Of a stretch of DNA of 64,000 bases, positions 1 through 64,000 are shown piece by piece. The notes below the pieces were generated by a model. That model searched no databases. It was not told the DNA's origin and saw nothing but the letters and a program-made list of their open reading frames with translations. Position 1 is the stretch's first letter; the number at the start of each line of letters is the position of its first letter. A program made the position numbers and the translations under genes. The DNA is from Ochromonas danica (Eukaryota; Sar; Chrysophyceae; Chromulinales; Chromulinaceae). Where the stretch lies: NCBI GenBank assembly GCA_015146655.1, contig VKHL01000004.1, positions 248,001-312,000 on the forward strand. The letters are read 5' to 3'.

Positions 1-471
1 ACTTCCACACTCTTGGGATGTCTTGATGATATTCGAGAATGGAACAAGCATGCTGGTCAAGAAGCATCTGTATTAGTTATTGCATCTTGTCGAGACGTTG
101 ATGAAGTTCCATCAGCATGTTGCCTGCCTGGAAGATTGGGGAAGAAGATTGTCTTGGGACCTATGACAACCACTGCAAGAAGAGAATTCTTTACAGCTTT
201 ACTGACGAGTTTATGGGAGGACTTGAGCAAATCAGATAATTTGTCATCAGAACCAGGTGATCTCACTCGTTACAAGGATGTAATCGAATTATGGACAACT
301 CGTACAGAAGGATGTACGCCAGGTCAAATAAATCAATTGATTCGAAGATCAGAACGAAGCTTTCGTCTTGCCTATACTCGTCATGGTGAGGATAGAGATC
401 TTGAACTATTAACCAACGTCTACGTTGAATTAGTGAATCAGATTATAGAGCAATCTTTGCAGTTGTTTTAA
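1..471 (+). CDS. AAA-type ATPase, C-terminal fragment (partial, runs off the window start)
   Basis: The reading frame is open from the first base and ends with TAA at 469-471, so only the last ~156 residues of a larger protein are visible. The stretch VLVIASC..(D)..P..CCLPGRLGKKI (encoded about 76-150) follows the AAA+ pattern around sensor 1 and the 'RPGRFD' arginine-finger region, with PGRLGKK in place of PGRFDR. It is followed by a helical C-terminal part like an AAA lid. The usual asparagine of sensor 1 (ATNRPD) appears as SCRDVD, so this could be a divergent or degenerate AAA module, such as the weaker ring of a Pex1/Pex6 or Cdc48-like protein. The Walker motifs lie outside the window, so subfamily and activity cannot be judged. 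The gene converges on the sulfate-activation gene downstream. Confidence 0.5.
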   Translation, partial: TSTLLGCLDDIREWNKHAGQEASVLVIASCRDVDEVPSACCLPGRLGKKIVLGPMTTTARREFFTALLTSLWEDLSKSDNLSSEPGDLTRYKDVIELWTTRTEGCTPGQINQLIRRSERSFRLAYTRHGEDRDLELLTNVYVELVNQIIEQSLQLF

Positions 472-863
472 CATGTACTGTAGATCTTAATGGTGGCAAT
501 CGTTGAACTCTGTCAGATTCATGTTTTCTTCTTAGTGATAAAAGATGTCTTGTTAGTGTTAGTGTTTATCAAACGAATGGTTTGTTAGTAATCTTCTACT
601 TAAGAAGCATTAACTCTTACAGTCTGAGTGAACCAAGCCAGCAATTCATTGCGAATTGTCAACTTGTCTGCCGTCTCCTAGTGTACTATACTACCTCGAC
701 CAAGTAGTCGATCTCAAAATGGGTAGCCGCATAGCACAGCAACAAGACTCTGTACGTACAGAGTAACTTCTCCATATAAACAATTCATCATCCATGCCCA
801 AACATCAAAAATATCAAACCTATTGTTTATGAAATCTACGATAAATCCCTAGGCATGGCATGC
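472..863. other. Convergent intergenic spacer
   Basis: The 392 bases lie between two genes that converge, so they should hold both 3' UTRs and polyadenylation signals. No ORF of note, repeat or structured RNA is apparent. Confidence 0.6.
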
Positions 864-3800
864 TTACACTTCATTCTCACTGATATTGTTGTCTTTAAGC
901 TCAGAAGCTTTAGTCTTAGTTGGCTTCACAGGGGAGGCATCATTAAGCGACTGGCTTTTGGCACCGGATGGTAAATAGTAACCCAAAGAGGAAGTATCAT
1001 AATTACCAGAAACCAAAGCATTGTAAAAGTCATGAACTTCTTCGATGATTTGAACAGCTTCATCAGGAGAAGTAGGTTCATCCTGCTTTAATTGGTTGAC
1101 TCCCTTTCCATCCGAGGTCTTGTAATTCTTCAACCAATCCACCAATTGACTCACGACACCGGGACGATATTTCTCGAGATCGTAGACGGAATCAACGGAG
1201 CTAGCAATAGGATCAGTTACACGCAAAGCGATGATTTTATGATCAGTTTCTCCTTCATCGATAAGGGCCATCGATCCGAGCACCTTGACAGGAACAACAC
1301 TACCCATAGGAAGAGGACCATGACCGAGTTCGATAACATCAATAGGATCCCCATCACCCTTAGACTTAGTGTCAGGGTCAACATGATCAACATCTTCCCA
1401 CGTACGAGGCAGAAGACCGTAGTTGAAGAAGGGCACACCATAAGTGTAATAGCGAGGCTTGTCATTCTTACTGTCTTGCATGATAGGATTGTTGCGTTCA
1501 GTTTTGCTCACTTCCATCTTCGCGGTGGAGTACATAGGAATCTCCACTACAAAGTTATAGTGACCATTTTCATTGCGAAGTGCAATATCATGCCAAGGAG
1601 AGATGGTCCTGCCTGCGTTCTTAAATGTGAGGCGATAGTCAGTTGTGCCATAAACACCACTGGCCACCACACCGGAGGCGATCTTGGGAGTAACATGCTG
1701 CACAGAATATGGCACCCAACGATCACTATCCACATTCTGATAGTAATCACAAACGATTTCCCAACCAGACTGGACCATGAAACCAGGAGGGATGCAATTA
1801 GCACCAAGGAGGTCAGAAGGAATCTCTTTTCCGTTGGAAACATCACAAGGGATAGCACCTTGGGCAGCCAACTTGCGCATCTTGGAGCCAGAGATCTCAA
1901 TGAAGTCGTCCGGACGAGACATCTCCTTAGCCTTCATGACATGATCACGTTTATCATAGTAAACCTGTCCGAAAGGCAAAATGTTCATGGGGTACTGTCC
2001 AGGTGACATTGTCAAAACATAGCGACCATGGTTGCCATCATAAAGATCATCGTCAGGATGAGCTTTGGCAATCTTTGAGCCCTTCATACCAGCAGGATCT
2101 CTGCCAGCCACGAAGTAAGTTGCACCAGCATTGCGACGAGACTTAGCATGGAAAAGCACTTCAGTAGGACCAGCATATATCATAGGAGCAGGCCAGATTG
2201 CCATGACAGTGTTCTCGGCGTCCAACATGCCTTCATTGATTACTGCCTCGTGTTGCTTAACACGAACATCCAGCGGCACATCATCACTTTTGGTCCAACC
2301 TCCCAAGGGGCTGAGCCAGAGAATGGGATTCTGATAGCCCTTCTGCTTCAAGATGTCTCTCGCAGTGCGCATAAGATAGGCATGACCAGCATGAGTAGGA
2401 TTACGTGTCTGGAAAGCATAGACTGCATCGGCTCCTTTCTTCTCGAACTCTTTCATCACTTCAGGGGCTGTCAAACGGAATTTGTCCAGGCCGTCGTTGT
2501 AGCGAATGCGCTGCAACAGTTCAATCTCACCACCAAGCAACCAGTCACCACCAGAATAAATATGCGAAATATACGGATGACCATCGTCAATAACACCAAA
2601 GATACGAGACACAATTTCTTCCTTGCGATTTAAGTAGATCTCAGGGCGACGCAAGATGGCAAGAGTCTCCCCGTGCTTGTTCACCAAGGCAACTGCACTC
2701 TTTCCAGATGACTCAATTGCACGCTTCGTGAACGCAGTGATAGGTAAAACAATAGGAACGGACATGGAAACACGTTTAGGAGGAACAGTCTTGAAATCCA
2801 AAAAGTTGGTTTGCATCTCATTAATGGCCTTAGAGCCAGTGATATTGAAAGGATCGACCAAAATAGAGTTGAAGTGCAGAGTTTGCAAAAGAGCACCCTC
2901 GCGCATGAAACCCTTCAGAGGAGCAGCCCAACCTTCGGCAATAGTTTGCAACCAGTTGACATCAATATCAGTCAAAAGAGCTTTTGGTAAAGTGGCTGCC
3001 TCGGCGGTTTTCGAAGCAACTTGATGCTTGGGGACCAAGAGATCCACGATTTCGTCACCATCAGGGTAAGGAAGACCATTAGGAAGCGTGGGTCCGCCAA
3101 CCAAAACTCCTTCTTTAACTAAAGCACGCATAATCATATCAACAGATTCCTGAATGGTCATGTCATGATTCTTCATCACAATTTCAGCCTTTGGTGGTGC
3201 TTCGTATGGATCATCTACGCCCGTGAAACCCTTCAGCTCACCAGCAGCAACCTTCTTGTAAAGTCCCTTAGGATCACGCTCTTGAACAACAGTGAGAGGA
3301 ACATCCATGAAAACCTCCACGAACTTGATCTTCTGTTCTTTGTGGCGTTGACGAACAGCATCACGATCAGCACGATAAGGAGAAACAAGCGATACAATAG
3401 TAATCATTCCAGCATCCGAAAAAAGGCAGGCCAACTCTCCAACTCGACGGACAGACTCAGCACGATCAGCTTTAGAAAAGCCCAAATCACGGTTAAGTCC
3501 AGTGCGAATATTGTCACCATCCAATCGATACACACTCTTTCCAAAACGAAGGACCAACTGTTCCTCCAATAAACTCGCAATAGTACTTTTTCCACTACCA
3601 GACAACCCAGTCATCCACAAGGTAATACCTTTTTGGTTGATGGCAGCATATCTTTTGCGGCGGGAAAGATGGCAAGCCTCTTGGGAGCCACCTTCTTCAG
3701 CCTCGGCACACTCAATAATATGAGGTGTAGTCTTCGCTAAGATTGCTTGACGGTAAGCACCAATATCAAAGTCACCGAGAGGACCAGAAGGAGAGGAAGG

Positions 3801-4148
3801 AGCAGCCAGCTCGGCCAGTGGCGCGATATTCTTCGCGCACTGTGTCTGCACAGCACTCGCTCTGGCCAAGACGTAGACGATAGCCGACAGGATTAAGCTA
3901 ATCAAAACAACCGTTGGGATATAGTTTAGAGGGGAGATTATGACACGGGAATAACAGAAAAAGATAACTTACAATCCCAGACAGATATCTCTCTTTTTGG
4001 TGAAATCATCTTGGGAATCAATTCTCGGAGGACGAGTATTGTTTGGATTCTAAGACAATTAGATATGATTAGACGAGATTGTTCTAATCAGAAATGGTGA
4101 AGATTACTCACTCACCTGAGACAAGGGGGAATAAGTGTAGTTGGGCAT
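864..4148 (-). CDS. APS kinase - ATP sulfurylase - inorganic pyrophosphatase fusion (PAPS synthesis)
   Basis: One protein carries three steps of sulfate activation. I join three exons: 4148-4116 (11 codons), 4049-3973 and 3897-864, with donors GTGAGT and GTAAGT and acceptors TTAG and TTAG, giving about 1047 aa. APS kinase: P-loop GLSGSGKST at ~134-142 and DGDNIRTGLNRDLGFS. ATP sulfurylase: QTRNPTHAGH at ~533-542 and GRDPAG at ~635. Pyrophosphatase: YGLLPRTWEDV and the DGDPIDV signature at ~885. The pyrophosphatase would remove the PPi made by the sulfurylase and pull PAPS synthesis forward. The two mini-exons put a hydrophobic segment (about residues 33-53) near the N-terminus, a likely signal anchor or targeting peptide. 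No ASAFAP plastid motif is evident. The open frame of exon 3 could also start at 3905, but the spliced start restores a clean hydrophobic anchor. This fusion order is known from heterokonts. Confidence 0.93.
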
Positions 4149-4687
4149 GGTGGAGGATTCTCTTTAGACGGAAAAAAAGGATTTGTTAAAAAATATTCCA
4201 CCCGCTATATATGAAAAATATCACAAATAAAGGATTAGTAGAAAAGAGCTAATCAAAGCAGACTTGAATCTTCTTTCTTCTTCAATATGACTATGAAAGA
4301 GATTCTCTCTTCTAGGAGATGAATGCAAATGATGTGATGGTTATGGATTGGATGATCGACGCTGTCTCTGTCTCTCTGTTGGATCGCACACTCTGCTGCT
4401 GCTGTGGGTGGGTGTGCACAACACCACTACCCCACGCAAAACAAGAATATTGGAGGAAATTTGCTGGATTTTGGATTTCGGACTGAGTTTGATCGGCAAT
4501 CAGTAATTTTGGTACGGTGTAAAGTTTTCTGGGGTGACTATATAGCTGTAACTACTTTCATTTCAAAAAGAAAAGAGTACTTACAGAGTGGAGATATTAA
4601 ATTACAAAATCCCCAACAAATAGCTGCGTCAAAGCAGCACCTTAAATCAAAACAGTGCAAGCTTTATGTACACACGCTTCCACAGTA
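4149..4687. promoter_or_regulatory. Spacer upstream of the sulfate-activation gene and downstream of the phosphatase gene
   Basis: About 540 bases between two minus-strand genes. On the minus strand a CATATATAGCGGG stretch near 4202-4214 lies ~60 bases before the start codon at 4148 and is a candidate core promoter element. The rest holds pyrimidine-rich tracts and no supported gene. Confidence 0.3.
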
Positions 4688-6508
4688 CTACACCTGAGAT
4701 GTATTGGTAGAAAGACTCTGTAAATACTTTTCCAACTCTTCAAGGTCATCCGCAGCACCAGGCTCATTGGACGAAGTGGTCGGTGCAGGCGCAGAGCCGG
4801 TTGTCGACGAAGGATTGGCTTTCTCACTGCTAAACAACTGCATATCACCCAAACCAAGCTCTTGTTCCAAATCTCTCAAAGTTTGCAATTGCTCTTCGCT
4901 TCGAGAAGGCGAGGGAGGAACAAGGGTAGAGTGTGCAGTTTCTCCTGCAGGGCTCTCATGATCCTCTTTCTCAGCCAAAGCCAGTTGCTTTATCAACTCC
5001 TCATCAGCTTCCGTTCTCCAGGTTGACGTAAATTTTACTTCTGCAATAGAGTCTTGATCTTCCAGGAACTTTGAATCTTCCGCAATACGGAATTGGTCTT
5101 GTTGACTCTCTTCGAATTTTCTGGCTTTCCTCTTCTTACTACGTAGCTTGCGAGCCGTAATAGATTCCCAGAAACGAGCATCTTTATGGAGACTTTGCTC
5201 GTATTTATCAGCCAGATTGGAATCAATAGTTAGTCCATTGTCAGTGGAAGTGGACTTATCGGTTGAAGGAGTGTCGCTGTCAGCCTTCGTAATCGGCGCG
5301 AAGATCAAGTCAATGAAGAAATCTTCTCCATAACGAGGATCACTCGCTGAGCCATCTAGTTGTGCCTTCGTAAGTCGCAACACTCCTCCCGAGATGTAGC
5401 CAGTATGAAAAGCTGCACGGAACATGCTGACGCGAGCTCCTGAGACGGCCGCATGACGGCAGCGGAGGAGAATGTCACCTTGCATGGGACAGTCTAATTG
5501 GAAGTTGCAGCTTCCTTCCGTTGCGCTCACCCAACGTAGATGAGTTTTCTTCTCTGACTCACTTTGAGTACCAGTCGTAACAGGTGTGGTAGACGCCGAA
5601 TCGGTATATGCCGATGCTGAAGCGATAAGCTTACCATTTTTAAATATCTGAATATAAGGACAACATCCTTGAACATCAGCATTATCAGGAAGAGGCGAAA
5701 ACACAGGAATTGTGTTAAGAATAATTCTTCTCAACAGCAAAGGCTCCGAGTTTGGACGAATACCATCAAGCATATTGGAGAAATATTGGATGTAGCGACG
5801 TTGAGAAGGAATTGTCAAGTAATCCACCATTGTGCCTCTTCTTTGTGCAACATATTGTAATGCTTGCATAGGAGAGTCAAACTCTCCCAGCCAAGTGAGG
5901 ATACAGGCTATGAGTGTCGCGGTGCGTCCTTTCCCTGTCAGACAATGCACGACTGCAACATTCTTGTCATCTGCATCCAACCAACTCTCTACAGAAGAAC
6001 AAATCTTAAATAAAAGACCTAATGGAGGTGCAGGGTGTCCCGGAAATCGATATTCCAAAACTTGATCCGCAAACTTCCGGTAATCATAGCTTTCTTCGCT
6101 GATGTTCCAGATCATATACCGTCCTTGATGCTTTTTCTTGAGATATGCTGCAACAACATTAATATCATTACATTCTTCATAATTTCCTGGTTTAGTCATA
6201 TCACGTGGAAATGCCATAGCAAGAATATTCTCTGTGATGTAAGTCATATCCAATCGACTGAGATCCGCCTTAGTCAACCTGATCACTTCCTCACCTCGTG
6301 AATCAACATGATTGGATTGACTAGCTGTGAAGATAGAGGTTGCTACTTCAAGATCATAATTTTTCTGTATTTCTTGTGCTTGTTTCACAATCTGTAAGGC
6401 TTTTTCTTGGGTGACTTTGGAAACAGATTCTGCCATTTCTTGTGCTTTATTGGCAAAATCTTTCGCTGCAGAGAGCCATCCACCCCAATAATTACTATTA
6501 TCTGTCAT
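4688..6508 (-). CDS. PTEN/tensin-type phosphatase with C2-like domain
   Basis: Intronless, 606 aa. Residues ~60-260 form a PTEN-like phosphatase domain: DMTYITENILAMAFP at the start, then the signature HCLTGKGRTATL with catalytic Cys189 and Arg195 (CX5R). A C2-like domain follows to ~420 (for example PYIQIFKNGKLI and GDILLRCRH). The C-terminus is acidic, Ser/Glu-rich and probably disordered. The N-terminal ~55 residues are an amphipathic, Ala/Lys/Gln-rich helix that could bind membranes. In PTEN the loop is HCKAGKGR and a WPD-loop aspartate sits in FEDH. Here the corresponding text is HCLTGKGR and FPGH, so one basic P-loop residue and the presumed general acid (Gly157) differ. The family acts on 3-phosphoinositides; whether this member does is uncertain. 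Confidence 0.8.
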   Translation of the reverse strand: MTDNSNYWGGWLSAAKDFANKAQEMAESVSKVTQEKALQIVKQAQEIQKNYDLEVATSIFTASQSNHVDSRGEEVIRLTKADLSRLDMTYITENILAMAFPRDMTKPGNYEECNDINVVAAYLKKKHQGRYMIWNISEESYDYRKFADQVLEYRFPGHPAPPLGLLFKICSSVESWLDADDKNVAVVHCLTGKGRTATLIACILTWLGEFDSPMQALQYVAQRRGTMVDYLTIPSQRRYIQYFSNMLDGIRPNSEPLLLRRIILNTIPVFSPLPDNADVQGCCPYIQIFKNGKLIASASAYTDSASTTPVTTGTQSESEKKTHLRWVSATEGSCNFQLDCPMQGDILLRCRHAAVSGARVSMFRAAFHTGYISGGVLRLTKAQLDGSASDPRYGEDFFIDLIFAPITKADSDTPSTDKSTSTDNGLTIDSNLADKYEQSLHKDARFWESITARKLRSKKRKARKFEESQQDQFRIAEDSKFLEDQDSIAEVKFTSTWRTEADEELIKQLALAEKEDHESPAGETAHSTLVPPSPSRSEEQLQTLRDLEQELGLGDMQLFSSEKANPSSTTGSAPAPTTSSNEPGAADDLEELEKYLQSLSTNTSQV

Positions 6509-6698
6509 TCTAAGAATATTGTATGGTCAAAGGATTGATACTCCTCAAGGCAATGAGATAATGTAGAGTTCCACCATCTCTCTCTCCTTGGCATACATGA
6601 TTATTGACCCCGCGCATAAACTAGATTTCCAGAATTTATTTATCTGGCCCCTGACATAAGGTTGGAGAAAATAGAAAAATAGACGAGGCAGAAGAAAG

Positions 6699-8137
6699 AT
6701 GAAGTTGGTGGTGTTTGGTGATAAACTATCTGAAGTTGTCAATATTTCCTATTGTATAGATCATGCCTTTGAAAGTCATCGGCAGAAGTTAATCACAATG
6801 ATGGAGAAGTTGAGTGGCATTGTCCATCAACTGCAAGGCTCCACAAATGGAGGACTGGATGGTCTCCTCCGGCCTATCCACACACGCATCATAAACTTTG
6901 CCAAGATGGTACCAGGTTATTGGGAGCATAATGAGGAGGTGTTGAGAGAGATTATTCAGCCTTTCCAGGTTCCTTTTGTCTATGCTATCCTATCTCACGC
7001 AGAAGAACAGCAACTGGAATATGACCACACATTCGCAAACAGCTATCCTCCCAGAGAGAGTGAGGTAAGTGTATCACACTTGTTCACATGCTTATCTCAG
7101 CTTTGAAGGTCATCGTGTTGTGATAGGACGACAGCAAAGGCCAAGGCAGTGGACGAGGCAGTAGTAGTGGCAGCAGTAGCGGCAGCAGTGCTATTGGGAC
7201 AGAGGTAGGAGAGGTAGTGGCGTATAACTCTCTTGTACAAGTCTTGGTCCATCTTCGTCGAGATTGGTCTGAAGATGGGCAATCAGTTCGACAAGTTCTC
7301 TATCGAGATCGAATCCTTCAGTACTTAAAGAGCTGGCTTCCTCCTGGAGAGGTCAATAGTCAACAGGTGCTCATTCCTGGCATGGGATTGGGTCGGTTAG
7401 CATTTGACTTGGCCGTCAGTGGATATCGAGTAGAAGGAAATGAATGTTCAGCAGCCATGCTTTGTGCTTCCTACTCCATCTTAACCTCTCTGATCTTTCA
7501 AAAGGAAGTGAATGGGAGTGATTGGAGAAGAACTCTTTACCCAACATTGCATTTCCCTTTTACAGATGACTGGGATCTTGCTGGAAAATTGAAATCAACT
7601 CAAATACCCTATATAGAAGACAGTCACGTCAATTATTCAAACCAGCAATTGCGGGAACGGTTATTAGCTGGTTTGTCATTGCAATTTGGCGATTTTGTTT
7701 CTATCTACTCTCGTATTAGCCATATCAGTCGATTCAATGGAATTGTTACTTGCTTTTTCATTGATACGGGGCGAAATTTAATCGAATATCTTGAAGTGAT
7801 TCGTCGCATTGTGAAGCCTGGTGGTGTTTGGATCAACGTTGGACCTCTACATTATCATAATCCACTTGCCATTCCTTACTCATATCGCGATGTGCTCATG
7901 ATCATTGACCGGATGGGCTTTGATACTTTGCAACAAGATAAGTTTGAGCTCTCCTATTGCGGTGAAGAAGATGTTAGCATGAAGCCAGAAATCTATCATG
8001 TACCCATTGCAGCGTTCCGACGAAGAACTGCGCCTGATGCTTCTTACGCTGTCTCACCTCCCGTAGATGACATTCTGACCACAGGAATTTCACACATAGG
8101 TAATCTCAGCCAACCTAACTATATAATTCTTCGGTAG
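6699..8137 (+). CDS. Carnosine N-methyltransferase-like protein (N2227 family)
   Basis: Two exons, 6699-7064 and 7127-8137, joined across a 62-nt intron (GTAAGT...TGATAG, phase 0), giving 458 aa. The second exon opens with a Ser/Gly-rich linker, then the family's SAM-binding motif IPGMGLGRLAFDLA followed by GYRVEGNE. Further family landmarks are FFIDTGRNLIEYLE and KPGGVWINVGPLHYH near 325-365. The first exon supplies the helical N-terminal part with YWEHNEEVLREI. The family methylates carnosine or related histidine-containing dipeptides with S-adenosylmethionine in the animal and fungal members that have been studied. The substrate in this organism is unknown. The Ser/Gly insert right after the splice junction is unusual. 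The methyltransferase core looks intact. Confidence 0.85.
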
Positions 8138-8413
8138 CATCGGCAGAAAAAGAGTTTTATTTGGGAATAGTAGGGTAATGGAATTAATTTTAACTAACAA
8201 CAGTAAGTAGTAACATGCTTCTTTTGATGCAGTGAAGTAAGAAAGCACAGGCAGTGTGATAGGATTAGTCATCGACGAAAAGAAGAGACCCCGAGGACGA
8301 AGTATCGAACATGAGAACAGCAAGAGCAACTGGTCTAAACAACACTACTAAGTAATAATTATATATTTCAAAATCTGTTTGCACTCCAGAGCATTGGAGT
8401 TGCTGTTTCTCTA

Positions 8414-9358
8414 TTAATGAAGTGGGGCCAAATTTGTCACCGCAAGAAGAACACTCTGTGGACATCCTCCTCTCGCAACACAATTCTTTTGGCCATCAGG
8501 GTCAGCTGCAGTAACTAAAGAGATCTCATTTTCTTCCAATGGCAAATCAGCTATGCGCTGCTGTGGAGCATGAAGATACGAACGGCCTTGAAGCTGCCAA
8601 AGAAAGACTTCTTTGATACCACTTGGGCATACGATCTCTTGTTCTTCTTCACCTTTGATCACCTGGACAGCGAACTCTCCTTTCAACAAAAACTTCTCAT
8701 GGCAATTGAAGGCGGCAGTACGCAAAGCGAATGGTTTCTCCAGGGGAGTCTTCTCTGCAAGAGCTTCATAAATACGGCTTTGTTTCAAACGAGTGAAGTC
8801 GTTGGCGTCAGGAGCAGGTGGTTCGCCTTTAAAACTACGAAATCGTTCAATGGCTTCCTTCACTTGAACATCCAGATTAGAGCAATGGAAGTATTCTTCA
8901 TAGAGAAGCTTCGAGCTGTTTGGTCTATACCAACGCATACAGTCCAATTCAGAGGCTGATCTCTGACGTTCAAAAACAAGACCAAAACTATCTGCATAAC
9001 GCTGAGGTGAATGAGGAACACCAGCAGGAAGTAAGAATGCTTCTCCTTCTTCAATCCGAACGGTGTGAGGTTCACCTGAAGGCAAGATGACCTTCAAATT
9101 CATGGTGCCTTTCACTTGATAGAAAAGTTCTTCACCTACTTCAATATGGTAGTCATCGCGCTCATTGGGTCCACCAACTGCCATGACTTTCAACCCTCCA
9201 CTGAAGAGAAGTTTGTTAGCAACAGGAGGTTTTAACAAAGGAGCAAGTTCAACCAATTGCTTTTGAAGATTAACAGCATTGCTTATTTGCGTAGAGAAAA
9301 GTTGCTTGGCTTGAAGCAAGCGTCTCATAGTCAACATGGTGGTCTTTGTGGTCATCAT
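8414..9358 (-). CDS. HAAO: 3-hydroxyanthranilate 3,4-dioxygenase
   Basis: Intronless, 314 aa. The sequence follows the family closely: GGPNERDDYHIEVGEELFYQ contains the iron ligands His and Glu six residues apart, and LLPAGVPHSPQR supplies the second ligand His. The C-terminal half carries the second, non-catalytic cupin-like lobe. The enzyme opens the ring of 3-hydroxyanthranilate in the kynurenine route from tryptophan to quinolinate and NAD. The N-terminus (MMTTKTTMLTMRRLLQAKQ, then LFSTQ) is basic and hydroxylated and resembles a mitochondrial presequence. Animal enzymes lack such an extension, so either the protein is imported or a downstream start is used. It is divergent from the BUD31 gene with ~320 bases between start codons. 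Confidence 0.93.
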   Translation of the reverse strand: MMTTKTTMLTMRRLLQAKQLFSTQISNAVNLQKQLVELAPLLKPPVANKLLFSGGLKVMAVGGPNERDDYHIEVGEELFYQVKGTMNLKVILPSGEPHTVRIEEGEAFLLPAGVPHSPQRYADSFGLVFERQRSASELDCMRWYRPNSSKLLYEEYFHCSNLDVQVKEAIERFRSFKGEPPAPDANDFTRLKQSRIYEALAEKTPLEKPFALRTAAFNCHEKFLLKGEFAVQVIKGEEEQEIVCPSGIKEVFLWQLQGRSYLHAPQQRIADLPLEENEISLVTAADPDGQKNCVARGGCPQSVLLAVTNLAPLH

Positions 9359-9676
9359 CTTTCCGTGGCAACAGAAGAACTCTTTCTTTGTCAGTGAGCA
9401 AGCGAAATGAGGAATAAAATATGAAAGGTGAAGTGAAAGCTGTTGAGTGATTGGAAAGAGGAAGTGAAGGGGAGATGGCGACGATGAGAGGGGAGTGACG
9501 CACTGCCTCTCACTTCTTTGTGGAGTTTGTGGAGGTGTTTTGATGATGAGATCATGTCATGGGCAGGTGGGAGAAGGCTGCCAGATGCCCAGATTTTGGA
9601 TATCTGGTCGAATGCTTGGTTGTTTTGGATGGAAGAAGCATGGAAAGACAATAAATCTGAATTACATTTAAAAGAA
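9359..9676. promoter_or_regulatory. Bidirectional promoter region between HAAO and BUD31
   Basis: The spacer separates the divergent start codons at 9358 (minus) and 9677 (plus), so it must hold both promoters and 5' UTRs. A frame in phase with BUD31 stays open from an upstream ATG at 9521, but conservation of the BUD31 N-terminus argues that 9677 is the true start. Confidence 0.4.
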
Positions 9677-10655
9677 ATGAGTAAATTTGGACGTCGAACT
9701 CGGTCACCACCAGCTGGATTTGAGTATATTGAGCCTACTTTAACAGCATTAGAAAATGAGCTTCGAGAACGTGAGTATTGCTCTTCTCTGCTTGCTGTTC
9801 TCTTCGACTAATCTGGACAATCAATGATGATTGATTTATATGTATGATTTCTATATAGGTGTAAATGAACCTCATGAAGGTCTTCGCAAGAATGAATCAC
9901 AATGGCCTATACATCAGATTAATTGGCAAAAGTCAAGATATGTCTATGACATGTATTATACTTTCAAACGTATCTCAAAAGAGGTCTATGATTACTGCGT
10001 CAATAACAAAATAGTTGACTCTGCTCTCATTGCAAAGTGGAAAAAGCCTGGCTATGAAAGACTTTGCTCAACGTATGTCATCAATCCAAAGAACTACAAG
10101 TTCGGTACTGTGAGCATCTGTCGTGTGCCCAAACAAAGTCTTGCTCCAGGTGCTGAAATTGAGGACCCTACTACAGGCTGTCGTGGCTGCGCTTCTGGAT
10201 CGAGTCATAATATCTTTGGAAATAAGTATGGCCAATATTTAGCTGCCATTCAGGTTGCTCGGGAGGAGAAGATGGCCAGGAAAGCAGCATTACTAGAGAA
10301 ACTTCGTCGAGAGTCTGAGGACGTAGAAGACGAGGAGGAGGAGGAAGAAGAAGAAGAAAGGGATGATGAGGAGAATGAAAAGGAAGACTCTCCAAATCAA
10401 CCAAAGGGATTAAGTGGTAAGGGTGCTGTCCAGCACGGTGAAGAAGATGGACAAGGTGGTGCGCAGGAGGATGAATCCAACATCTGGGTTAGCGCTGCTC
10501 AGGCTGAGAATGTGGAGCTCACGAGCGACATGATAGGCCAGCTTGCACCTGAGGCTCGTCTTGAAGGTGTTAAGGCTGCTTCGAAGGCTGGCCTTGCCAA
10601 AGCTGATCATGCTTGTGAACCAGGACCTCCAGAAAAACGATCGCGTCGCAATTAG
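9677..10655 (+). CDS. BUD31/G10-family splicing factor with acidic C-terminal extension
   Basis: Two exons, 9677-9770 and 9859-10655, intron GTGAGT...TATATAG (phase 1), 296 aa. The first ~145 residues match BUD31: SPPAGFEYIEPTLTALENELRER, EPHEGLRKNESQWPI, AKWKKPGYERLC, FGTVSICRVPK and GCRGCASG. BUD31 is a core spliceosome protein whose cysteines bind zinc. The family is normally ~145 aa; here a tail of ~150 residues follows, first Glu/Asp-rich and then Ala-rich, ending in a basic KRSRRN that could be a nuclear signal. By my alignment to the remembered human sequence, five of nine conserved cysteines are replaced (see findings). I chose the ATG at 9677 because it sits where family members begin. 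Divergent neighbour: HAAO. Confidence 0.88.
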
Positions 10656-10818
10656 TCTACTATCTAGTTACTTTAATGTCATGTAATTAACTTCTCTTTG
10701 CTGATATTCCATCTCTTACAAGAGAACGTTTGCTTACAGCAAAAATAGACTGTAGCTCCTTCATTGCTAGTCCATTCTCTTTCCGAGCATTGATGTCTTA
10801 TCTCAAGTATCAACAGAT

Positions 10819-11081
10819 CTCATGTACAAGCTTAGTTTCATTTAAGAACTGAATAGGCAATAGAGCTAGACTACGGGCAAACTGTACTGTAATGTAATTT
10901 ACATCGTACTGTAACTAATTGTAACTAACCCTAATCCTAAACCCTAATCCTAATCCTAATCCTAACCCTAATCCTAAAAGGGGTTAGGATTAGGGTTAGT
11001 TACAATTAGTTACAGTACATTTTGCCCGTAGTCTAGCTCTTGCCTATTCAGTTCTTAAATGAAACTGAGCTTGTACATGAG
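10819..11081. repeat. Foldback (inverted) repeat enclosing telomere-like sequence
   Basis: The left arm (10819-10940, beginning CTCATGTACAAGC) reappears as its reverse complement in the right arm (about 10984-11081), nearly base for base. The exception is a ~20-nt insertion in the left arm around 10888-10909. The loop (10941-10983) and inner arm ends consist of CCCTAA/TCCTAA units. Transcribed or single-stranded, the element would form a hairpin of about 100 paired bases. Confidence 0.85.
10924..10977. repeat. Interstitial telomere-like repeat (CCCTAA / TCCTAA units)
   Basis: About nine degenerate units of CTAACC, CTAATC and CTAAACC occur in a row. These resemble the C-strand of TTAGGG/TTTAGGG telomeres with GATTAG variants. 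Unique genes lie on both sides, so this is an internal copy and not a chromosome end. Confidence 0.7.
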
Positions 11082-11344
11082 TGTATGTGTGTTAGTGTTA
11101 CCCGTACTGTAGTAAAAGATATCTCCTATATCCAAAGTAATTATCAGTTTTCACCCTCAAAAAGCGAGTTTTGAAGCGCCTACCGAGGGGTGGTAATCAA
11201 GAAGAGGAAAGGGTCGAGGTCTTCCACATTTCCCATCCAACGATTAGCCACACAATCCCGACCAACACAAATCAACCACACTTCGTTGCCTGACAACCAG
11301 TATCTACACTCCCGTCATTAGAGTAGTCTATTGTATTGTAGTCT

Positions 11345-13533
11345 ATGTTGGCCAAAGCGAAAAATAACATCGTTGGCTTGGCCAGTCAATTCCATGTTTA
11401 TGCTCTTGGTAAAGAATAGATACCTTACAGCCAACTTCCAAGCACTATGTATTTACTTCGTCTGCTTTGAAATATCTATTAAATAATATACTTGAATGAA
11501 TACTGGATTTAAATACCTTTGCTATCCCTCGTGGCTCATGGATGTGGATGCTGTTAACAGGTGTTTGTATCATGTGCGGCAAGCAAACTGTCAAATGGCA
11601 ACAAGGTGAGAACTGAAGCTATTTATCATGGGGTGTCAACGTGCTTTATAATGCCACTTCCTCATTGGCAAATAGGATATGCTCTGTGTGGCTTCTACCT
11701 CTTCCTGGTGGTGTCTGCTCTTTACATCATCATGCACATCGTGCTGACTTTCTGCTTCGCTGAGCTGATCTCGATCGTTCCGTTCTCTGGCGGTGGCTAT
11801 GGCTACTCTCGTTGCTCTCTGGGTCCGAGCATGGGTTACATGGCAGGCATCGTGGAACTGGGCAAGTACTTGATCTACACGGTGACGAGTGTGACCCGTT
11901 TCGGTCTGATCTTCCAAGATGTGTATGGGTTTGGTGATCAATACTTGATAATGTGTTGGCTGTTGTTCTTCGTGGCGGTGAATGTGTTGCACTTGTTCGA
12001 TATGGAGTTGATTTGGGTGATGGTGGCGTTGGTGGGGATAACGACGGTGTCGATCCAGATCATGTTTGTGATTGGCGCGATGGAGAAAGGCACGACAACC
12101 AACATGTCAGCATCGACTTGGGACTCGGATCCGCAGCACTTCTTGATGGGGTTTCCGTACGCCGCGTATTTGATGGTGTCATCGGATGCCGTGCGCACGT
12201 GTGTGGATGATGAGGTAGGTGGTGAATGATGGAGTTGATATAGTTGTGTGTCTTTGCCGTAGAGTGAGTATGAGGCGATGTGACTGATTTGATTGTATAT
12301 TGTTGTTGGTATGTGTTATGTAGAGCAAGACGAAGGTTCCGAAGGCCTTGCTGCATATTCTTTATTGGTCAGCTTTAATCGCATTTGCCACGATGGTATC
12401 GCAATCAGCCTATGTTTACTCTGATAGCAGCGTAGGTGGGAGCGCGTATTCGTATCATATTGGTCTCAGTATTATGTTTCCAGATATCCGTAAAGCGGAT
12501 CTTCCTTTCTTTGCACTTCCCGGTACGATTGGTTGTGCTTTTGGGTTTCTATATTGTTCTGCTCGTCAAATGCGCTCGATGGCTTGTTCTGGCTTACTTC
12601 TTCCTGTATTGGCGAAGGGTCAGAAGGTAAAGAAAGTGATTGTGGATGATTCGAAGTTAGATCGAGTTCCATCATCCGTAGTGCCAAATGGCGAAGCTGT
12701 CTTGAGAGATCATCAGGCTAAAGAAGAGGTTCAAGTAGTTCTTTTTACCACTAAACCCACGTTAGCGTTGTTAGTATGTTCATTGGTGAGCTTCGTGTTG
12801 ATGGTAGTAGGGTATTATAAGCTACAGGATACGAACGCTACCTATACGAATGCAGGATCCTTGCTGAGATGTATTCAGTATTGTTTTCTCATGATGGCCT
12901 ACATCGCGTTTGCAACTCGATTCTCAGGCATGACGAGAGAGTTGACGAGTCCATTTGGAGTGTACGGAGCATTGGCAGTGTCGGGATTCTTCTCTATGCT
13001 GTTTATCTCGGCCCTGTACTATGATACGGACAATGAGGGCCAGGGAATCATGCTTGTGTTTTTATTCGTGTTAGGTCAGGTTCACTATTGGTGGGTGGTG
13101 GAGAAGAGGCAGTTCTTTTCAAAGGAGGAGCAGGAGAAGTTTTTGAAAGCATACATCGTGAATGGTAAGTACTAGTTATTTCGTGATGGTGTTGTGTTGT
13201 GGTCTGGTATTTTCGTTCATAGCAATTGTGTTTCTATCCGTTTGCTTTATATGACGTGTAATCTACTGTTGATTGTGGTTGTTTGATTACATGTAGTCTA
13301 CTGTTGGTTTGTGATATATGTGTTCATTGTGATGTTTTCGGTTGGTGTGACTTTACACAGCAAACAAACAGCGCAAGAACAAATCTTCGAAGAAGGACGG
13401 AATAATCGCTATTGATCTCTTTCATTACTTTAGTCGTGTGTGGTCAAGCAACAAAGTCAATCCTGGGATGAACAGCAAAGAAAGAAAGAAGAGTGGAGGA
13501 GGGTCTATGAACAGTTCCTCTTCTCATCGCTAA
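11345..13533 (+). CDS. APC-superfamily amino-acid/amine transporter, array copy 1
   Basis: Five exons: 11345-11408, 11561-11605, 11676-12214, 12324-13164 and 13361-13533, giving 553 aa. All introns are GT-AG and frames agree throughout. The N-terminal core reads YALGVCIMCGKQTVKWQQ, then GYALCGFYLF, FAELISIVPFSGGGYGYSR and LGPSMGYMAGIVE. That matches the TM1-TM3 pattern of amino-acid and ethanolamine permeases (ALGxG...G...W..G...GG, AEL...P..GG.Y.F.R). About 12 hydrophobic segments follow, with a hydrophilic loop near residues 320-360. The short cytosolic tail is Lys/Ser-rich. The 5-exon model places the permease glycine motif in frame, whereas reading straight through exon 2 and its intron does not. 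The substrate is unknown. Copies 2 and 3 follow on the same strand. Confidence 0.85.
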
Positions 13534-15107
13534 CTGCGTGATGTGTTATCATATAGAACTTGTCGCAATTCTGTGATTTACTTCTACCTTATTTCATTTC
13601 AATCATATTTATATGTGGTGTTAAATCCTTCTGGTATTGTGGACAGTCTTTTCTGAGTGCATGCGATGAAATGCTATAAAAGTGAGATGTGTTACTATAG
13701 AGAACTTGTCGCAATTCTGTTATTTACTTCTACTTTTCTTTCAATCATATTGTGTGTTGGAATGATATTTGCTTCTGGTATTGTGGACAGTCTTTTCTAA
13801 GTGCTTGCAATAGCTTTAAAAGTGCAATGTGTTAGTATATAGAACTTGTTCCAGCTCTTGCTGTTGCTTATGTGCGAGCAATAATAGACTATTTTGTATT
13901 GAAGTGGTGATTGCTTGCTCCATTGTTAGGCAGTCTTTTTTGAATGCGTGCAATCAAATGCTCTTGATGTTGTTTCTATTTCCTTAGATAGATGGTATGA
14001 GAAAAACTATTTCTCTTTAAATACGGATAATAGAGAAACATTGTATTGTCAATATTGATATTACGTGCCTTTATGTCAGTGCAAGTGTGATGTATACTAT
14101 TCACTGCAACCACAGTTAACTATGTATTCTTTTCTCTTTTTAATGAATTTCGATGTATGGTTCCCTTTGCTGGCTCAAGTGATATCATATTATGTCGTCA
14201 TGTGACAGCTTAGGTTTCTGATGTTGTATGGCATCACCTCATGTTGTTAGATGCCTTGATTAGAATTGCAATTATAATTCGACTGTAGTTTAGATGGTAG
14301 ATTGAGATGATAGATTGGTCTGAATTGCTTCTAATTGAATTGAATATGTGGTGCATTATGGAATCAACTTGTCTACGAAATGAAAATCATAGAATAGTTG
14401 GTGCTATAGAATTGTAAAGCTATGTAGATCACTGTTCTCTCCTCTTTCAATTAATGCACAACCAACTTGATTCCTAGTAATATATCGGCATTGGAATAAG
14501 ATTATAATTTTCTGGGTTGTCGTGGCCTTGTTGATTCATTTGGAATTGTGGTTGTTGACTTGTTGATGTGGATTAATTTGGATTTAGATTAAGGGGGAAA
14601 ATCCTTAGGAACATCACACAAAGTAGATCATTGAAGATTAAAAATACTGCTGGGATGTTAACGGGAAATACCACAAAGAGTTACCGGCAATCTTTACAAT
14701 TACAGAAACACTCCCACAACCATATAGTGCACACAAAACAACTAACTAATAGTCCTTACCAAATACAAGGCTACCAGTATAACCGAAAAGTGGAGGAGAT
14801 TAGCATATTCGCATGGTTCAATAAGTTTGCCTAAATAAAAATGTCGCTTTTCTCATAACTTGGGAACTGGAACTCATCTTTCACCACAAAAATCCTCGCA
14901 ATTACCTCTTAAGTTAACACCTTTTAAGTTAACAGAAGGAAATGGATTGTTCTTCATGAGGTATTCCACTTTTTGTTCTCCTCCCTGCCGTATGAAGAAT
15001 GATTGGCCATTACAACTATTTCCATATTCATCCTTCCCAAGAAGACCCTTCTCATCCTTCTCATAATCACTCTACCTTGTGATAACATCATACTATCTTA
15101 GTTGGAA
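13534..15107. other. Spacer between transporter copies 1 and 2
   Basis: About 1.57 kb without a supported gene. It starts with ~140-bp tandem repeats (listed separately). About 14235-14460 recurs in diverged form as 17850-18070 after copy 2. The last ~150 bases recur before copy 3 (about 18490-18640) and probably contain the shared promoter. Confidence 0.65.
13541..13970. repeat. Tandem ~140-bp repeats downstream of transporter copy 1
   Basis: Three degenerate units begin with ATGTGTTA near 13541, 13687 and 13827. Each contains AGAACTTGT, a T-rich stretch, a CTTCTGGTATTGTGGACAGTC-like segment (or a diverged form of it) and GCAATCAAATGCT-like ends. Spacing is ~146 and ~140 bases. They lie where the 3' UTR should be. 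Confidence 0.65.
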
Positions 15108-17223
15108 ATGTTGGCCAAAACAAAGAAGAATATATTTGATCTTGCCAGTCAATTCCATGTTTATGCACTTGGTAAATAACCCATTTTATCTAATAACTAT
15201 GTTATGTGTTATTACATCATGAGCAAAAACAATTACCGCTATCCTCTTCCTCCAAACCCTTCTCCTCATGATTTGTGCATATTGTCGATAGGTGTATGTA
15301 TCATGTGCGGCAAGCAAACTGTCAAATGGCAACAAGGTGAGAACTGAAGCTATTTATCATGGGGTGTCAACGTGCTTTATAATGCCACTTCCTCATTGGC
15401 AAATAGGATATGCTCTGTGTGGCTTCTACCTCTTCCTGGTGGTGTCTGCTCTTTACATCATCATGCACATCGTGCTGACTTTCTGCTTCGCTGAGCTGAT
15501 CTCGATCGTTCCGTTCTCTGGCGGTGGCTATGGCTACTCTCGTTGCTCTCTGGGTCCGAGCATGGGTTACATGGCAGGCATCGTGGAACTGGGCAAGTAC
15601 TTGATCTACACGGTGACGAGTGTGACCCGTTTCGGTCTGATCTTCCAAGATGTGTATGGGTTTGGTGATCAATACTTGATAATGTGTTGGCTGTTGTTCT
15701 TCGTGGCGGTGAATGTGTTGCACTTGTTCGATATGGAGTTGATTTGGGTGATGGTGGCGTTGGTGGGGATAACGACGGTGTCGATCCAGATCATGTTTGT
15801 GATTGGCGCGATGGAGAAAGGCACGACAACCAACATGTCAGCATCGACTTGGGACTCGGATCCGCAGCACTTCTTGATGGGGTTTCCGTACGCCGCGTAT
15901 TTGATGGTGTCATCGGATGCCGTGCGCACGTGTGTGGATGATGAGGTAGGTGGTGAATGATGGAGTTGATATAGTTGTGTGTCTTTGCCGTAGAGTGAGT
16001 ATGAGGCGATGTGACTGATTTGATTGTATATTGTTGTTGGTATGTGTTATGTAGAGCAAGACGAAGGTTCCGAAGGCCTTGCTGCATATTCTTTATTGGT
16101 CAGCTTTAATCGCATTTGCCACGATGGTATCGCAATCAGCCTATGTTTACTCTGATAGCAGCGTAGGTGGGAGCGCGTATTCGTATCATATTGGTCTCAG
16201 TATTATGTTTCCAGATATCCGTAAAGCGGATCTTCCTTTCTTTGCACTTCCCGGTACGATTGGTTGTGCTTTTGGGTTTCTATATTGTTCTGCTCGTCAA
16301 ATGCGCTCGATGGCTTGTTCTGGCTTACTTCTTCCTGTATTGGCGAAGGGTCAGAAGGTAAAGAAAGTGATTGTGGATGATTCGAAGTTAGATCGAGTTC
16401 CATCATCCGTAGTGCCAAATGGCGAAGCTGTCTTGAGAGATCATCAGGCTAAAGAAGAGGTTCAAGTAGTTCTTTTTACCACTAAACCCACGTTAGCGTT
16501 GTTAGTATGTTCATTGGTGAGCTTCGTGTTGATGGTAGTAGGGTATTATAAGCTACAGGATACGAACGCTACCTATACGAATGCAGGATCCTTGCTGAGA
16601 TGTATTCAGTATTGTTTTCTCATGATGGCCTACATCGCGTTTGCAACTCGATTCTCAGGCATGACGAGAGAGTTGACGAGTCCATTTGGAGTGTACGGAG
16701 CATTGGCAGTGTCGGGATTCTTCTCTATGCTGTTTATCTCGGCCCTGTACTATGATACGGACAATGAGGGCCAGGGAATCATGCTTGTGTTTTTATTCGT
16801 GTTAGGTCAGGTTCATTATTGGTGGGTGGTGGAGAAGAGGCAGTTCTTTTCAAAGGAGGAGCAGGAGAAGTTTTTGAAAGCTTACATCGTGAATGGTAAG
16901 TACTAGCTGTGGTGTGTTGTGTTGTGTTCTGGTATTTTCGTTCATAGCAATTGTGTTTCTATCCGTTTGCTTTATATGACGTGTAATCTACTGTTGGTTT
17001 GTGATATATGTGGTTTTTGTGATGTTTTCGGTCGATGTGACGTTACACAGCAAACAAACAGCGCAAGAACAAATCTTCGAAGAAGGACGGAATAATCGCT
17101 ATTGATCTCTTTCATTACTTTAGTCGTGTGTGGTCAAGCAACAAAGTCAATCCTGGGATGAACAGCAAAGAAAGAAAGAAGAGTGGAGGAGGGTCTATGA
17201 ACAGTTCCTCTTCTCATCGCTAA
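15108..17223 (+). CDS. APC-superfamily amino-acid/amine transporter, array copy 2 (hybrid of copies 1 and 3)
   Basis: Exons 15108-15171, 15292-15336, 15407-15945, 16055-16895 and 17051-17223 give 553 aa. The first exon (MLAKTKKNIFDLASQFHVYALG) and the upstream sequence match copy 3. Exon 4, exon 5 and the 3' flank match copy 1 almost perfectly: I see two base differences in exon 4, near 16815 and 16881. Function is as for copy 1, a 12-TM permease of unknown substrate. The arrangement, 5' part like the third gene and 3' part like the first, is what unequal crossing-over between copies 1 and 3 would leave between them. All key permease motifs are intact. Confidence 0.85.
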
Positions 17224-18650
17224 CTGCGTGATGTGTTATCATATAGAACTTGTCGCAATTCTGTGATTTACTTCTACCTTATTTCATTTCAATCATATTT
17301 ATATGTGGTGTTAAATCCTTCTGGTATTGTGGACAGTCTTTTCTGAGTGCATGCGATGAAATGCTATAAAAGTGAGATGTGTTACTATAGAGAACTTGTC
17401 GCAATTCCGTCACTTACTTTTACCTTATTTATTTCGATCATATTATATATTGTACTGATATATATTTTACTGATAGCTGCTTGCCTTATTGCGGGCTGTC
17501 TTTTCTGAGTGTATTCAATGAGATGCTTCAATAGTGCGATGTGTTGCTATAGTGAACTTGTAGCAGCTTTTGCATTTGCTTCTACCTTATTTTATTTCGA
17601 TCATATTATATATTGTAGTGATAGTTGCTTGCATTCTTGCGGGCTGTCTTTTCTGAGTGCATGCAATCATATCCGTTTGAAGTTGCTTCTTCTTCCTCAG
17701 ATGGATCGTATGAGAAAGACTATTTCTCATTAGATACAGATTATATTGATATTACGTGCTACTAGTAGTTTGTCAGTGCGGTTCCCTTCGCTGGCTCAAG
17801 TGATATGATATGTCGTCATGTGACAGCTTAGGTTTCTGGCATGGCCTCACCTCATCTCGTTAGATGCCTTGATTAGAATTGCAATTATAATTCGACTGTA
17901 GTTTAGATGGTAGATTGAGATGATAGATTGGTATGAATTGCTTCCAATTGAATTGAATATGTGGTGCATTATGGAATCAACTTGTCAAATGGAATGAAGA
18001 TCATAGAATAGTTGGTGCTATAGAATTGTAAAGCTATGTAGATCACTGTTCTCTCATTCAATCAATGCAAGATCAACTTGAATACTCTTCACTAACGAAT
18101 TAATTCAGTTCAATTCATACATCAGGCGATGTAAAACTACCAACATGGTTGACACCTTGTTAGCTCTAAGCCAAATACAAGGCTACTATTGTAACCGAAA
18201 AGCAGAGACCTATTGAAGCACTTGTGGGCAAGTGCAAGTGTATCGTGTAGTGTACAGTGTTACGTAGATTGGTGGTAACTTGCGATAGCTTTAAAAACCA
18301 GGATCGGATCGGATTTGTAGCAGTTTTCAAAACTCATAGATCTTGCTATCTTGGATCTGGAGCAACTATTCTATGTGATCGAATTTGCACAGCCTTTACT
18401 GTAGGTAGGAATTGGAATTCCTAACCATTTTGAGTGCAACCCACTGCAATTTGGATAAGTTAAAGAGAAACTGTTCATGCCCACCAAGCATGAGGTATTC
18501 CACTTTTTGTTCTCCTGCCTGCCGTATGAAGAATGATTGGCCATTACAACTATTTCCATATTCATCCTTCCCAAGAAGACCCTTCTCATCCTTCTCATAA
18601 TCACTCTACCTTGTGATAACATCATACTATCTTAGACTGTTTTTTTGGAA
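17224..18650. other. Spacer between transporter copies 2 and 3
   Basis: About 1.43 kb, homologous to the spacer after copy 1 over long stretches but with indels. No supported ORF. The final ~150 bases match the region before copy 2. Confidence 0.65.
17231..17690. repeat. Tandem ~140-160-bp repeats downstream of transporter copy 2
   Basis: Units start with GATGTGTT near 17230, 17376 and 17538. The first ~180 bases are identical to the block after copy 1, then diverge. The repeated core includes GAACTTGT, TTTCGATCATATTATATATTGTA and GGGCTGTCTTTTCTGAGTG. Confidence 0.65.
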
Positions 18651-20630
18651 ATGTTGGCCAAAACAAAGAAGAATATATTTGATCTTGCCAGTCAATTCCA
18701 TGTTTATGCACTTGGTAATGTTTTGTTTTGTGTTATTACATCATGAGCATCAATAATTACTGTCATCCTCTTCCTCCAAACCCTTCCCCTCATGATTTGT
18801 GCATATTGTCGACAGGTATTTGCATCATGTGCGGCAAGCAAACTGTCAAATGGCAACAAGGTGAGAACTGAAGCTATTTATCATGGGGTGTCAACGTGCT
18901 TTATAATGCCACTTCCTCATTGGCAAATAGGATATGCTCTGTGTGGCTTCTACCTCTTCCTGGTGGTGTCTGCTCTTTACATCATCATGCACATCGTGCT
19001 GACTTTCTGCTTCGCTGAGCTGATCTCGATCGTTCCGTTCTCTGGCGGTGGCTATGGCTACTCTCGTTGCTCTCTGGGTCCGAGCATGGGTTACATGGCA
19101 GGCATCGTGGAACTGGGCAAGTACTTGATCTACACGGTGACGAGTGTGACCCGTTTCGGTCTGATCTTCCAAGATGTGTATGGGTTTGGTGATCAATACT
19201 TGATAATGTGTTGGCTGTTGTTCTTCGTGGCGGTGAATGTGTTGCACTTGTTCGATATGGAGTTGATTTGGGTGATGGTGGCGTTGGTGGGGATAACGAC
19301 GGTGTCGATCCAGATCATGTTTGTGATTGGCGCGATGGAGAAAGGCACGACAACCAACATGTCAGCATCGACTTGGGACTCGGATCCGCAGCACTTCTTG
19401 ATGGGGTTTCCGTACGCCGCGTATTTGATGGTGTCATCGGATGCCGTGCGCACGTGTGTGGATGATGAGGTAGGTGGTGAATGATGGAGTTGATATAGTT
19501 GTGTGTCTTTGCCGTAGAGTGAGTATGAGGCGATGTGACTGATTTGATTGTATATTGTTGTTGGTATGTGTTATGTAGAGCAAGACGAAGGTTCCGAAGG
19601 CCTTGCTGCATATTCTTTATTGGTCAGCTTTAATCGCATTTGCCACGATGGTATCGCAATCAGCCTATGTTTACTCTGATAGCAGCGTAGGAGAGACTAT
19701 CTACTCGTATAGCAAAGGATTTAGCGTTTTGTTTTCGCACATTATAATAGCTGATCTGCCGTACTTTGCACTTCCGGGTACGATTGGTTGTGCATTTGGG
19801 TTTCTATATTGTTCTGCTCGTCAAATGCGCTCGATGGCTTGTTCTGGCTTACTTCTTCCTGTGTTAGCGAAGGGTCAGAAAGTGAAGAAAGTGACTGTAA
19901 ATCGGGTTGCATCAACAGTAGCACCAACTGTGGAAGAGGATGAGTCTGTTTTATATACCACGAAACCCACGTTAGCATTGATAGTGTGTTCGATGGTGAG
20001 CTTCGTGTTGATGGTGATAGGATATTACAAGTTAGAGGATATTAACAACACCTATGCGAATGCAGGAGGCCTACTGAGATGTATTCAGTATTGTTTCCTC
20101 ATGATGGCCTACATTACCTTTGCAACTCGATTTTCGGACATGGCGAGAGAGTTGACGAGTCCATTTGGAGTGTACGGAGCATTTGCGGTATTGGGATTCT
20201 TCTCTATGTTGTTTGTCTCGGCCCTGTACTATGATACGGACAATGAGGGCCAGGGAATCATGCTTGTGTTTTTATTCGTGTTAGGTCAAGTTCACTATTG
20301 GTGGGTGGTGGAGAAGAGGCAGTTCTTTTCAAAGGAGGAGCAGGAGAAGTTTTTGAAAGCATACATCGTGAATGGTAAGTAGTTAGTGGGAGTAATTTTC
20401 ACAATCTGGTTTTCTCTCGAGGTGTTGGTCATTGTGTCTGATTTAAGTATGTGCTAATTGATGTAGCAAACAAACAGCGCAAGAACAAATCGTCCAAGAA
20501 GGATGCATCTGATCTTTTTCATTACCTTAATCGTGTGTGGTCGAGTAACAAGGTCAATCCTGGAGTGAATAGTCAAGAAAGAAAGAAGAGTGCAGGAGGT
20601 TCTGTAAACAGTTCCTCTACTCGTCGCTAA
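18651..20630 (+). CDS. APC-superfamily amino-acid/amine transporter, array copy 3
   Basis: Exons 18651-18714, 18816-18860, 18931-19469, 19579-20374 and 20467-20630 give 535 aa. Exon 3, introns 2 and 3 and the first part of exon 4 are identical to copies 1 and 2. After position ~19691 the sequence diverges abruptly: the extracellular loop changes from GGSAYSYHIGLSIMF to GETIYSYSKGFSVLF, and the cytosolic loop is 15 residues shorter, losing the VPNGEAVLRDHQ region. The C-terminal tail also differs. TM segments remain intact. Such differences in one outer loop and one inner loop could change substrate preference or regulation; that is inference. Confidence 0.85.
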
Positions 20631-21614
20631 TTGTGTGCAGTATCGTTGTATAGGTCTCATCTCATTTGTTGCATTTAGTTTTAGACCTTTAATTGTATTA
20701 TTTTCTCTGTTTGTGCCAATCATATTGTGCATTGGGGTGGTGAATGCTAACTCCTTTATTGGGCCGTCCTGTCTGAGTCAGATGCTGTAGATGTGATGCA
20801 CAGTTTGCATCCTCACTCACTCAAAATAGAATTAGAAATACTTCAGATATGCCCATGCTGATAGATAGCTTTGAAAACACATGTTTACACACACACAATG
20901 TTTGTGCATGTGAACATAAGCGAATAGTGTACATATATATCAATCCTGTTTAGTACTGGTTAGTAGCGTTGAGGTGAAAAAGCAATTCGGGTTAGGGTTA
21001 GTATTGTGTAGATGAGGAGAATGTGAATAGTGTTTATAGCTAGTGTTGTTTGTGTTATAGTATCAATCAGAAATTGTTAATCACTGTATCACCTGATGAT
21101 TGTTTTTGGAGTATTTCATGGTTTATTCAGTTTTTGTGTTGATAATAAACCTCTTGTTGTGATGTACTTCTAGACTTCGCTAAAGTAAAGTTTAATGATA
21201 GTCATTGATCAGCTCGCAATGGTTGTGATTAGTGATTAGGGCTGGTGATTCGTTGGTGATGATGATAAGAACAACATGAGATGAGAAAGAGGAAGTAGAA
21301 GTTAATTTTATAGAGAGTATCATTGTCATGTGAACAAAAACTATATACAATATCAACAATTACAACAATAGCAGCAGCAGCAGTACAATGATTGACTGGT
21401 AGTATTGTTGTCTATATAGGGTATATATGTGTAATTATTATAGGAGTAAGTTATGTTGATCATAGAAGCGTCAACGAAATTTGCAACTAGTAGAAGAAGA
21501 AGAAGAAAGCCAAGAAAAGAACTTTCAAGGAAAAAGAATTTCAAAAGAATTCATCAAAGCACACGATCAAATGTTGATTTCCATCGCATAAGAAGAAGAA
21601 GAAGAAGAAGCAAA
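20631..21614. other. Spacer between the transporter array and the NRPS-like gene (convergent)
   Basis: About 980 bases with no supported gene. The first ~150 bases resemble one decayed unit of the 3' tandem repeat seen after copies 1 and 2. A short GGGTTAGGGTTAG telomere-like motif lies at ~20989-21001. (GAA/AGA)n tracts occur near 21491-21510 and 21588-21610. Confidence 0.55.
20989..21001. repeat. Short telomere-like motif (GGGTTAGGGTTAG)
   Basis: Two TTAGGG-type units occur downstream of the transporter array. With the larger block at 10924-10977, telomere-like sequence flanks both sides of the array. Confidence 0.5.
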
Positions 21615-24600
21615 TTAGAGTCCAGCATACTGTACATCTCTTTGTAAAGGTGAATATTGTAAATTCACTACTCGATTCTGACGTCTCTTTGACCAAAACT
21701 CGACAGCTTTGCTAAAGAGATTGGCCACAAGATAGTCCTGATACACTGCTTGCACAACCCAACTGATAAGAATGAACAAGATCATATATCCAGCACGCAT
21801 TTTCAAGGGTAATGCTTTAAAGTAAGAACGGCTAGGATGAGAGGGATGATAGGCATATTTATGATGAGAAATGAAAGTGAAATAGAACTTTAAGAAGACA
21901 TCCTGTAGTACATAGACTGTATAGGAAGTATACCCCAAGAAGTTCATCACATCACTTTCTAAGAAGAGTCGAGAGAAGTTGTATCGACTAGATCCACGTT
22001 GATGAACACTAACCAATACAAACAATGAGAAGAGACAAGGAAGAATTATATCAGCATTATATTTTGTAAACTCTTTTGATGCTTCATCATAACGACATAA
22101 TCCATATTTACATGACATCAAAATACCTGACACTACAGCAATAGCATCAGGTAGAAACCTCCATACTAATCCCAATACTTGACAGCCAAGGTAAATCAGA
22201 ATAGACTGTGGGGAAGATGATAATAACGAAGGACGATGATGATGATCGTCTTCAGAAGATTGATCACCAGAAGATACTGAACCTGCAGGGATAGCAATAC
22301 TTGTTGCATTAGGAGCTAATATTCTATCCATACACCAATTCTTCACTTTGGAAACATAGTAATTGATATCATCTGTTGGAGACCGTAATTTTTCACTTTT
22401 CCCCGTCTCGACATGATTCGTTAATACTATACGACACCAAGATAACATCTCTGAAGCAGCAAGTAACCAAGCACCTCCCAAGAAATAGGAGAACATGTTA
22501 AGAATCCTATTTCATCACAAGAAACATGATGATTAGAAACACAACAGTCACAACGACAGATTGAAGAGAGTTGATACTACTTACTTGAGATCTCGTTGCG
22601 AGACTCCATAATAAAGCAATACTGGTACTCCAAGGAAGAATAGACAACTAATCAAAAGGATATCTGGATGATAGAGATTATAACTTAAATACAGAGAGAC
22701 TTTGCCAAAATATTCTCCCCAAGTCTGACCAGCAACTCGAAGAGGAATAGTTTTACTAAATCCAACACTTTCACTGCAAATTTTGGATGCAGAAGTTTGA
22801 AGAGTCATCTTTCTTAATAATGTAGACCAAATATAACGCATGATACCATAAAATAACATGCAATTAATAAGAGCAGAAGCAAAGCGTAAACCTGGACCAT
22901 ATTGAAGACAAAAGCTATACACATCCATACCAAATACATCGAGAAATGTACAAACTGCTGCTTGTTTGCTTTGAGGTAATCCAGGAGCATGATTTTTAAA
23001 TTGATATTGATCTGCCAAATACCAAGCTGGAGCATATAATACTAAATTCAACCATAAAATAGGATAGAGACCAACAGCTCGAAGTAACCAAAATCTTAAT
23101 ACTTGGAATGGTTCTTTAGGTGTTAATTCAAGTTCATCATTATTTCCACTTAAACCAACTTTCTTCTTTATTTCAAGTGGTATTCTTAATTGAGAAGCAG
23201 TTGTAAAACCAGATAAGAGATAAAAGAAAGTTGTATCAACAGTCATAGCATTAGAGAATTCCATGTTATCACTATGCCAATGATCATAAAGAACCATAAA
23301 GGTGAACACACCACGAAGACCTTCAAACAATCTCTTATTAGCAAGAAGACTAGCACCATAATAGTCAATTAATTGCATGGGATGGAATTTTTGACCAGAA
23401 CCTTCTCCATTCTCCAAGAGAGATTCCCAATCACTATTTTTGGCATCTTTCTCAGAGATTAGATGTAATTTCTCTCTTATCTTGAGACTGGATCGATCAT
23501 ATAGCAACTGTCCAAGATCTCGAATAGTTCGACCAGGTACAAACAAGTCATCCAACTTGATTGAAACTTCACCATGGAAGGCGTTACTGATTTGTCTTAA
23601 TAACATGACAGAACCTAGAGAATCCAATCCAAAGCCACCCAAGTTATTGTCAATACTTGGATAGTGACCTCGAAGCATCTGGATGATCTCACAAATAATT
23701 GAAGAGACTGGACGATCAGCATCCAAAGGACGTGACGCCATCACTGATGCCATCTTGACAGTCACTCGACAATCAGGTGCATCATCAAGTGGACGCAATT
23801 CCCTTGGATCTGGTAGAGCTTTCTTATCTAACTTTCCATTAGGAGTCTTGATGAAATCCTTGATAATCACAGTATATTTAGGAATCATATAATAGGTTAA
23901 CTTGGTAGCTGCTCTCTCATGAATGCGTTGAAGCAGTTCTCTGCTTAATTTATGCTCTGGCACTGTAGGATCATCGCTAATATCAGTAACTGGGGTATCC
24001 TTGGAGGGGAGAAGATAGATGACAATCTTATTAGATCGAACAAGTGCTACTGCCTTCTCGACATGATCATCTTCCATATAGACTTTCTCAATTTCTTCTA
24101 ATTCAATACGAAACCCATCAATCTTCACTTGATCATCTAATCTACGTACAAAGACGAAGTTTCCATCAGAAAGCTGTTTTACCACATCACCAGTACGATA
24201 GATATATCCTTCTCCAAAAGGATTCTGTATAAATCGTTCTTGTGTTAGATGTGGAGCATGTAAATAACCTGCAGCAACACCAACACCACCAATCCATAGT
24301 TCTCCTTCTTCACCTTGAGCAACTTCTGACCAGGGTTGATTCTCTCCCACCACATAGAGAAGAGTCTGCGAAATGGCCTTACCAATAGGGACTGCCTTGA
24401 TCCCCATGTTCATGGAATAGTTAGCAAAGTCCTTCTCAATGCGGAAACTAGTGGACCAAATGGTAGTTTCAGTGGGACCATACACATTTAACAAACTTGC
24501 ACAATGTTGAGCAATTGGCAACAGAGAAGGTCGAAAAGCTTCACCTCCGACAAGAAATTGAATATGGACATCCCCAGTCCAACCAGTTGCTAATAACATC

Positions 24601-25442
24601 TCATAGGTCGTAGGAGTTGCTTGAAAGATATCAACTTCATGACTATCCATAAGCTCAAGGATACGAAAAGGATCTTTTCGAGTTGATGATAAAGCTAAGA
24701 TGAAACAACCACCTCGAGTCAAAGGTAGAAAGATTTCTAAAACGGATATATCAAAGCAAAATGTTGTCAAACCTAATACCCGACTCTTTTCAGTCACTTG
24801 TAATTCTTCAGCAAAGAAATGGATGATATTATCAACACCAACTTGCTTCACAGCCACACCTTTTGGTTTACCTGTTGAACCGGATGTATAAAGAACATAA
24901 GCCAAAGCTTCCATATTGTGATTCAAACGTGGAATCTGATGATGGCACACAGTTTCGGATGTCTCCTCTTCCATGATATCGGAAACAGTGGTGCCATCAT
25001 AGAGATAAGTGATAATATTACCATCATGAGCACTAATGAGAATGTGCTTAGCAGCAATGGGCATATTAGCTTCTTTGGCCTTCTTGAAACATTCTTCATC
25101 CACAATGAGCACATTGCAACGAGAATGTTCAAGAATGTATGCTTGACGATCAGGTGGAAAAGCGGGATCAACAGGGACATAGGCACAACCAGCTTTATGC
25201 ACACCTAGCATCATAGTGATGATGCCAATATGTCTCTCCATCAAGAGACCCACCAAGGGTGTTCCTTCTGACTCCACCACTACTTCATCCAAATGAAGAA
25301 GTTTGATCAACCACTTGGCAATGCAAGAGGCACGATCATTCAGAGAGGCATAAGTCACGAAAGAGCCATCCTCACAGACAACAGCCAAAGAGTCTGGAGA
25401 AAGAGTTGCAGCTTCTTCAAATCGATCGATGATGAACTTCAT
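21615..25442 (-). CDS. NRPS-like protein: adenylation - carrier - membrane acyltransferase-3 fusion
   Basis: Two exons, 25442-22585 and 22506-21615, joined by a 78-nt intron (GTAAGT...AATAG), give 1249 aa. Adenylation domain (~1-560): LYTSGSTGKPKGVAVK (~186-201), VYGPTETTIWS, YRTGD and NGKLDKKALP. Carrier domain: GGFGLDSLGSVML with the phosphopantetheine serine at Ser608. From ~695 a multi-span membrane domain begins with FEGLRGVFTFMVLYDHWH, carrying the Arg-X10-His motif (Arg710, His721) of acyltransferase-3 (OafA-type) proteins, then FFYLLSGFTTA. Hydrophobic segments continue to the end of exon 2. There is no condensation, thioesterase or reductase domain. The Asp of FDIS, which pairs with an alpha-amino group, is present, so an amino acid is the likely substrate. 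Inferred reaction: activate an amino acid, load it on the carrier, transfer it to a membrane-linked acceptor. Confidence 0.88.
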
Positions 25443-26335
25443 CTTTAGATTGTGATGCAGGGCATCCGTTGCCTCCTACCTTCCCTGCCCTCCTCCTATA
25501 TCCCTCATCCAATATTATGCAACCAACATCTGGTACCTCTTTTTGGTTAATCCGTTGCACCCAGTCGACGTCGCCACCACCTGAACCACTCCTCCAGAAC
25601 CACTCCTCCTAAACCGACCGTTCACCTTTCCCCTCCCAAGCCTGCAGGATAGTGCAGGAAAAGGACTTCGCACGCAAAGTAGCAACCCCTCCTCTTGGTT
25701 TGCGCATCTGGCTTGCATCGCCTTCCCAGCAGCCTTGCCTCTGGTGGACAACCAAATCTTGGCACCACCTCCACATCACGCCCCATTGAAGGTGATGACT
25801 TCAATTATCAACGTTGTGAAAAAGTCAATCAGTCATTACTCTTACTTAAGCTGTTGTTGTAGCTGATATATTGAATGAGTATTTGTTGCTGATATTCAAA
25901 TAAAATGAATCTTGCTCTTATGTTTGAAAAAAAATCAATGGAGACAATACTGTTACCACAAGGTTAGTTTGTTCTGGATGGAATGTAGTCAACAGTTTTC
26001 TCAGTCGAGAAGATTCTGTGTGATATAAGAAAGGGGAAGATTAACGAATATACAATGATTGTAAAGAATGAGTGTGAACTTCATGCTCTGTAATTAGAAT
26101 CCAAACATTCCTTCGCCACACTTACTCTGTGATACCTTATATATACCTTATATCGGTGATACGCCCGATACCTTATCAATAGTGATACTCATATCTCCAA
26201 TAGTTTTGTTAGCATTTAAAGAAGCTCTCTTACTCAAAATCTCTTACTCTTTACTAACACAAAACGTATTCACACACTCACACAAAAGACATGGGTTCTT
26301 CAAACATTCGTAATGCTTTATCAAAAGCATATTGT
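25443..26335. other. Spacer between NRPS-like and CRAL-TRIO genes
   Basis: About 890 bases. A relatively GC-rich, C-rich stretch (about 25545-25800) directly upstream of the minus-strand NRPS-like gene probably contains its promoter. Around 26130-26195 the motif GATACCTTAT and shorter TGATAC repeats recur. Short minus-strand frames at 25515-25804 show no recognisable protein character. Confidence 0.5.
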
Positions 26336-27001
26336 TCAAATATCACTTGGCAGTGAATTTGGTGGAAAGAACTTTGGCAAATCCTCTCTATTCGTAAATT
26401 GAACTTTCTGGACTGTCACGGGATCCAACCAATGCTTGATAATCGCCCAACAAGCATAGAAGATGAAAGGTGCATTGATCACCAGAGCAGTTTCTAAAGT
26501 TTCAGGATAGTTATATTGCAGAATATTTACAAGAAGCTTCACAGCATCATAATCCATGCAACTATAGGAAAACCCACTGAGATCAAAGCAGATGAGAATA
26601 CGTTCTTCATGAGGTCTTGTCTTTCTTATTGTCGTCTCTAATGTATAGATGATTAATTGCCGAATTTGCTCTAGATCACGTTCATTTTTATTATGACGTC
26701 GAGCATATATGAAGATAGCTGGACGACCTTGTAAATCTGCATCCACAACTCGCAACTTCTGCGAATTCATCTCACCTTGGAAATTGGACAATTTATCACT
26801 TATGGAATCAACTTCATTCTCTTCTCTCCATTCTAAATGTCTATTTAATGCTTTAAAAGCTTTCTCTTCGTCGTGCTTCCTTCCACGAAGAAAACGCAAG
26901 ATTGTGGTATCTGTGAATTTCTCACGATGCTCTTCAGCGAGTCGTGTCTTTAATCGTTCGACTGCTGCCAGTTCATCGTTTGTAGGTGGTTGATAGCTCA
27001 T
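26336..27001 (-). CDS. CRAL-TRIO (SEC14-like) lipid-binding protein, copy 1
   Basis: About 221 aa from the ATG at 27001. The frame is open further upstream (to 27199), but the two paralogues start at the equivalent MAYVPPT, so I choose MSYQPPT. The N-terminal helical CRAL-TRIO-N part (LAAVERLKTRLAEE, TTILRFLRGRKHDEEKA) is followed by the lipid-binding fold (GRPAIFIYARRH, ILICFDLSGFSYSCMDYD, LETALVINAPFIFYACWAIIKHWLDP). Such proteins carry phosphoinositides or other hydrophobic ligands between membranes. It is the most diverged of three neighbouring copies and lacks their Ser/Thr-rich C-terminal tail. Confidence 0.85.
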   Translation of the reverse strand: MSYQPPTNDELAAVERLKTRLAEEHREKFTDTTILRFLRGRKHDEEKAFKALNRHLEWREENEVDSISDKLSNFQGEMNSQKLRVVDADLQGRPAIFIYARRHNKNERDLEQIRQLIIYTLETTIRKTRPHEERILICFDLSGFSYSCMDYDAVKLLVNILQYNYPETLETALVINAPFIFYACWAIIKHWLDPVTVQKVQFTNREDLPKFFPPNSLPSDI

Positions 27002-27367
27002 TGCTTGGTGCCAATTATCTATTAAGAAAAGAAGAGGCGAATAACTAACGAACGAAAAGAAGACGAAGATCCGATGTGGGATTCGTCGCCTGGCATGAAC
27101 TTCCATGGAATCATTAGATGGACCTACCAAATCCATGGAATGACCAAAAGACCAAAAAAGGCAATGATATGTGTTTTGCATAAAGGACAAGGGAAGCATC
27201 CTCTACTTACAACGATAACTAAACGCAGAATATTTATCATGGAAGTAGATGCAGAATGAAGAGTATTCGCTGTTGGAGAATCCTATCAATGTGCACACTA
27301 CTATGTGCAATTGTACTTTATTGACATCAACATTGTCATGAACAAGACAATTATACTCTTCAATTCT
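27002..27367. other. Spacer between CRAL-TRIO copies 1 and 2
   Basis: About 370 bases holding the promoter and 5' UTR of copy 1 and the 3' UTR of copy 2. An in-frame N-terminal extension of copy 1 (to 27199) is open but not supported by the paralogues. Confidence 0.5.
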
Positions 27368-28156
27368 TCACGCACTGCCATTCTCTTTGCTGCTGCACTC
27401 GTCATCGGTCGCACTACCCGCAGGAGTCCGAGTACTGTTCGTCAGGATCTTTGAACTCGTCGTTGCACTATTGAAACCGGACTCTGGTACAGGAATTGAC
27501 TCTGGATCGAAGAAATCTGTCAGTTTCGAGCGACGAATGAAATTGACCTTCCCAGCGGTGATGGGGTCAATCCAGGGTTTGATGATAGCCCAGCAGGCAC
27601 TGAAGAGCATGGGAGCATCCACCACGACCAATGTCTCCAAAGTATCGGTATAGTTAGTCTGCAATATATTCACAAGTTTTTTAACAGCTTCATAATCCAT
27701 ACAAGATAGACTGAAGCGGCCCATGTCCACCACAACGGTGAAGCGCTCTTCTTCAGGCTTAGACAGCTTCACCAAAGACTCCAAGAGATACATTACGAAC
27801 AAGCTAAACTCTTCTATATCACGATCATTCGCATTGTGCTTGTGTATGTAGATAAAGCCAGCAGGTCGGCCCTTCTTGTCAAATGTGCCAACAGATGCGA
27901 GACCAGAGCATAAGATCTTTTGGAAACGATCCGTCATGTTGTCAATATTATCCACTGAGTTTACTACACGCCATTCTTGATGCTTCACTAACTGATCAAG
28001 GGCCACTTCCTCATTGGCCTTCACTCCACGATAAAAACGCAAAATACAGGTGTCAGTAATCCGAGGAGAAATATTCCCATTTAATTTTTCTAGTAACTGA
28101 GTTTTAAGACGATCGACAGCAGCAAGTTCTGTTTGAGTAGGAGGAACATAAGCCAT
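27368..28156 (-). CDS. CRAL-TRIO (SEC14-like) lipid-binding protein, copy 2
   Basis: Intronless, 262 aa, starting MAYVPPTQTELAAVDRLKTQ. CRAL-TRIO-N helices (TDTCILRFYRGVKANEE) precede the SEC14 fold (GRPAGFIYIHKHNAND, FTVVVDMGRFSLSCMDYEAVK, LETLVVVDAPMLFSACWAIIKPWIDPITAGKV). A tail of ~45 Ser/Thr-rich residues follows, with no recognised motif. A 194-bp block in the 3' part is identical to copy 3 while the surrounding sequence differs, indicating recent gene conversion. The ligand is unknown. Confidence 0.88.
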   Translation of the reverse strand: MAYVPPTQTELAAVDRLKTQLLEKLNGNISPRITDTCILRFYRGVKANEEVALDQLVKHQEWRVVNSVDNIDNMTDRFQKILCSGLASVGTFDKKGRPAGFIYIHKHNANDRDIEEFSLFVMYLLESLVKLSKPEEERFTVVVDMGRFSLSCMDYEAVKKLVNILQTNYTDTLETLVVVDAPMLFSACWAIIKPWIDPITAGKVNFIRRSKLTDFFDPESIPVPESGFNSATTSSKILTNSTRTPAGSATDDECSSKENGSA

Positions 28157-28609
28157 GATGATAATTAGAAATAGTTTTGATCCAGCGTTAGATTTTGGAT
28201 TGCTAGATTGTGTTCGTTGAGCTTTCTTGCTGCCGGCGTTGATCGTTCACTGGGACTGTGGTTGGGGTGCTGGGCTAAATAGTGGGTTAAAAGCCTGTTT
28301 TTCTTATTTTTCGAAGGGTGCAGAGAAATTCCAGAATTGGTTTGATTCAGGAGCCCTTGCTCCGTAAGTGTAATAACGATAGACATGGTGTACACAACAG
28401 TTCATTTCTGTGAATACTAATACTTTCATCAGAGCTTCATATCAATGGAAAAGACTGCTTCAAAAGCTCTAATAGTTACATGGATCGCACACACACGTAA
28501 AAAACACGGAAAATTTCCCAGATAACAGTTCATAAAGAAATATGAAAATAACATGCCCAAATGACCCCATGATTGTTATGAACAAGCAACATCTTTTCTC
28601 TTCAATTCT
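28157..28609. other. Spacer between CRAL-TRIO copies 2 and 3
   Basis: About 450 bases: promoter side of copy 2 and 3' UTR of copy 3. No gene seen. Confidence 0.55.
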
Positions 28610-29398
28610 TCACGCACTGCCATTCTCTTTGCTGCTGCACTCGTCATCAGTCGTACTGACCGCAGGAATCCGAGTACTGTTCGTCATAATTTTGGAACTC
28701 GTCGTTGCACTATTGAAACCGGACTCTGGTACAGGAATTGACTCTGGATCGAAGAAATCTGTCAGTTTCGAGCGACGAATGAAATTGACCTTCCCAGCGG
28801 TGATGGGGTCAATCCAGGGTTTGATGATAGCCCAGCAGGCACTGAAGAGCATGGGAGCATCCACCACGACCAATGTCTCCAAAGTATCAGAATAATTTGT
28901 TTGAAGTAGAGCCAATAGGATTTTAACACCTTCATAGTCCATATTGGCCAGACCAAAGCCGCCCATGTCAATTACAATTGTGAAGCGCTCTTCTTCAGGC
29001 TTAGACAGCTTCACCAAAGATTCCAAGATATAAATAACAAACAGAGTAAAATCTTCAATATTACGATCACTCGCATTATGTTTTTGGGCATAATTAAAGG
29101 ATGCAGGTCGGCCCTTCTTGTCAAATGTACCAATAGAGGTCAACCCGGAGCATAAGATCTTTTGGAAACGATCTGTCATGTTGTCAATATTATCCACGGA
29201 GTTTGCTACACGCCATTCTTGATGCTTCACTAACTGATCAAGGGCCGCATCCTCATTGGCCTTCACTCCACGATAAAAACGCAATATGCAGGTATCGGTA
29301 ATCCGAGGAGAAATATTCCCATTTAATTTTTCTAGTAATTGAGTTTTAAGACGCTTGACAGCAGCAAGTTCTGTTTGAGTAGGAGGAACATAAGCCAT
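28610..29398 (-). CDS. CRAL-TRIO (SEC14-like) lipid-binding protein, copy 3
   Basis: 262 aa from the ATG at 29398, the same length and start (MAYVPPTQTELAAVKRLKTQ) as copy 2. The frame continues open upstream to 29671 with a hydrophobic stretch (WSALILIVLTMLKV). A membrane-anchored longer form is therefore possible, but the paralogue start makes the short form more likely. Differences from copy 2 cluster in the ligand-binding middle: FNYAQKHNASDRN instead of FIYIHKHNANDRD, and FGLANMDYEGVKILLALLQ instead of FSLSCMDYEAVKKLVNILQ. This suggests diverged ligand preference despite homogenised ends. Confidence 0.86.
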   Translation of the reverse strand: MAYVPPTQTELAAVKRLKTQLLEKLNGNISPRITDTCILRFYRGVKANEDAALDQLVKHQEWRVANSVDNIDNMTDRFQKILCSGLTSIGTFDKKGRPASFNYAQKHNASDRNIEDFTLFVIYILESLVKLSKPEEERFTIVIDMGGFGLANMDYEGVKILLALLQTNYSDTLETLVVVDAPMLFSACWAIIKPWIDPITAGKVNFIRRSKLTDFFDPESIPVPESGFNSATTSSKIMTNSTRIPAVSTTDDECSSKENGSA

Positions 29399-29739
29399 GA
29401 TGATGAGATTAGATATGCCACTTCCAATCAGAGCAATCCGGAACATCTGCTGACTGGATTTTGCCGCAGAGTGTTCTTTTGTTCCGTTGACTTGACCGTT
29501 GACTACTGCAACCAGCGCAGCAGCACAAGAAACTGTGTCATCTGTAACTCGAACTTTGAGCATCGTTAGAACGATTAGAATCAGTGCAGACCAGATAGTG
29601 TGTCTGTATTGATAGAGAATATGATTTCCGATTTTCGGTGTCATCATTATATATGTTGTCAGTAGTGGCACAAGATCTATCTCCCGCTAAAATACTGTTC
29701 TTAACATTTAATCGTTACATTAGAGACGTGAGAACCAAT
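29399..29739. other. Spacer upstream of CRAL-TRIO copy 3
   Basis: About 340 bases. Part of it (to 29671) is an open in-frame extension of copy 3 of doubtful coding status. It also holds the 3' UTR of the next minus-strand gene. Confidence 0.45.
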
Positions 29740-31815
29740 CTAGCGCCGTAGTGAAAGAGCAAGAGTGGTCTGTTTCCCAGTACGTGTAGACCATTTTGTA
29801 CCTTCGAACTTCTTTGCTTCAAAGTTTCGCATTGTGGGAGGATGCCTTTTCTGCCCAGGGAGATGTGCTTGTTGATTTCTCTGAGCCAATAGATCTGGTA
29901 ATGAATAACCAGTGCATTTTGGAAATGTATCTTTCTCGACCAAGTTATCAACTCTGTAGAAGATTGGACAAGACACACACCCTCCTCCACCTAATCTTGC
30001 CGATAAAATTGCGACATCGATGAAGCCCAAAACTGTTCGATTATCTTCTGGCACAGTAAACGTGGTAATAAGATTCCGAGAAAAACCAGGGATGAGAGCC
30101 TTAGCATATGTTCTTTGCGCCGTATCTATACTTTGAAAGTTGCGAGCAGTAACATCTATTTGCACCTCATCCAAACTGTTATTCCACACTCTCATGTTGA
30201 TCACCACTTTGCATCCAGGTTGAACTAATCCCAAATCAACCATAGGGCCATGAGTTGGAATCCAGTCAGTGCTATTAGCCTTGCCAGGAATATAGGCATA
30301 TCTCTCCAGCTCTTTGACTAATCTTGTGTCATAAAGAGCATTCAAATTGTCAGCTTGAGCTTCCAGTGAGTTGTCCAAAAAGATACTTGCCACACTAGAA
30401 TGAGATGCTACACTCATCATTTCAGTTCGACTATCATCCATGTCGTCATGTTCGGAAGCAAATCTTGCTGAAGGAGGAGCATCATCCAAAGCCATATTAT
30501 GAGCATCATGATCCTCGTCACCAGAACCAAATGCTCGCAACAATAAAACATCATGCTGAGGGGTCAGTTTATCTAGCATATGCTGTGGTAGAAGAGATCT
30601 CTTTTCAGGGAAATAGCTTCGAGGAATCAAGCGGACCACATCATCAGGGCGAGCTGGTCTTGTGATAACTTCGTCCTTCATTTGGTCTCCAAAAATGTTA
30701 GTCTTCTCACGAGTTATTGGTCTGGGTTGGTCAGGATCGGTTGTTGGAAAACCCGTAGATGCTATCGGTTGTAACGATGTTCTTCTAGGTGATGCAACCG
30801 CTGAAGCAGTGCTCATCTTACGACTTCTGGCTGCTCTTCGACTTGCCAACGCGTTTTGACGGGTATTACTATCAGCAAGAATCTCTAAGCGAGTTCGATC
30901 ATTACTTTCTCCTTTAGAACGATAATTATAATCAGCTTGTGTCTTCCTACTAACTGTCCGTAGAAAAGTGTGAATGAAAAGAGAATCTTGTAAATGACAA
31001 TATGTTGCGAAGCATTTGATGATTTCAACTGGATTAGGCATGAATCCATCCAAAGTTAGGATCAACTTCTTTAAACCTGGTTTATGATAAGTCCATAGAG
31101 CCATACGAACAAAATAGATCTTAAATAGTTCAAAGTCTAATAGGCGAAATGTAGTTTTATTCCCTTGAGCATCCACCATATTCTCCCAGAGATAACGAAT
31201 ATCATCTTTGGTTAAAAGACGAGGTACAATATGAAAATCACGACATAGAATCTCAATTTCTTTAAAGCTCATTTGTTCTAATATGGATTCTGTATCAGCA
31301 AAAGTTTGTCCAACATTTTGTCGCAATTTACAATAAAATTGAAAGACAATAATGAGACAATTGGTAAATGATTCTTTTGTACTTGGACGATATTTAACAT
31401 CTTTTAACTTGTAATTACCATCAACAGCAACTTGGAAAGCATTCATATCTTGAGTTGCTCGTTCAGCATAGATTAGGAAGTCATCATAGAGTTCACGACT
31501 ATCTGCTTGACGATGTTTTGTCCATTCTAACATACGAGCAAGGATAGGTGGTGGTTTGACATCTTCTTCAGGATCTTCTTCAACAGGTTCTATGCTAGAT
31601 TTTATCAGATTTTTCGCCATGGGTGGAAAGTGGTCATTATTTGTTGGAAGTGATTTGGCATGAGATTCTGAATGAAACGGCTGGACAGATGGAGTGTTAT
31701 GATAGAGAAAAATCGGAAAAAGTGAGTTTTGTGGGGCAGTATTGAATGTGCTGACTCCGCTCGGGGTAGTGTCCAACGTGCTAGTTGGTAATAGTTTACT
31801 GTTCCTCAGCAGCAA
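29740..31815 (-). CDS. Large protein with possible C-terminal ASH/MSP-like domain, unknown function
   Basis: Intronless frame of 691 aa; a shorter form could start at the Met at 31620 (MAKNLIKSSIEPVEEDPEED). I do not recognise the family firmly. Residues ~80-310 are helical and look like a folded domain (WTKHRQADSRELYDDFLIYAERA, EIEILCRDFHIVPRLLTKDD, FELFKIYFVRMALWTYHK). The middle (~320-500) is basic then Ser/Asp-rich and probably disordered. Residues ~535-640 (MVDLGLVQPGCKVVINMRVWN, then VTARNF, PGFSRNLITTFTVPED) read like an immunoglobulin-type ASH/MSP beta sandwich, common in ciliary and centrosomal proteins. A ciliary role is a guess from that resemblance. Confidence 0.6.
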   Translation of the reverse strand: MLLRNSKLLPTSTLDTTPSGVSTFNTAPQNSLFPIFLYHNTPSVQPFHSESHAKSLPTNNDHFPPMAKNLIKSSIEPVEEDPEEDVKPPPILARMLEWTKHRQADSRELYDDFLIYAERATQDMNAFQVAVDGNYKLKDVKYRPSTKESFTNCLIIVFQFYCKLRQNVGQTFADTESILEQMSFKEIEILCRDFHIVPRLLTKDDIRYLWENMVDAQGNKTTFRLLDFELFKIYFVRMALWTYHKPGLKKLILTLDGFMPNPVEIIKCFATYCHLQDSLFIHTFLRTVSRKTQADYNYRSKGESNDRTRLEILADSNTRQNALASRRAARSRKMSTASAVASPRRTSLQPIASTGFPTTDPDQPRPITREKTNIFGDQMKDEVITRPARPDDVVRLIPRSYFPEKRSLLPQHMLDKLTPQHDVLLLRAFGSGDEDHDAHNMALDDAPPSARFASEHDDMDDSRTEMMSVASHSSVASIFLDNSLEAQADNLNALYDTRLVKELERYAYIPGKANSTDWIPTHGPMVDLGLVQPGCKVVINMRVWNNSLDEVQIDVTARNFQSIDTAQRTYAKALIPGFSRNLITTFTVPEDNRTVLGFIDVAILSARLGGGGCVSCPIFYRVDNLVEKDTFPKCTGYSLPDLLAQRNQQAHLPGQKRHPPTMRNFEAKKFEGTKWSTRTGKQTTLALSLRR

Positions 31816-32051
31816 TACAAATGAGTCTTAGAAAACATTATGAAAGACGTATCTCTAACGCAGATCGAATATAAGAATGATGAATGAATGATTCATTCTA
31901 TCTTTGTATCCTAAAGACCAGCTAAAGACCTAAAAGACTTTGCGGAGAGAGAAGAGAATTGGACTCCTCCAACAAAGAAAACAACATATTGTTTCACGTT
32001 AATCAACAAATTTACACCATAGCTAAATGATCTGACAACAGTAGTCTAAGT

Positions 32052-33523
32052 CTAAACACAGTGTATTTTTCCTTTTTCTTTTAGCTCAGCTGCAAGATCA
32101 GGGAAGATAGCAATACTTTGACAAAACCGTTGTACAACTGAGATAAAACAACAACACGTGAACAAAACCTATCGATACATCTTAATAAAAGGAAAAACAC
32201 TTACCTAATTCATACAACTTCAGATCATAACGATTGACTTCCTTTACTCTGTTCATGAGCTCAGAGTCACCACGAATAGAATTCTTTTGTTGGGTGATGT
32301 GTTTACTTTCTCCACCACGCTCTCTTGAAATCGTAATATTATAAGCATTAGGAATAGCCCATAGACGAGTCAAGGCAGCAATGGACACATCGAAGTCTTC
32401 TTGAAGAGCGACAAAGAAGAGTCGATTAAGCGCTTCTACTGCTTTAGCATAGACCTAACAGTTTTGTAACAGTCAGATTGAAGACTCGTCAAAATACTTG
32501 AGAAAATACTCACCGCATCAGTGATAGTAATATTCCGATAAGGAAAAGAATCTGCACCTAACATTCGAGTAAAGATATTCTGATATTCAGGCATCTCAAT
32601 ATACTCTTGGAAGGTGACTTTAGGTTTCAACCCTTTCGATATCTCCTTGAACTCTGGTCTAACTTGAAAGAAATCTAAATTAGGACTGTGCCCACGATAA
32701 AAGAAAGCTGAGATAATCCTAGACAGAACAACAATTAATAACACAAAGAATAGCTTCACCAATGAACATTATCTATGATATATGATACCTTGCAGTAGGT
32801 TCTCGGAAAACAGCAACAGATGGCATGGATTGGAATATGAACTTTCTGTAGGAAGAAAACGAATATTAATTATCACAATAACAACCACACGAAGAACAAC
32901 ACAAGACAGATAGTGAATGAAGTTCAATCGACCTTTATTTCATTGGGAATTATTATTACTAACCTATTGGGAAAATGATTGATACATCCTTTAATTACTG
33001 CACAACGTCGAAAGGCATGCCAATCACAGAATCCAGGATTTAGACAACAATCTGAATTCTTCATAGGATCAAGATTACACATCATTTGACGTAAAACAGC
33101 TGTCATAGTTGTTCCACCACATTTAGGAATATGAATGAAATGAATTTCACGGAGTGGAGTTGTTGTTATTGGTGTTATGATAGGGGTGGCAATGACTGGT
33201 ACTGTAGCAGTACGTAATGAAGGATTGTCTTTCTGAGGTACTATAGGATTGTTATCGATATCTATCATCTCAGAGAGCTCTCCTTCACTCTGTGCTAGGT
33301 TAGTATTATCTATAGGAGTGGTAGACTCACCAAAGTGAAAGAACTTCTCAGTCGTCATCTCCGTTGGAACATGTTTGGAAAAGTAGAAAAATGATAATCC
33401 AGCAATTCCTAAAAATAAAAGAAACCATACACAATATTGAAGGTTTTGATTGAACTTATTCACTTTTCTTCTTGCCTTCAACAGCATCTCATTCAAGTGA
33501 TAACAATATTTTGTTGTAATCAA
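32052..33523 (-). CDS. Golgi-type membrane sulfotransferase
   Basis: Five exons, 33523-32964, 32845-32789, 32718-32514, 32454-32205 and 32137-32052, give 385 aa with all frames consistent. A short basic cytosolic end (KARRKVNKF) precedes one TM helix (VWFLLFLGIAGLSFFYF), the layout of a type II Golgi enzyme, then a Thr/Pro-rich stem. The 5'-phosphosulfate-binding motif FIHIPKCGGTTMTAVLRQ and the 3'-phosphate motif FREPTAR-IISAFFYRGHS, split across an intron, identify a PAPS-dependent sulfotransferase. It would transfer sulfate to glycans or proteins in the Golgi lumen. Many cysteines follow the first motif (CCLNPGFCDWHAFRRC), suggesting disulfides. The donor PAPS would come from the fusion enzyme at 864-4148. 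Confidence 0.85.
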
Positions 33524-33994
33524 TGTTGTTTTGTCTGTTGTTGTTTCGTGGTTACTAGTTGCGTGGGGTTAACTTGCTTGACTCGGGTTGGTTCAAGTTG
33601 GTTATAACTTGTAGTCTAACTTCATGTACGGAAGCTATGTACACTAACCTCGAGAAATACTGTTCGGAGATTCTTCCGTGATTTTAGTTCGCATGCAATC
33701 TCCTCGACTCTTTCGACCATGTGACGGGCTTCAGTCAGATGGTTTCATGCGAAGAGGACCCATTGGCCCGATGATCTAACGTTGTCATCGGTATAATTTT
33801 TTGATTCTGTCTGTGACATTTGTCCCTTCAATTCGCACGATTTTCTATCGGATTGATTCATGCAAATGAAGTGGATTCGTAAGGTGTTCGTGATTGTGAG
33901 ATAGGTCAATTTACATCAATGTAAAAAAATGGTCTATAGGATAGACCCCAGCGTGAGAGACTTACGACGACAGGTCGACTAATTGATATCGCTT
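33524..33994. other. Spacer between sulfotransferase and ATCase genes
   Basis: About 470 bases between two minus-strand genes. It should contain the sulfotransferase promoter. No gene or repeat is apparent. Confidence 0.5.
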
Positions 33995-35327
<1,333 letters not shown>

Positions 35328-35968
35328 GGTAGTGATTCAATGTCCAGGGAAGAGGAATGGAGAAGAGGTTGTCGATGTTGCAAGAACGGAACAGTCATGA
35401 AGAGATTAGGTCTAAACGCTGGCTATCTGGCTATCTGGCTATTTAGTCCTTGCTGCAGAGAAGAACCACTGCACTTGCAAGTCACCACAGAGTAACCTAA
35501 GCATATCATAACCTATATACGCATATCTTTCAGATCTTAATAAATTAGCCATAGGCATTAATAAAATTAATCTCCTTTCGTGATGACGAGCCAATATGTA
35601 TTTTTGAAAGAACTTTTATCAGAACATGATACGTTTCCTTTCGATTATTACTAATGACATGAAAGATATAATATATTCACAATTATTCTCTTAATATTTA
35701 TATATTCCCTTCATAAAGAAGCAGTCGTAAACAAGACAATTCGCTCAACATTCTCTCCACCTCTCTCTTTCTCACGCAATACTAACCATTGGATGAGTGG
35801 CTGGGATGAAAGTCCTATCATGCCTCTCAAAGCTCTCATTTTGGGAGTTAGAACTCCTCAAATGAAGATTCGTGTCCCCTCCATCCGATTGATCGACCGC
35901 CAACCCCAACCCCACAACAGCCATAATCGAATCGGTCGGTTCTGGCCCTATCCAACCCCTCAGTAAAG
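35328..35968. promoter_or_regulatory. Divergent promoter region, ATCase / Hsp70
   Basis: The 641-bp spacer serves two outward-facing genes. A short direct repeat of CTATCTGG occurs near 35421-35438. AT-rich sequence dominates 35520-35710. I could not assign a convincing heat-shock element by eye. Confidence 0.4.
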
Positions 35969-37975
35969 ATGACAACTTTTGTAGACGAAGAAGGACCTAT
36001 CATTGGTATTGATCTTGGAACTACTTACAGCTGTGTCGCTGTGTATGATCCTGAAAGTCAGAAGGTGACTGTCTTGCCCAACTCCATTGGAGGTGAGTTG
36101 ACTGTTTCTCACAGTTATTCTAAAATATCCCATCCGCCAAAATATCATTATCATTATTCTAAAACAATCCTATCCTTTCTATAATAAATTACAGAGAAGA
36201 CTACCCCTTCCTGGGTTGCTTTCACTTCTACTGGTCGTGTGGTGGGCCAGCCTGCCAAGCAGCAGGCTTCCATGAACGCTGCCAACACTGTGTACGACGT
36301 CAAGCGTATCATTGGCCGTTCTTTGGATGATCCTGTTACTCGTGAGGAGGCTCGCAGATTCCCTTTCCTCATCCTTGATGGTGGTGATGGTCGCCCTGTC
36401 ATTGAGGTCGAGTGGCGTGGTGTCAAGCAACGCTTGTCTCCTGAGGAGATCTCTTCCATGGTCTTGCTCGAGATGAAGCGCTCTGCTGAGGCTGCCCTCA
36501 ACAAGCCTATCAAGAAGGCTGTCATCACTGTCCCTGCTCACTTCAATGATCAGCAGCGTCAGGCTACTAAGGATGCTGGCCGCATCGCTGGTCTTGATGT
36601 TGTGAGAATCATCAACGAGCCCACTGCTGCTGCTCTTGCTTACGGTCTCCACAACAGCAAGTCTGGTGAGGGTGCCGCTGATCGCTCCAACGTGGTCATC
36701 TTCGATCTTGGTGGTGGAACTTTCGATGTCTCCGTCCTGTCCATGGAGGGAGGTGTGTTCGCCGTCAAGGCCACTGGTGGTGATACACACCTCGGTGGTG
36801 AGGATGTTGACAACGTGCTTGTTGAGCACTGCTTGAAGACCATTGAGGAGAAGCACGGCAAGAACGCCGCCAAGGCTATTCGTTCTTCTCAGCGCTCCCA
36901 GCAGCGCCTCCGCAAGGCTGTCGAAGCTGCCAAGCGTGCCTTGTCCACCACTTCTCAGACTGATATTGAGCTCGATGCCTTCATTGACGGTGCTGACTTC
37001 AACCTCACTCTGACCCGCGAGGTCTTCAACAAGCTCGCCAACCACCTCTTCGTTCGCTGCATTGACACTGTCAAGTCTGTGTTAAAGGATGCCAACATCA
37101 CTGCTGAAAGCGTCAGCGATGTTGTGTTGGTCGGTGGTTCCACCCGTATTCTTGCTCTCCAGGATCACTTGTTGCAGCTCTTCAACAACCGCATTGAGCT
37201 CTGCAAGTCTATCAACCCTGATGAGGCTGTCGCCTATGGTGCTGCCGTGCAGGGTGCTATCTTGAAGGCTGGTGGTACTGGTGGCGGAGCTGCCCTTGAG
37301 GGTTTGAGCTCTGACCTCGTGTTGTTGGATGTCACTCCTCTCTCCTTGGGTATTGAACTCGAGGGTAAGGTCATGTCCGTCCTCATCCCTCGTAACACTG
37401 CTATTCCTTGCGTCCGCTCTCGTGAGTACACCACTTGCGAAGACTGGCAGACTGAGATTGACGTCGTCGTCTTCGAGGGTGAGAGACCTCAGACCACTGC
37501 TAACAACAAGTTGGGTGAGTTCAAGATCAGCGGTGTTCAGAGAGCCAAGAGAGGTGAACCCAAGGTTGAGGTTACCTTCGCTCTTGATGCCAACGGTATC
37601 TTGTCTGTCACTGCCATGGATAAGGTCACTGGTGCCCAGGCCAAGGCTGATATCAAGGCTGACCGTGGACGCTTGACCGATGGTGACATCGAGAGAATGA
37701 TTGCCGATGCTGAGCGCTATCGTGAGGAGGATATGGCTTTGGCCCGCAAGATCCACCTCCGCAACGCTCTTGAGGAGGCTGTCTATACCATCAAGAGTGA
37801 TTTGACTGAGCGCAATGATATCACTGGTATCACTGAGCTTGATGACGTTATCTCTTGGATCGAGTCTGAGTCTGAGACTGCTTCCTATGAGCTCCTCTCT
37901 CGCAAGGCTGATCAACTTTTTGCTCGTTTCGGTGTGCGTGTTGATGCCACCGCCCGCATGAAGGATAGTCTCTAA
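35969..37975 (+). CDS. Hsp70-family chaperone, atypical C-terminus
   Basis: Exons 35969-36092 and 36195-37975 (intron 102 nt) give 634 aa. ATPase motifs: [61 protein letters not shown] and VLVGGSTRI. The substrate domain begins at [12 protein letters not shown]. The protein ends [10 protein letters not shown], without the EEVD of standard cytosolic Hsp70 or an HDEL-type ER signal, and has no signal peptide. That resembles ribosome-associated Ssb-type or otherwise specialised Hsp70s. Exon 2 uses C-ending, GC-richer codons far more than its neighbours, typical of very high expression. This also explains the long antisense frames under it. Confidence 0.93.
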
Positions 37976-38081
37976 ACTGTATGTAGCTTATCACCACTAG
38001 AGGTGCAAAGGGAATAACATCTTAATGCATTGCCGTCCTTACTCAATACATTCCAATCTTTCTTTGTTTATTAGTTACAAT

Positions 38082-38897
38082 TTAAGAAGGTGGGCCATTT
38101 AATACAGGTAACATCTTTGGGTGGAAGAGATTTATTAGATCTCTGACTGTACGGAAAGAGAAACCTTTCTTTGTCAATTCTCGTACAATAACAGGAACAG
38201 CCGGTATGCTATTGGGATGAATATCATGACATAGTATAATAGTACCTGGTTTAACACTTTCAATCACTTTCTTTACAATACTTTCTGTCGAAGGACGTTG
38301 CCAATCGAGTGTATCCAACGACCATAAGATAACAGACAATTGTAATTCATTGAAAATGCGCTTATTTAATCCACCATTTGTTTTACCATAGGGAGGTCTC
38401 ATTGTACTAGGCCATATTCCTGTAGCATTATAGATAGCTTGAGAAGTCTCTCTTAATTGAATACGTAGATCATCCCAAGAGATTTGTGATAAAACAGGAT
38501 GATTCCAGCCATGATTACCAATTTCATGACCATCACTGACAGCTTTCTTCAAGATATCAGGATGTAAGTGTGTCTTCACTCCCATAACATAGAAAGTAAC
38601 ATGAGCTGTAATATTCTCTGTTAATTGTAGTTGTTTCAAAGAGTCAAGTAGTTGATGAGTTAAGACTTGGTGAGGACCATCATCAAACGTCAGTGCTACG
38701 ACTTTGTTATTCTTAGCATTGAAAGAACGAAATGTGCCATGCTGCGATAAGACCAAAGTAAGGATAGCAAGAAGTAGTAAAGCTATGGTCTGGTATCGTT
38801 CAAGCATGATTGGGAACAAATTGCAAAAGAAAATGAACAGTGAAACCAAACGACATTCCATGGAAGTCACCATGGATTCCATTTCAACAACTGACAA
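38082..38897 (-). CDS. Polysaccharide deacetylase (NodB/chitin-deacetylase family)
   Basis: Intronless, 271 aa from the first ATG. A shorter form from the Met at 38807 would begin directly with a signal peptide or anchor (LERYQTIALLLLAILTLVL). All five NodB motifs are visible: TFDDGPH (metal Asp and base), HEIGNHGWNHP (two metal His), RPPYGKTN, DTLDW and ILCHDIH. The enzyme removes acetyl groups from N-acetylglucosamine in chitin-like or other polymers at the cell surface or in the secretory pathway. It is convergent with Hsp70 (106 bases between stops). The substrate cannot be predicted. Confidence 0.9.
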   Translation of the reverse strand: MSVVEMESMVTSMECRLVSLFIFFCNLFPIMLERYQTIALLLLAILTLVLSQHGTFRSFNAKNNKVVALTFDDGPHQVLTHQLLDSLKQLQLTENITAHVTFYVMGVKTHLHPDILKKAVSDGHEIGNHGWNHPVLSQISWDDLRIQLRETSQAIYNATGIWPSTMRPPYGKTNGGLNKRIFNELQLSVILWSLDTLDWQRPSTESIVKKVIESVKPGTIILCHDIHPNSIPAVPVIVRELTKKGFSFRTVRDLINLFHPKMLPVLNGPPS

Positions 38898-39008
38898 TGG
38901 TTCTCATGTAAGTTAGACCAGTTAGGAACGGAAGATCACGTGGACTACCATAAGGGTAGAGGTAATTGATTTATTAAAAAGAGCATGCAAGGAAAAAGCA
39001 ACACATTT

Positions 39009-39791
39009 TTAATCGCGTCGCTTGGACAGAATTGAGAGTACACGAACAAATAAATTGATAGAATTAAGATAAATGGCCAGACTTTCATTAATAGGGTCAA
39101 AGTTTTGACCTCTCTCCTCTGCATTGGTTATCAAACGTCTGGTATCCGTGATAGTTAATCCACTAAAAACAACCAAACCTCCATAAAGTGAGATATTCTG
39201 AAAAAGTGGATTAGGGGAGAAAAGGCCCAATAGGCCCACAACGACCAAACCAGTTAACCCAGTGCGAAGGGGAGCCTCATACTTTGCAAGTTGGTAGGGA
39301 TCTGCCTTGAACCCAACAGCAGAGAGTCCACACATCATAGTCCCAGTGATAATAGCAGCTTCAGTGATGAGTGGGCCACCAAAATATCCGACCAGACAAC
39401 AGCTAGCGCCCATTGCAGTATTCAACCCCATCCATAGTGCTTTTTTTAGGATGGGCTTCTGATTCATATCAGTAACGATAGTTCCCACAAGAAGAGGTGT
39501 GAGTGCCATCATTTGCATGGCAAAGCAAGCGAAAGGAGAAGACATGGCAAGATATTCTCCGAATCCAAGATGATAAAATACACAACCAGATAACCCTGTC
39601 ATAGCTAGACCACCTGCTGTATAAGCATAAGTTGACTTTACTTTCTCACTAACTTCATTATGTAGACGAGTGCTAGGAGGGTGAGAAGATGAATAAGACA
39701 GCCTAGAAAGACTGCGTGCTGTCAACAATAACTCATTTCTTCGGATAGTGTTCATTAAAGGAATTCTAGCAAGCCTCATCATCATCATCAT
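39009..39791 (-). CDS. TMBIM5/GHITM-like mitochondrial BAX-inhibitor family protein
   Basis: Intronless, 260 aa. The N-terminus is rich in Arg/Ser/Leu (MRLARIPLMNTIRRNE, then ARSLSRLSYSSS), fitting a mitochondrial presequence. Seven or so membrane segments follow. The C-terminal family pattern is DTRRLITNAE...DPINESLAIYLNSINLFVRVLSILS, with the paired aspartates or glutamates of the BAX inhibitor-1 fold. Members are membrane channels or exchangers affecting Ca2+/H+ balance and cristae. The start is five consecutive ATG codons preceded by a GAA repeat, so the exact first residue is uncertain. Confidence 0.85.
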   Translation of the reverse strand: MMMMMRLARIPLMNTIRRNELLLTARSLSRLSYSSSHPPSTRLHNEVSEKVKSTYAYTAGGLAMTGLSGCVFYHLGFGEYLAMSSPFACFAMQMMALTPLLVGTIVTDMNQKPILKKALWMGLNTAMGASCCLVGYFGGPLITEAAIITGTMMCGLSAVGFKADPYQLAKYEAPLRTGLTGLVVVGLLGLFSPNPLFQNISLYGGLVVFSGLTITDTRRLITNAEERGQNFDPINESLAIYLNSINLFVRVLSILSKRRD

Positions 39792-39815
39792 CTTCTTCTT
39801 CTTCTTCTTCTTCTT
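39777..39815. repeat. (CAT)n(CTT)n microsatellite over a start codon
   Basis: On the minus strand this reads about eight GAA units running into five ATG units at the start of the TMBIM5-like gene. Confidence 0.8.
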
Positions 39816-40019
39816 GTCAATCTCTCAGTGATGTTGTGCAGTTGAAGGGAAGGTGAACATGAGAGACACAAACACGTCCATTACAGACAAACACATGATA
39901 AACATGTCATTGCGTTTGTTTGCTGTCCCACAATCCGCATGTTGGAATCCATGGAATGCCATCAACCGTTTTCCCGCTTTTCCTTCACCATCATCAAAAA
40001 CCAATCTATAACTATCATC

Positions 40020-41750
40020 ATGCAGAGACTAGCTGATCGAATAAGTAAAGAATTTGCGTTTATAGATCGACCCATTGAAATTGATGTCTTAGATGGCAAT
40101 GGCGGTAAAGTGGTTGTCTTGTGGTGTTCTTGTTGATTTCTCACTGTTGGTTTCTCATCGTTGTTTTCTTGTCTGTCTTCGATGGTGTGATAATAATAGA
40201 CATGTTTCAAGTATACAAAGGAATACCTTCCAATCTATCCGCTTATGACTTTGTTCATGTTCTACAAGATCCTGGATGCTTTTATTTCTTTGCTATAGCT
40301 TGTGCTCCATCTGATCGGTCATCACCCAAGACTAGCTCTATGATTATGAGACGAGACTTATGTTGGCTTACAGGTTTGTCTGTTTATGACTTGTGTTCTT
40401 AATATAGATTTTAATGGGTGGATTAAATTAGACCCATTGCCACCACAATTGGAGAGCGCAAGTGATCGATCGCTCACTGTCGTTTGGCAAGCTGTAACGT
40501 TTTGTGGCATTAACTCACCTCAAATATTGGAATCTGTATCCTATTCATTAGAAATTGCGGAAGGAGTAGAATGGAAAGATGGCATGTTGTCCAGATACAT
40601 CAATGATGTCACTGCGTTGGATTATATGGAAGTATGCAATGTGAAGAGTGGTACTATATTTGTCATTGAAAATTTGAAGCCTGCTACGTGGTATCATGTT
40701 CGATTAGCAGTTCATTATCTTGGTTTTCGTGTAGCAAGTGAATCGATGTCGATGCACACTGTCAAGGCGGCACCATCACCCCCTGGAGAGCCTCGCATAT
40801 CTATTCTCCCTGTAAAGAATTCGTTTGATACGGTGTCTGATGAACCTAAAAGACTGGATGTCGTCGTTACTTGGACACCATCTCAAGCAAATGGACAACC
40901 TGTACAGCGTTATCAGGTGCATGTGAAGCGTTTTGATCACGAAGGGAATGTGTTATACGATGACCCGCCCATGTTGAGGAAGAGATCTTTACCTGAGATT
41001 AAAAATAGCGACAAAGCTATTGGAGGGTTAATTAAACAAGACCGAAAGGCCAATCAATGGATCCAGTCCAAGGGCAAAAGCTTAGTGCAAATACAGCATT
41101 CGATAGTTGCTCGAGAGAATTCGCCATCAAGGAGTCGTTCTCGATCTCCAAGTTTAAGCCCAACACCCGGACAGAATTTTTCCCCAGCAATCAATAAAGG
41201 ATCGCAGTCCCATGCTGCTTGGAAAATTGTGTATGATAATCTTTCCCGAAGTGTCCGACTAGGAAGTCCCTATTCCTATGATGGAACATGGTGGATTCGC
41301 ATTCGAGCTAGAAATACGTTGGGTTGGTCTGATTTTAGCCCTATTGTTGTGCTTAGTCGAGCAAGTCATCCTACTCTATTCACTTTACCTACAAACAAGG
41401 CTACTATCACGGTTTATCCGACAACATCAGATGATCGAGAGAAAACAGAAGATCTACCAACTTTGTCTCGTGCATCCTATTCGATAGAAGAAGAGTCAGA
41501 ATTGGATGAGCCAGTCAAAGATGCATTGCGACTTCATCATAGCGCTTCCCTCCAGAATTTGCGCGGTAGTGCCTCAGTTACTGATCGCAATAGGAGTTCA
41601 GCGTCGTCCAAGGGCCCTGAGGTGGATAGCCCAGCGAATCCAAAGCGAACAACAGCGGGAATGCCATCTTCCCGTTCTCCAAATCTTTTGCATGGAGGGC
41701 TTGAAGGTACAAGTAATAAGGGATCATCTCTCCCTTCTATTCGCTTATGA
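40020..41750 (+). CDS. Fibronectin type III domain protein
   Basis: Exons 40020-40104, 40200-40373 and 40408-41750; introns are 95 and only 34 nt, all frames consistent, 533 aa. After ~90 N-terminal residues (FVHVLQDPGCFYFFAIAC) come two FN3 domains. The first is PPQLESASDRSLTVVWQAV...LKPATWYHVRLAV. The second is DVVVTWTPSQANGQPVQRYQVHVKRF...WWIRIRARNTLGWSDFS. The second is interrupted between strands by a basic, Ser/Arg-rich insert of ~100 residues (SPSRSRSRSPSLSPTP). The C-terminal ~130 residues are Ser-rich and probably disordered. There is no signal peptide or TM helix, so it is likely intracellular. Function unknown. The 34-nt second intron is at the lower size limit and should be confirmed. 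Confidence 0.75.
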
Positions 41751-42223
41751 TAAAATATGCCTATGAAAGGTTGTCTGTGTTGTGTGACAGCATGTTGTTG
41801 TGTCTGGCAATACTCAGTTTGATGTTCTTATGGTTGTATTCTAGTTGAATGTTTTGACGGATATGTATGTAGCTAAGTTGAATTAACCTCCACATCATAA
41901 TTAGTGACAAATTGCTTGTCAAAAGTCACACCAAACTGTTCCAGAAGTCTGCTTTGGTTAAGTGGCAGGGAGTGTAACGATGGAGTTGTTCACTTCGTCA
42001 GTCCACTCCAGGCCACCACAGTCCAAGAAACTCTCATTCTGTTCTTGTAAAACTTGTATTTTGCGGATTTTAAGTCATATCTGATATCATAGTTGGGCAA
42101 CTCCTCATCGACCTCCCACTGGCCTTTTGATGAAAGCTGACCCCCAGGACCGACCAGGGGTGTAGCTTCGTGGAGATTGCTGGCAGGATAATAGAATATT
42201 TGCAGAATTGATTTCCATTCTAG
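41751..42223. other. Spacer between FN3 and C2-GRAM-VASt genes
   Basis: About 470 bases between two plus-strand genes. No gene seen. It should hold the promoter of the downstream gene. Confidence 0.5.
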
Positions 42224-44409
42224 ATGTCTGTTTGTCCATTTACCAATAACAATAATTCATCCAATAAAATGTATTTACGACTGGAAAGATTGCAAGCCAA
42301 AGACCTGGTGGATACTAGTACGCCAGCCGATTCACAAGACCCGGGATTAATATTGAAAGTTGGAAGCGAAGAACATGAGACATCAAGGCTGGTTTTGACC
42401 ACATGATTTCATTTTAAATTCTATGACTAACAGTAATGCCTGTTCAGAGTGAAGCATGCGGGAATGAATGCAGATTTCATCGAAACCTATGATATTGAGG
42501 TGGATCCAAAAGGTTATTCGGATGGCAGTCTCGAGGTGTGTATTGTTTTGAGCTTGTTCGTGTGCTAAAATTCTCTTCTTATCCTAATATATCTATCCCC
42601 TCTTATTAGATTGCCGTGGAAGTCATCAATCGTGGTTACGGTGGAAAGCAGTTGGTCCATATTGGAATTGGAAAAGCCTCTCTCAAGTCTTTGGTTCCTA
42701 CCTTAGACAAGGCTACTGCCATAAGCATAGATTTAATTCATTATAGCAAGAGTGCAAATGTCAAGCAAGGCAAGGTACTAATGCTTGCAACACTTTCCGA
42801 TACTCGCTATTCTGGTGAGTTATTTGTCTAAGTTGCTTTGTGGAGGAAGAAAATAATAGTCGCTGAATACTTTTAGACAGAGAAGTTGAACCAGTTGCAA
42901 TGCAGAAGCTGGGCGATGATGCAAAGAGCGAAATGATCGCTCAAACCTTCGGAGATGTTGGAGAGCTCATTGATGGTAAGCTGCTCAGTGTATACTCGAT
43001 TGTGTTTGCTCAGATTTCTCACTTCTTACTGCGCTTGTGATCAGACTTCCACTGTGGCTATACAGGATCAAAGATGGTGTATTACGGTCGTCTCTACGTC
43101 ACAACTCACTATATATGCTTCAGTTCGAAGCTGTTTGGCAAAGAAGTTACAGTTCGGATTCCTTTCCATCACATCAAATCTATTACACGCACTGTGGATC
43201 ACTTTTTTAAACTGAAAGCTATCCTTCTTATCGATGCTGGAAAGATTTATCGTTTCCATTCCTTTTGGGACTTTGATCAATCTTTACGCAATCTAAACAA
43301 AGCATTGGATAGTTATCGTGACAGAGCCAATGGCAACCTGACAGACGAAGAAAATCGATTGAGATCTACGTCCAGTCAAAGTTCGAATGGCGAGGTGATT
43401 GATGAGCAAGCGTCTTCAACATCCGTGAGACTAAGTTCCGATTTCGATTTGGCGGAGGTTTTGAAAACAGAGAGTGAGAAATGTCGTTACAAGATCACCG
43501 TAATCTCTCAACAAACCCTCCCAGTTTCTATTGATACCTTTGCGAAGTTATTTATCGATGACAATGCTCCTTTCAGCTATAAGCTGTACCATGAGTCTGT
43601 TAAAGACACGGATGTTGTGATGAGTTGCTGGCAAACGGTGGGTGGATCCCTGGAAATGAGTCGCGACTTGAAGTTCTTTAAACCAGTGAACCTTCCAGGT
43701 CTAGCATCTACTCGAGGAGTAAAGTTGCAGAACTACAAGAGGTTTGGGGATGTGGGGCTGTTGCTTTGCTCCTCCACTCATCTTGAAGATGTTCCTGCAG
43801 CGGATTGCTTCTCTGTCGATGACTGCATGGAAGTAGGAGCAAGTGGTCCTGATGCAGTCAAAGTGACAATCACCTTTCAAGTGACATTTGTGAAGAGTAC
43901 TTTGATGAAGACATTTATTGAGAGTCCTACCAATTCGGAGATGAAGAAGTGGTTGGCGGCATATTTCGAGCATCTTCAAAAGGTAACGAGCAAATATTGA
44001 CAGGTTTATAAAATTGCTTTTGCTTATTATTCTACGGTATTGCGTGACACAGAATTGCACCAAATACAAGCCGGCGTTGATAGAGATGACAGTTGATAAC
44101 AAGAGCGAGGAGTCTGCAAAAGCCGCTCCCTCCGTTGCCACACCATCACCATCACCATCACCCCCACCTCAGAAAATTGAATATGCTAACTCAACTCTAC
44201 CCTTGAATGGAAATTTGAAAGTGCTTGAAGATCATCTTCCCTTGGCTGCTTTAATTTTGGGGGCAGTATTCTTGCTTCTCATTTTACTGCTGATCTTTTG
44301 CGTGTTCTTGCTCACAAGAGAAGTACATTCTTTGACACTCTCTGTATTGCGCGCGGAAAAACTACTCAATTCGCTCGTCTCTTCGACTACTTCTATTTCT
44401 GCCCAGTAA
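42224..44409 (+). CDS. C2-GRAM-VASt protein with C-terminal membrane anchor (sterol/lipid transfer type)
   Basis: Six exons: 42224-42387, 42448-42535, 42610-42814, 42877-42975, 43045-43982 and 44053-44409, about 616 aa. The C2 domain (YLRLERLQAKDLVD...DPGLILKVG...FIETYDIEV) is followed by a GRAM domain (MVYYGRLYVTTHYICFSSKLFG, VRIPFHHIKSITR). A VASt domain comes next (DTFAKLFIDDNAPFSYKLYHES, VTFQVTFVKSTLMKTFIES). The last exon adds one TM helix (LAALILGAVFLLLILLLIF). This order matches plant VAD1/BAGP1-type and animal GRAMD1 (Aster)/yeast Lam proteins, which move sterols between ER and plasma membrane. The first intron needs a GC donor (AG|GCTGGT) to keep the frame; the others are GT-AG. Retaining the last intron gives a stop (GTSKY-type end at 43998-44000) and a soluble form. 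Confidence 0.83.
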
Positions 44410-44951
44410 TATACAAAGTTTTGCTGGAGGTATTTTACTATACCCTGTATAGTCACATTTCTTAAACACATTATTTTTGATTCGTTTTGGTATCATTAGT
44501 AGAACTCTTGGTAGTGATTTAATGATATTCAAACTACCATCCAAGTTAACTTACATTCATACGTCGATCACATGGTTGGATTTCACATGGGGAGTCATTG
44601 TTTCTGTTATTCTAATTCTTTCAATCTAGCAAAAATAGGTGAATCTCACCAAAGATAGTGAAAGAGCACACACATTAAATGTTTTTACACACCCTCCATT
44701 TCGTCACCAATCCAAATTGAATGCTAAGCCTCAATCTGGGTGAGTTTTACTAACCCTAGATTTGGCTGGGTGAGTTTCTGGTCTCAATCTGACCGTTACC
44801 GTTACGTCATGCTGATGCTTGTTGTTGATATGGTTTGTGATGAATCAATCAATAGTTTTGTTGGGTATCACTCAACTCAACTTAGAGAGAAGTTCAAAAA
44901 AAAACACATTCACTTTGTCTTAATCTTTGTCTTCTCAAAAGTGAATAAAGA
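44410..44951. other. Spacer between C2-GRAM-VASt and coiled-coil genes
   Basis: About 540 bases, no supported gene. Two similar 20-25-nt segments (CAATCTG...GGTGAGTTTT/CT) occur near 44732-44790. Confidence 0.5.
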
Positions 44952-47202
44952 ATGCAAACAAAAGATTCATTAGATTTAATGAATGTTGACTATGAAGATG
45001 TTCTTCATATCTATCGTGGATGGAGAAAATCAGAAAGCATTTTAAAAGATAAAGATAAAGAATTAACATTATTGAAAAATCGTATTAATCAATTACAAGA
45101 TTCTCATAATCGTTTTCGTGGACAAATTCAAGCATTAGAATCAGTAAAAGAATTAACATTATCATTACAATCTCAATTACAAGCTTTACAACAAGAAAAT
45201 ACACAATTAGTACAAGAAAATAAAGAATTAGCAGAATTAAATTTAAAAGCAGAAGAGTTAATTAAAGCAAAAGAAGAAGATCAAGTCAGTCAAGTGAAAA
45301 TGTTACGAAATGTTCAAATTGAATTTGCTACACTATCTGGTCGATATGAAGAAACAATGAAAGCACAAAAAGAATTAGAACGTATTACACAACAAGAACG
45401 TTCTAATCGTATGATATTAGAATCTCGTCTACATCAAACAGAAGAAACAATACATCAATTAAATGATGAAAATAAGACTTTACGTAGTCAATTAGAAAAT
45501 GCACAACAAAAGTTAAATCAATGTGATACAGAGTTATTACATGCATCAGAACAGTTAGCATCAATTACAAAAGAAGTTGTTAATATTAATACAACGAAAG
45601 AAGCTTTAGTTAATGCTGAAACAGAAGTGAGTTTATTAAAAGGTGATATTACACGTTTAATACGATTATTTGATGCTATACCAGGTAGTAGAGATTTCTT
45701 CTTACATTGGGAAGATAGTGCAGCAATGACCTTTGTTGGTATGGAATATAATCCTAATGAAGATGAAGAAGATCAAGCTATCTATCAACCAAATCATTCT
45801 AATAAGATTTCTTCTTTTAGTGAAAGTCATCATAAAATGTCTGAAACGGAATTTGCACATTTGAAAAGAGTACATGGTAAAGATCCTTTCCCACTCTCTT
45901 CCTCTCTTGTGGTAAGTAATAGTTCATCCTTGTCCTCATTACCAACACAGCTCTTGTCTTATTATCACTACCCTATTGTATCATCTACTGTGTATTGTAG
46001 GATGAGTCAGAATTCTGGGTTCCTCGTGAGGCTGCACGGTTAGGAGTACAATTTATGAGTCAACGTTTTCCTAATGCCTCACCAAAAGTAATCATGGACT
46101 TCTTACGTTCAATGAATCAAATATGGTTAAGAAGAGAAAGAAGGAAAATTAAACGAATCAAAGAAGTCTTAGGGTCTGATATTGAAGATTTGAAGCGTCA
46201 ACTCTCCAATCAAAAGTAAGTGTTATAGTTTATCTTTATTGACGGAGTTATGACCTTGACAGTATTGTTGTACGTATTATTAGACCATACAAGGGAGTGT
46301 TAGCAGAGCGACAAATTAGACGTTTGCAATCACAAGTCAAATCAGATCGAAAGAAATCATTAACTGGGCGACCACGAGGGAAATTAGAAGATATACACAA
46401 AGATCACTTTGCTGTAGAAGATATGGATATTAATGAAATGTCTGGTGCTAGTCGTCGATATTGTAAAACAGAAGAACTACGTCGAAGTATGGAAGGTCGT
46501 AATCGTGAGACTGTCTCTGTTAGCACAGCTAAGTTATTGGAAGCTTCATTGACCTCTCTAGACAATCTTTCTCTTCGGCAAAGTCAGACAATGCATCGAC
46601 CAGAGGATGATATTCAACGTATAGCTCGAGAGGCATCAGAAACAGTAGAAGGGGCTTATCCTAGTGCATCCTATCTGCGTGGAGCACTCTGGATTGGTCG
46701 TAATCTCACTCTTATCTCGGAAGAGTTAGGCCAGGCGCTTGATCAGCTTCGTATGCGCACATTGTCTGACATTCAACAAGTGGATCAATCTTTCGAACAA
46801 GCTCAATCACAGGTGGAATTGATTCAAGAGTTAAAGCGAGGCATTCATCGCTTGAAGATCTTGTCCACGGGTACCGCAACTCAGGCATGTGCACTTGCTG
46901 GGAAAAGTAAGAACATGGCAAGAAAGATTCTCCAAGGAGCAAGTGAGCTCGAAGTTGGTGATAGTGATCGCTTCCAGGCTTTCTTGTCCTGTCTCCCTAT
47001 TGAGTCTGCGTTACTCAGATCCCATGCCACACAGACTTTGCAAGATTCTCATCAATTAATGGATTCTGCCCCTGCTAGTCCAGCAACTCGCAGCCGACCT
47101 AATAGTCGACATAGCAGTCCAAGCAATCGCTCTGTATCGATGAGAATGTCCTCTCTACTGGATTCTCCACTGTATACAGCGGATTTGATCAACAAATATT
47201 GA
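44952..47202 (+). CDS. Long coiled-coil protein, unknown function
   Basis: Exons 44952-45911, 46001-46215 and 46284-47202 give 697 aa. Residues ~20-250 are an almost unbroken coiled coil rich in Gln, Glu, Lys and Leu. A conserved-looking globular stretch around 320-390 follows (EFWVPREAARLGVQFMSQRFP, then VIMDFLRSMNQIWLRRERRKI). A further helical region and a Ser/Pro/Arg-rich end complete the protein. The first exon uses AT-rich codons strongly (TTA, GAA, AAA, CAA), unlike the last exon. No family is recognised. The architecture would suit a cytoskeletal, centrosomal or Golgi tether protein, without proof. Confidence 0.7.
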
Positions 47203-47697
47203 AAATAGAACGACGAAGTAGTGTATACTGAAGTAAAGTTAAATTTAATTACTTAAACGCAAAACCAAACCAAAATATACAGTATGTTCATCAATCAATT
47301 TAGATATTGGACAAAAGTAACTCACTAGTGGAACAAGACACCAATCTTGCAGATAGCAAATAGTCTATCTAACGCATCTAACGTGAACACCAGGAAATAA
47401 TCTCGACACACCATCTCATCTAGGTCTACACTGTTCTCAGATACCAAGCTGTGATTGATAATAGTCCAACTGTAAATATAGATGAACTGGGTGGTTACAC
47501 TCGCGATAAAAGTCATAAAAGGTGAGTTTTAACTGTTATTCTAGGCACCATTTCATCCCCAACAACTGTTCTGGGAAATGATCAAATCTAAATCAATAGA
47601 ACAACCACCACCACCATCATCACCGGTAGTGGCCATTTGATTCCCTTTCTCCTACTGTACTATTTGTTATTGTAGTACCGCTGGTTTGTTGTTCAAG
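47203..47697. other. Spacer upstream of the MAPEG gene
   Basis: About 495 bases. Nothing gene-like apart from a 63-codon minus-strand frame with no recognisable features. Confidence 0.5.
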
Positions 47698-48195
47698 ATG
47701 GCTTCTATCTTATCCATGACCTTTGAAAAGATTATTTCTTATTCTCCTCTTCGAATCAATCCCTTTCTTGCCATCTTTCTCACAGCTGTTCTTGCCTATT
47801 TACCACATTTCCTACGTAGACCTATCTTATCCAAGAAATTAAAAGAAATGAATCGTACTTTTAATATTGCTTATTCAAGACAGTTGACTCAAATGGCGTT
47901 GGATGACTCTCCTTTAGGTCGTTCTCTTGCTATTTATGTAGGATGTAATCAGAATGGCATGGAGGCCTTGATCTACTTCCCTGCTTGTCTACTCTCTGCT
48001 CTATCTGTTCGTGTTGATAAAGAGATTATCGAGTCTGCTGCTGGTCTCTTTCTTACTCTTCGTGTGATCTATACTGCCATCTATCTCTCCTCTCTCAATG
48101 GACCATTGCGTACAGTGGTTTGGTTTACTGCACTCTTTGTTTGTTTAGGCCTTTTAACTAGTGCCTATGATAGATATGATGAACATAGCTATTAG
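47698..48195 (+). CDS. MAPEG-family membrane protein
   Basis: Intronless, 165 aa from the ATG at 47698. Four hydrophobic segments fit the MAPEG fold. The stretch GCNQNGMEALIYFPACLLSAL matches the family's helix-2 pattern (N-x-x-E-x), and LFLTLRVIYTAIYLSSL the R-x-x-Y pattern of helix 3. The family includes glutathione-dependent enzymes of eicosanoid and peroxide metabolism and many uncharacterised members. The substrate is unknown. Confidence 0.75.
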   Translation: MASILSMTFEKIISYSPLRINPFLAIFLTAVLAYLPHFLRRPILSKKLKEMNRTFNIAYSRQLTQMALDDSPLGRSLAIYVGCNQNGMEALIYFPACLLSALSVRVDKEIIESAAGLFLTLRVIYTAIYLSSLNGPLRTVVWFTALFVCLGLLTSAYDRYDEHSY

Positions 48196-48776
48196 TCAAC
48201 TTCTATTTAACGAGCGTTAAGTAGAAGTAATAATCTGCTCGGTAAAGTGCATTAATCTATTGCATGTCTGATGAGTAATCTTTTGTACTGATAACTTCAA
48301 GACAGTCTATAACACTGTAGCTATTCAAATAATGAATAAAGATAGTGAATGAACACATATTATTTGCGGTTGAACATTTAATGGAATAGATCTATTAGGC
48401 TTTTGTTTGGCTTGCTTGTGGAGTGCTAATAAAAGATCTGCGCCTGCACCAGTTTGCGTCTCGAGGAGATACAACACTCACAAGTCATGTCTCTGCAAGC
48501 GTTATGGTGGTCGATGCAAGCTTGTCTATCTCGCTATCCTCCAGTACTGACCAATTTGCCACAGGTGTCGCAGATCATATTTCTCGGAATCGGGTATGAT
48601 GTCAATGTGATTGAGTTTATGGAAGTTGATAGAATTCTCACAATGACAATGATTAGATGACTATTCAACTATAATGTACTGTACGGTAATGTGACTGTAA
48701 GCAACAGTCAACATGTTTCAGAAGTCGAAAAGTGGTTTATAACTTCAAAATTCAAGGTTTGACATCCCCGCACGAT
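48196..48776. other. Spacer upstream of the DMT-type transporter gene
   Basis: About 580 bases. An open frame at 48454-48660 has no recognisable protein character. The frame of the next gene is open for 15 codons before its first ATG. Confidence 0.5.
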
Positions 48777-50114
48777 ATGAATATTCAGAGGGATGAGAAC
48801 GAATCAATTATCATTCACACCATCAACGCAAATGCATCCTCATTAGGGAAGGCATCATTCATACCTAAACTGACAAGAAAAGGAATGAAAGAAGAAAGAG
48901 AAAATATGTTCCTATCTAGTGCTAATTCATCTTCCTCATCTTTGTCCATTTCCAAGTCATCTTCCTGTTCTTCTTCTTCATCATCCTCGTCGTCATCTGT
49001 TATGACAATGAAAAACTCCCCGTTATCATGGCAAGGAAGAATAACGTTACTTATTACACTATGGATGATGACAGCAGGTCATGCTTTGTTGTCAATCTAC
49101 TCGAAGGTGAGTGAAATGACAAAACATTCACTGTAGCTGTTTGCTCATCTCCGACTGACTGACTTCTTCGCTGAACTGTTGCTGTTGTAGACTATTCTGG
49201 GTGAGAAATATGCTGTCATCGAGGTCAATCTGATGGCTGCAGTGATCCAGTTGTTGTTTTCTGTGTATGTTGTCTTAATTGACAAGAGTGAAAGTGTGTG
49301 TGGATATTTTGGTTGGGAGAGAGTCTATTGGTTACTAATGCACTCACGGAAGGCATTCGTGGTATCTGCATTGCATTGTCTGGGATTGGTAGTGGCAATC
49401 TCATTAAATTTCACTCATATCAATATTTTGTGTTATACAATCATTATACAACTGAAGCCCCTAATGGTCATTCTATGGTCAAGTTTTGTTGTCCCAAGAG
49501 ATTTCTTCACATCACAGAACTTGACTGTTTTGCAAGTTGTATTTGGTTGTGTGGTTGTTGCAGCTGCTACGAACTTTCAACAGCAATGGGCTGACATTAA
49601 TGAGATTTCTTATATTTCTCCTTTATATGGGACTGCTTTGGCTTTGTTCATGATCTCCTTAAGTAGTGTTACCACTATCAACTGCGAAGAAATGGTCAAA
49701 GCTGGGAATGTGAGTCTGTGTGAGAGAGTCTTTCAACTATCATTCTATTTGACGATGGCAATAGCTATGGTAATGTTCATGACCTATGGTGAGAATGAAT
49801 CACCACTCTTTATTCACTGGACACTCTATGCCTTCTTGATAGCCTTTCTTCAGGCTATGATAGGCTTTTTAGTTGTTGCTGCTCTAATCTATACCAGCTC
49901 CCTTGAGAAGACACTTTCCACTTCTCTGGCATTTGTCCCTGTAACTTGCTTCGGTTCGTTTCTTCTGGGCACTTCTTTGAATAGTTGCACGATGTTGGGG
50001 TGTGCTATATCAATTCTTGGAGGGATCAATTTCCTGCTAGAAGAGAAAGAGGGGGAATCGAAGACGATTGCTACTCCAGTAGGAAGAAGCAAAGAAGACA
50101 TTTGCATGGTATAA
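48777..50114 (+). CDS. Nucleotide-sugar / drug-metabolite transporter (DMT superfamily)
   Basis: Exons 48777-49106 and 49191-50114 (84-nt intron, phase 0) give 417 aa. The N-terminal ~85 residues are hydrophilic with a run of ~25 serines, then come about ten TM helices. LNFTHINILCYTIIIQLKPLMVIL resembles the TM4-TM5 pattern of SLC35-type nucleotide-sugar transporters (N-x-x-x-Y...Q-x-K...T). YTSSLEKTLSTSLAFVPVTCFGSFLLGT fits the later conserved helix pair. Such carriers bring nucleotide sugars into the Golgi lumen. A role in supplying the glycosyltransferase and sulfotransferase pathways is plausible but inferred. Confidence 0.75.
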
Positions 50115-50719
50115 ATCCGAAATACTACATTTTTGAACGACCTATTCATTGTTTATACTCAATTTAGTTGTTTATTTATTATGTGTAACTTCTCTACTAT
50201 GACCAGATGATGATGTTGGTAGATGGTCGTAGAGTATGTTTCATCTGAATGTGTTGTAAATTTCAATTCTACATTCACGTAAATAGTCTACTACTAGCCT
50301 TTCTTACTCTGTGTTTATTAGACACTTCAAGGTCAGTTAGCAAAATCAGAATATCATCCCATAGATTAGGCTGATCTATTCACAGCTACAATCCTAAGCT
50401 GTTAGTCGTGTTGATGGTTATTAATTAGTCTAAAATCACTCTCATCACGGCATTTTGCAACGTGTTTCGGGAGGACTTGAAGTAGTAAACCCTGATTTTG
50501 TTATTTTAAACCCTCATTTCTGCCTTTTCCTTAACCCTTTCTCACAAAAACCTCTGTGTTGCAGTCTTTCCCAGACTTCCCCTTGACAACAACAATGACA
50601 ACAATGACAACAAGTCAATAGACAAAGCAGGAACAGACTGGATTGTCATTTTCTTTCTGTCTAGAATAATCAAACCTGACAAAATTGATCAAACAAAACA
50701 AACAACACACTCTCTTCCA
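50115..50719. other. Spacer upstream of the radical SAM gene
   Basis: About 605 bases with no gene. A run of AACAATGACAA repeats lies near 50587-50613. The last ~60 bases are AC-rich and likely 5' UTR. Confidence 0.5.
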
Positions 50720-52147
50720 ATGAATAATCTTCTGAAATATCCAGCTATTGGTTGTTATCGAAGTAGAAGAAATGTCGTCTTGACTAGTAGACAATTCTTC
50801 TCATCGTTCACTTCTTCTTCATTGGCCAATATGAAGAAGAACAAGAAATTACAATTAGTGTCTTTAGATTGGACTCGACCTAAAGATCCACCACTTTCTC
50901 TCGGTCATGCTTCAATTCTGGCTAACTTACGACATCATGCAGTAGAGGATGTAACTCATGCTGCCTGGTCTGTCAACAATCCACAATTTAGTATTAACTC
51001 TGTTCTTGACTTTTTATTCACTTCACCTACTACAGAAAGTTATGCTGCCTTTGGAGCTTTTGTATGGAATGAAAAAGCAATACAAGAGATTATTCAAACA
51101 CTACGCAAGGAAGGTTATCCAGGCAAGATTCTCTTAGGTGGTCCACAAGTTAGTTATGTCAACACGAATGATATCGAACACTACTATCCTCATGCTGATG
51201 TCTTTATTCGTGGATATGGTGAAGATGTCATAACACAGTTTATGATGAGTAAAGAAAGTCAACCTGATATTCAAGGTATTCAATATGCTGGCCAACAAAG
51301 AAATGGAAATGGCAAATCTACTGCTGCTATTGTAGATTTGAATACTTTACCATCTCCTTTCTTAATGGGTATCATTCCTAAACAACGTTTTCTTCGATGG
51401 GAAACACAACGTGGATGTCCTTTTCGTTGTTCATTTTGTCAACATCGAGAATCTGATCCAATCAATTTAAAACGTAAAGAATTTGCTTATAATCGAATTC
51501 AACAAGAAATTGATTGGATTGTTGAAGATCATATAGTACAAGATCTTGCTGTTCTAGATCCAACGTTTAATACAGGAGGTAGTGGTCAATATTTGAATAT
51601 CTTAAAGAGGTTGACAGAGAAGAAATACTCTGGTAAGATTGCTTTACAATGTCGTTTAGAAATGGTCACGATGGATTTTCTTGATCATGTTGAAGCATTA
51701 AATCAAACTAGTCATGTTGTCTTAGAATTTGGTTTACAGACTATTCATAAGAAAGAACAATTTTATATTCAAAGACCAAATAACCTCAAGAAGATTGAAA
51801 GGATTTTAGAAGAAGTTAATAAGCGTAAGATTGATTGTGAGATCTCATTGATCTTTGGTCTACCTGGACAAACTTTACAAACATTCCAAGAATCTGTTGA
51901 TTATTGTCTATCACATCATATTAAGACAATTCATGCTTTTCCTCTTATGTTATTACGAGGAACTAAGTTATTTGATCAAAAGCAAGATCTTGGATTAATT
52001 GAATCTTCTGATGTTAATATTGATGGAATTCCAAGAGTTCAAGAAGGGATTTCTCATGTCATTACTAGTCCATCATTTTCTTATAATGATTGGCTAAGAA
52101 TGAGTGAAATCGCTCAAGAACTTGAGAAGCGTAATCAACAAGCATGA
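50720..52147 (+). CDS. Radical SAM enzyme with B12-binding-type N-terminal domain
   Basis: Intronless, 475 aa. After ~40 residues that look like a mitochondrial presequence (YRSRRNVVLTSRQFFSSF) comes a Rossmann-type domain of the B12-binding kind (KILLGGPQVSYV, VFIRGYGEDVI). The radical SAM domain follows with CPFRCSFC (CX3CX2C for the [4Fe-4S] cluster), preceded by LRWETQRG. Downstream are LQCRLEMV, VVLEFGLQTIHKKE and EISLIFGLPGQTLQTFQESVDYC. This is the class B (cobalamin) layout common in bacteria. No DxHxxG motif is seen, so B12 could bind base-off without that histidine or not at all. No N-terminal methyltransferase signature reveals the substrate. Lack of introns and a bacterial-style architecture suggest acquisition from bacteria. 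Confidence 0.85.
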   Translation: MNNLLKYPAIGCYRSRRNVVLTSRQFFSSFTSSSLANMKKNKKLQLVSLDWTRPKDPPLSLGHASILANLRHHAVEDVTHAAWSVNNPQFSINSVLDFLFTSPTTESYAAFGAFVWNEKAIQEIIQTLRKEGYPGKILLGGPQVSYVNTNDIEHYYPHADVFIRGYGEDVITQFMMSKESQPDIQGIQYAGQQRNGNGKSTAAIVDLNTLPSPFLMGIIPKQRFLRWETQRGCPFRCSFCQHRESDPINLKRKEFAYNRIQQEIDWIVEDHIVQDLAVLDPTFNTGGSGQYLNILKRLTEKKYSGKIALQCRLEMVTMDFLDHVEALNQTSHVVLEFGLQTIHKKEQFYIQRPNNLKKIERILEEVNKRKIDCEISLIFGLPGQTLQTFQESVDYCLSHHIKTIHAFPLMLLRGTKLFDQKQDLGLIESSDVNIDGIPRVQEGISHVITSPSFSYNDWLRMSEIAQELEKRNQQA

Positions 52148-52598
52148 TGATGATGAGATGGATTTAGTCTTGTTGATTATCTTGTGGGAAGTGTCCCTTC
52201 TCTTAGCGCAGTACTACTACAAGTATACTACAGTATGTACTGATTGATTGATTTAGGAGGGCATCGTTCAAAGTCGATTCAAAATGACCTGTTTTCATCT
52301 ATTACTAGTCTATTACTAGTCGAGTCTAGTTATTGTAAGGTAGTAGTAGTAGCGGTTGTTGTTGATCTTTCAATAGTCTATACAATAGTAGTACTACTAA
52401 TACTATAGTAGTATATATATATTGTTTCATCCTTTGTAACAAGGAAGAAGACAGAATAACAACTTCGACGCATTGCATTAGACCACAATAGTTAGTCCAT
52501 CACTTCTCTACTGCTTGTTAAAGGATGTAATGTAATTAAGATGAATGATCAAGTAGTCTTTTGTTTAATATTACAGTCTCTTCTTCTTTCTTCTACTA
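52148..52598. other. Convergent spacer, AT-rich
   Basis: About 450 bases between converging genes. It is rich in TAGTAGTACTA-type short palindromic and trinucleotide motifs (about 52207-52420). No gene seen. Confidence 0.5.
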
Positions 52599-54814
52599 TT
52601 ACAAGAACAGTCGTTGTGCTACTTCACGTAACACACAACTTCCACCATGACCAGGTAATGTATTTCCATTATTAATAGTAAGTTGATTTACCATATGCTT
52701 TACAGTCCCAACGAATAGCTTTGGATCAATACAACTACCTATAACAACAACACTACCATTACTTGTTGGTTGTCCAGAACAATCTTGATTAGGTGGTGTT
52801 GCTAAGAGATCAAATCGTTTATAGATCACACCCATAGCTCGTGCAAGAGAACCATAACCTTGTCTATTACCACTTGATCCACCACCTTCCAAGCGAAGAG
52901 GTGGGAATATCTCCAATAGACCACAACACCATCGACTACCCAATGATTGATGTAAAACACTGAGTGCTAATGATGATGAATGCATTCCTATTACTATACT
53001 TGATCGACTAACTTCTCGTACTTGTTCATCAAAGGATAATGCAGCTAAATCTACTGTATCTACTATTAGATGTATACCTTGTAAAGCTGTTCTAGTAGAT
53101 TGTAAACTTTCCATTTCTTGACGAAGTTGTTGTACAAGGACATCTTCATTAGCAATAAGACGAGCAATGAAATGATCTAATGGTTTATGATAACGGCTAG
53201 TTGTAGACCTTGTTACTAATAGAATACGTAATGTAGATGACAAGTAAGTTGACTCTTCTAGTAAATTCAAAGCCATTCTAGCCTGGATATTGAATCTTTG
53301 TAATAAAGAAGATGTTCCTGGATCTGAACAAGTCGAGCTATTGCCTCCGCTGCCTTCCATTCCATTGAATCCACTATTACCATTACCACTGTTACTACCT
53401 GCTGGTCGTGCTGATGTGCTAGCCAACATATTAAGTACTGGTCGAGGTTGTACCAGAAGTCTCTTGAAGCAAACATGAGAAGGAGGATCAGCTAGTTCAA
53501 TTGCTGGGATAACTCTTCTCATAGAGGCATTGTATAGACGGAAGAAGGAAGATGGTTGATCATTGAAATAACGAGAACGTTTCAAGCCATCCAAGTTAAT
53601 CAAAGTAACATCTTTACTATACCTACCTACCCCTGCTAACCAGAGAGAGATGTAGACATTGAGATAATCATTAATAGTCGCAAAGAGTGAACGAGAATTC
53701 TCATGACTATATAGCAAGACTGTTTCGTTAAAGATATAATCACATCGAGCTTCATCACCTCCCACAATATCTGCTTTATATAAACCTAGATAACCAATAT
53801 CCTGATAACAGAAGAAAGATGTATTACATATTAGGAGAGTCTTGTCAGTGAGAAGAGAATGAAGATGTTTGATTGTTCTATTACCTCTGGTGCCATCTCT
53901 CCACAAGAAGCAGAAAGAAATCCTTTTTCCCATGATCGTGTCCATTGTCCACCTTCTCCACGACGTCGTCTCATTTTCTGGAAATCCAACTAGAGAACAA
54001 CATGTTATTAATCAGAGCATTGTGATGAGTACAAGACAGTCTATTATCTCTACCATAGCATTTTCAAATATACACAGTCTGGATTTGGGGGAAGAAGGAG
54101 AATCAAAACAAGAAATCTTGCTTTGACCATGTGCTTCACAAAGATCTTTAACAGAACGACTCTTCCATTGGTCAAGATAGCGATCATTCCATTCCTATAT
54201 ATACCCCCACCATCCACCCATAATAAAGAAACATCCATTATCAATTAGTAGATGTAGAATGAACATGTGGAACAGGTGAGGATGAAAGGAGAAGACACAG
54301 TGACATTGGTCAGAGAAGGACTCACATTAGTACAACTATGTTGACTGTCTGAGCAAAGTCGTAAAGTTGACAGGAAAGCATGTGGACTGACTGCTTTATT
54401 GCGAAGAGATTGTTGAGGTAAAGCAACAAAATCACCCCAAGATAAAGTTGTACGAATAAGTTTATTATCCCATTCATAGATCTTTCCTCGAAAAGTTCGA
54501 TTACTACCACCTTTAATACGGTTGAGATGACTGTAGAGAGTAGATGCCTTTGATCGACTGGGGATGGTGTTGGTGTTATTCACTCTAGACGATGACAAGA
54601 CGGTGGTTGGGTTGGTCATCGAAGTGAAACTCGTGGCACCTGGAGATAATGTTGAAGACGGAAGTCTCTCTTTCCCAGCAGTGTTCATATGATTGTTGTT
54701 GGTAGAAGCCGTGGTTGATCTTTTGGGGAACGTTAATGAGAAAACACGAATGATTATAAAGGCAATTAATATTATCAGACCCAGACGTAAAATAAACTGC
54801 TTGACCTCAGACAT
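52599..54814 (-). CDS. GT61-like glycosyltransferase, type II membrane protein
   Basis: Four exons, 54814-54326, 54194-54054, 53989-53885 and 53801-52599, all phase 0, give 645 aa. A TM helix near the N-terminus (LRLGLIILIAFIIIRVFSL) precedes a Ser/Thr/Asn-rich stem, the usual Golgi layout. Exon 2-3 read SRLCIFENAM-LDFQKMRRRRGEGGQW, a Cys-rich N-terminal pattern of DUF563/GT61 enzymes. The C-terminal catalytic part has IVIGMHSSSLALSVLHQ and LLEIFPP, corresponding to the family's 'GxHGAxLxN..F..P...V.E..P'. GT61 enzymes transfer xylose, arabinose or GlcNAc in plants and animals. The donor and acceptor here are unknown. A Gly/Ser/Asn-rich insert (~375-405) interrupts the domain. Confidence 0.72.
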
Positions 54815-54847
54815 GGTTAAAGATAATAATGAAGATAGAAATTAAGG

Positions 54848-55153
54848 ATGGTGACAATTTTAATAATGATGCTTGTTACTGAACAAAATTATCTCAACAA
54901 CAACAAGAAGAAAAACAGACAGAGAAATGGCCGTAAAATGTTCCAGAAAATCCTTAAAACCGCTTTTCCGACACGAAATTCAAGCAAAAAACATGTAAAA
55001 AATGCAAAAACACCACAGTTTTTGACGGTCGCGTGCTTTTTGGTTGCGACACTTATTACTTTGCGCGCGATTATTTCTCCAATGTCGAGGTCCGAGGTGG
55101 ATGATGAAGAAGAGGTTGACTGTTTGGATAATATCACAAATCTCATCAATTAG
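54848..55153 (+). CDS. Possible small single-span membrane protein (doubtful)
   Basis: A 101-codon frame lies in the spacer between two divergent genes. It has a basic, Asn/Lys-rich start, one hydrophobic segment (FLTVACFLVATLITLRAII) and an acidic end. It stops 29 bases before the next start codon. No homology is recognised. It may be part of the 5' UTR of the downstream gene, so coding status is uncertain. Confidence 0.25.
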   Translation: MVTILIMMLVTEQNYLNNNKKKNRQRNGRKMFQKILKTAFPTRNSSKKHVKNAKTPQFLTVACFLVATLITLRAIISPMSRSEVDDEEEVDCLDNITNLIN

Positions 55154-55182
55154 TACTATCAGACACAGACTTATTAGCAATA

Positions 55183-55761
55183 ATGCAGCATGATGAAAGA
55201 GCTTCTATGTTACGTGATCCTGATATTGAATGGGTTGCTGTGAAAATCCCTAGTACAGGTTTACGTCATTATACAGGAATCGCATCCAGTTATTCTACAA
55301 CTTATCCTGAGAATAGTTTACGAGGTGTCATAACAAAAGAAGAATTTCTAGATATTATGACACGATTTAATGAGACCATTCGTGACTATTGGCCTTGTCA
55401 TACTTGTTATTTCCTAGGCTATGGATGTTGTCTATGCACTGTGGGATTGTCTGTCTTATTGCCTGGATATTGTATTGGGCATTCTGAACTTTATGCTACA
55501 GCAATCTTACGAAGTTTCTCTTTAAAAGCTAGATATTATGATCGAAATATCTCGTTTACATTAGTTAAAAGTCTCTGTTCTAGTTATGTGGAAATTCGCT
55601 TTCCTGCAAGTTTGTTGTTATCACAAGGAGGAGAAGATGGTGGAATAGTGATGGGCAACACAGTGACAGGAGGAGATATTGAGACTTTGTCACTTCCTCC
55701 TGTAACCTCACCTCCTCTTTTCCTCTCTACAAGTCATCCTGTACGCTTAAAGGAGCTTTAA
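55183..55761 (+). CDS. Erf4/GOLGA7-like protein (palmitoyltransferase cofactor type)
   Basis: Intronless, 192 aa. After an N-terminal segment with IASSYSTTYPENSLRGVITKEEF, the pattern FNETIRDYWPCHTCYFLGYGCCLCTVGLSVLLPG and LYATAILRSFSLKARYYDRNISFTLVKS...YVEIRFP follows the Erf4 domain. That domain has an F-T-x-F-P start, a Cys-rich hydrophobic hairpin, and a C-terminal strand with EI. Erf4/GOLGA7 proteins partner DHHC palmitoyltransferases that modify Ras-type proteins at Golgi or ER membranes. The assignment rests on pattern only. The C-terminal ~55 residues have no counterpart that I recall. Confidence 0.5.
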   Translation: MQHDERASMLRDPDIEWVAVKIPSTGLRHYTGIASSYSTTYPENSLRGVITKEEFLDIMTRFNETIRDYWPCHTCYFLGYGCCLCTVGLSVLLPGYCIGHSELYATAILRSFSLKARYYDRNISFTLVKSLCSSYVEIRFPASLLLSQGGEDGGIVMGNTVTGGDIETLSLPPVTSPPLFLSTSHPVRLKEL

Positions 55762-56162
55762 TAGTTGATGGCAAGTTTTGATTTAATACTATGTTGTAGA
55801 TCTGTGTTTGTGCAAATGAATGAATTTAGATCGATTGATATATTGGCATATAGTAGTTACTGTTAGATGGTTCCTGTGGTAAATAATTCATTCTTACTCT
55901 TTCTTCTTCTCTCCCTCCGAGAGGTTTGGAATGGTCTTCTTTCTCTTTCTAGAGTATCTTCAGGGCGATACTAAGCAAGGAGGCACATCCCTGGAATGAA
56001 ATGAAATTATCTCCTGAGGAGACTTGCAATTCTAACCTCCTTCGCTTCACTTAATCAACACAGCCAATATCACTTTCTCATACGCCAGACAGCCAAAAGT
56101 ATCCTTTGGCTTGCAGCTGGAAACTGTATGCCTAGATGTAACAAGTTCCAACTACACATATG
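55762..56162. other. Convergent spacer
   Basis: About 400 bases between converging genes, with pyrimidine-rich sequence near 55890-55960. No gene seen. Confidence 0.5.
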
Positions 56163-57788
56163 TTAGCGATTGAATTCTTCGACAATATTATGCACCATAT
56201 TCATCAGCTTCGACACTCCTGATTTGGGTTGATGGGCAAAGGTTCTCATCTGCTCCATGGACTGGCGGATGTGACTTGCTGAGCTTTGTTTAGCTTCTTC
56301 CTCCATTGGCGGCACTTCATTCCCATTTCCCTGAGGGTGGTTAGGACCAGAGAAATGCAATGCTTGCTGCTGAAAAGCATCTTGCTGCTCCCGGAGGTTT
56401 TGAGTGTGAAGGTTGAGTTGGTCTAAAACAGTATTCAACTGCCCCAAAGTACGTTGTCGAGTTTCTTGGCGCATTTTCTGTGCAGCAACAGGTTCGGCAA
56501 GACCACGACGTTGATAGCGCTGACTACGACGATCCCATCGATCTTCTTCATCACCACCATTCCCTCCATGCTTCCCACTTCCAATTGGGATGCGGGGTAG
56601 TTGTCGAAGCTTGGAAGAGGCAGTGGGACGTGCATGATCATGCCCTCCGAGTGACCAAGAGGCCGGAACAGAGTTATAATCTGTCAATGGTTGATCAAGT
56701 GCACGTTGAAGAGCTTTCATAGCCGTGCGTAAGGCAATAGGCTGGCCATGCATTTTAGGTAAAGTCTCCTGAAGATTCGCTCCGAAAAGATCACCAGGGA
56801 CATGATCATGTGGAAGAAGCACATCATCGAAATCTTCCCCATCTCCTTCTCCTTCATGCTGAGTATGATCTTCACTGTCCAGTCTTGAAGAAGCTTCACT
56901 ATTGAGACGTGATCGTGATTGTTCCATATCTTCCTCTTCTTCTGACTTTCGTTGTTGTTCTTCCTCTTGTTGCTGCTGTTGTCGATCTTGTAGCTCAAAG
57001 ACGGTAGGAGGGAGATGAGCATATCTAGCAAAGGCTTGCAGCTCTTCTCCTTGGACGAGACCCATCTCAAGAGCTACTTTAGCCATGACATTGTCCGCAA
57101 TGGCATCAATATCCATTCCTCCAGAACCTTTAAACCCTCCACCTGCCGCTGCTGCTGCACCTGCTGCGGTAGGTGAAGACGATGTGGTCATGTGCATAGC
57201 AGCAATATTGGTTGCAGCAATGGAGTTGGTAATGAAGGTGAGATCCGGCAAAGCAGAGACAGAGGCAGAGGTCGTGACAGTAACTGCAGCAGTTGCAGGC
57301 AGTTTGCGTGCTGCCATTGCCTCACCGAAGAGCGTAGCTTTACCCTTAGCCTTCCATTGTTTGGCTGTTAACTCACGTGATCCACTATCCACTTGAACGA
57401 TGGCAAAGTCTCGATAAAGGGCAAAGCGACCCAAAGGCTGGCCCTTCTTGAGCAATCGCTTCCGAGGCATTTCCGTGACAAACTGTTCCACACAGACACA
57501 TCAAACGGGAGAGCATAGATGTCAGATAAGGACTATTGAGCTATCAGTGGACAGCATCTCTCACCTCTACATCGGGCAGTCGAGATTGTGTTTCTTCTCG
57601 TAGACGTACAGAATCTTCCACCAGATCTTCAATATAACTGAATAGTGGATCCTCTCCTGTAGGTCCTAGTACAGGATTACCATAAAGAAGGACCCGCAAG
57701 AGTCTAGGCATTTCAAGTAGTGGACGTAGATCGTCTTCTCGACTGATATAGTTGAATGACAAATCCAAGACCTCCAACAGCCTATATA

Positions 57789-57852
<64 letters not shown>

Positions 57853-58758
57853 GTTCAGTGAAGTGCAAGCATCGAAAAAGAGAGAAAGCGATACAACTCA
57901 CCTAAATCCTCCTTCATGACACAGTGTAGTAGGTAAGACTGAGAGATAGTTATGAGAGACATCCACATGACGAATATTGGGTAAACTAGCTAATGCCAGG
58001 AAAACATTATTATCATCTAACTTGTTATATTCTAGAACAATCTTCTCTAAATATTGGAAAGCAGAGAGATCCATAGGAAGTGAATGTAAACCATTGCCTG
58101 ATAAATCTAATTCTTTTAATATTGGTATCATAGTTAATTCTATAATTGATTCTAAATTAATAGAATTATAAGAAAGATCTAAAAACAATAGTTTTTGAAA
58201 GCCTGTAATTTCATCAATTTGTTGTAAATGATTACAAACCATACGTAATTCTCTTAATTGAGGTAATGCTCCAAAAGGTGATAAAGGTAAACGATTTTCT
58301 GATAAATCAAGATAGAGTAACTCTGTGAAATAAGGAAGATCTTCTTCAATCACTGAAAGTAAATGTCTATCAGAGAGATTAATTTGTTGAACATCTTCTG
58401 GAAAGGAAATAGCAGCAACTTCAAGAAGATAAAATCCATCTAATTCTGTTTTCTTTTCACCTTGTGGTCCTTCAATAATACGTTGTGCTTGTGCTGCAAG
58501 TTGAGCAGTAATTAATTGATTATTAATAATAGGAATAGCATGATGTTGTAAATGTGGATGAGGATGAAGAAGATGTAAAGCAGAGGGTATACCAATATCA
58601 GCGGGTCGGATATAACGTGTTTTCAGTGCGACTTTATCTTTTGTTTTACTTTTATTATTATTACTATGAATATTAGTTGTTATTGTTGGGTTATCTTTTT
58701 CATAACTAGGTGGGATAGGTTCATTAGCAGGTGTTAAGACCATCATTTTCTTGTCCAC
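56163..58758 (-). CDS. Leucine-rich-repeat protein, unknown function
   Basis: Three exons, 58758-57902, 57781-57565 and 57482-56163, give 797 aa. Residues ~125-325 contain about eight LRRs of the cytosolic type (LLYLDLSENRLPLS, LRELRMVCNHLQQI, LKELDLSGNGLHSLP, IRHVDVSHNYLSVLP, LEVLDLSFNYIS). A cap follows (LLRVLLYGNPVLGPTGEDP). The C-terminal half has a short basic motif (MPRKRLLKKGQPLGRFALY), Ala-rich and Gln/Glu-rich low-complexity stretches and a coiled coil near the end. The layout (LRRs first, long tail) recalls XRRA1 and axonemal LRR proteins, but this is only a resemblance. Intron 1 carries a long (AC)n run next to its acceptor. Confidence 0.75.
57789..57850. repeat. (AC)n dinucleotide microsatellite
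   Basis: About 31 perfect AC units in intron 1 of the LRR gene. In the transcript it reads (GU)n and ends only a few bases before the 3' splice site. Confidence 0.95.
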
Positions 58759-58979
58759 GACTTATTTTATTTTATTTTCTATTTTATTTTATTATTTTAT
58801 TTATTCATCACCATAGAGGACAAAAGAGAGTTGAGTTGACGGATAGCCGTTTCAGGGAGAATGGAAAAACTAGTTTATTGGCTGATGAGCTGTTATTTCT
58901 AGTCGTTTACCATGTTTTGATTTCAATTGAATTGATTTCTCTCTAGTCTATGACATCATAATAGAAGAAAGAGTGAGGA

Positions 58980-61900
58980 ATGTTTTTTAACGCTCATGGA
59001 AATGATGAAGAAGATATCTATGATTATGACTATGGTGCTCCTCTAGCAGGTGGTGGAGATAATTTCAAATCCAAATCATTCAAAGGAAATAGCAGTACTA
59101 CTACCACTAATGCTAATGTCATCCCTCCCTTTAGTCCTATTCCTAAAGCTGCTAAAACCAGTAGTTCTGTCAGCTTTGCTGATCCTACAGGTCCTCGAAA
59201 TAGCAGTGAGTCAGCCATGGATAAAGCTAAGAGTATTATGGAACGATATTCCAACAAACAACAACATGCTCCACCAGTATCAAACTTTAAAGTGAAGAAA
59301 GCTGCAAGCTCTTTCAATGAGGATGATCTGAGTATTAGCATGGATGACGAAGGAGAGGAGGAGGAAGAAGAGGAGGAGGCAAGCGATGTCAATGTCTCAG
59401 AGTCCTATGGTGTAGACTCCTCCACAGAGAACAAACATAGTAAAGAGGTCAGTCAGTCAGTCAGTCAGTCCACCATCGATAGACAGTAGTCTAGTCGCCA
59501 TAGATCAAGTCTATCTACAATCACCATAGCTATTAGATAGACTGGCTCACAGTGAGATGTAGATAGTAAATGTATCTTATAGCAGTATATCACTGTCTGT
59601 TTGTCTGTCTGTCTGTCTGTCAACCACAGTAACTGTTTTACTGTTTTGTATATATACTATACACACTGTAGTTATCATATCAATGTCTATTAGTAGCTTG
59701 TTGTATCTCGTGTATCATCATAGACTATGATTTGATTTGATGCGATTCGATGTGTTTCGTAGGCTCCCAAGGCTTCTTCCTCTAAACCAACTGCTTTCTC
59801 TTCAACCAACACGAAGACTCAACATCAGCCATCAGCAAAGTCTCTTTCTCAACCAAATGCTTCTTCTCAAGGGGTGATCAAGAACTTCTCGTCTGCTGTT
59901 AATACTCGCGCCATTTCTGATACACTTGGAGAATCCTCTGGATACAGGTAATGTTGCAATAATAGTAATAGTAATAGATGGACTTCAAAGTTTGATAATC
60001 ATATCATCTTCTACCTACAGTGACGAGGAGTTCGATAATGAAGAGGAAGAGTTGGAAGAGAGCATTGCTAACGAAGGTAGAGTCTTGACTATTGATGGTC
60101 CTGTTATATTATGCCCTCATTTGCTGTTGGTTATCACGTGGTTGCTATGCAGAGGAAAACACGAGTTATTCTCGTATAGGTTATCATGATGATGAAGAGG
60201 ATGATGAGGGTGAAGAAGAATCTCAAGCATCATCTAAAGCCAAGATTCTATCATTTGCAGGTAGTCCAATTATATCCTGCTGTACTGTACTGTGCTGTAC
60301 TGTACTGTATGTATGTATGTATGTATGTATGTATGCATGCATGCATGCTACTACAGTACATCTACCAACAATTGCTATTCTATGTTGCAATACATGTTTC
60401 TCTATTATTGACTAACAACGACTTCATTTTGCAGATTTTGCTGGCCAGTCTACCTGGGATGGAGGTAGTGTAGAAGAAGTGAGCTACCATCCTGAAGAGT
60501 CGTCTATTCGAACAGAGGATGTATCATCTTCTATGGTCCAGCCCGCTAAACAAGCACCTCCAGTCTCTTCAGTACCAGCCAATATCTCAGCCAAGGAGAA
60601 TGCTCCAATTCCTTCAGCTAACACAACAGTGAAACCTTCTCAATCTGCTCCTGTATCAACTACTATAACTGCGGTGAAATCCACGACAGCTTCTTCTTCA
60701 GAAAACTCTTCGAAAGCCTCTGCTACTGGAGCTCAAGCTAAAATAGTTTTATCTCAGCCAGAGAGTACATCGCAGAAAGCAGTGCCACAACAATCCATTA
60801 CATCCATTACACCTTCAACTGTTACGAAGCAAACGGTGTCTTCTGTCCCTTCTGCCTCTGTTGTATCATCAGTGTCTTCATTATCGCAGAAGATTGCTCC
60901 AATAAAAACACCTGCTACTACTGCTACTGCTACTACTACTTCTTCCTCATCAAGTACTGTGCAACCATCTGTTTCTTCAATACCCAAAGAGTCGAACTCA
61001 CTACAGCATGTATCCAGTAATGTTCCAATTTCTTCTGCTCCTATCACATCCGCTCCATACTCAACAACCGTGCCTCCCGCTGAACCCAATAGCTACCATC
61101 CTCAATACCCCCCACCCCATTGGCCCCCTTATCCCTATCAACCACCTCAGACATTACCGAGTCAACCACAAGCACAACCACAACAACAAGTTCCTCCACT
61201 TCAGTCACAACCTTCTGGTCCTTATCAACCGCCCTATCCCTCTTTACCTTATCCATCTCTACCACCTTGGGGTATGCCAAGTGGATATCCTTATCCTCAT
61301 CCTCCATATCCTTACACACCTCCCTATATGCCTCCTTTCCCTGATCCTTACTCAATGATGGCTTTATATGGCTTGCCTTCGCAAAATTATGCTTTTCCTT
61401 TCACTTCTTCTTTGCCACCACCTCCTCCAAATCCTTATTACTCGGCCGATAGCACTCGTCAAGGAGCTCAAGGAGTAATGAGACAGTCGACTGTCAAATC
61501 ATCATCCCGAAGTGGTCCAGTCAGCAGCAGCAGTTATTCGAGTGGCCGTGCAGGTGTTGGTGGTATTGTCAATCAAGACCCAGCAGTTATGGAACTTGTT
61601 TTGGAACTAAATCGTGTTCAAGAAGAAGCTAATTGGGCAAAGAAGCAACTCGCGGAAACTATGGTCAAGTTGAAAGACTCCAAAGCAACGGAAACTAATG
61701 TTGCTAGATTACCTACTACTGCTGCTGCTGCTGCTGCTGATGTGACTGGTAATCAAAAGACTGTATCTATTGCGAAGACAAAACCCCTTGTCAATATAAG
61801 ATATGGAGGAAAGGAAGAAAATGTTGATGATAGTGATGGAAGTGAAGATGACGATGATGATTATTCGGAAGATTTTGAAGTTTCAAGAATGACTGTTTCC

Positions 61901-62497
61901 ACGGCCAATGCAGTGCCACAAGACGGTCCAACAAATCTCCCCACAGCTCGTCAAGCATTGAATAATGCCTCTGAAAGTGGTTCGCAACCTTCACCGAAAG
62001 TACCACCACCTGTTGCTTCCATGGAGCCACCAATTACAAATCAAAGAGAGCATCCTCCTCCAGAATATAGAGATGATCATGAACCTGAGCGTTCAGGATC
62101 GCGCGATGAATATCATTTTCATCATCATCCAGAAAGAGCAAGTGGAGGATATGAGGTAGTTAACCCAGCGCCTTATGCACCCATGGATCCTTTTATAACA
62201 AGCCTCACACGGTCCTTTGTAGCGAGTCAAGAATTACTGCGTACGAAACTTGATTCGTTGCGTCTTCGAATTCAAACGAGTGATTCCATAGCACAAGATC
62301 GACGGGATTTAGAAGATTTTATGAGGAAAAGTGGAAGACAGTCTTCCCAAAGTGCTCCTTCATTGGCTTCCTTGAAGAGCCAGTTCGAGGCACGAAGGTT
62401 GAGCAATGAGCAAAGACTTGCACATGTACTGCGAGAGTCTTTTCCTGAAATGTCTCAGCCAGAAATTGATGACTTACTACAATCCTATAAGACGTAA
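58980..62497 (+). CDS. Low-complexity Ser/Pro-rich protein with C-terminal coiled coil, unknown function
   Basis: Five exons, 58980-59447, 59763-59947, 60021-60076, 60153-60260 and 60435-62497, give 959 aa. The N-terminal third is Ser/Asn-rich with several acidic runs (DDEGEEEEEEEEASD, then DDEEDDEGEEE). A Ser/Thr/Val-rich region and a Pro/Tyr/Gln-rich segment (~430-540, with PPYPYTPPYMPP-type repeats) follow. Next come a helical stretch (ELVLELNRVQEEANWAKKQ), an acidic DYSEDFE motif like that of several centrosomal proteins, and a C-terminal helix region (LRTKLDSLRLRIQ...FPEMSQPEIDDLLQSYK). No enzyme domain is seen. Three of the four introns carry tetranucleotide or related repeats. It converges on the next gene with 47 bases between stop codons. 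Confidence 0.65.
59446..59470. repeat. (GTCA)n microsatellite at a 5' splice site
   Basis: Six GTCA/AGTC units begin exactly at the donor of intron 1 of the Ser/Pro-rich gene, so the donor GTCAGT is repeated at 4-nt steps. Confidence 0.85.
59592..59621. repeat. (GTCT)n microsatellite
   Basis: About seven CTGT units, one imperfect, in the same intron as the GTCA repeat. Confidence 0.85.
60284..60350. repeat. Composite (CTGTA)n (TGTA)n (TGCA)n microsatellite
   Basis: Five-base CTGTA units pass into GTAT and then GCAT tetranucleotides in intron 4 of the Ser/Pro-rich gene. Confidence 0.85.
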
Positions 62498-62544
62498 ATT
62501 CAGTGACTGTGATGATAATTTTACACCTATGTAACTCGATGTTG

Positions 62545-63713
62545 TTAAATCTTCTTTGGAGCAACAAATCGTTTCTTTGCTTGTGGTAACATGGAATGGG
62601 AAAGTGCAGACTGAGCTACTAGATCAGCAGAGCTTCTCTTCCTGGAATTAGCATCTTCGTTACCCTCACTCTGGATATCCTCGGGAATATCATATTGAAA
62701 ATTCAAGCTGTCTAGACCTGGAAATGGAAGACAGGCAATATTTAGCATCAACGATACATAGCTGGACTAAGTGCAGAGCAAAGGAGGAGGAAGTTACCAG
62801 GTGGAAGAGATCGTCCATTTACTAAAGCGAGAATTTTGCTCATAAAGTGGGCCTTCTCAGCTTCAAATTGTAATCGAAGTGCATGAGCTGTCTCATATAA
62901 TTCAATATACTCCTTCAAACTGCCATCAATAATATCTTCTAAAGTGCGATGATCTCGTTGCCATGATTGGAAAGTAAGTTTTGCTCGATGCTCAGCTATC
63001 TTCTCCAACTCCTTTTTACGAGCAAGCCATAGTTCAGCATATTGCTCTTCTTCTTCTTTCTCATCTCTTTCCAACATGTTGTTTTCATTTCCATCAATGA
63101 AATGATTTTCTATTTCAACAGTAGCAGAAGCAGTAGCAGCAACAGTAGCAGTAACAGCAACAACATCTTCTGGTGGGGGGAAATGGTGATTCTCATATTG
63201 AACAGAAGGGAGAAGAACTTCATTGGAAGAAGGTTGTTCGTGTGTATGGTAGATATTGTGGCTATCTTGAGGATTGCCACCTTGTAGACTATCTTGTGTC
63301 ATAAGAGTAGAGGTCAGACAGAGTTGTGTTACCTCCTCACTCTCCACAGTACACTGAGTGCAGTTATGTTGTCTATCTTCTAGACTGACTTCATCACATC
63401 CTGTAGTTCTAGAATAGATAGGAGGTCCCTCTAAGTTATCATCTTGAATCTGACTTGGCAGAGTAAGTGAATTGTTGGGATGATCATCTTCTGTCATTAC
63501 CACTCTATGACTATCATAGCTATTACTCCTAGCAGTATCTTCTTCTCTAGAGACGACCACGTTAATCATCCATTCCATAGCTTCACCTACTTGAGTCATG
63601 ACATCATCCAGAATAGTATCATCTTGATCAGCAGGTTGTGGATCTGAGTCAACGGTAATGATCGTATTCTCCGCTTCCATCATCATCATCATGGTCATCA
63701 TGGTCATCGTCAT
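62545..63713 (-). CDS. Acidic low-complexity protein with helical C-terminus, unknown function
   Basis: Exons 63713-62798 and 62717-62545 (80-nt intron, GTAACT...TTCCAG) give up to 362 aa. The start is ambiguous because seven further ATG codons lie within the first 12 codons. The N-terminal ~210 residues are Asp/Glu/Ser/Thr-rich. From ~215 a long helix rich in Glu/Lys begins (AELWLARKKELEKIAEHRAKL), then IDGSLKEYIELYETAHALRLQFEAEKAHFMSKIL. The second exon ends in a basic stretch (QAKKRFVAPKKI). No family is recognised. The spliced tail, rather than read-through into the intron, preserves the hydrophilic character. Confidence 0.65.
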
Positions 63714-64000
63714 TATTATTATTATTATTATCTTACTGTATCATCTTATTATGTGATAGACTGCCTCATCATTCAAATACCTCACACCTTCTGCAAATAC
63801 AGTGATGCAAAGAAGAGCATGGAAGACTGAAAAGATGCTGAAAAGAGACTGAAAAGATACTGAAAAGATACTCTTCTTTCTCTTTTTCAGTCCATATCAT
63901 TTCTCATTTCTCATTGGCTCATCGATCTAGTTCATGTCCAGTTAGGTAATTACGTAAAATAATGTGAAACGCGATTTTGTCTCTCGTTTCTCTCTCACCG
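63714..64000. other. Window-end spacer with short repeats
   Basis: An (ATT)n run (63711-63731) lies upstream of the last gene. At 63824-63871 four copies of ACTGAAAAGAT occur in tandem, with an inverted relative (CTTTTTCAGTCC) at ~63882-63893. No gene seen. Confidence 0.5.

Follow-up and report, generated by a model that had tools for sequence, protein, structure and literature searches.

A predicted single-chain adenylation, carrier and acyltransferase-3-like protein of Ochromonas danica as a candidate carrier-fed glycine transferase

In the DltA-DltC-DltB system of D-alanylation, ATP-dependent activation of the amino acid is followed by its attachment to a carrier as a thioester and by the action of a multi-span membrane transferase. 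Proteins of the Pls/PosA family combine an adenylation-carrier (A-PCP) unit and C-terminal membrane domains in one chain, and another arrangement is found in the NRPS-like A-PCP-X enzymes, such as AASDH/ACSF4, ebony and L-aminoadipate reductase. The AT3/TmAT superfamily (PF01757), which includes OafA, OafB, OatA and Oac, has characteristic motifs that were taken here as reference from PMC7448272 and PMC12423673. According to PMC9558356, acyl-CoA rather than acyl-carrier protein has been argued to be the AT3 donor, and InterPro places AT3s in the class of enzymes transferring groups other than amino-acyl.

A gene found in a window of 64,000 nucleotides from O. danica (the whole stretch of DNA analysed, contig VKHL01000004.1, positions 248,001 to 312,000) was compared with these systems. 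Its product appears to be a functional analogue of Dlt, since it likewise has predicted amino acid activation, carrier and multi-span membrane transferase domains. However, the Dlt components are separate proteins with an MBOAT transferase, whereas the window protein is one chain with an AT3/TmAT-like domain and a glycine-type code. No MBOAT family was reported in the Pfam scans of the window protein and family members, which gave AT3 profile matches instead in the searches described below, and the DltA model NF003417 scored 230.3 bits on the A domain, below its cut-off of 476. The Dlt comparison made in the preliminary description holds as working logic only, with a transferase of AT3/TmAT and not MBOAT type, as that description had already specified. 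With Pls/PosA the protein shares an A-PCP unit and a downstream membrane region on the same chain, but the Pls/PosA terminal domain TIGR02353 was absent from the best 25 of the 93 families for exon 1, and a separate Pls/PosA-like gene is located on C145. As in the NRPS-like A-PCP-X enzymes, a free-standing A-PCP unit is followed by one C-terminal module, which in the window protein is an AT3-like membrane domain; the ACSF4-type gene of this genome (C15) is distinct from the family described here. The likeness to AT3/TmAT proteins comprises [D/E]xxR-x10-H in TMH1, F[FY]x(I/L/V/M)SG in TMH2, the initial RxxR Arg in TMH3 and SxxxY in TMH9, in the same order. The window protein has 11 hydropathy peaks, and AT3s have 10 TMH. 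The differences are Gly for the second RxxR Arg and Gln for the TMH9 His in all six copies of the family, and a position behind an A-PCP unit, with an AT3 signal below Pfam detection.

Gene structure and activation half

The gene model (Table 1) coincides with the preliminary description in its coordinates, strand, start codon, intron, stop codon and product length. The Pfam scan indicated that the protein starts straight with the A domain, and at E values up to 1 it reported no condensation, thioesterase or reductase family, as had been claimed.

Table 1. Features of the A-PCP-AT3 gene in the window, with the basis of each assignment
Feature	Position	Strand	Description or basis
Gene (A-PCP-AT3)	21615..25442	(-)	Two exons, product of 1249 aa; start ATG at 25442, stop ends at 21615
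Exon 1	22585..25442	(-)	Residues 1-952 plus two bases; adenylation and carrier domains and first AT3 part; open frame
Intron, 78 nt, GTAAGT...AAATAG, GT-AG	22507..22584	(-)	Predicted from splice sites and from the intron in five paralogues
Exon 2	21615..22506	(-)	Remainder of the AT3 domain with the TMH9 SxxxY block; stop codon
AMP-binding core, residues 8-394	24261..25421	(-)	PF00501 E 3.4e-63; TIGR01733
Carrier (PCP) domain, residues 596-647	23502..23657	(-)	PF00550 E 7.2e-5
Ser608, predicted phosphopantetheine attachment site	23619..23621	(-)	Alignment with bacterial carrier domains
AT3-like membrane domain, residues 700-1249, intron-interrupted	21618..23345	(-)	Profiles, motifs and 11 hydropathy peaks
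Arg710-x10-His721 (AT3 TMH1 motif), Glu707 at the DxxR position	23280..23315	(-)	Six of six copies
FYLLSG, residues 740-745 (AT3 TMH2 motif)	23208..23225	(-)	Motif comparison
RAVG, residues 788-791 (RxxR, second Arg replaced by Gly)	23070..23081	(-)	Six of six copies
SYTVY, residues 1147-1151 (AT3 TMH9 SxxxY motif)	21912..21926	(-)	Motif comparison

The adenylation domain proposed previously was confirmed by PF00501 (214.2 bits, cut-off 29.9), and the amino acid adenylation model TIGR01733 matched residues 30-465 with 338.2 bits, above its cut-off of 317.4. Residues D231 and K537, which we take to be Asp 235 and Lys 517 in GrsA numbering, are invariant in the alignment, and the segments surrounding them are identical in the six copies. 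The carrier domain, with Ser608 in the LDSL sequence, was also recovered (PF00550, 23.4 bits, cut-off 20.8). In an alignment with the carrier domains of four bacterial proteins, this residue falls on the Ser of their GGHSL/GGNSL sequence, and the LDSLG motif is present in all copies (6/6). Two matches to the phosphopantetheinyl-transferase family (ACPS) are counted in favor of the function proposed below.

The specificity code of the A domain had been read as DILALGVIWK. Its fourth residue is better assigned to Gln274 than to Ala275, because Gln274 lies three residues before the conserved Pro277, which is presumably the placement of GrsA position 278, and the code becomes DILQLGVIWK. The code positions in the pocket-shaping segments are identical across the six copies. 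PMC12283262 gives DILQLGMIWK, which differs by one change, as the code of four glycine domains, and two cyanobacterial NRPS domains share the surroundings of the code, MQATPA[ST]W and WNLYGPTETTIWS. On account of this similarity in the code and its surroundings, glycine is the best prediction for the substrate, under bacterial rules and with the code positions placed by eye.

Gene family and distribution of the fusion

A search of the host genome (31.19 Mb, 337 contigs) with exon 1 revealed five further full-length copies with 71-73% identity, one located on C1 and four on C74. The five paralogues have GT-AG introns at the same position, with lengths of 60, 79, 79, 81 and 68 nt. Since each intact paralogue has its intron at this position, the concern that the exons could come from different genes is answered, and the proposal of one gene with two exons holds. 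The A-PCP-AT3 order was likewise borne out, being common to the six copies; the gene is real and its architecture is real and conserved within this genome. A seventh copy, on C155, is broken, with about residues 218-673 found in pieces, some of which contain stops. The host genome also gave 47 matches to light-harvesting proteins and two weak matches to silicon transporters, in keeping with a probable photosynthetic stramenopile. Around the copies on C74 (1-80000) and C1 (97000-116000) no biosynthetic cluster was evident by eye.

Between about codon 20 and codon 703 the four C74 genes are identical at every nucleotide, and before codon 20 they differ at codon 7 (L009) and at codons 11, 14 and 19 (L010). 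Divergence begins abruptly at codon 704, with the exceptions of L010 compared with L011 (codon 721) and L008 compared with L009 (codon 814), so that for most pairs the break in identity corresponds to AT3 helix 1. Among the three diverged types, dS is 0.32-0.47 for the AT3 part of exon 1 and 0.43-0.89 for exon 2. Their dN/dS values in the AT3 part are 0.22-0.35, a range from which the close pair L008-L009 (0.36 and 0.58, with few changes) was left out. The AT3 part is under purifying selection among these diverged C74 copies. Comparisons of dN/dS between the window, C1 and C74 copies are weak because their synonymous sites are largely saturated. The upstream flanks of L008, L010 and L011 have about 40-60% identity, which is near chance, except for the last 150 bases of L008 and L011 (0.74 identity). 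The simplest reading is that gene conversion homogenizes the activation module in genes whose membrane halves vary, although an assembly artefact could also account for the identical activation halves on C74.

Searches of plasmid, viral and bacterial data turned up no A-PCP-AT3 fusion. A family alignment (A1) of five of the six copies, from which L009, near-identical to L008, was omitted, gave 41 pattern matches over bacterial genome contigs, and exon 1 gave 6 over viral contigs, none of them corresponding to a relative. The AT3 part had no tblastn match in plasmids; exon 1 was matched by 2072 plasmid records, none of which covers 80% of it at one place. When a broad A-domain query was used over bacterial genome contigs, no listed match passed query residue 688 among 80 of the 443 relatives, and when the ORFs of these 80 loci were scanned with an AT3 HMM (described below), a single AT3 was detected, in a separate ORF. 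Two candidates were discarded: the sole motif match within an A-domain ORF, that of L080, is unlike an AT3, and a Rhizobium plasmid frame looked like an NRPS with other inserts. Searches with A1 over 25, 195, 392 and 398 bacterial genomes (three genomes being counted twice) matched 0, 0, 0 and 1 genomes, respectively, the empty results having no positive control and not showing absence. In the set of 398 genomes, which belong to one bacterial phylum (that of a Pseudoxanthomonas genome), the sole match of the family profile was a stand-alone AT3. This bacterial gene adjoins a glycosyltransferase-like frame. No published description of an A-PCP-AT3 protein was recognized among the papers listed in the literature searches.

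AT3 ancestry of the membrane half and departures from ordinary AT3s

The Pfam model PF01757 was silent on the full window protein (E up to 1) and on the five family members scanned (5/5, E up to 10), and a PDB profile search gave no AT3 match, so the AT3 label of the preliminary description depends on profile and motif comparisons of greater sensitivity. An AT3 HMM was constructed from seven AT3s outside the family, leaving out L004 (a near-duplicate of L002) and L050, and was searched against a set of 2584 sequences composed of 1286 ORFs, their reversals, and the six AT3 regions with their reversals. The six regions scored 16.3-26.8 bits (E 6e-4 to 4e-7 in 2584 sequences), the window copy being the weakest (E 6e-4). 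After these regions, their ORFs and the true bacterial AT3 L130, the next sequence had 3.6 bits (E 4.4). The exon 2 frame alone reached 9.2 bits (E 0.084) against the AT3 profile. In the two alignments to this HMM that were inspected, the matched residues form one block over TMH1-3, encoded by exon 1, and a second, collinear one around TMH9, encoded by exon 2. A profile-profile comparison of the family with four AT3s of the same genome, all passing the Pfam cut-off, was carried out with hhalign and gave a score of 50.1 (probability 80.8, E 1.3e-5) over TMH1-3, compared with a maximum of 35.7 in 120 block shuffles and 22.4 for the reversed alignment. With the seven AT3s, three of them bacterial, the score was 40.0 and was reached by 1 of 120 shuffles, and a profile of the three bacterial AT3s alone aligned at only 18 TMH3 columns (E 0.36).

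The motifs occur in the window copy in the order E707xxR710-x10-H721, F740YLLSG745, R788 and S1147xxxY1151, and this ordered set is present in the six copies. The Arg710-x10-His721 pair, pointed out previously, is the sole match of this kind in the chain and is kept in every copy. Among 20,000 composition-shuffled versions of the window copy, none had the strict ordered pattern and 106 had a loose form of it. The ordered pattern shared by the six copies is also present in 4 of the 7 HMM members, while L056, L057 and own0 each miss an element. Thus, the AT3 label stands on the HMM, the profile-profile comparison and the ordered motifs, not on Pfam, and an AT3 ancestry of the membrane half below Pfam detection is well supported at the level of profiles and motifs. 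An AlphaFold2 model of the AT3 part, computed without an alignment, had a mean pLDDT of 37.9 and was discarded.

Two conserved positions distinguish the family from nine AT3s compared in a motif table, to which L130 and L145 were added without entering the AT3 HMM, and from which L050 was excluded (it scores on PF01757 but looks OpgC-like and has neither the RxxR nor the SxxxY pattern). The second Arg of RxxR, a motif that stands before the TMH3 Pro in the nine AT3s, is Gly (RAVG) in 6/6 copies, whereas both Arg residues are present in 9/9 AT3s; the residue located three positions after the TMH9 Tyr is Gln in 6/6 copies and His in 9/9 AT3s. SxxxY in TMH9, R-x10-H in TMH1 and the first RxxR Arg are kept in all the copies. 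In the OafB simulation described in PMC9833829, the second RxxR Arg (R74) holds the CoA 3'-phosphate together with R14, K279 and R338, and it has been proposed in PMC7448272 that the R-x10-H spacing spans the distance from the CoA 3'-phosphate to the thioester, about 19 angstroms. The lost Arg fits a carrier-bound donor, since a carrier-attached phosphopantetheine arm lacks a 3'-phosphate, but is no proof of it and taken alone does not exclude CoA, because according to PMC12423673 only the first RxxR Arg is general in the TmAT superfamily and HGSNAT, a TmAT member outside AT3, binds acetyl-CoA. The carrier-bound thioester donor advanced in the preliminary description may therefore be considered to have indirect support from the substitution conserved in the six copies.

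Concerning topology, 3 K+R charges precede TMH1, none is found in loop 1 and 6 are found in loop 2. From these TMH1/TMH2 charges, the activation half is predicted to face the cytosol, the side from which AT3s receive their donor. As AT3s deliver to the extracytosolic side (PMC7448272, PMC12423673), the acceptor may by analogy be located in the lumen of the secretory system or be exposed at the surface.

Proposed function and alternatives

We propose that this two-exon gene, one of six intact members, is functional and encodes a single-chain membrane enzyme for carrier-fed glycine transfer through an AT3 domain, with a probability of about 0.58. The cytosolic A domain, which is observed, would activate an alpha-amino acid, probably glycine, as aminoacyl-AMP, and the amino acid would then be loaded onto the phosphopantetheine arm of Ser608 in the observed carrier domain. 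The phosphopantetheine arm is about 20 angstroms long. The carrier may dock at the cytosolic mouth of the AT3, where the arm would replace acyl-CoA in the AT3 pore, and His721 and its neighbors would transfer the glycyl group onto a hydroxyl or an amine at the extracytosolic (luminal) face. The acceptor could be, for example, a glycan or a lipid, and the copies may differ in it. A more complete picture is tentative, at slightly less than even odds: a self-contained transmembrane aminoacyl transferase whose AT3 pore has given up the CoA-nucleotide ligand, takes the carrier arm from the cytosol and hands glycine across, combining a near-constant, apparently gene-converted activation module with a varying transferase.

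Alternatively, the AT3 could use acyl-CoA, its reported donor (PMC9558356, PMC12423673), to acylate the carrier-held amino acid or its product, so that the carrier would be the acceptor and an N-acyl amino acid would be formed. The conservation of R710, H721 and the first RxxR Arg is compatible with this possibility, which is nevertheless unlikely, given that the Arg binding the CoA 3'-phosphate in the OafB model (PMC9833829) is Gly in the six copies, that the carrier is predicted to be cytosolic while AT3s deliver extracytosolically, and that the Pfam scan reported no release domain. The divergence from canonical AT3s, with the Pfam model unmatched and both RxxR and the TMH9 His altered, could also mean that the AT3-derived region is only a membrane anchor or channel and that a separate partner, such as a free condensing or amine-selecting enzyme, takes over the amino acid. 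This is rather improbable, because a plain anchor would not need the R-x10-H, FxxxxG, first Arg and SxxxY motifs kept in six copies, nor the low AT3 dN/dS (0.22-0.35) of the diverged C74 copies.

An annotation artefact, in which two adjacent genes or a chance membrane stretch have been read as one protein, is scarcely credible, even if the intron was placed from the sequence alone. The frame of exon 1 stays open from the A domain through to the first AT3 helices, the N-terminal and C-terminal blocks of the AT3 profile match exon 1 and exon 2, respectively, and the five paralogues show the same order, with introns that occupy the same position but differ in length or sequence.

If glycine is transferred from the carrier through the AT3, as proposed, the fused adenylation-carrier module would feed amino acids directly to an AT3, a type of enzyme described in PMC9558356 as acyl-CoA transferase. 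Eukaryotes would then have an equivalent of bacterial D-alanylation that is built on another membrane family, and the protein makes it possible to test whether a carrier arm can take the place of CoA in an AT3 pore. In the four C74 copies the activation halves are nearly identical and the membrane halves differ, in three types; these genes would provide a natural series for the study of acceptor specificity.

Copies of the A-PCP-AT3 family

The four full-length A-PCP-AT3 paralogues on contig C74 of the host genome (L008, L009, L010 and L011) have activation halves that are nucleotide-identical over 2.1 kb, from about codon 20 to codon 703. This identity ends in a sharp break at codon 704, and diverged membrane halves are joined to the identical activation halves. 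A decayed seventh copy of the family is listed in the table with the other features.

Features in the window, in the host genome (G000) and in a bacterial locus (L130)
Feature	Location	Strand	Remarks
Adenylylsulfate kinase + sulfate adenylyltransferase + inorganic pyrophosphatase	864-3968	-	Single joined frame
Amino-acid-permease-like genes, three in tandem	11558-13175, 15292-16906, 18747-20382	+	Scan of first copy only
CRAL-TRIO-like frames, three in tandem	26336-29686	-	Scan of first frame only
Radical SAM protein, B12-binding	50510-52147	+	Best match KedN5-type methylcobalamin-dependent methyltransferase, score under model cut-off
Seventh family copy, decayed	G000:C155 4795-6129		About residues 218-673 only
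NRPS frame, large	G000:C141 7081-17877		3332 codons
ACSF4-type protein (L020)	G000:C15 145069-146586		A-PCP-beta-propeller order
Stand-alone AT3 gene	L130 3322-4476		Nostoc linckia

Neighbours of the main gene

The main A-PCP-AT3 gene is adjoined by the CRAL-TRIO-like frames and lies on the strand opposite to the permease-like genes. By eye, these three genes encode identical protein sequence across about 220 aa of each first long frame.

Related genes elsewhere

A further carrier-membrane fusion (L025, G000:C145 near 65424) carries a Pls/PosA-type terminal domain, which matched TIGR02353 with an E value of 8e-37, under that model's cut-off. The large NRPS frame is adjoined by a 544-codon frame that appeared polyketide synthase-like by eye. 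In Nostoc linckia, an NRPS-type A domain is located downstream of the stand-alone AT3 gene.
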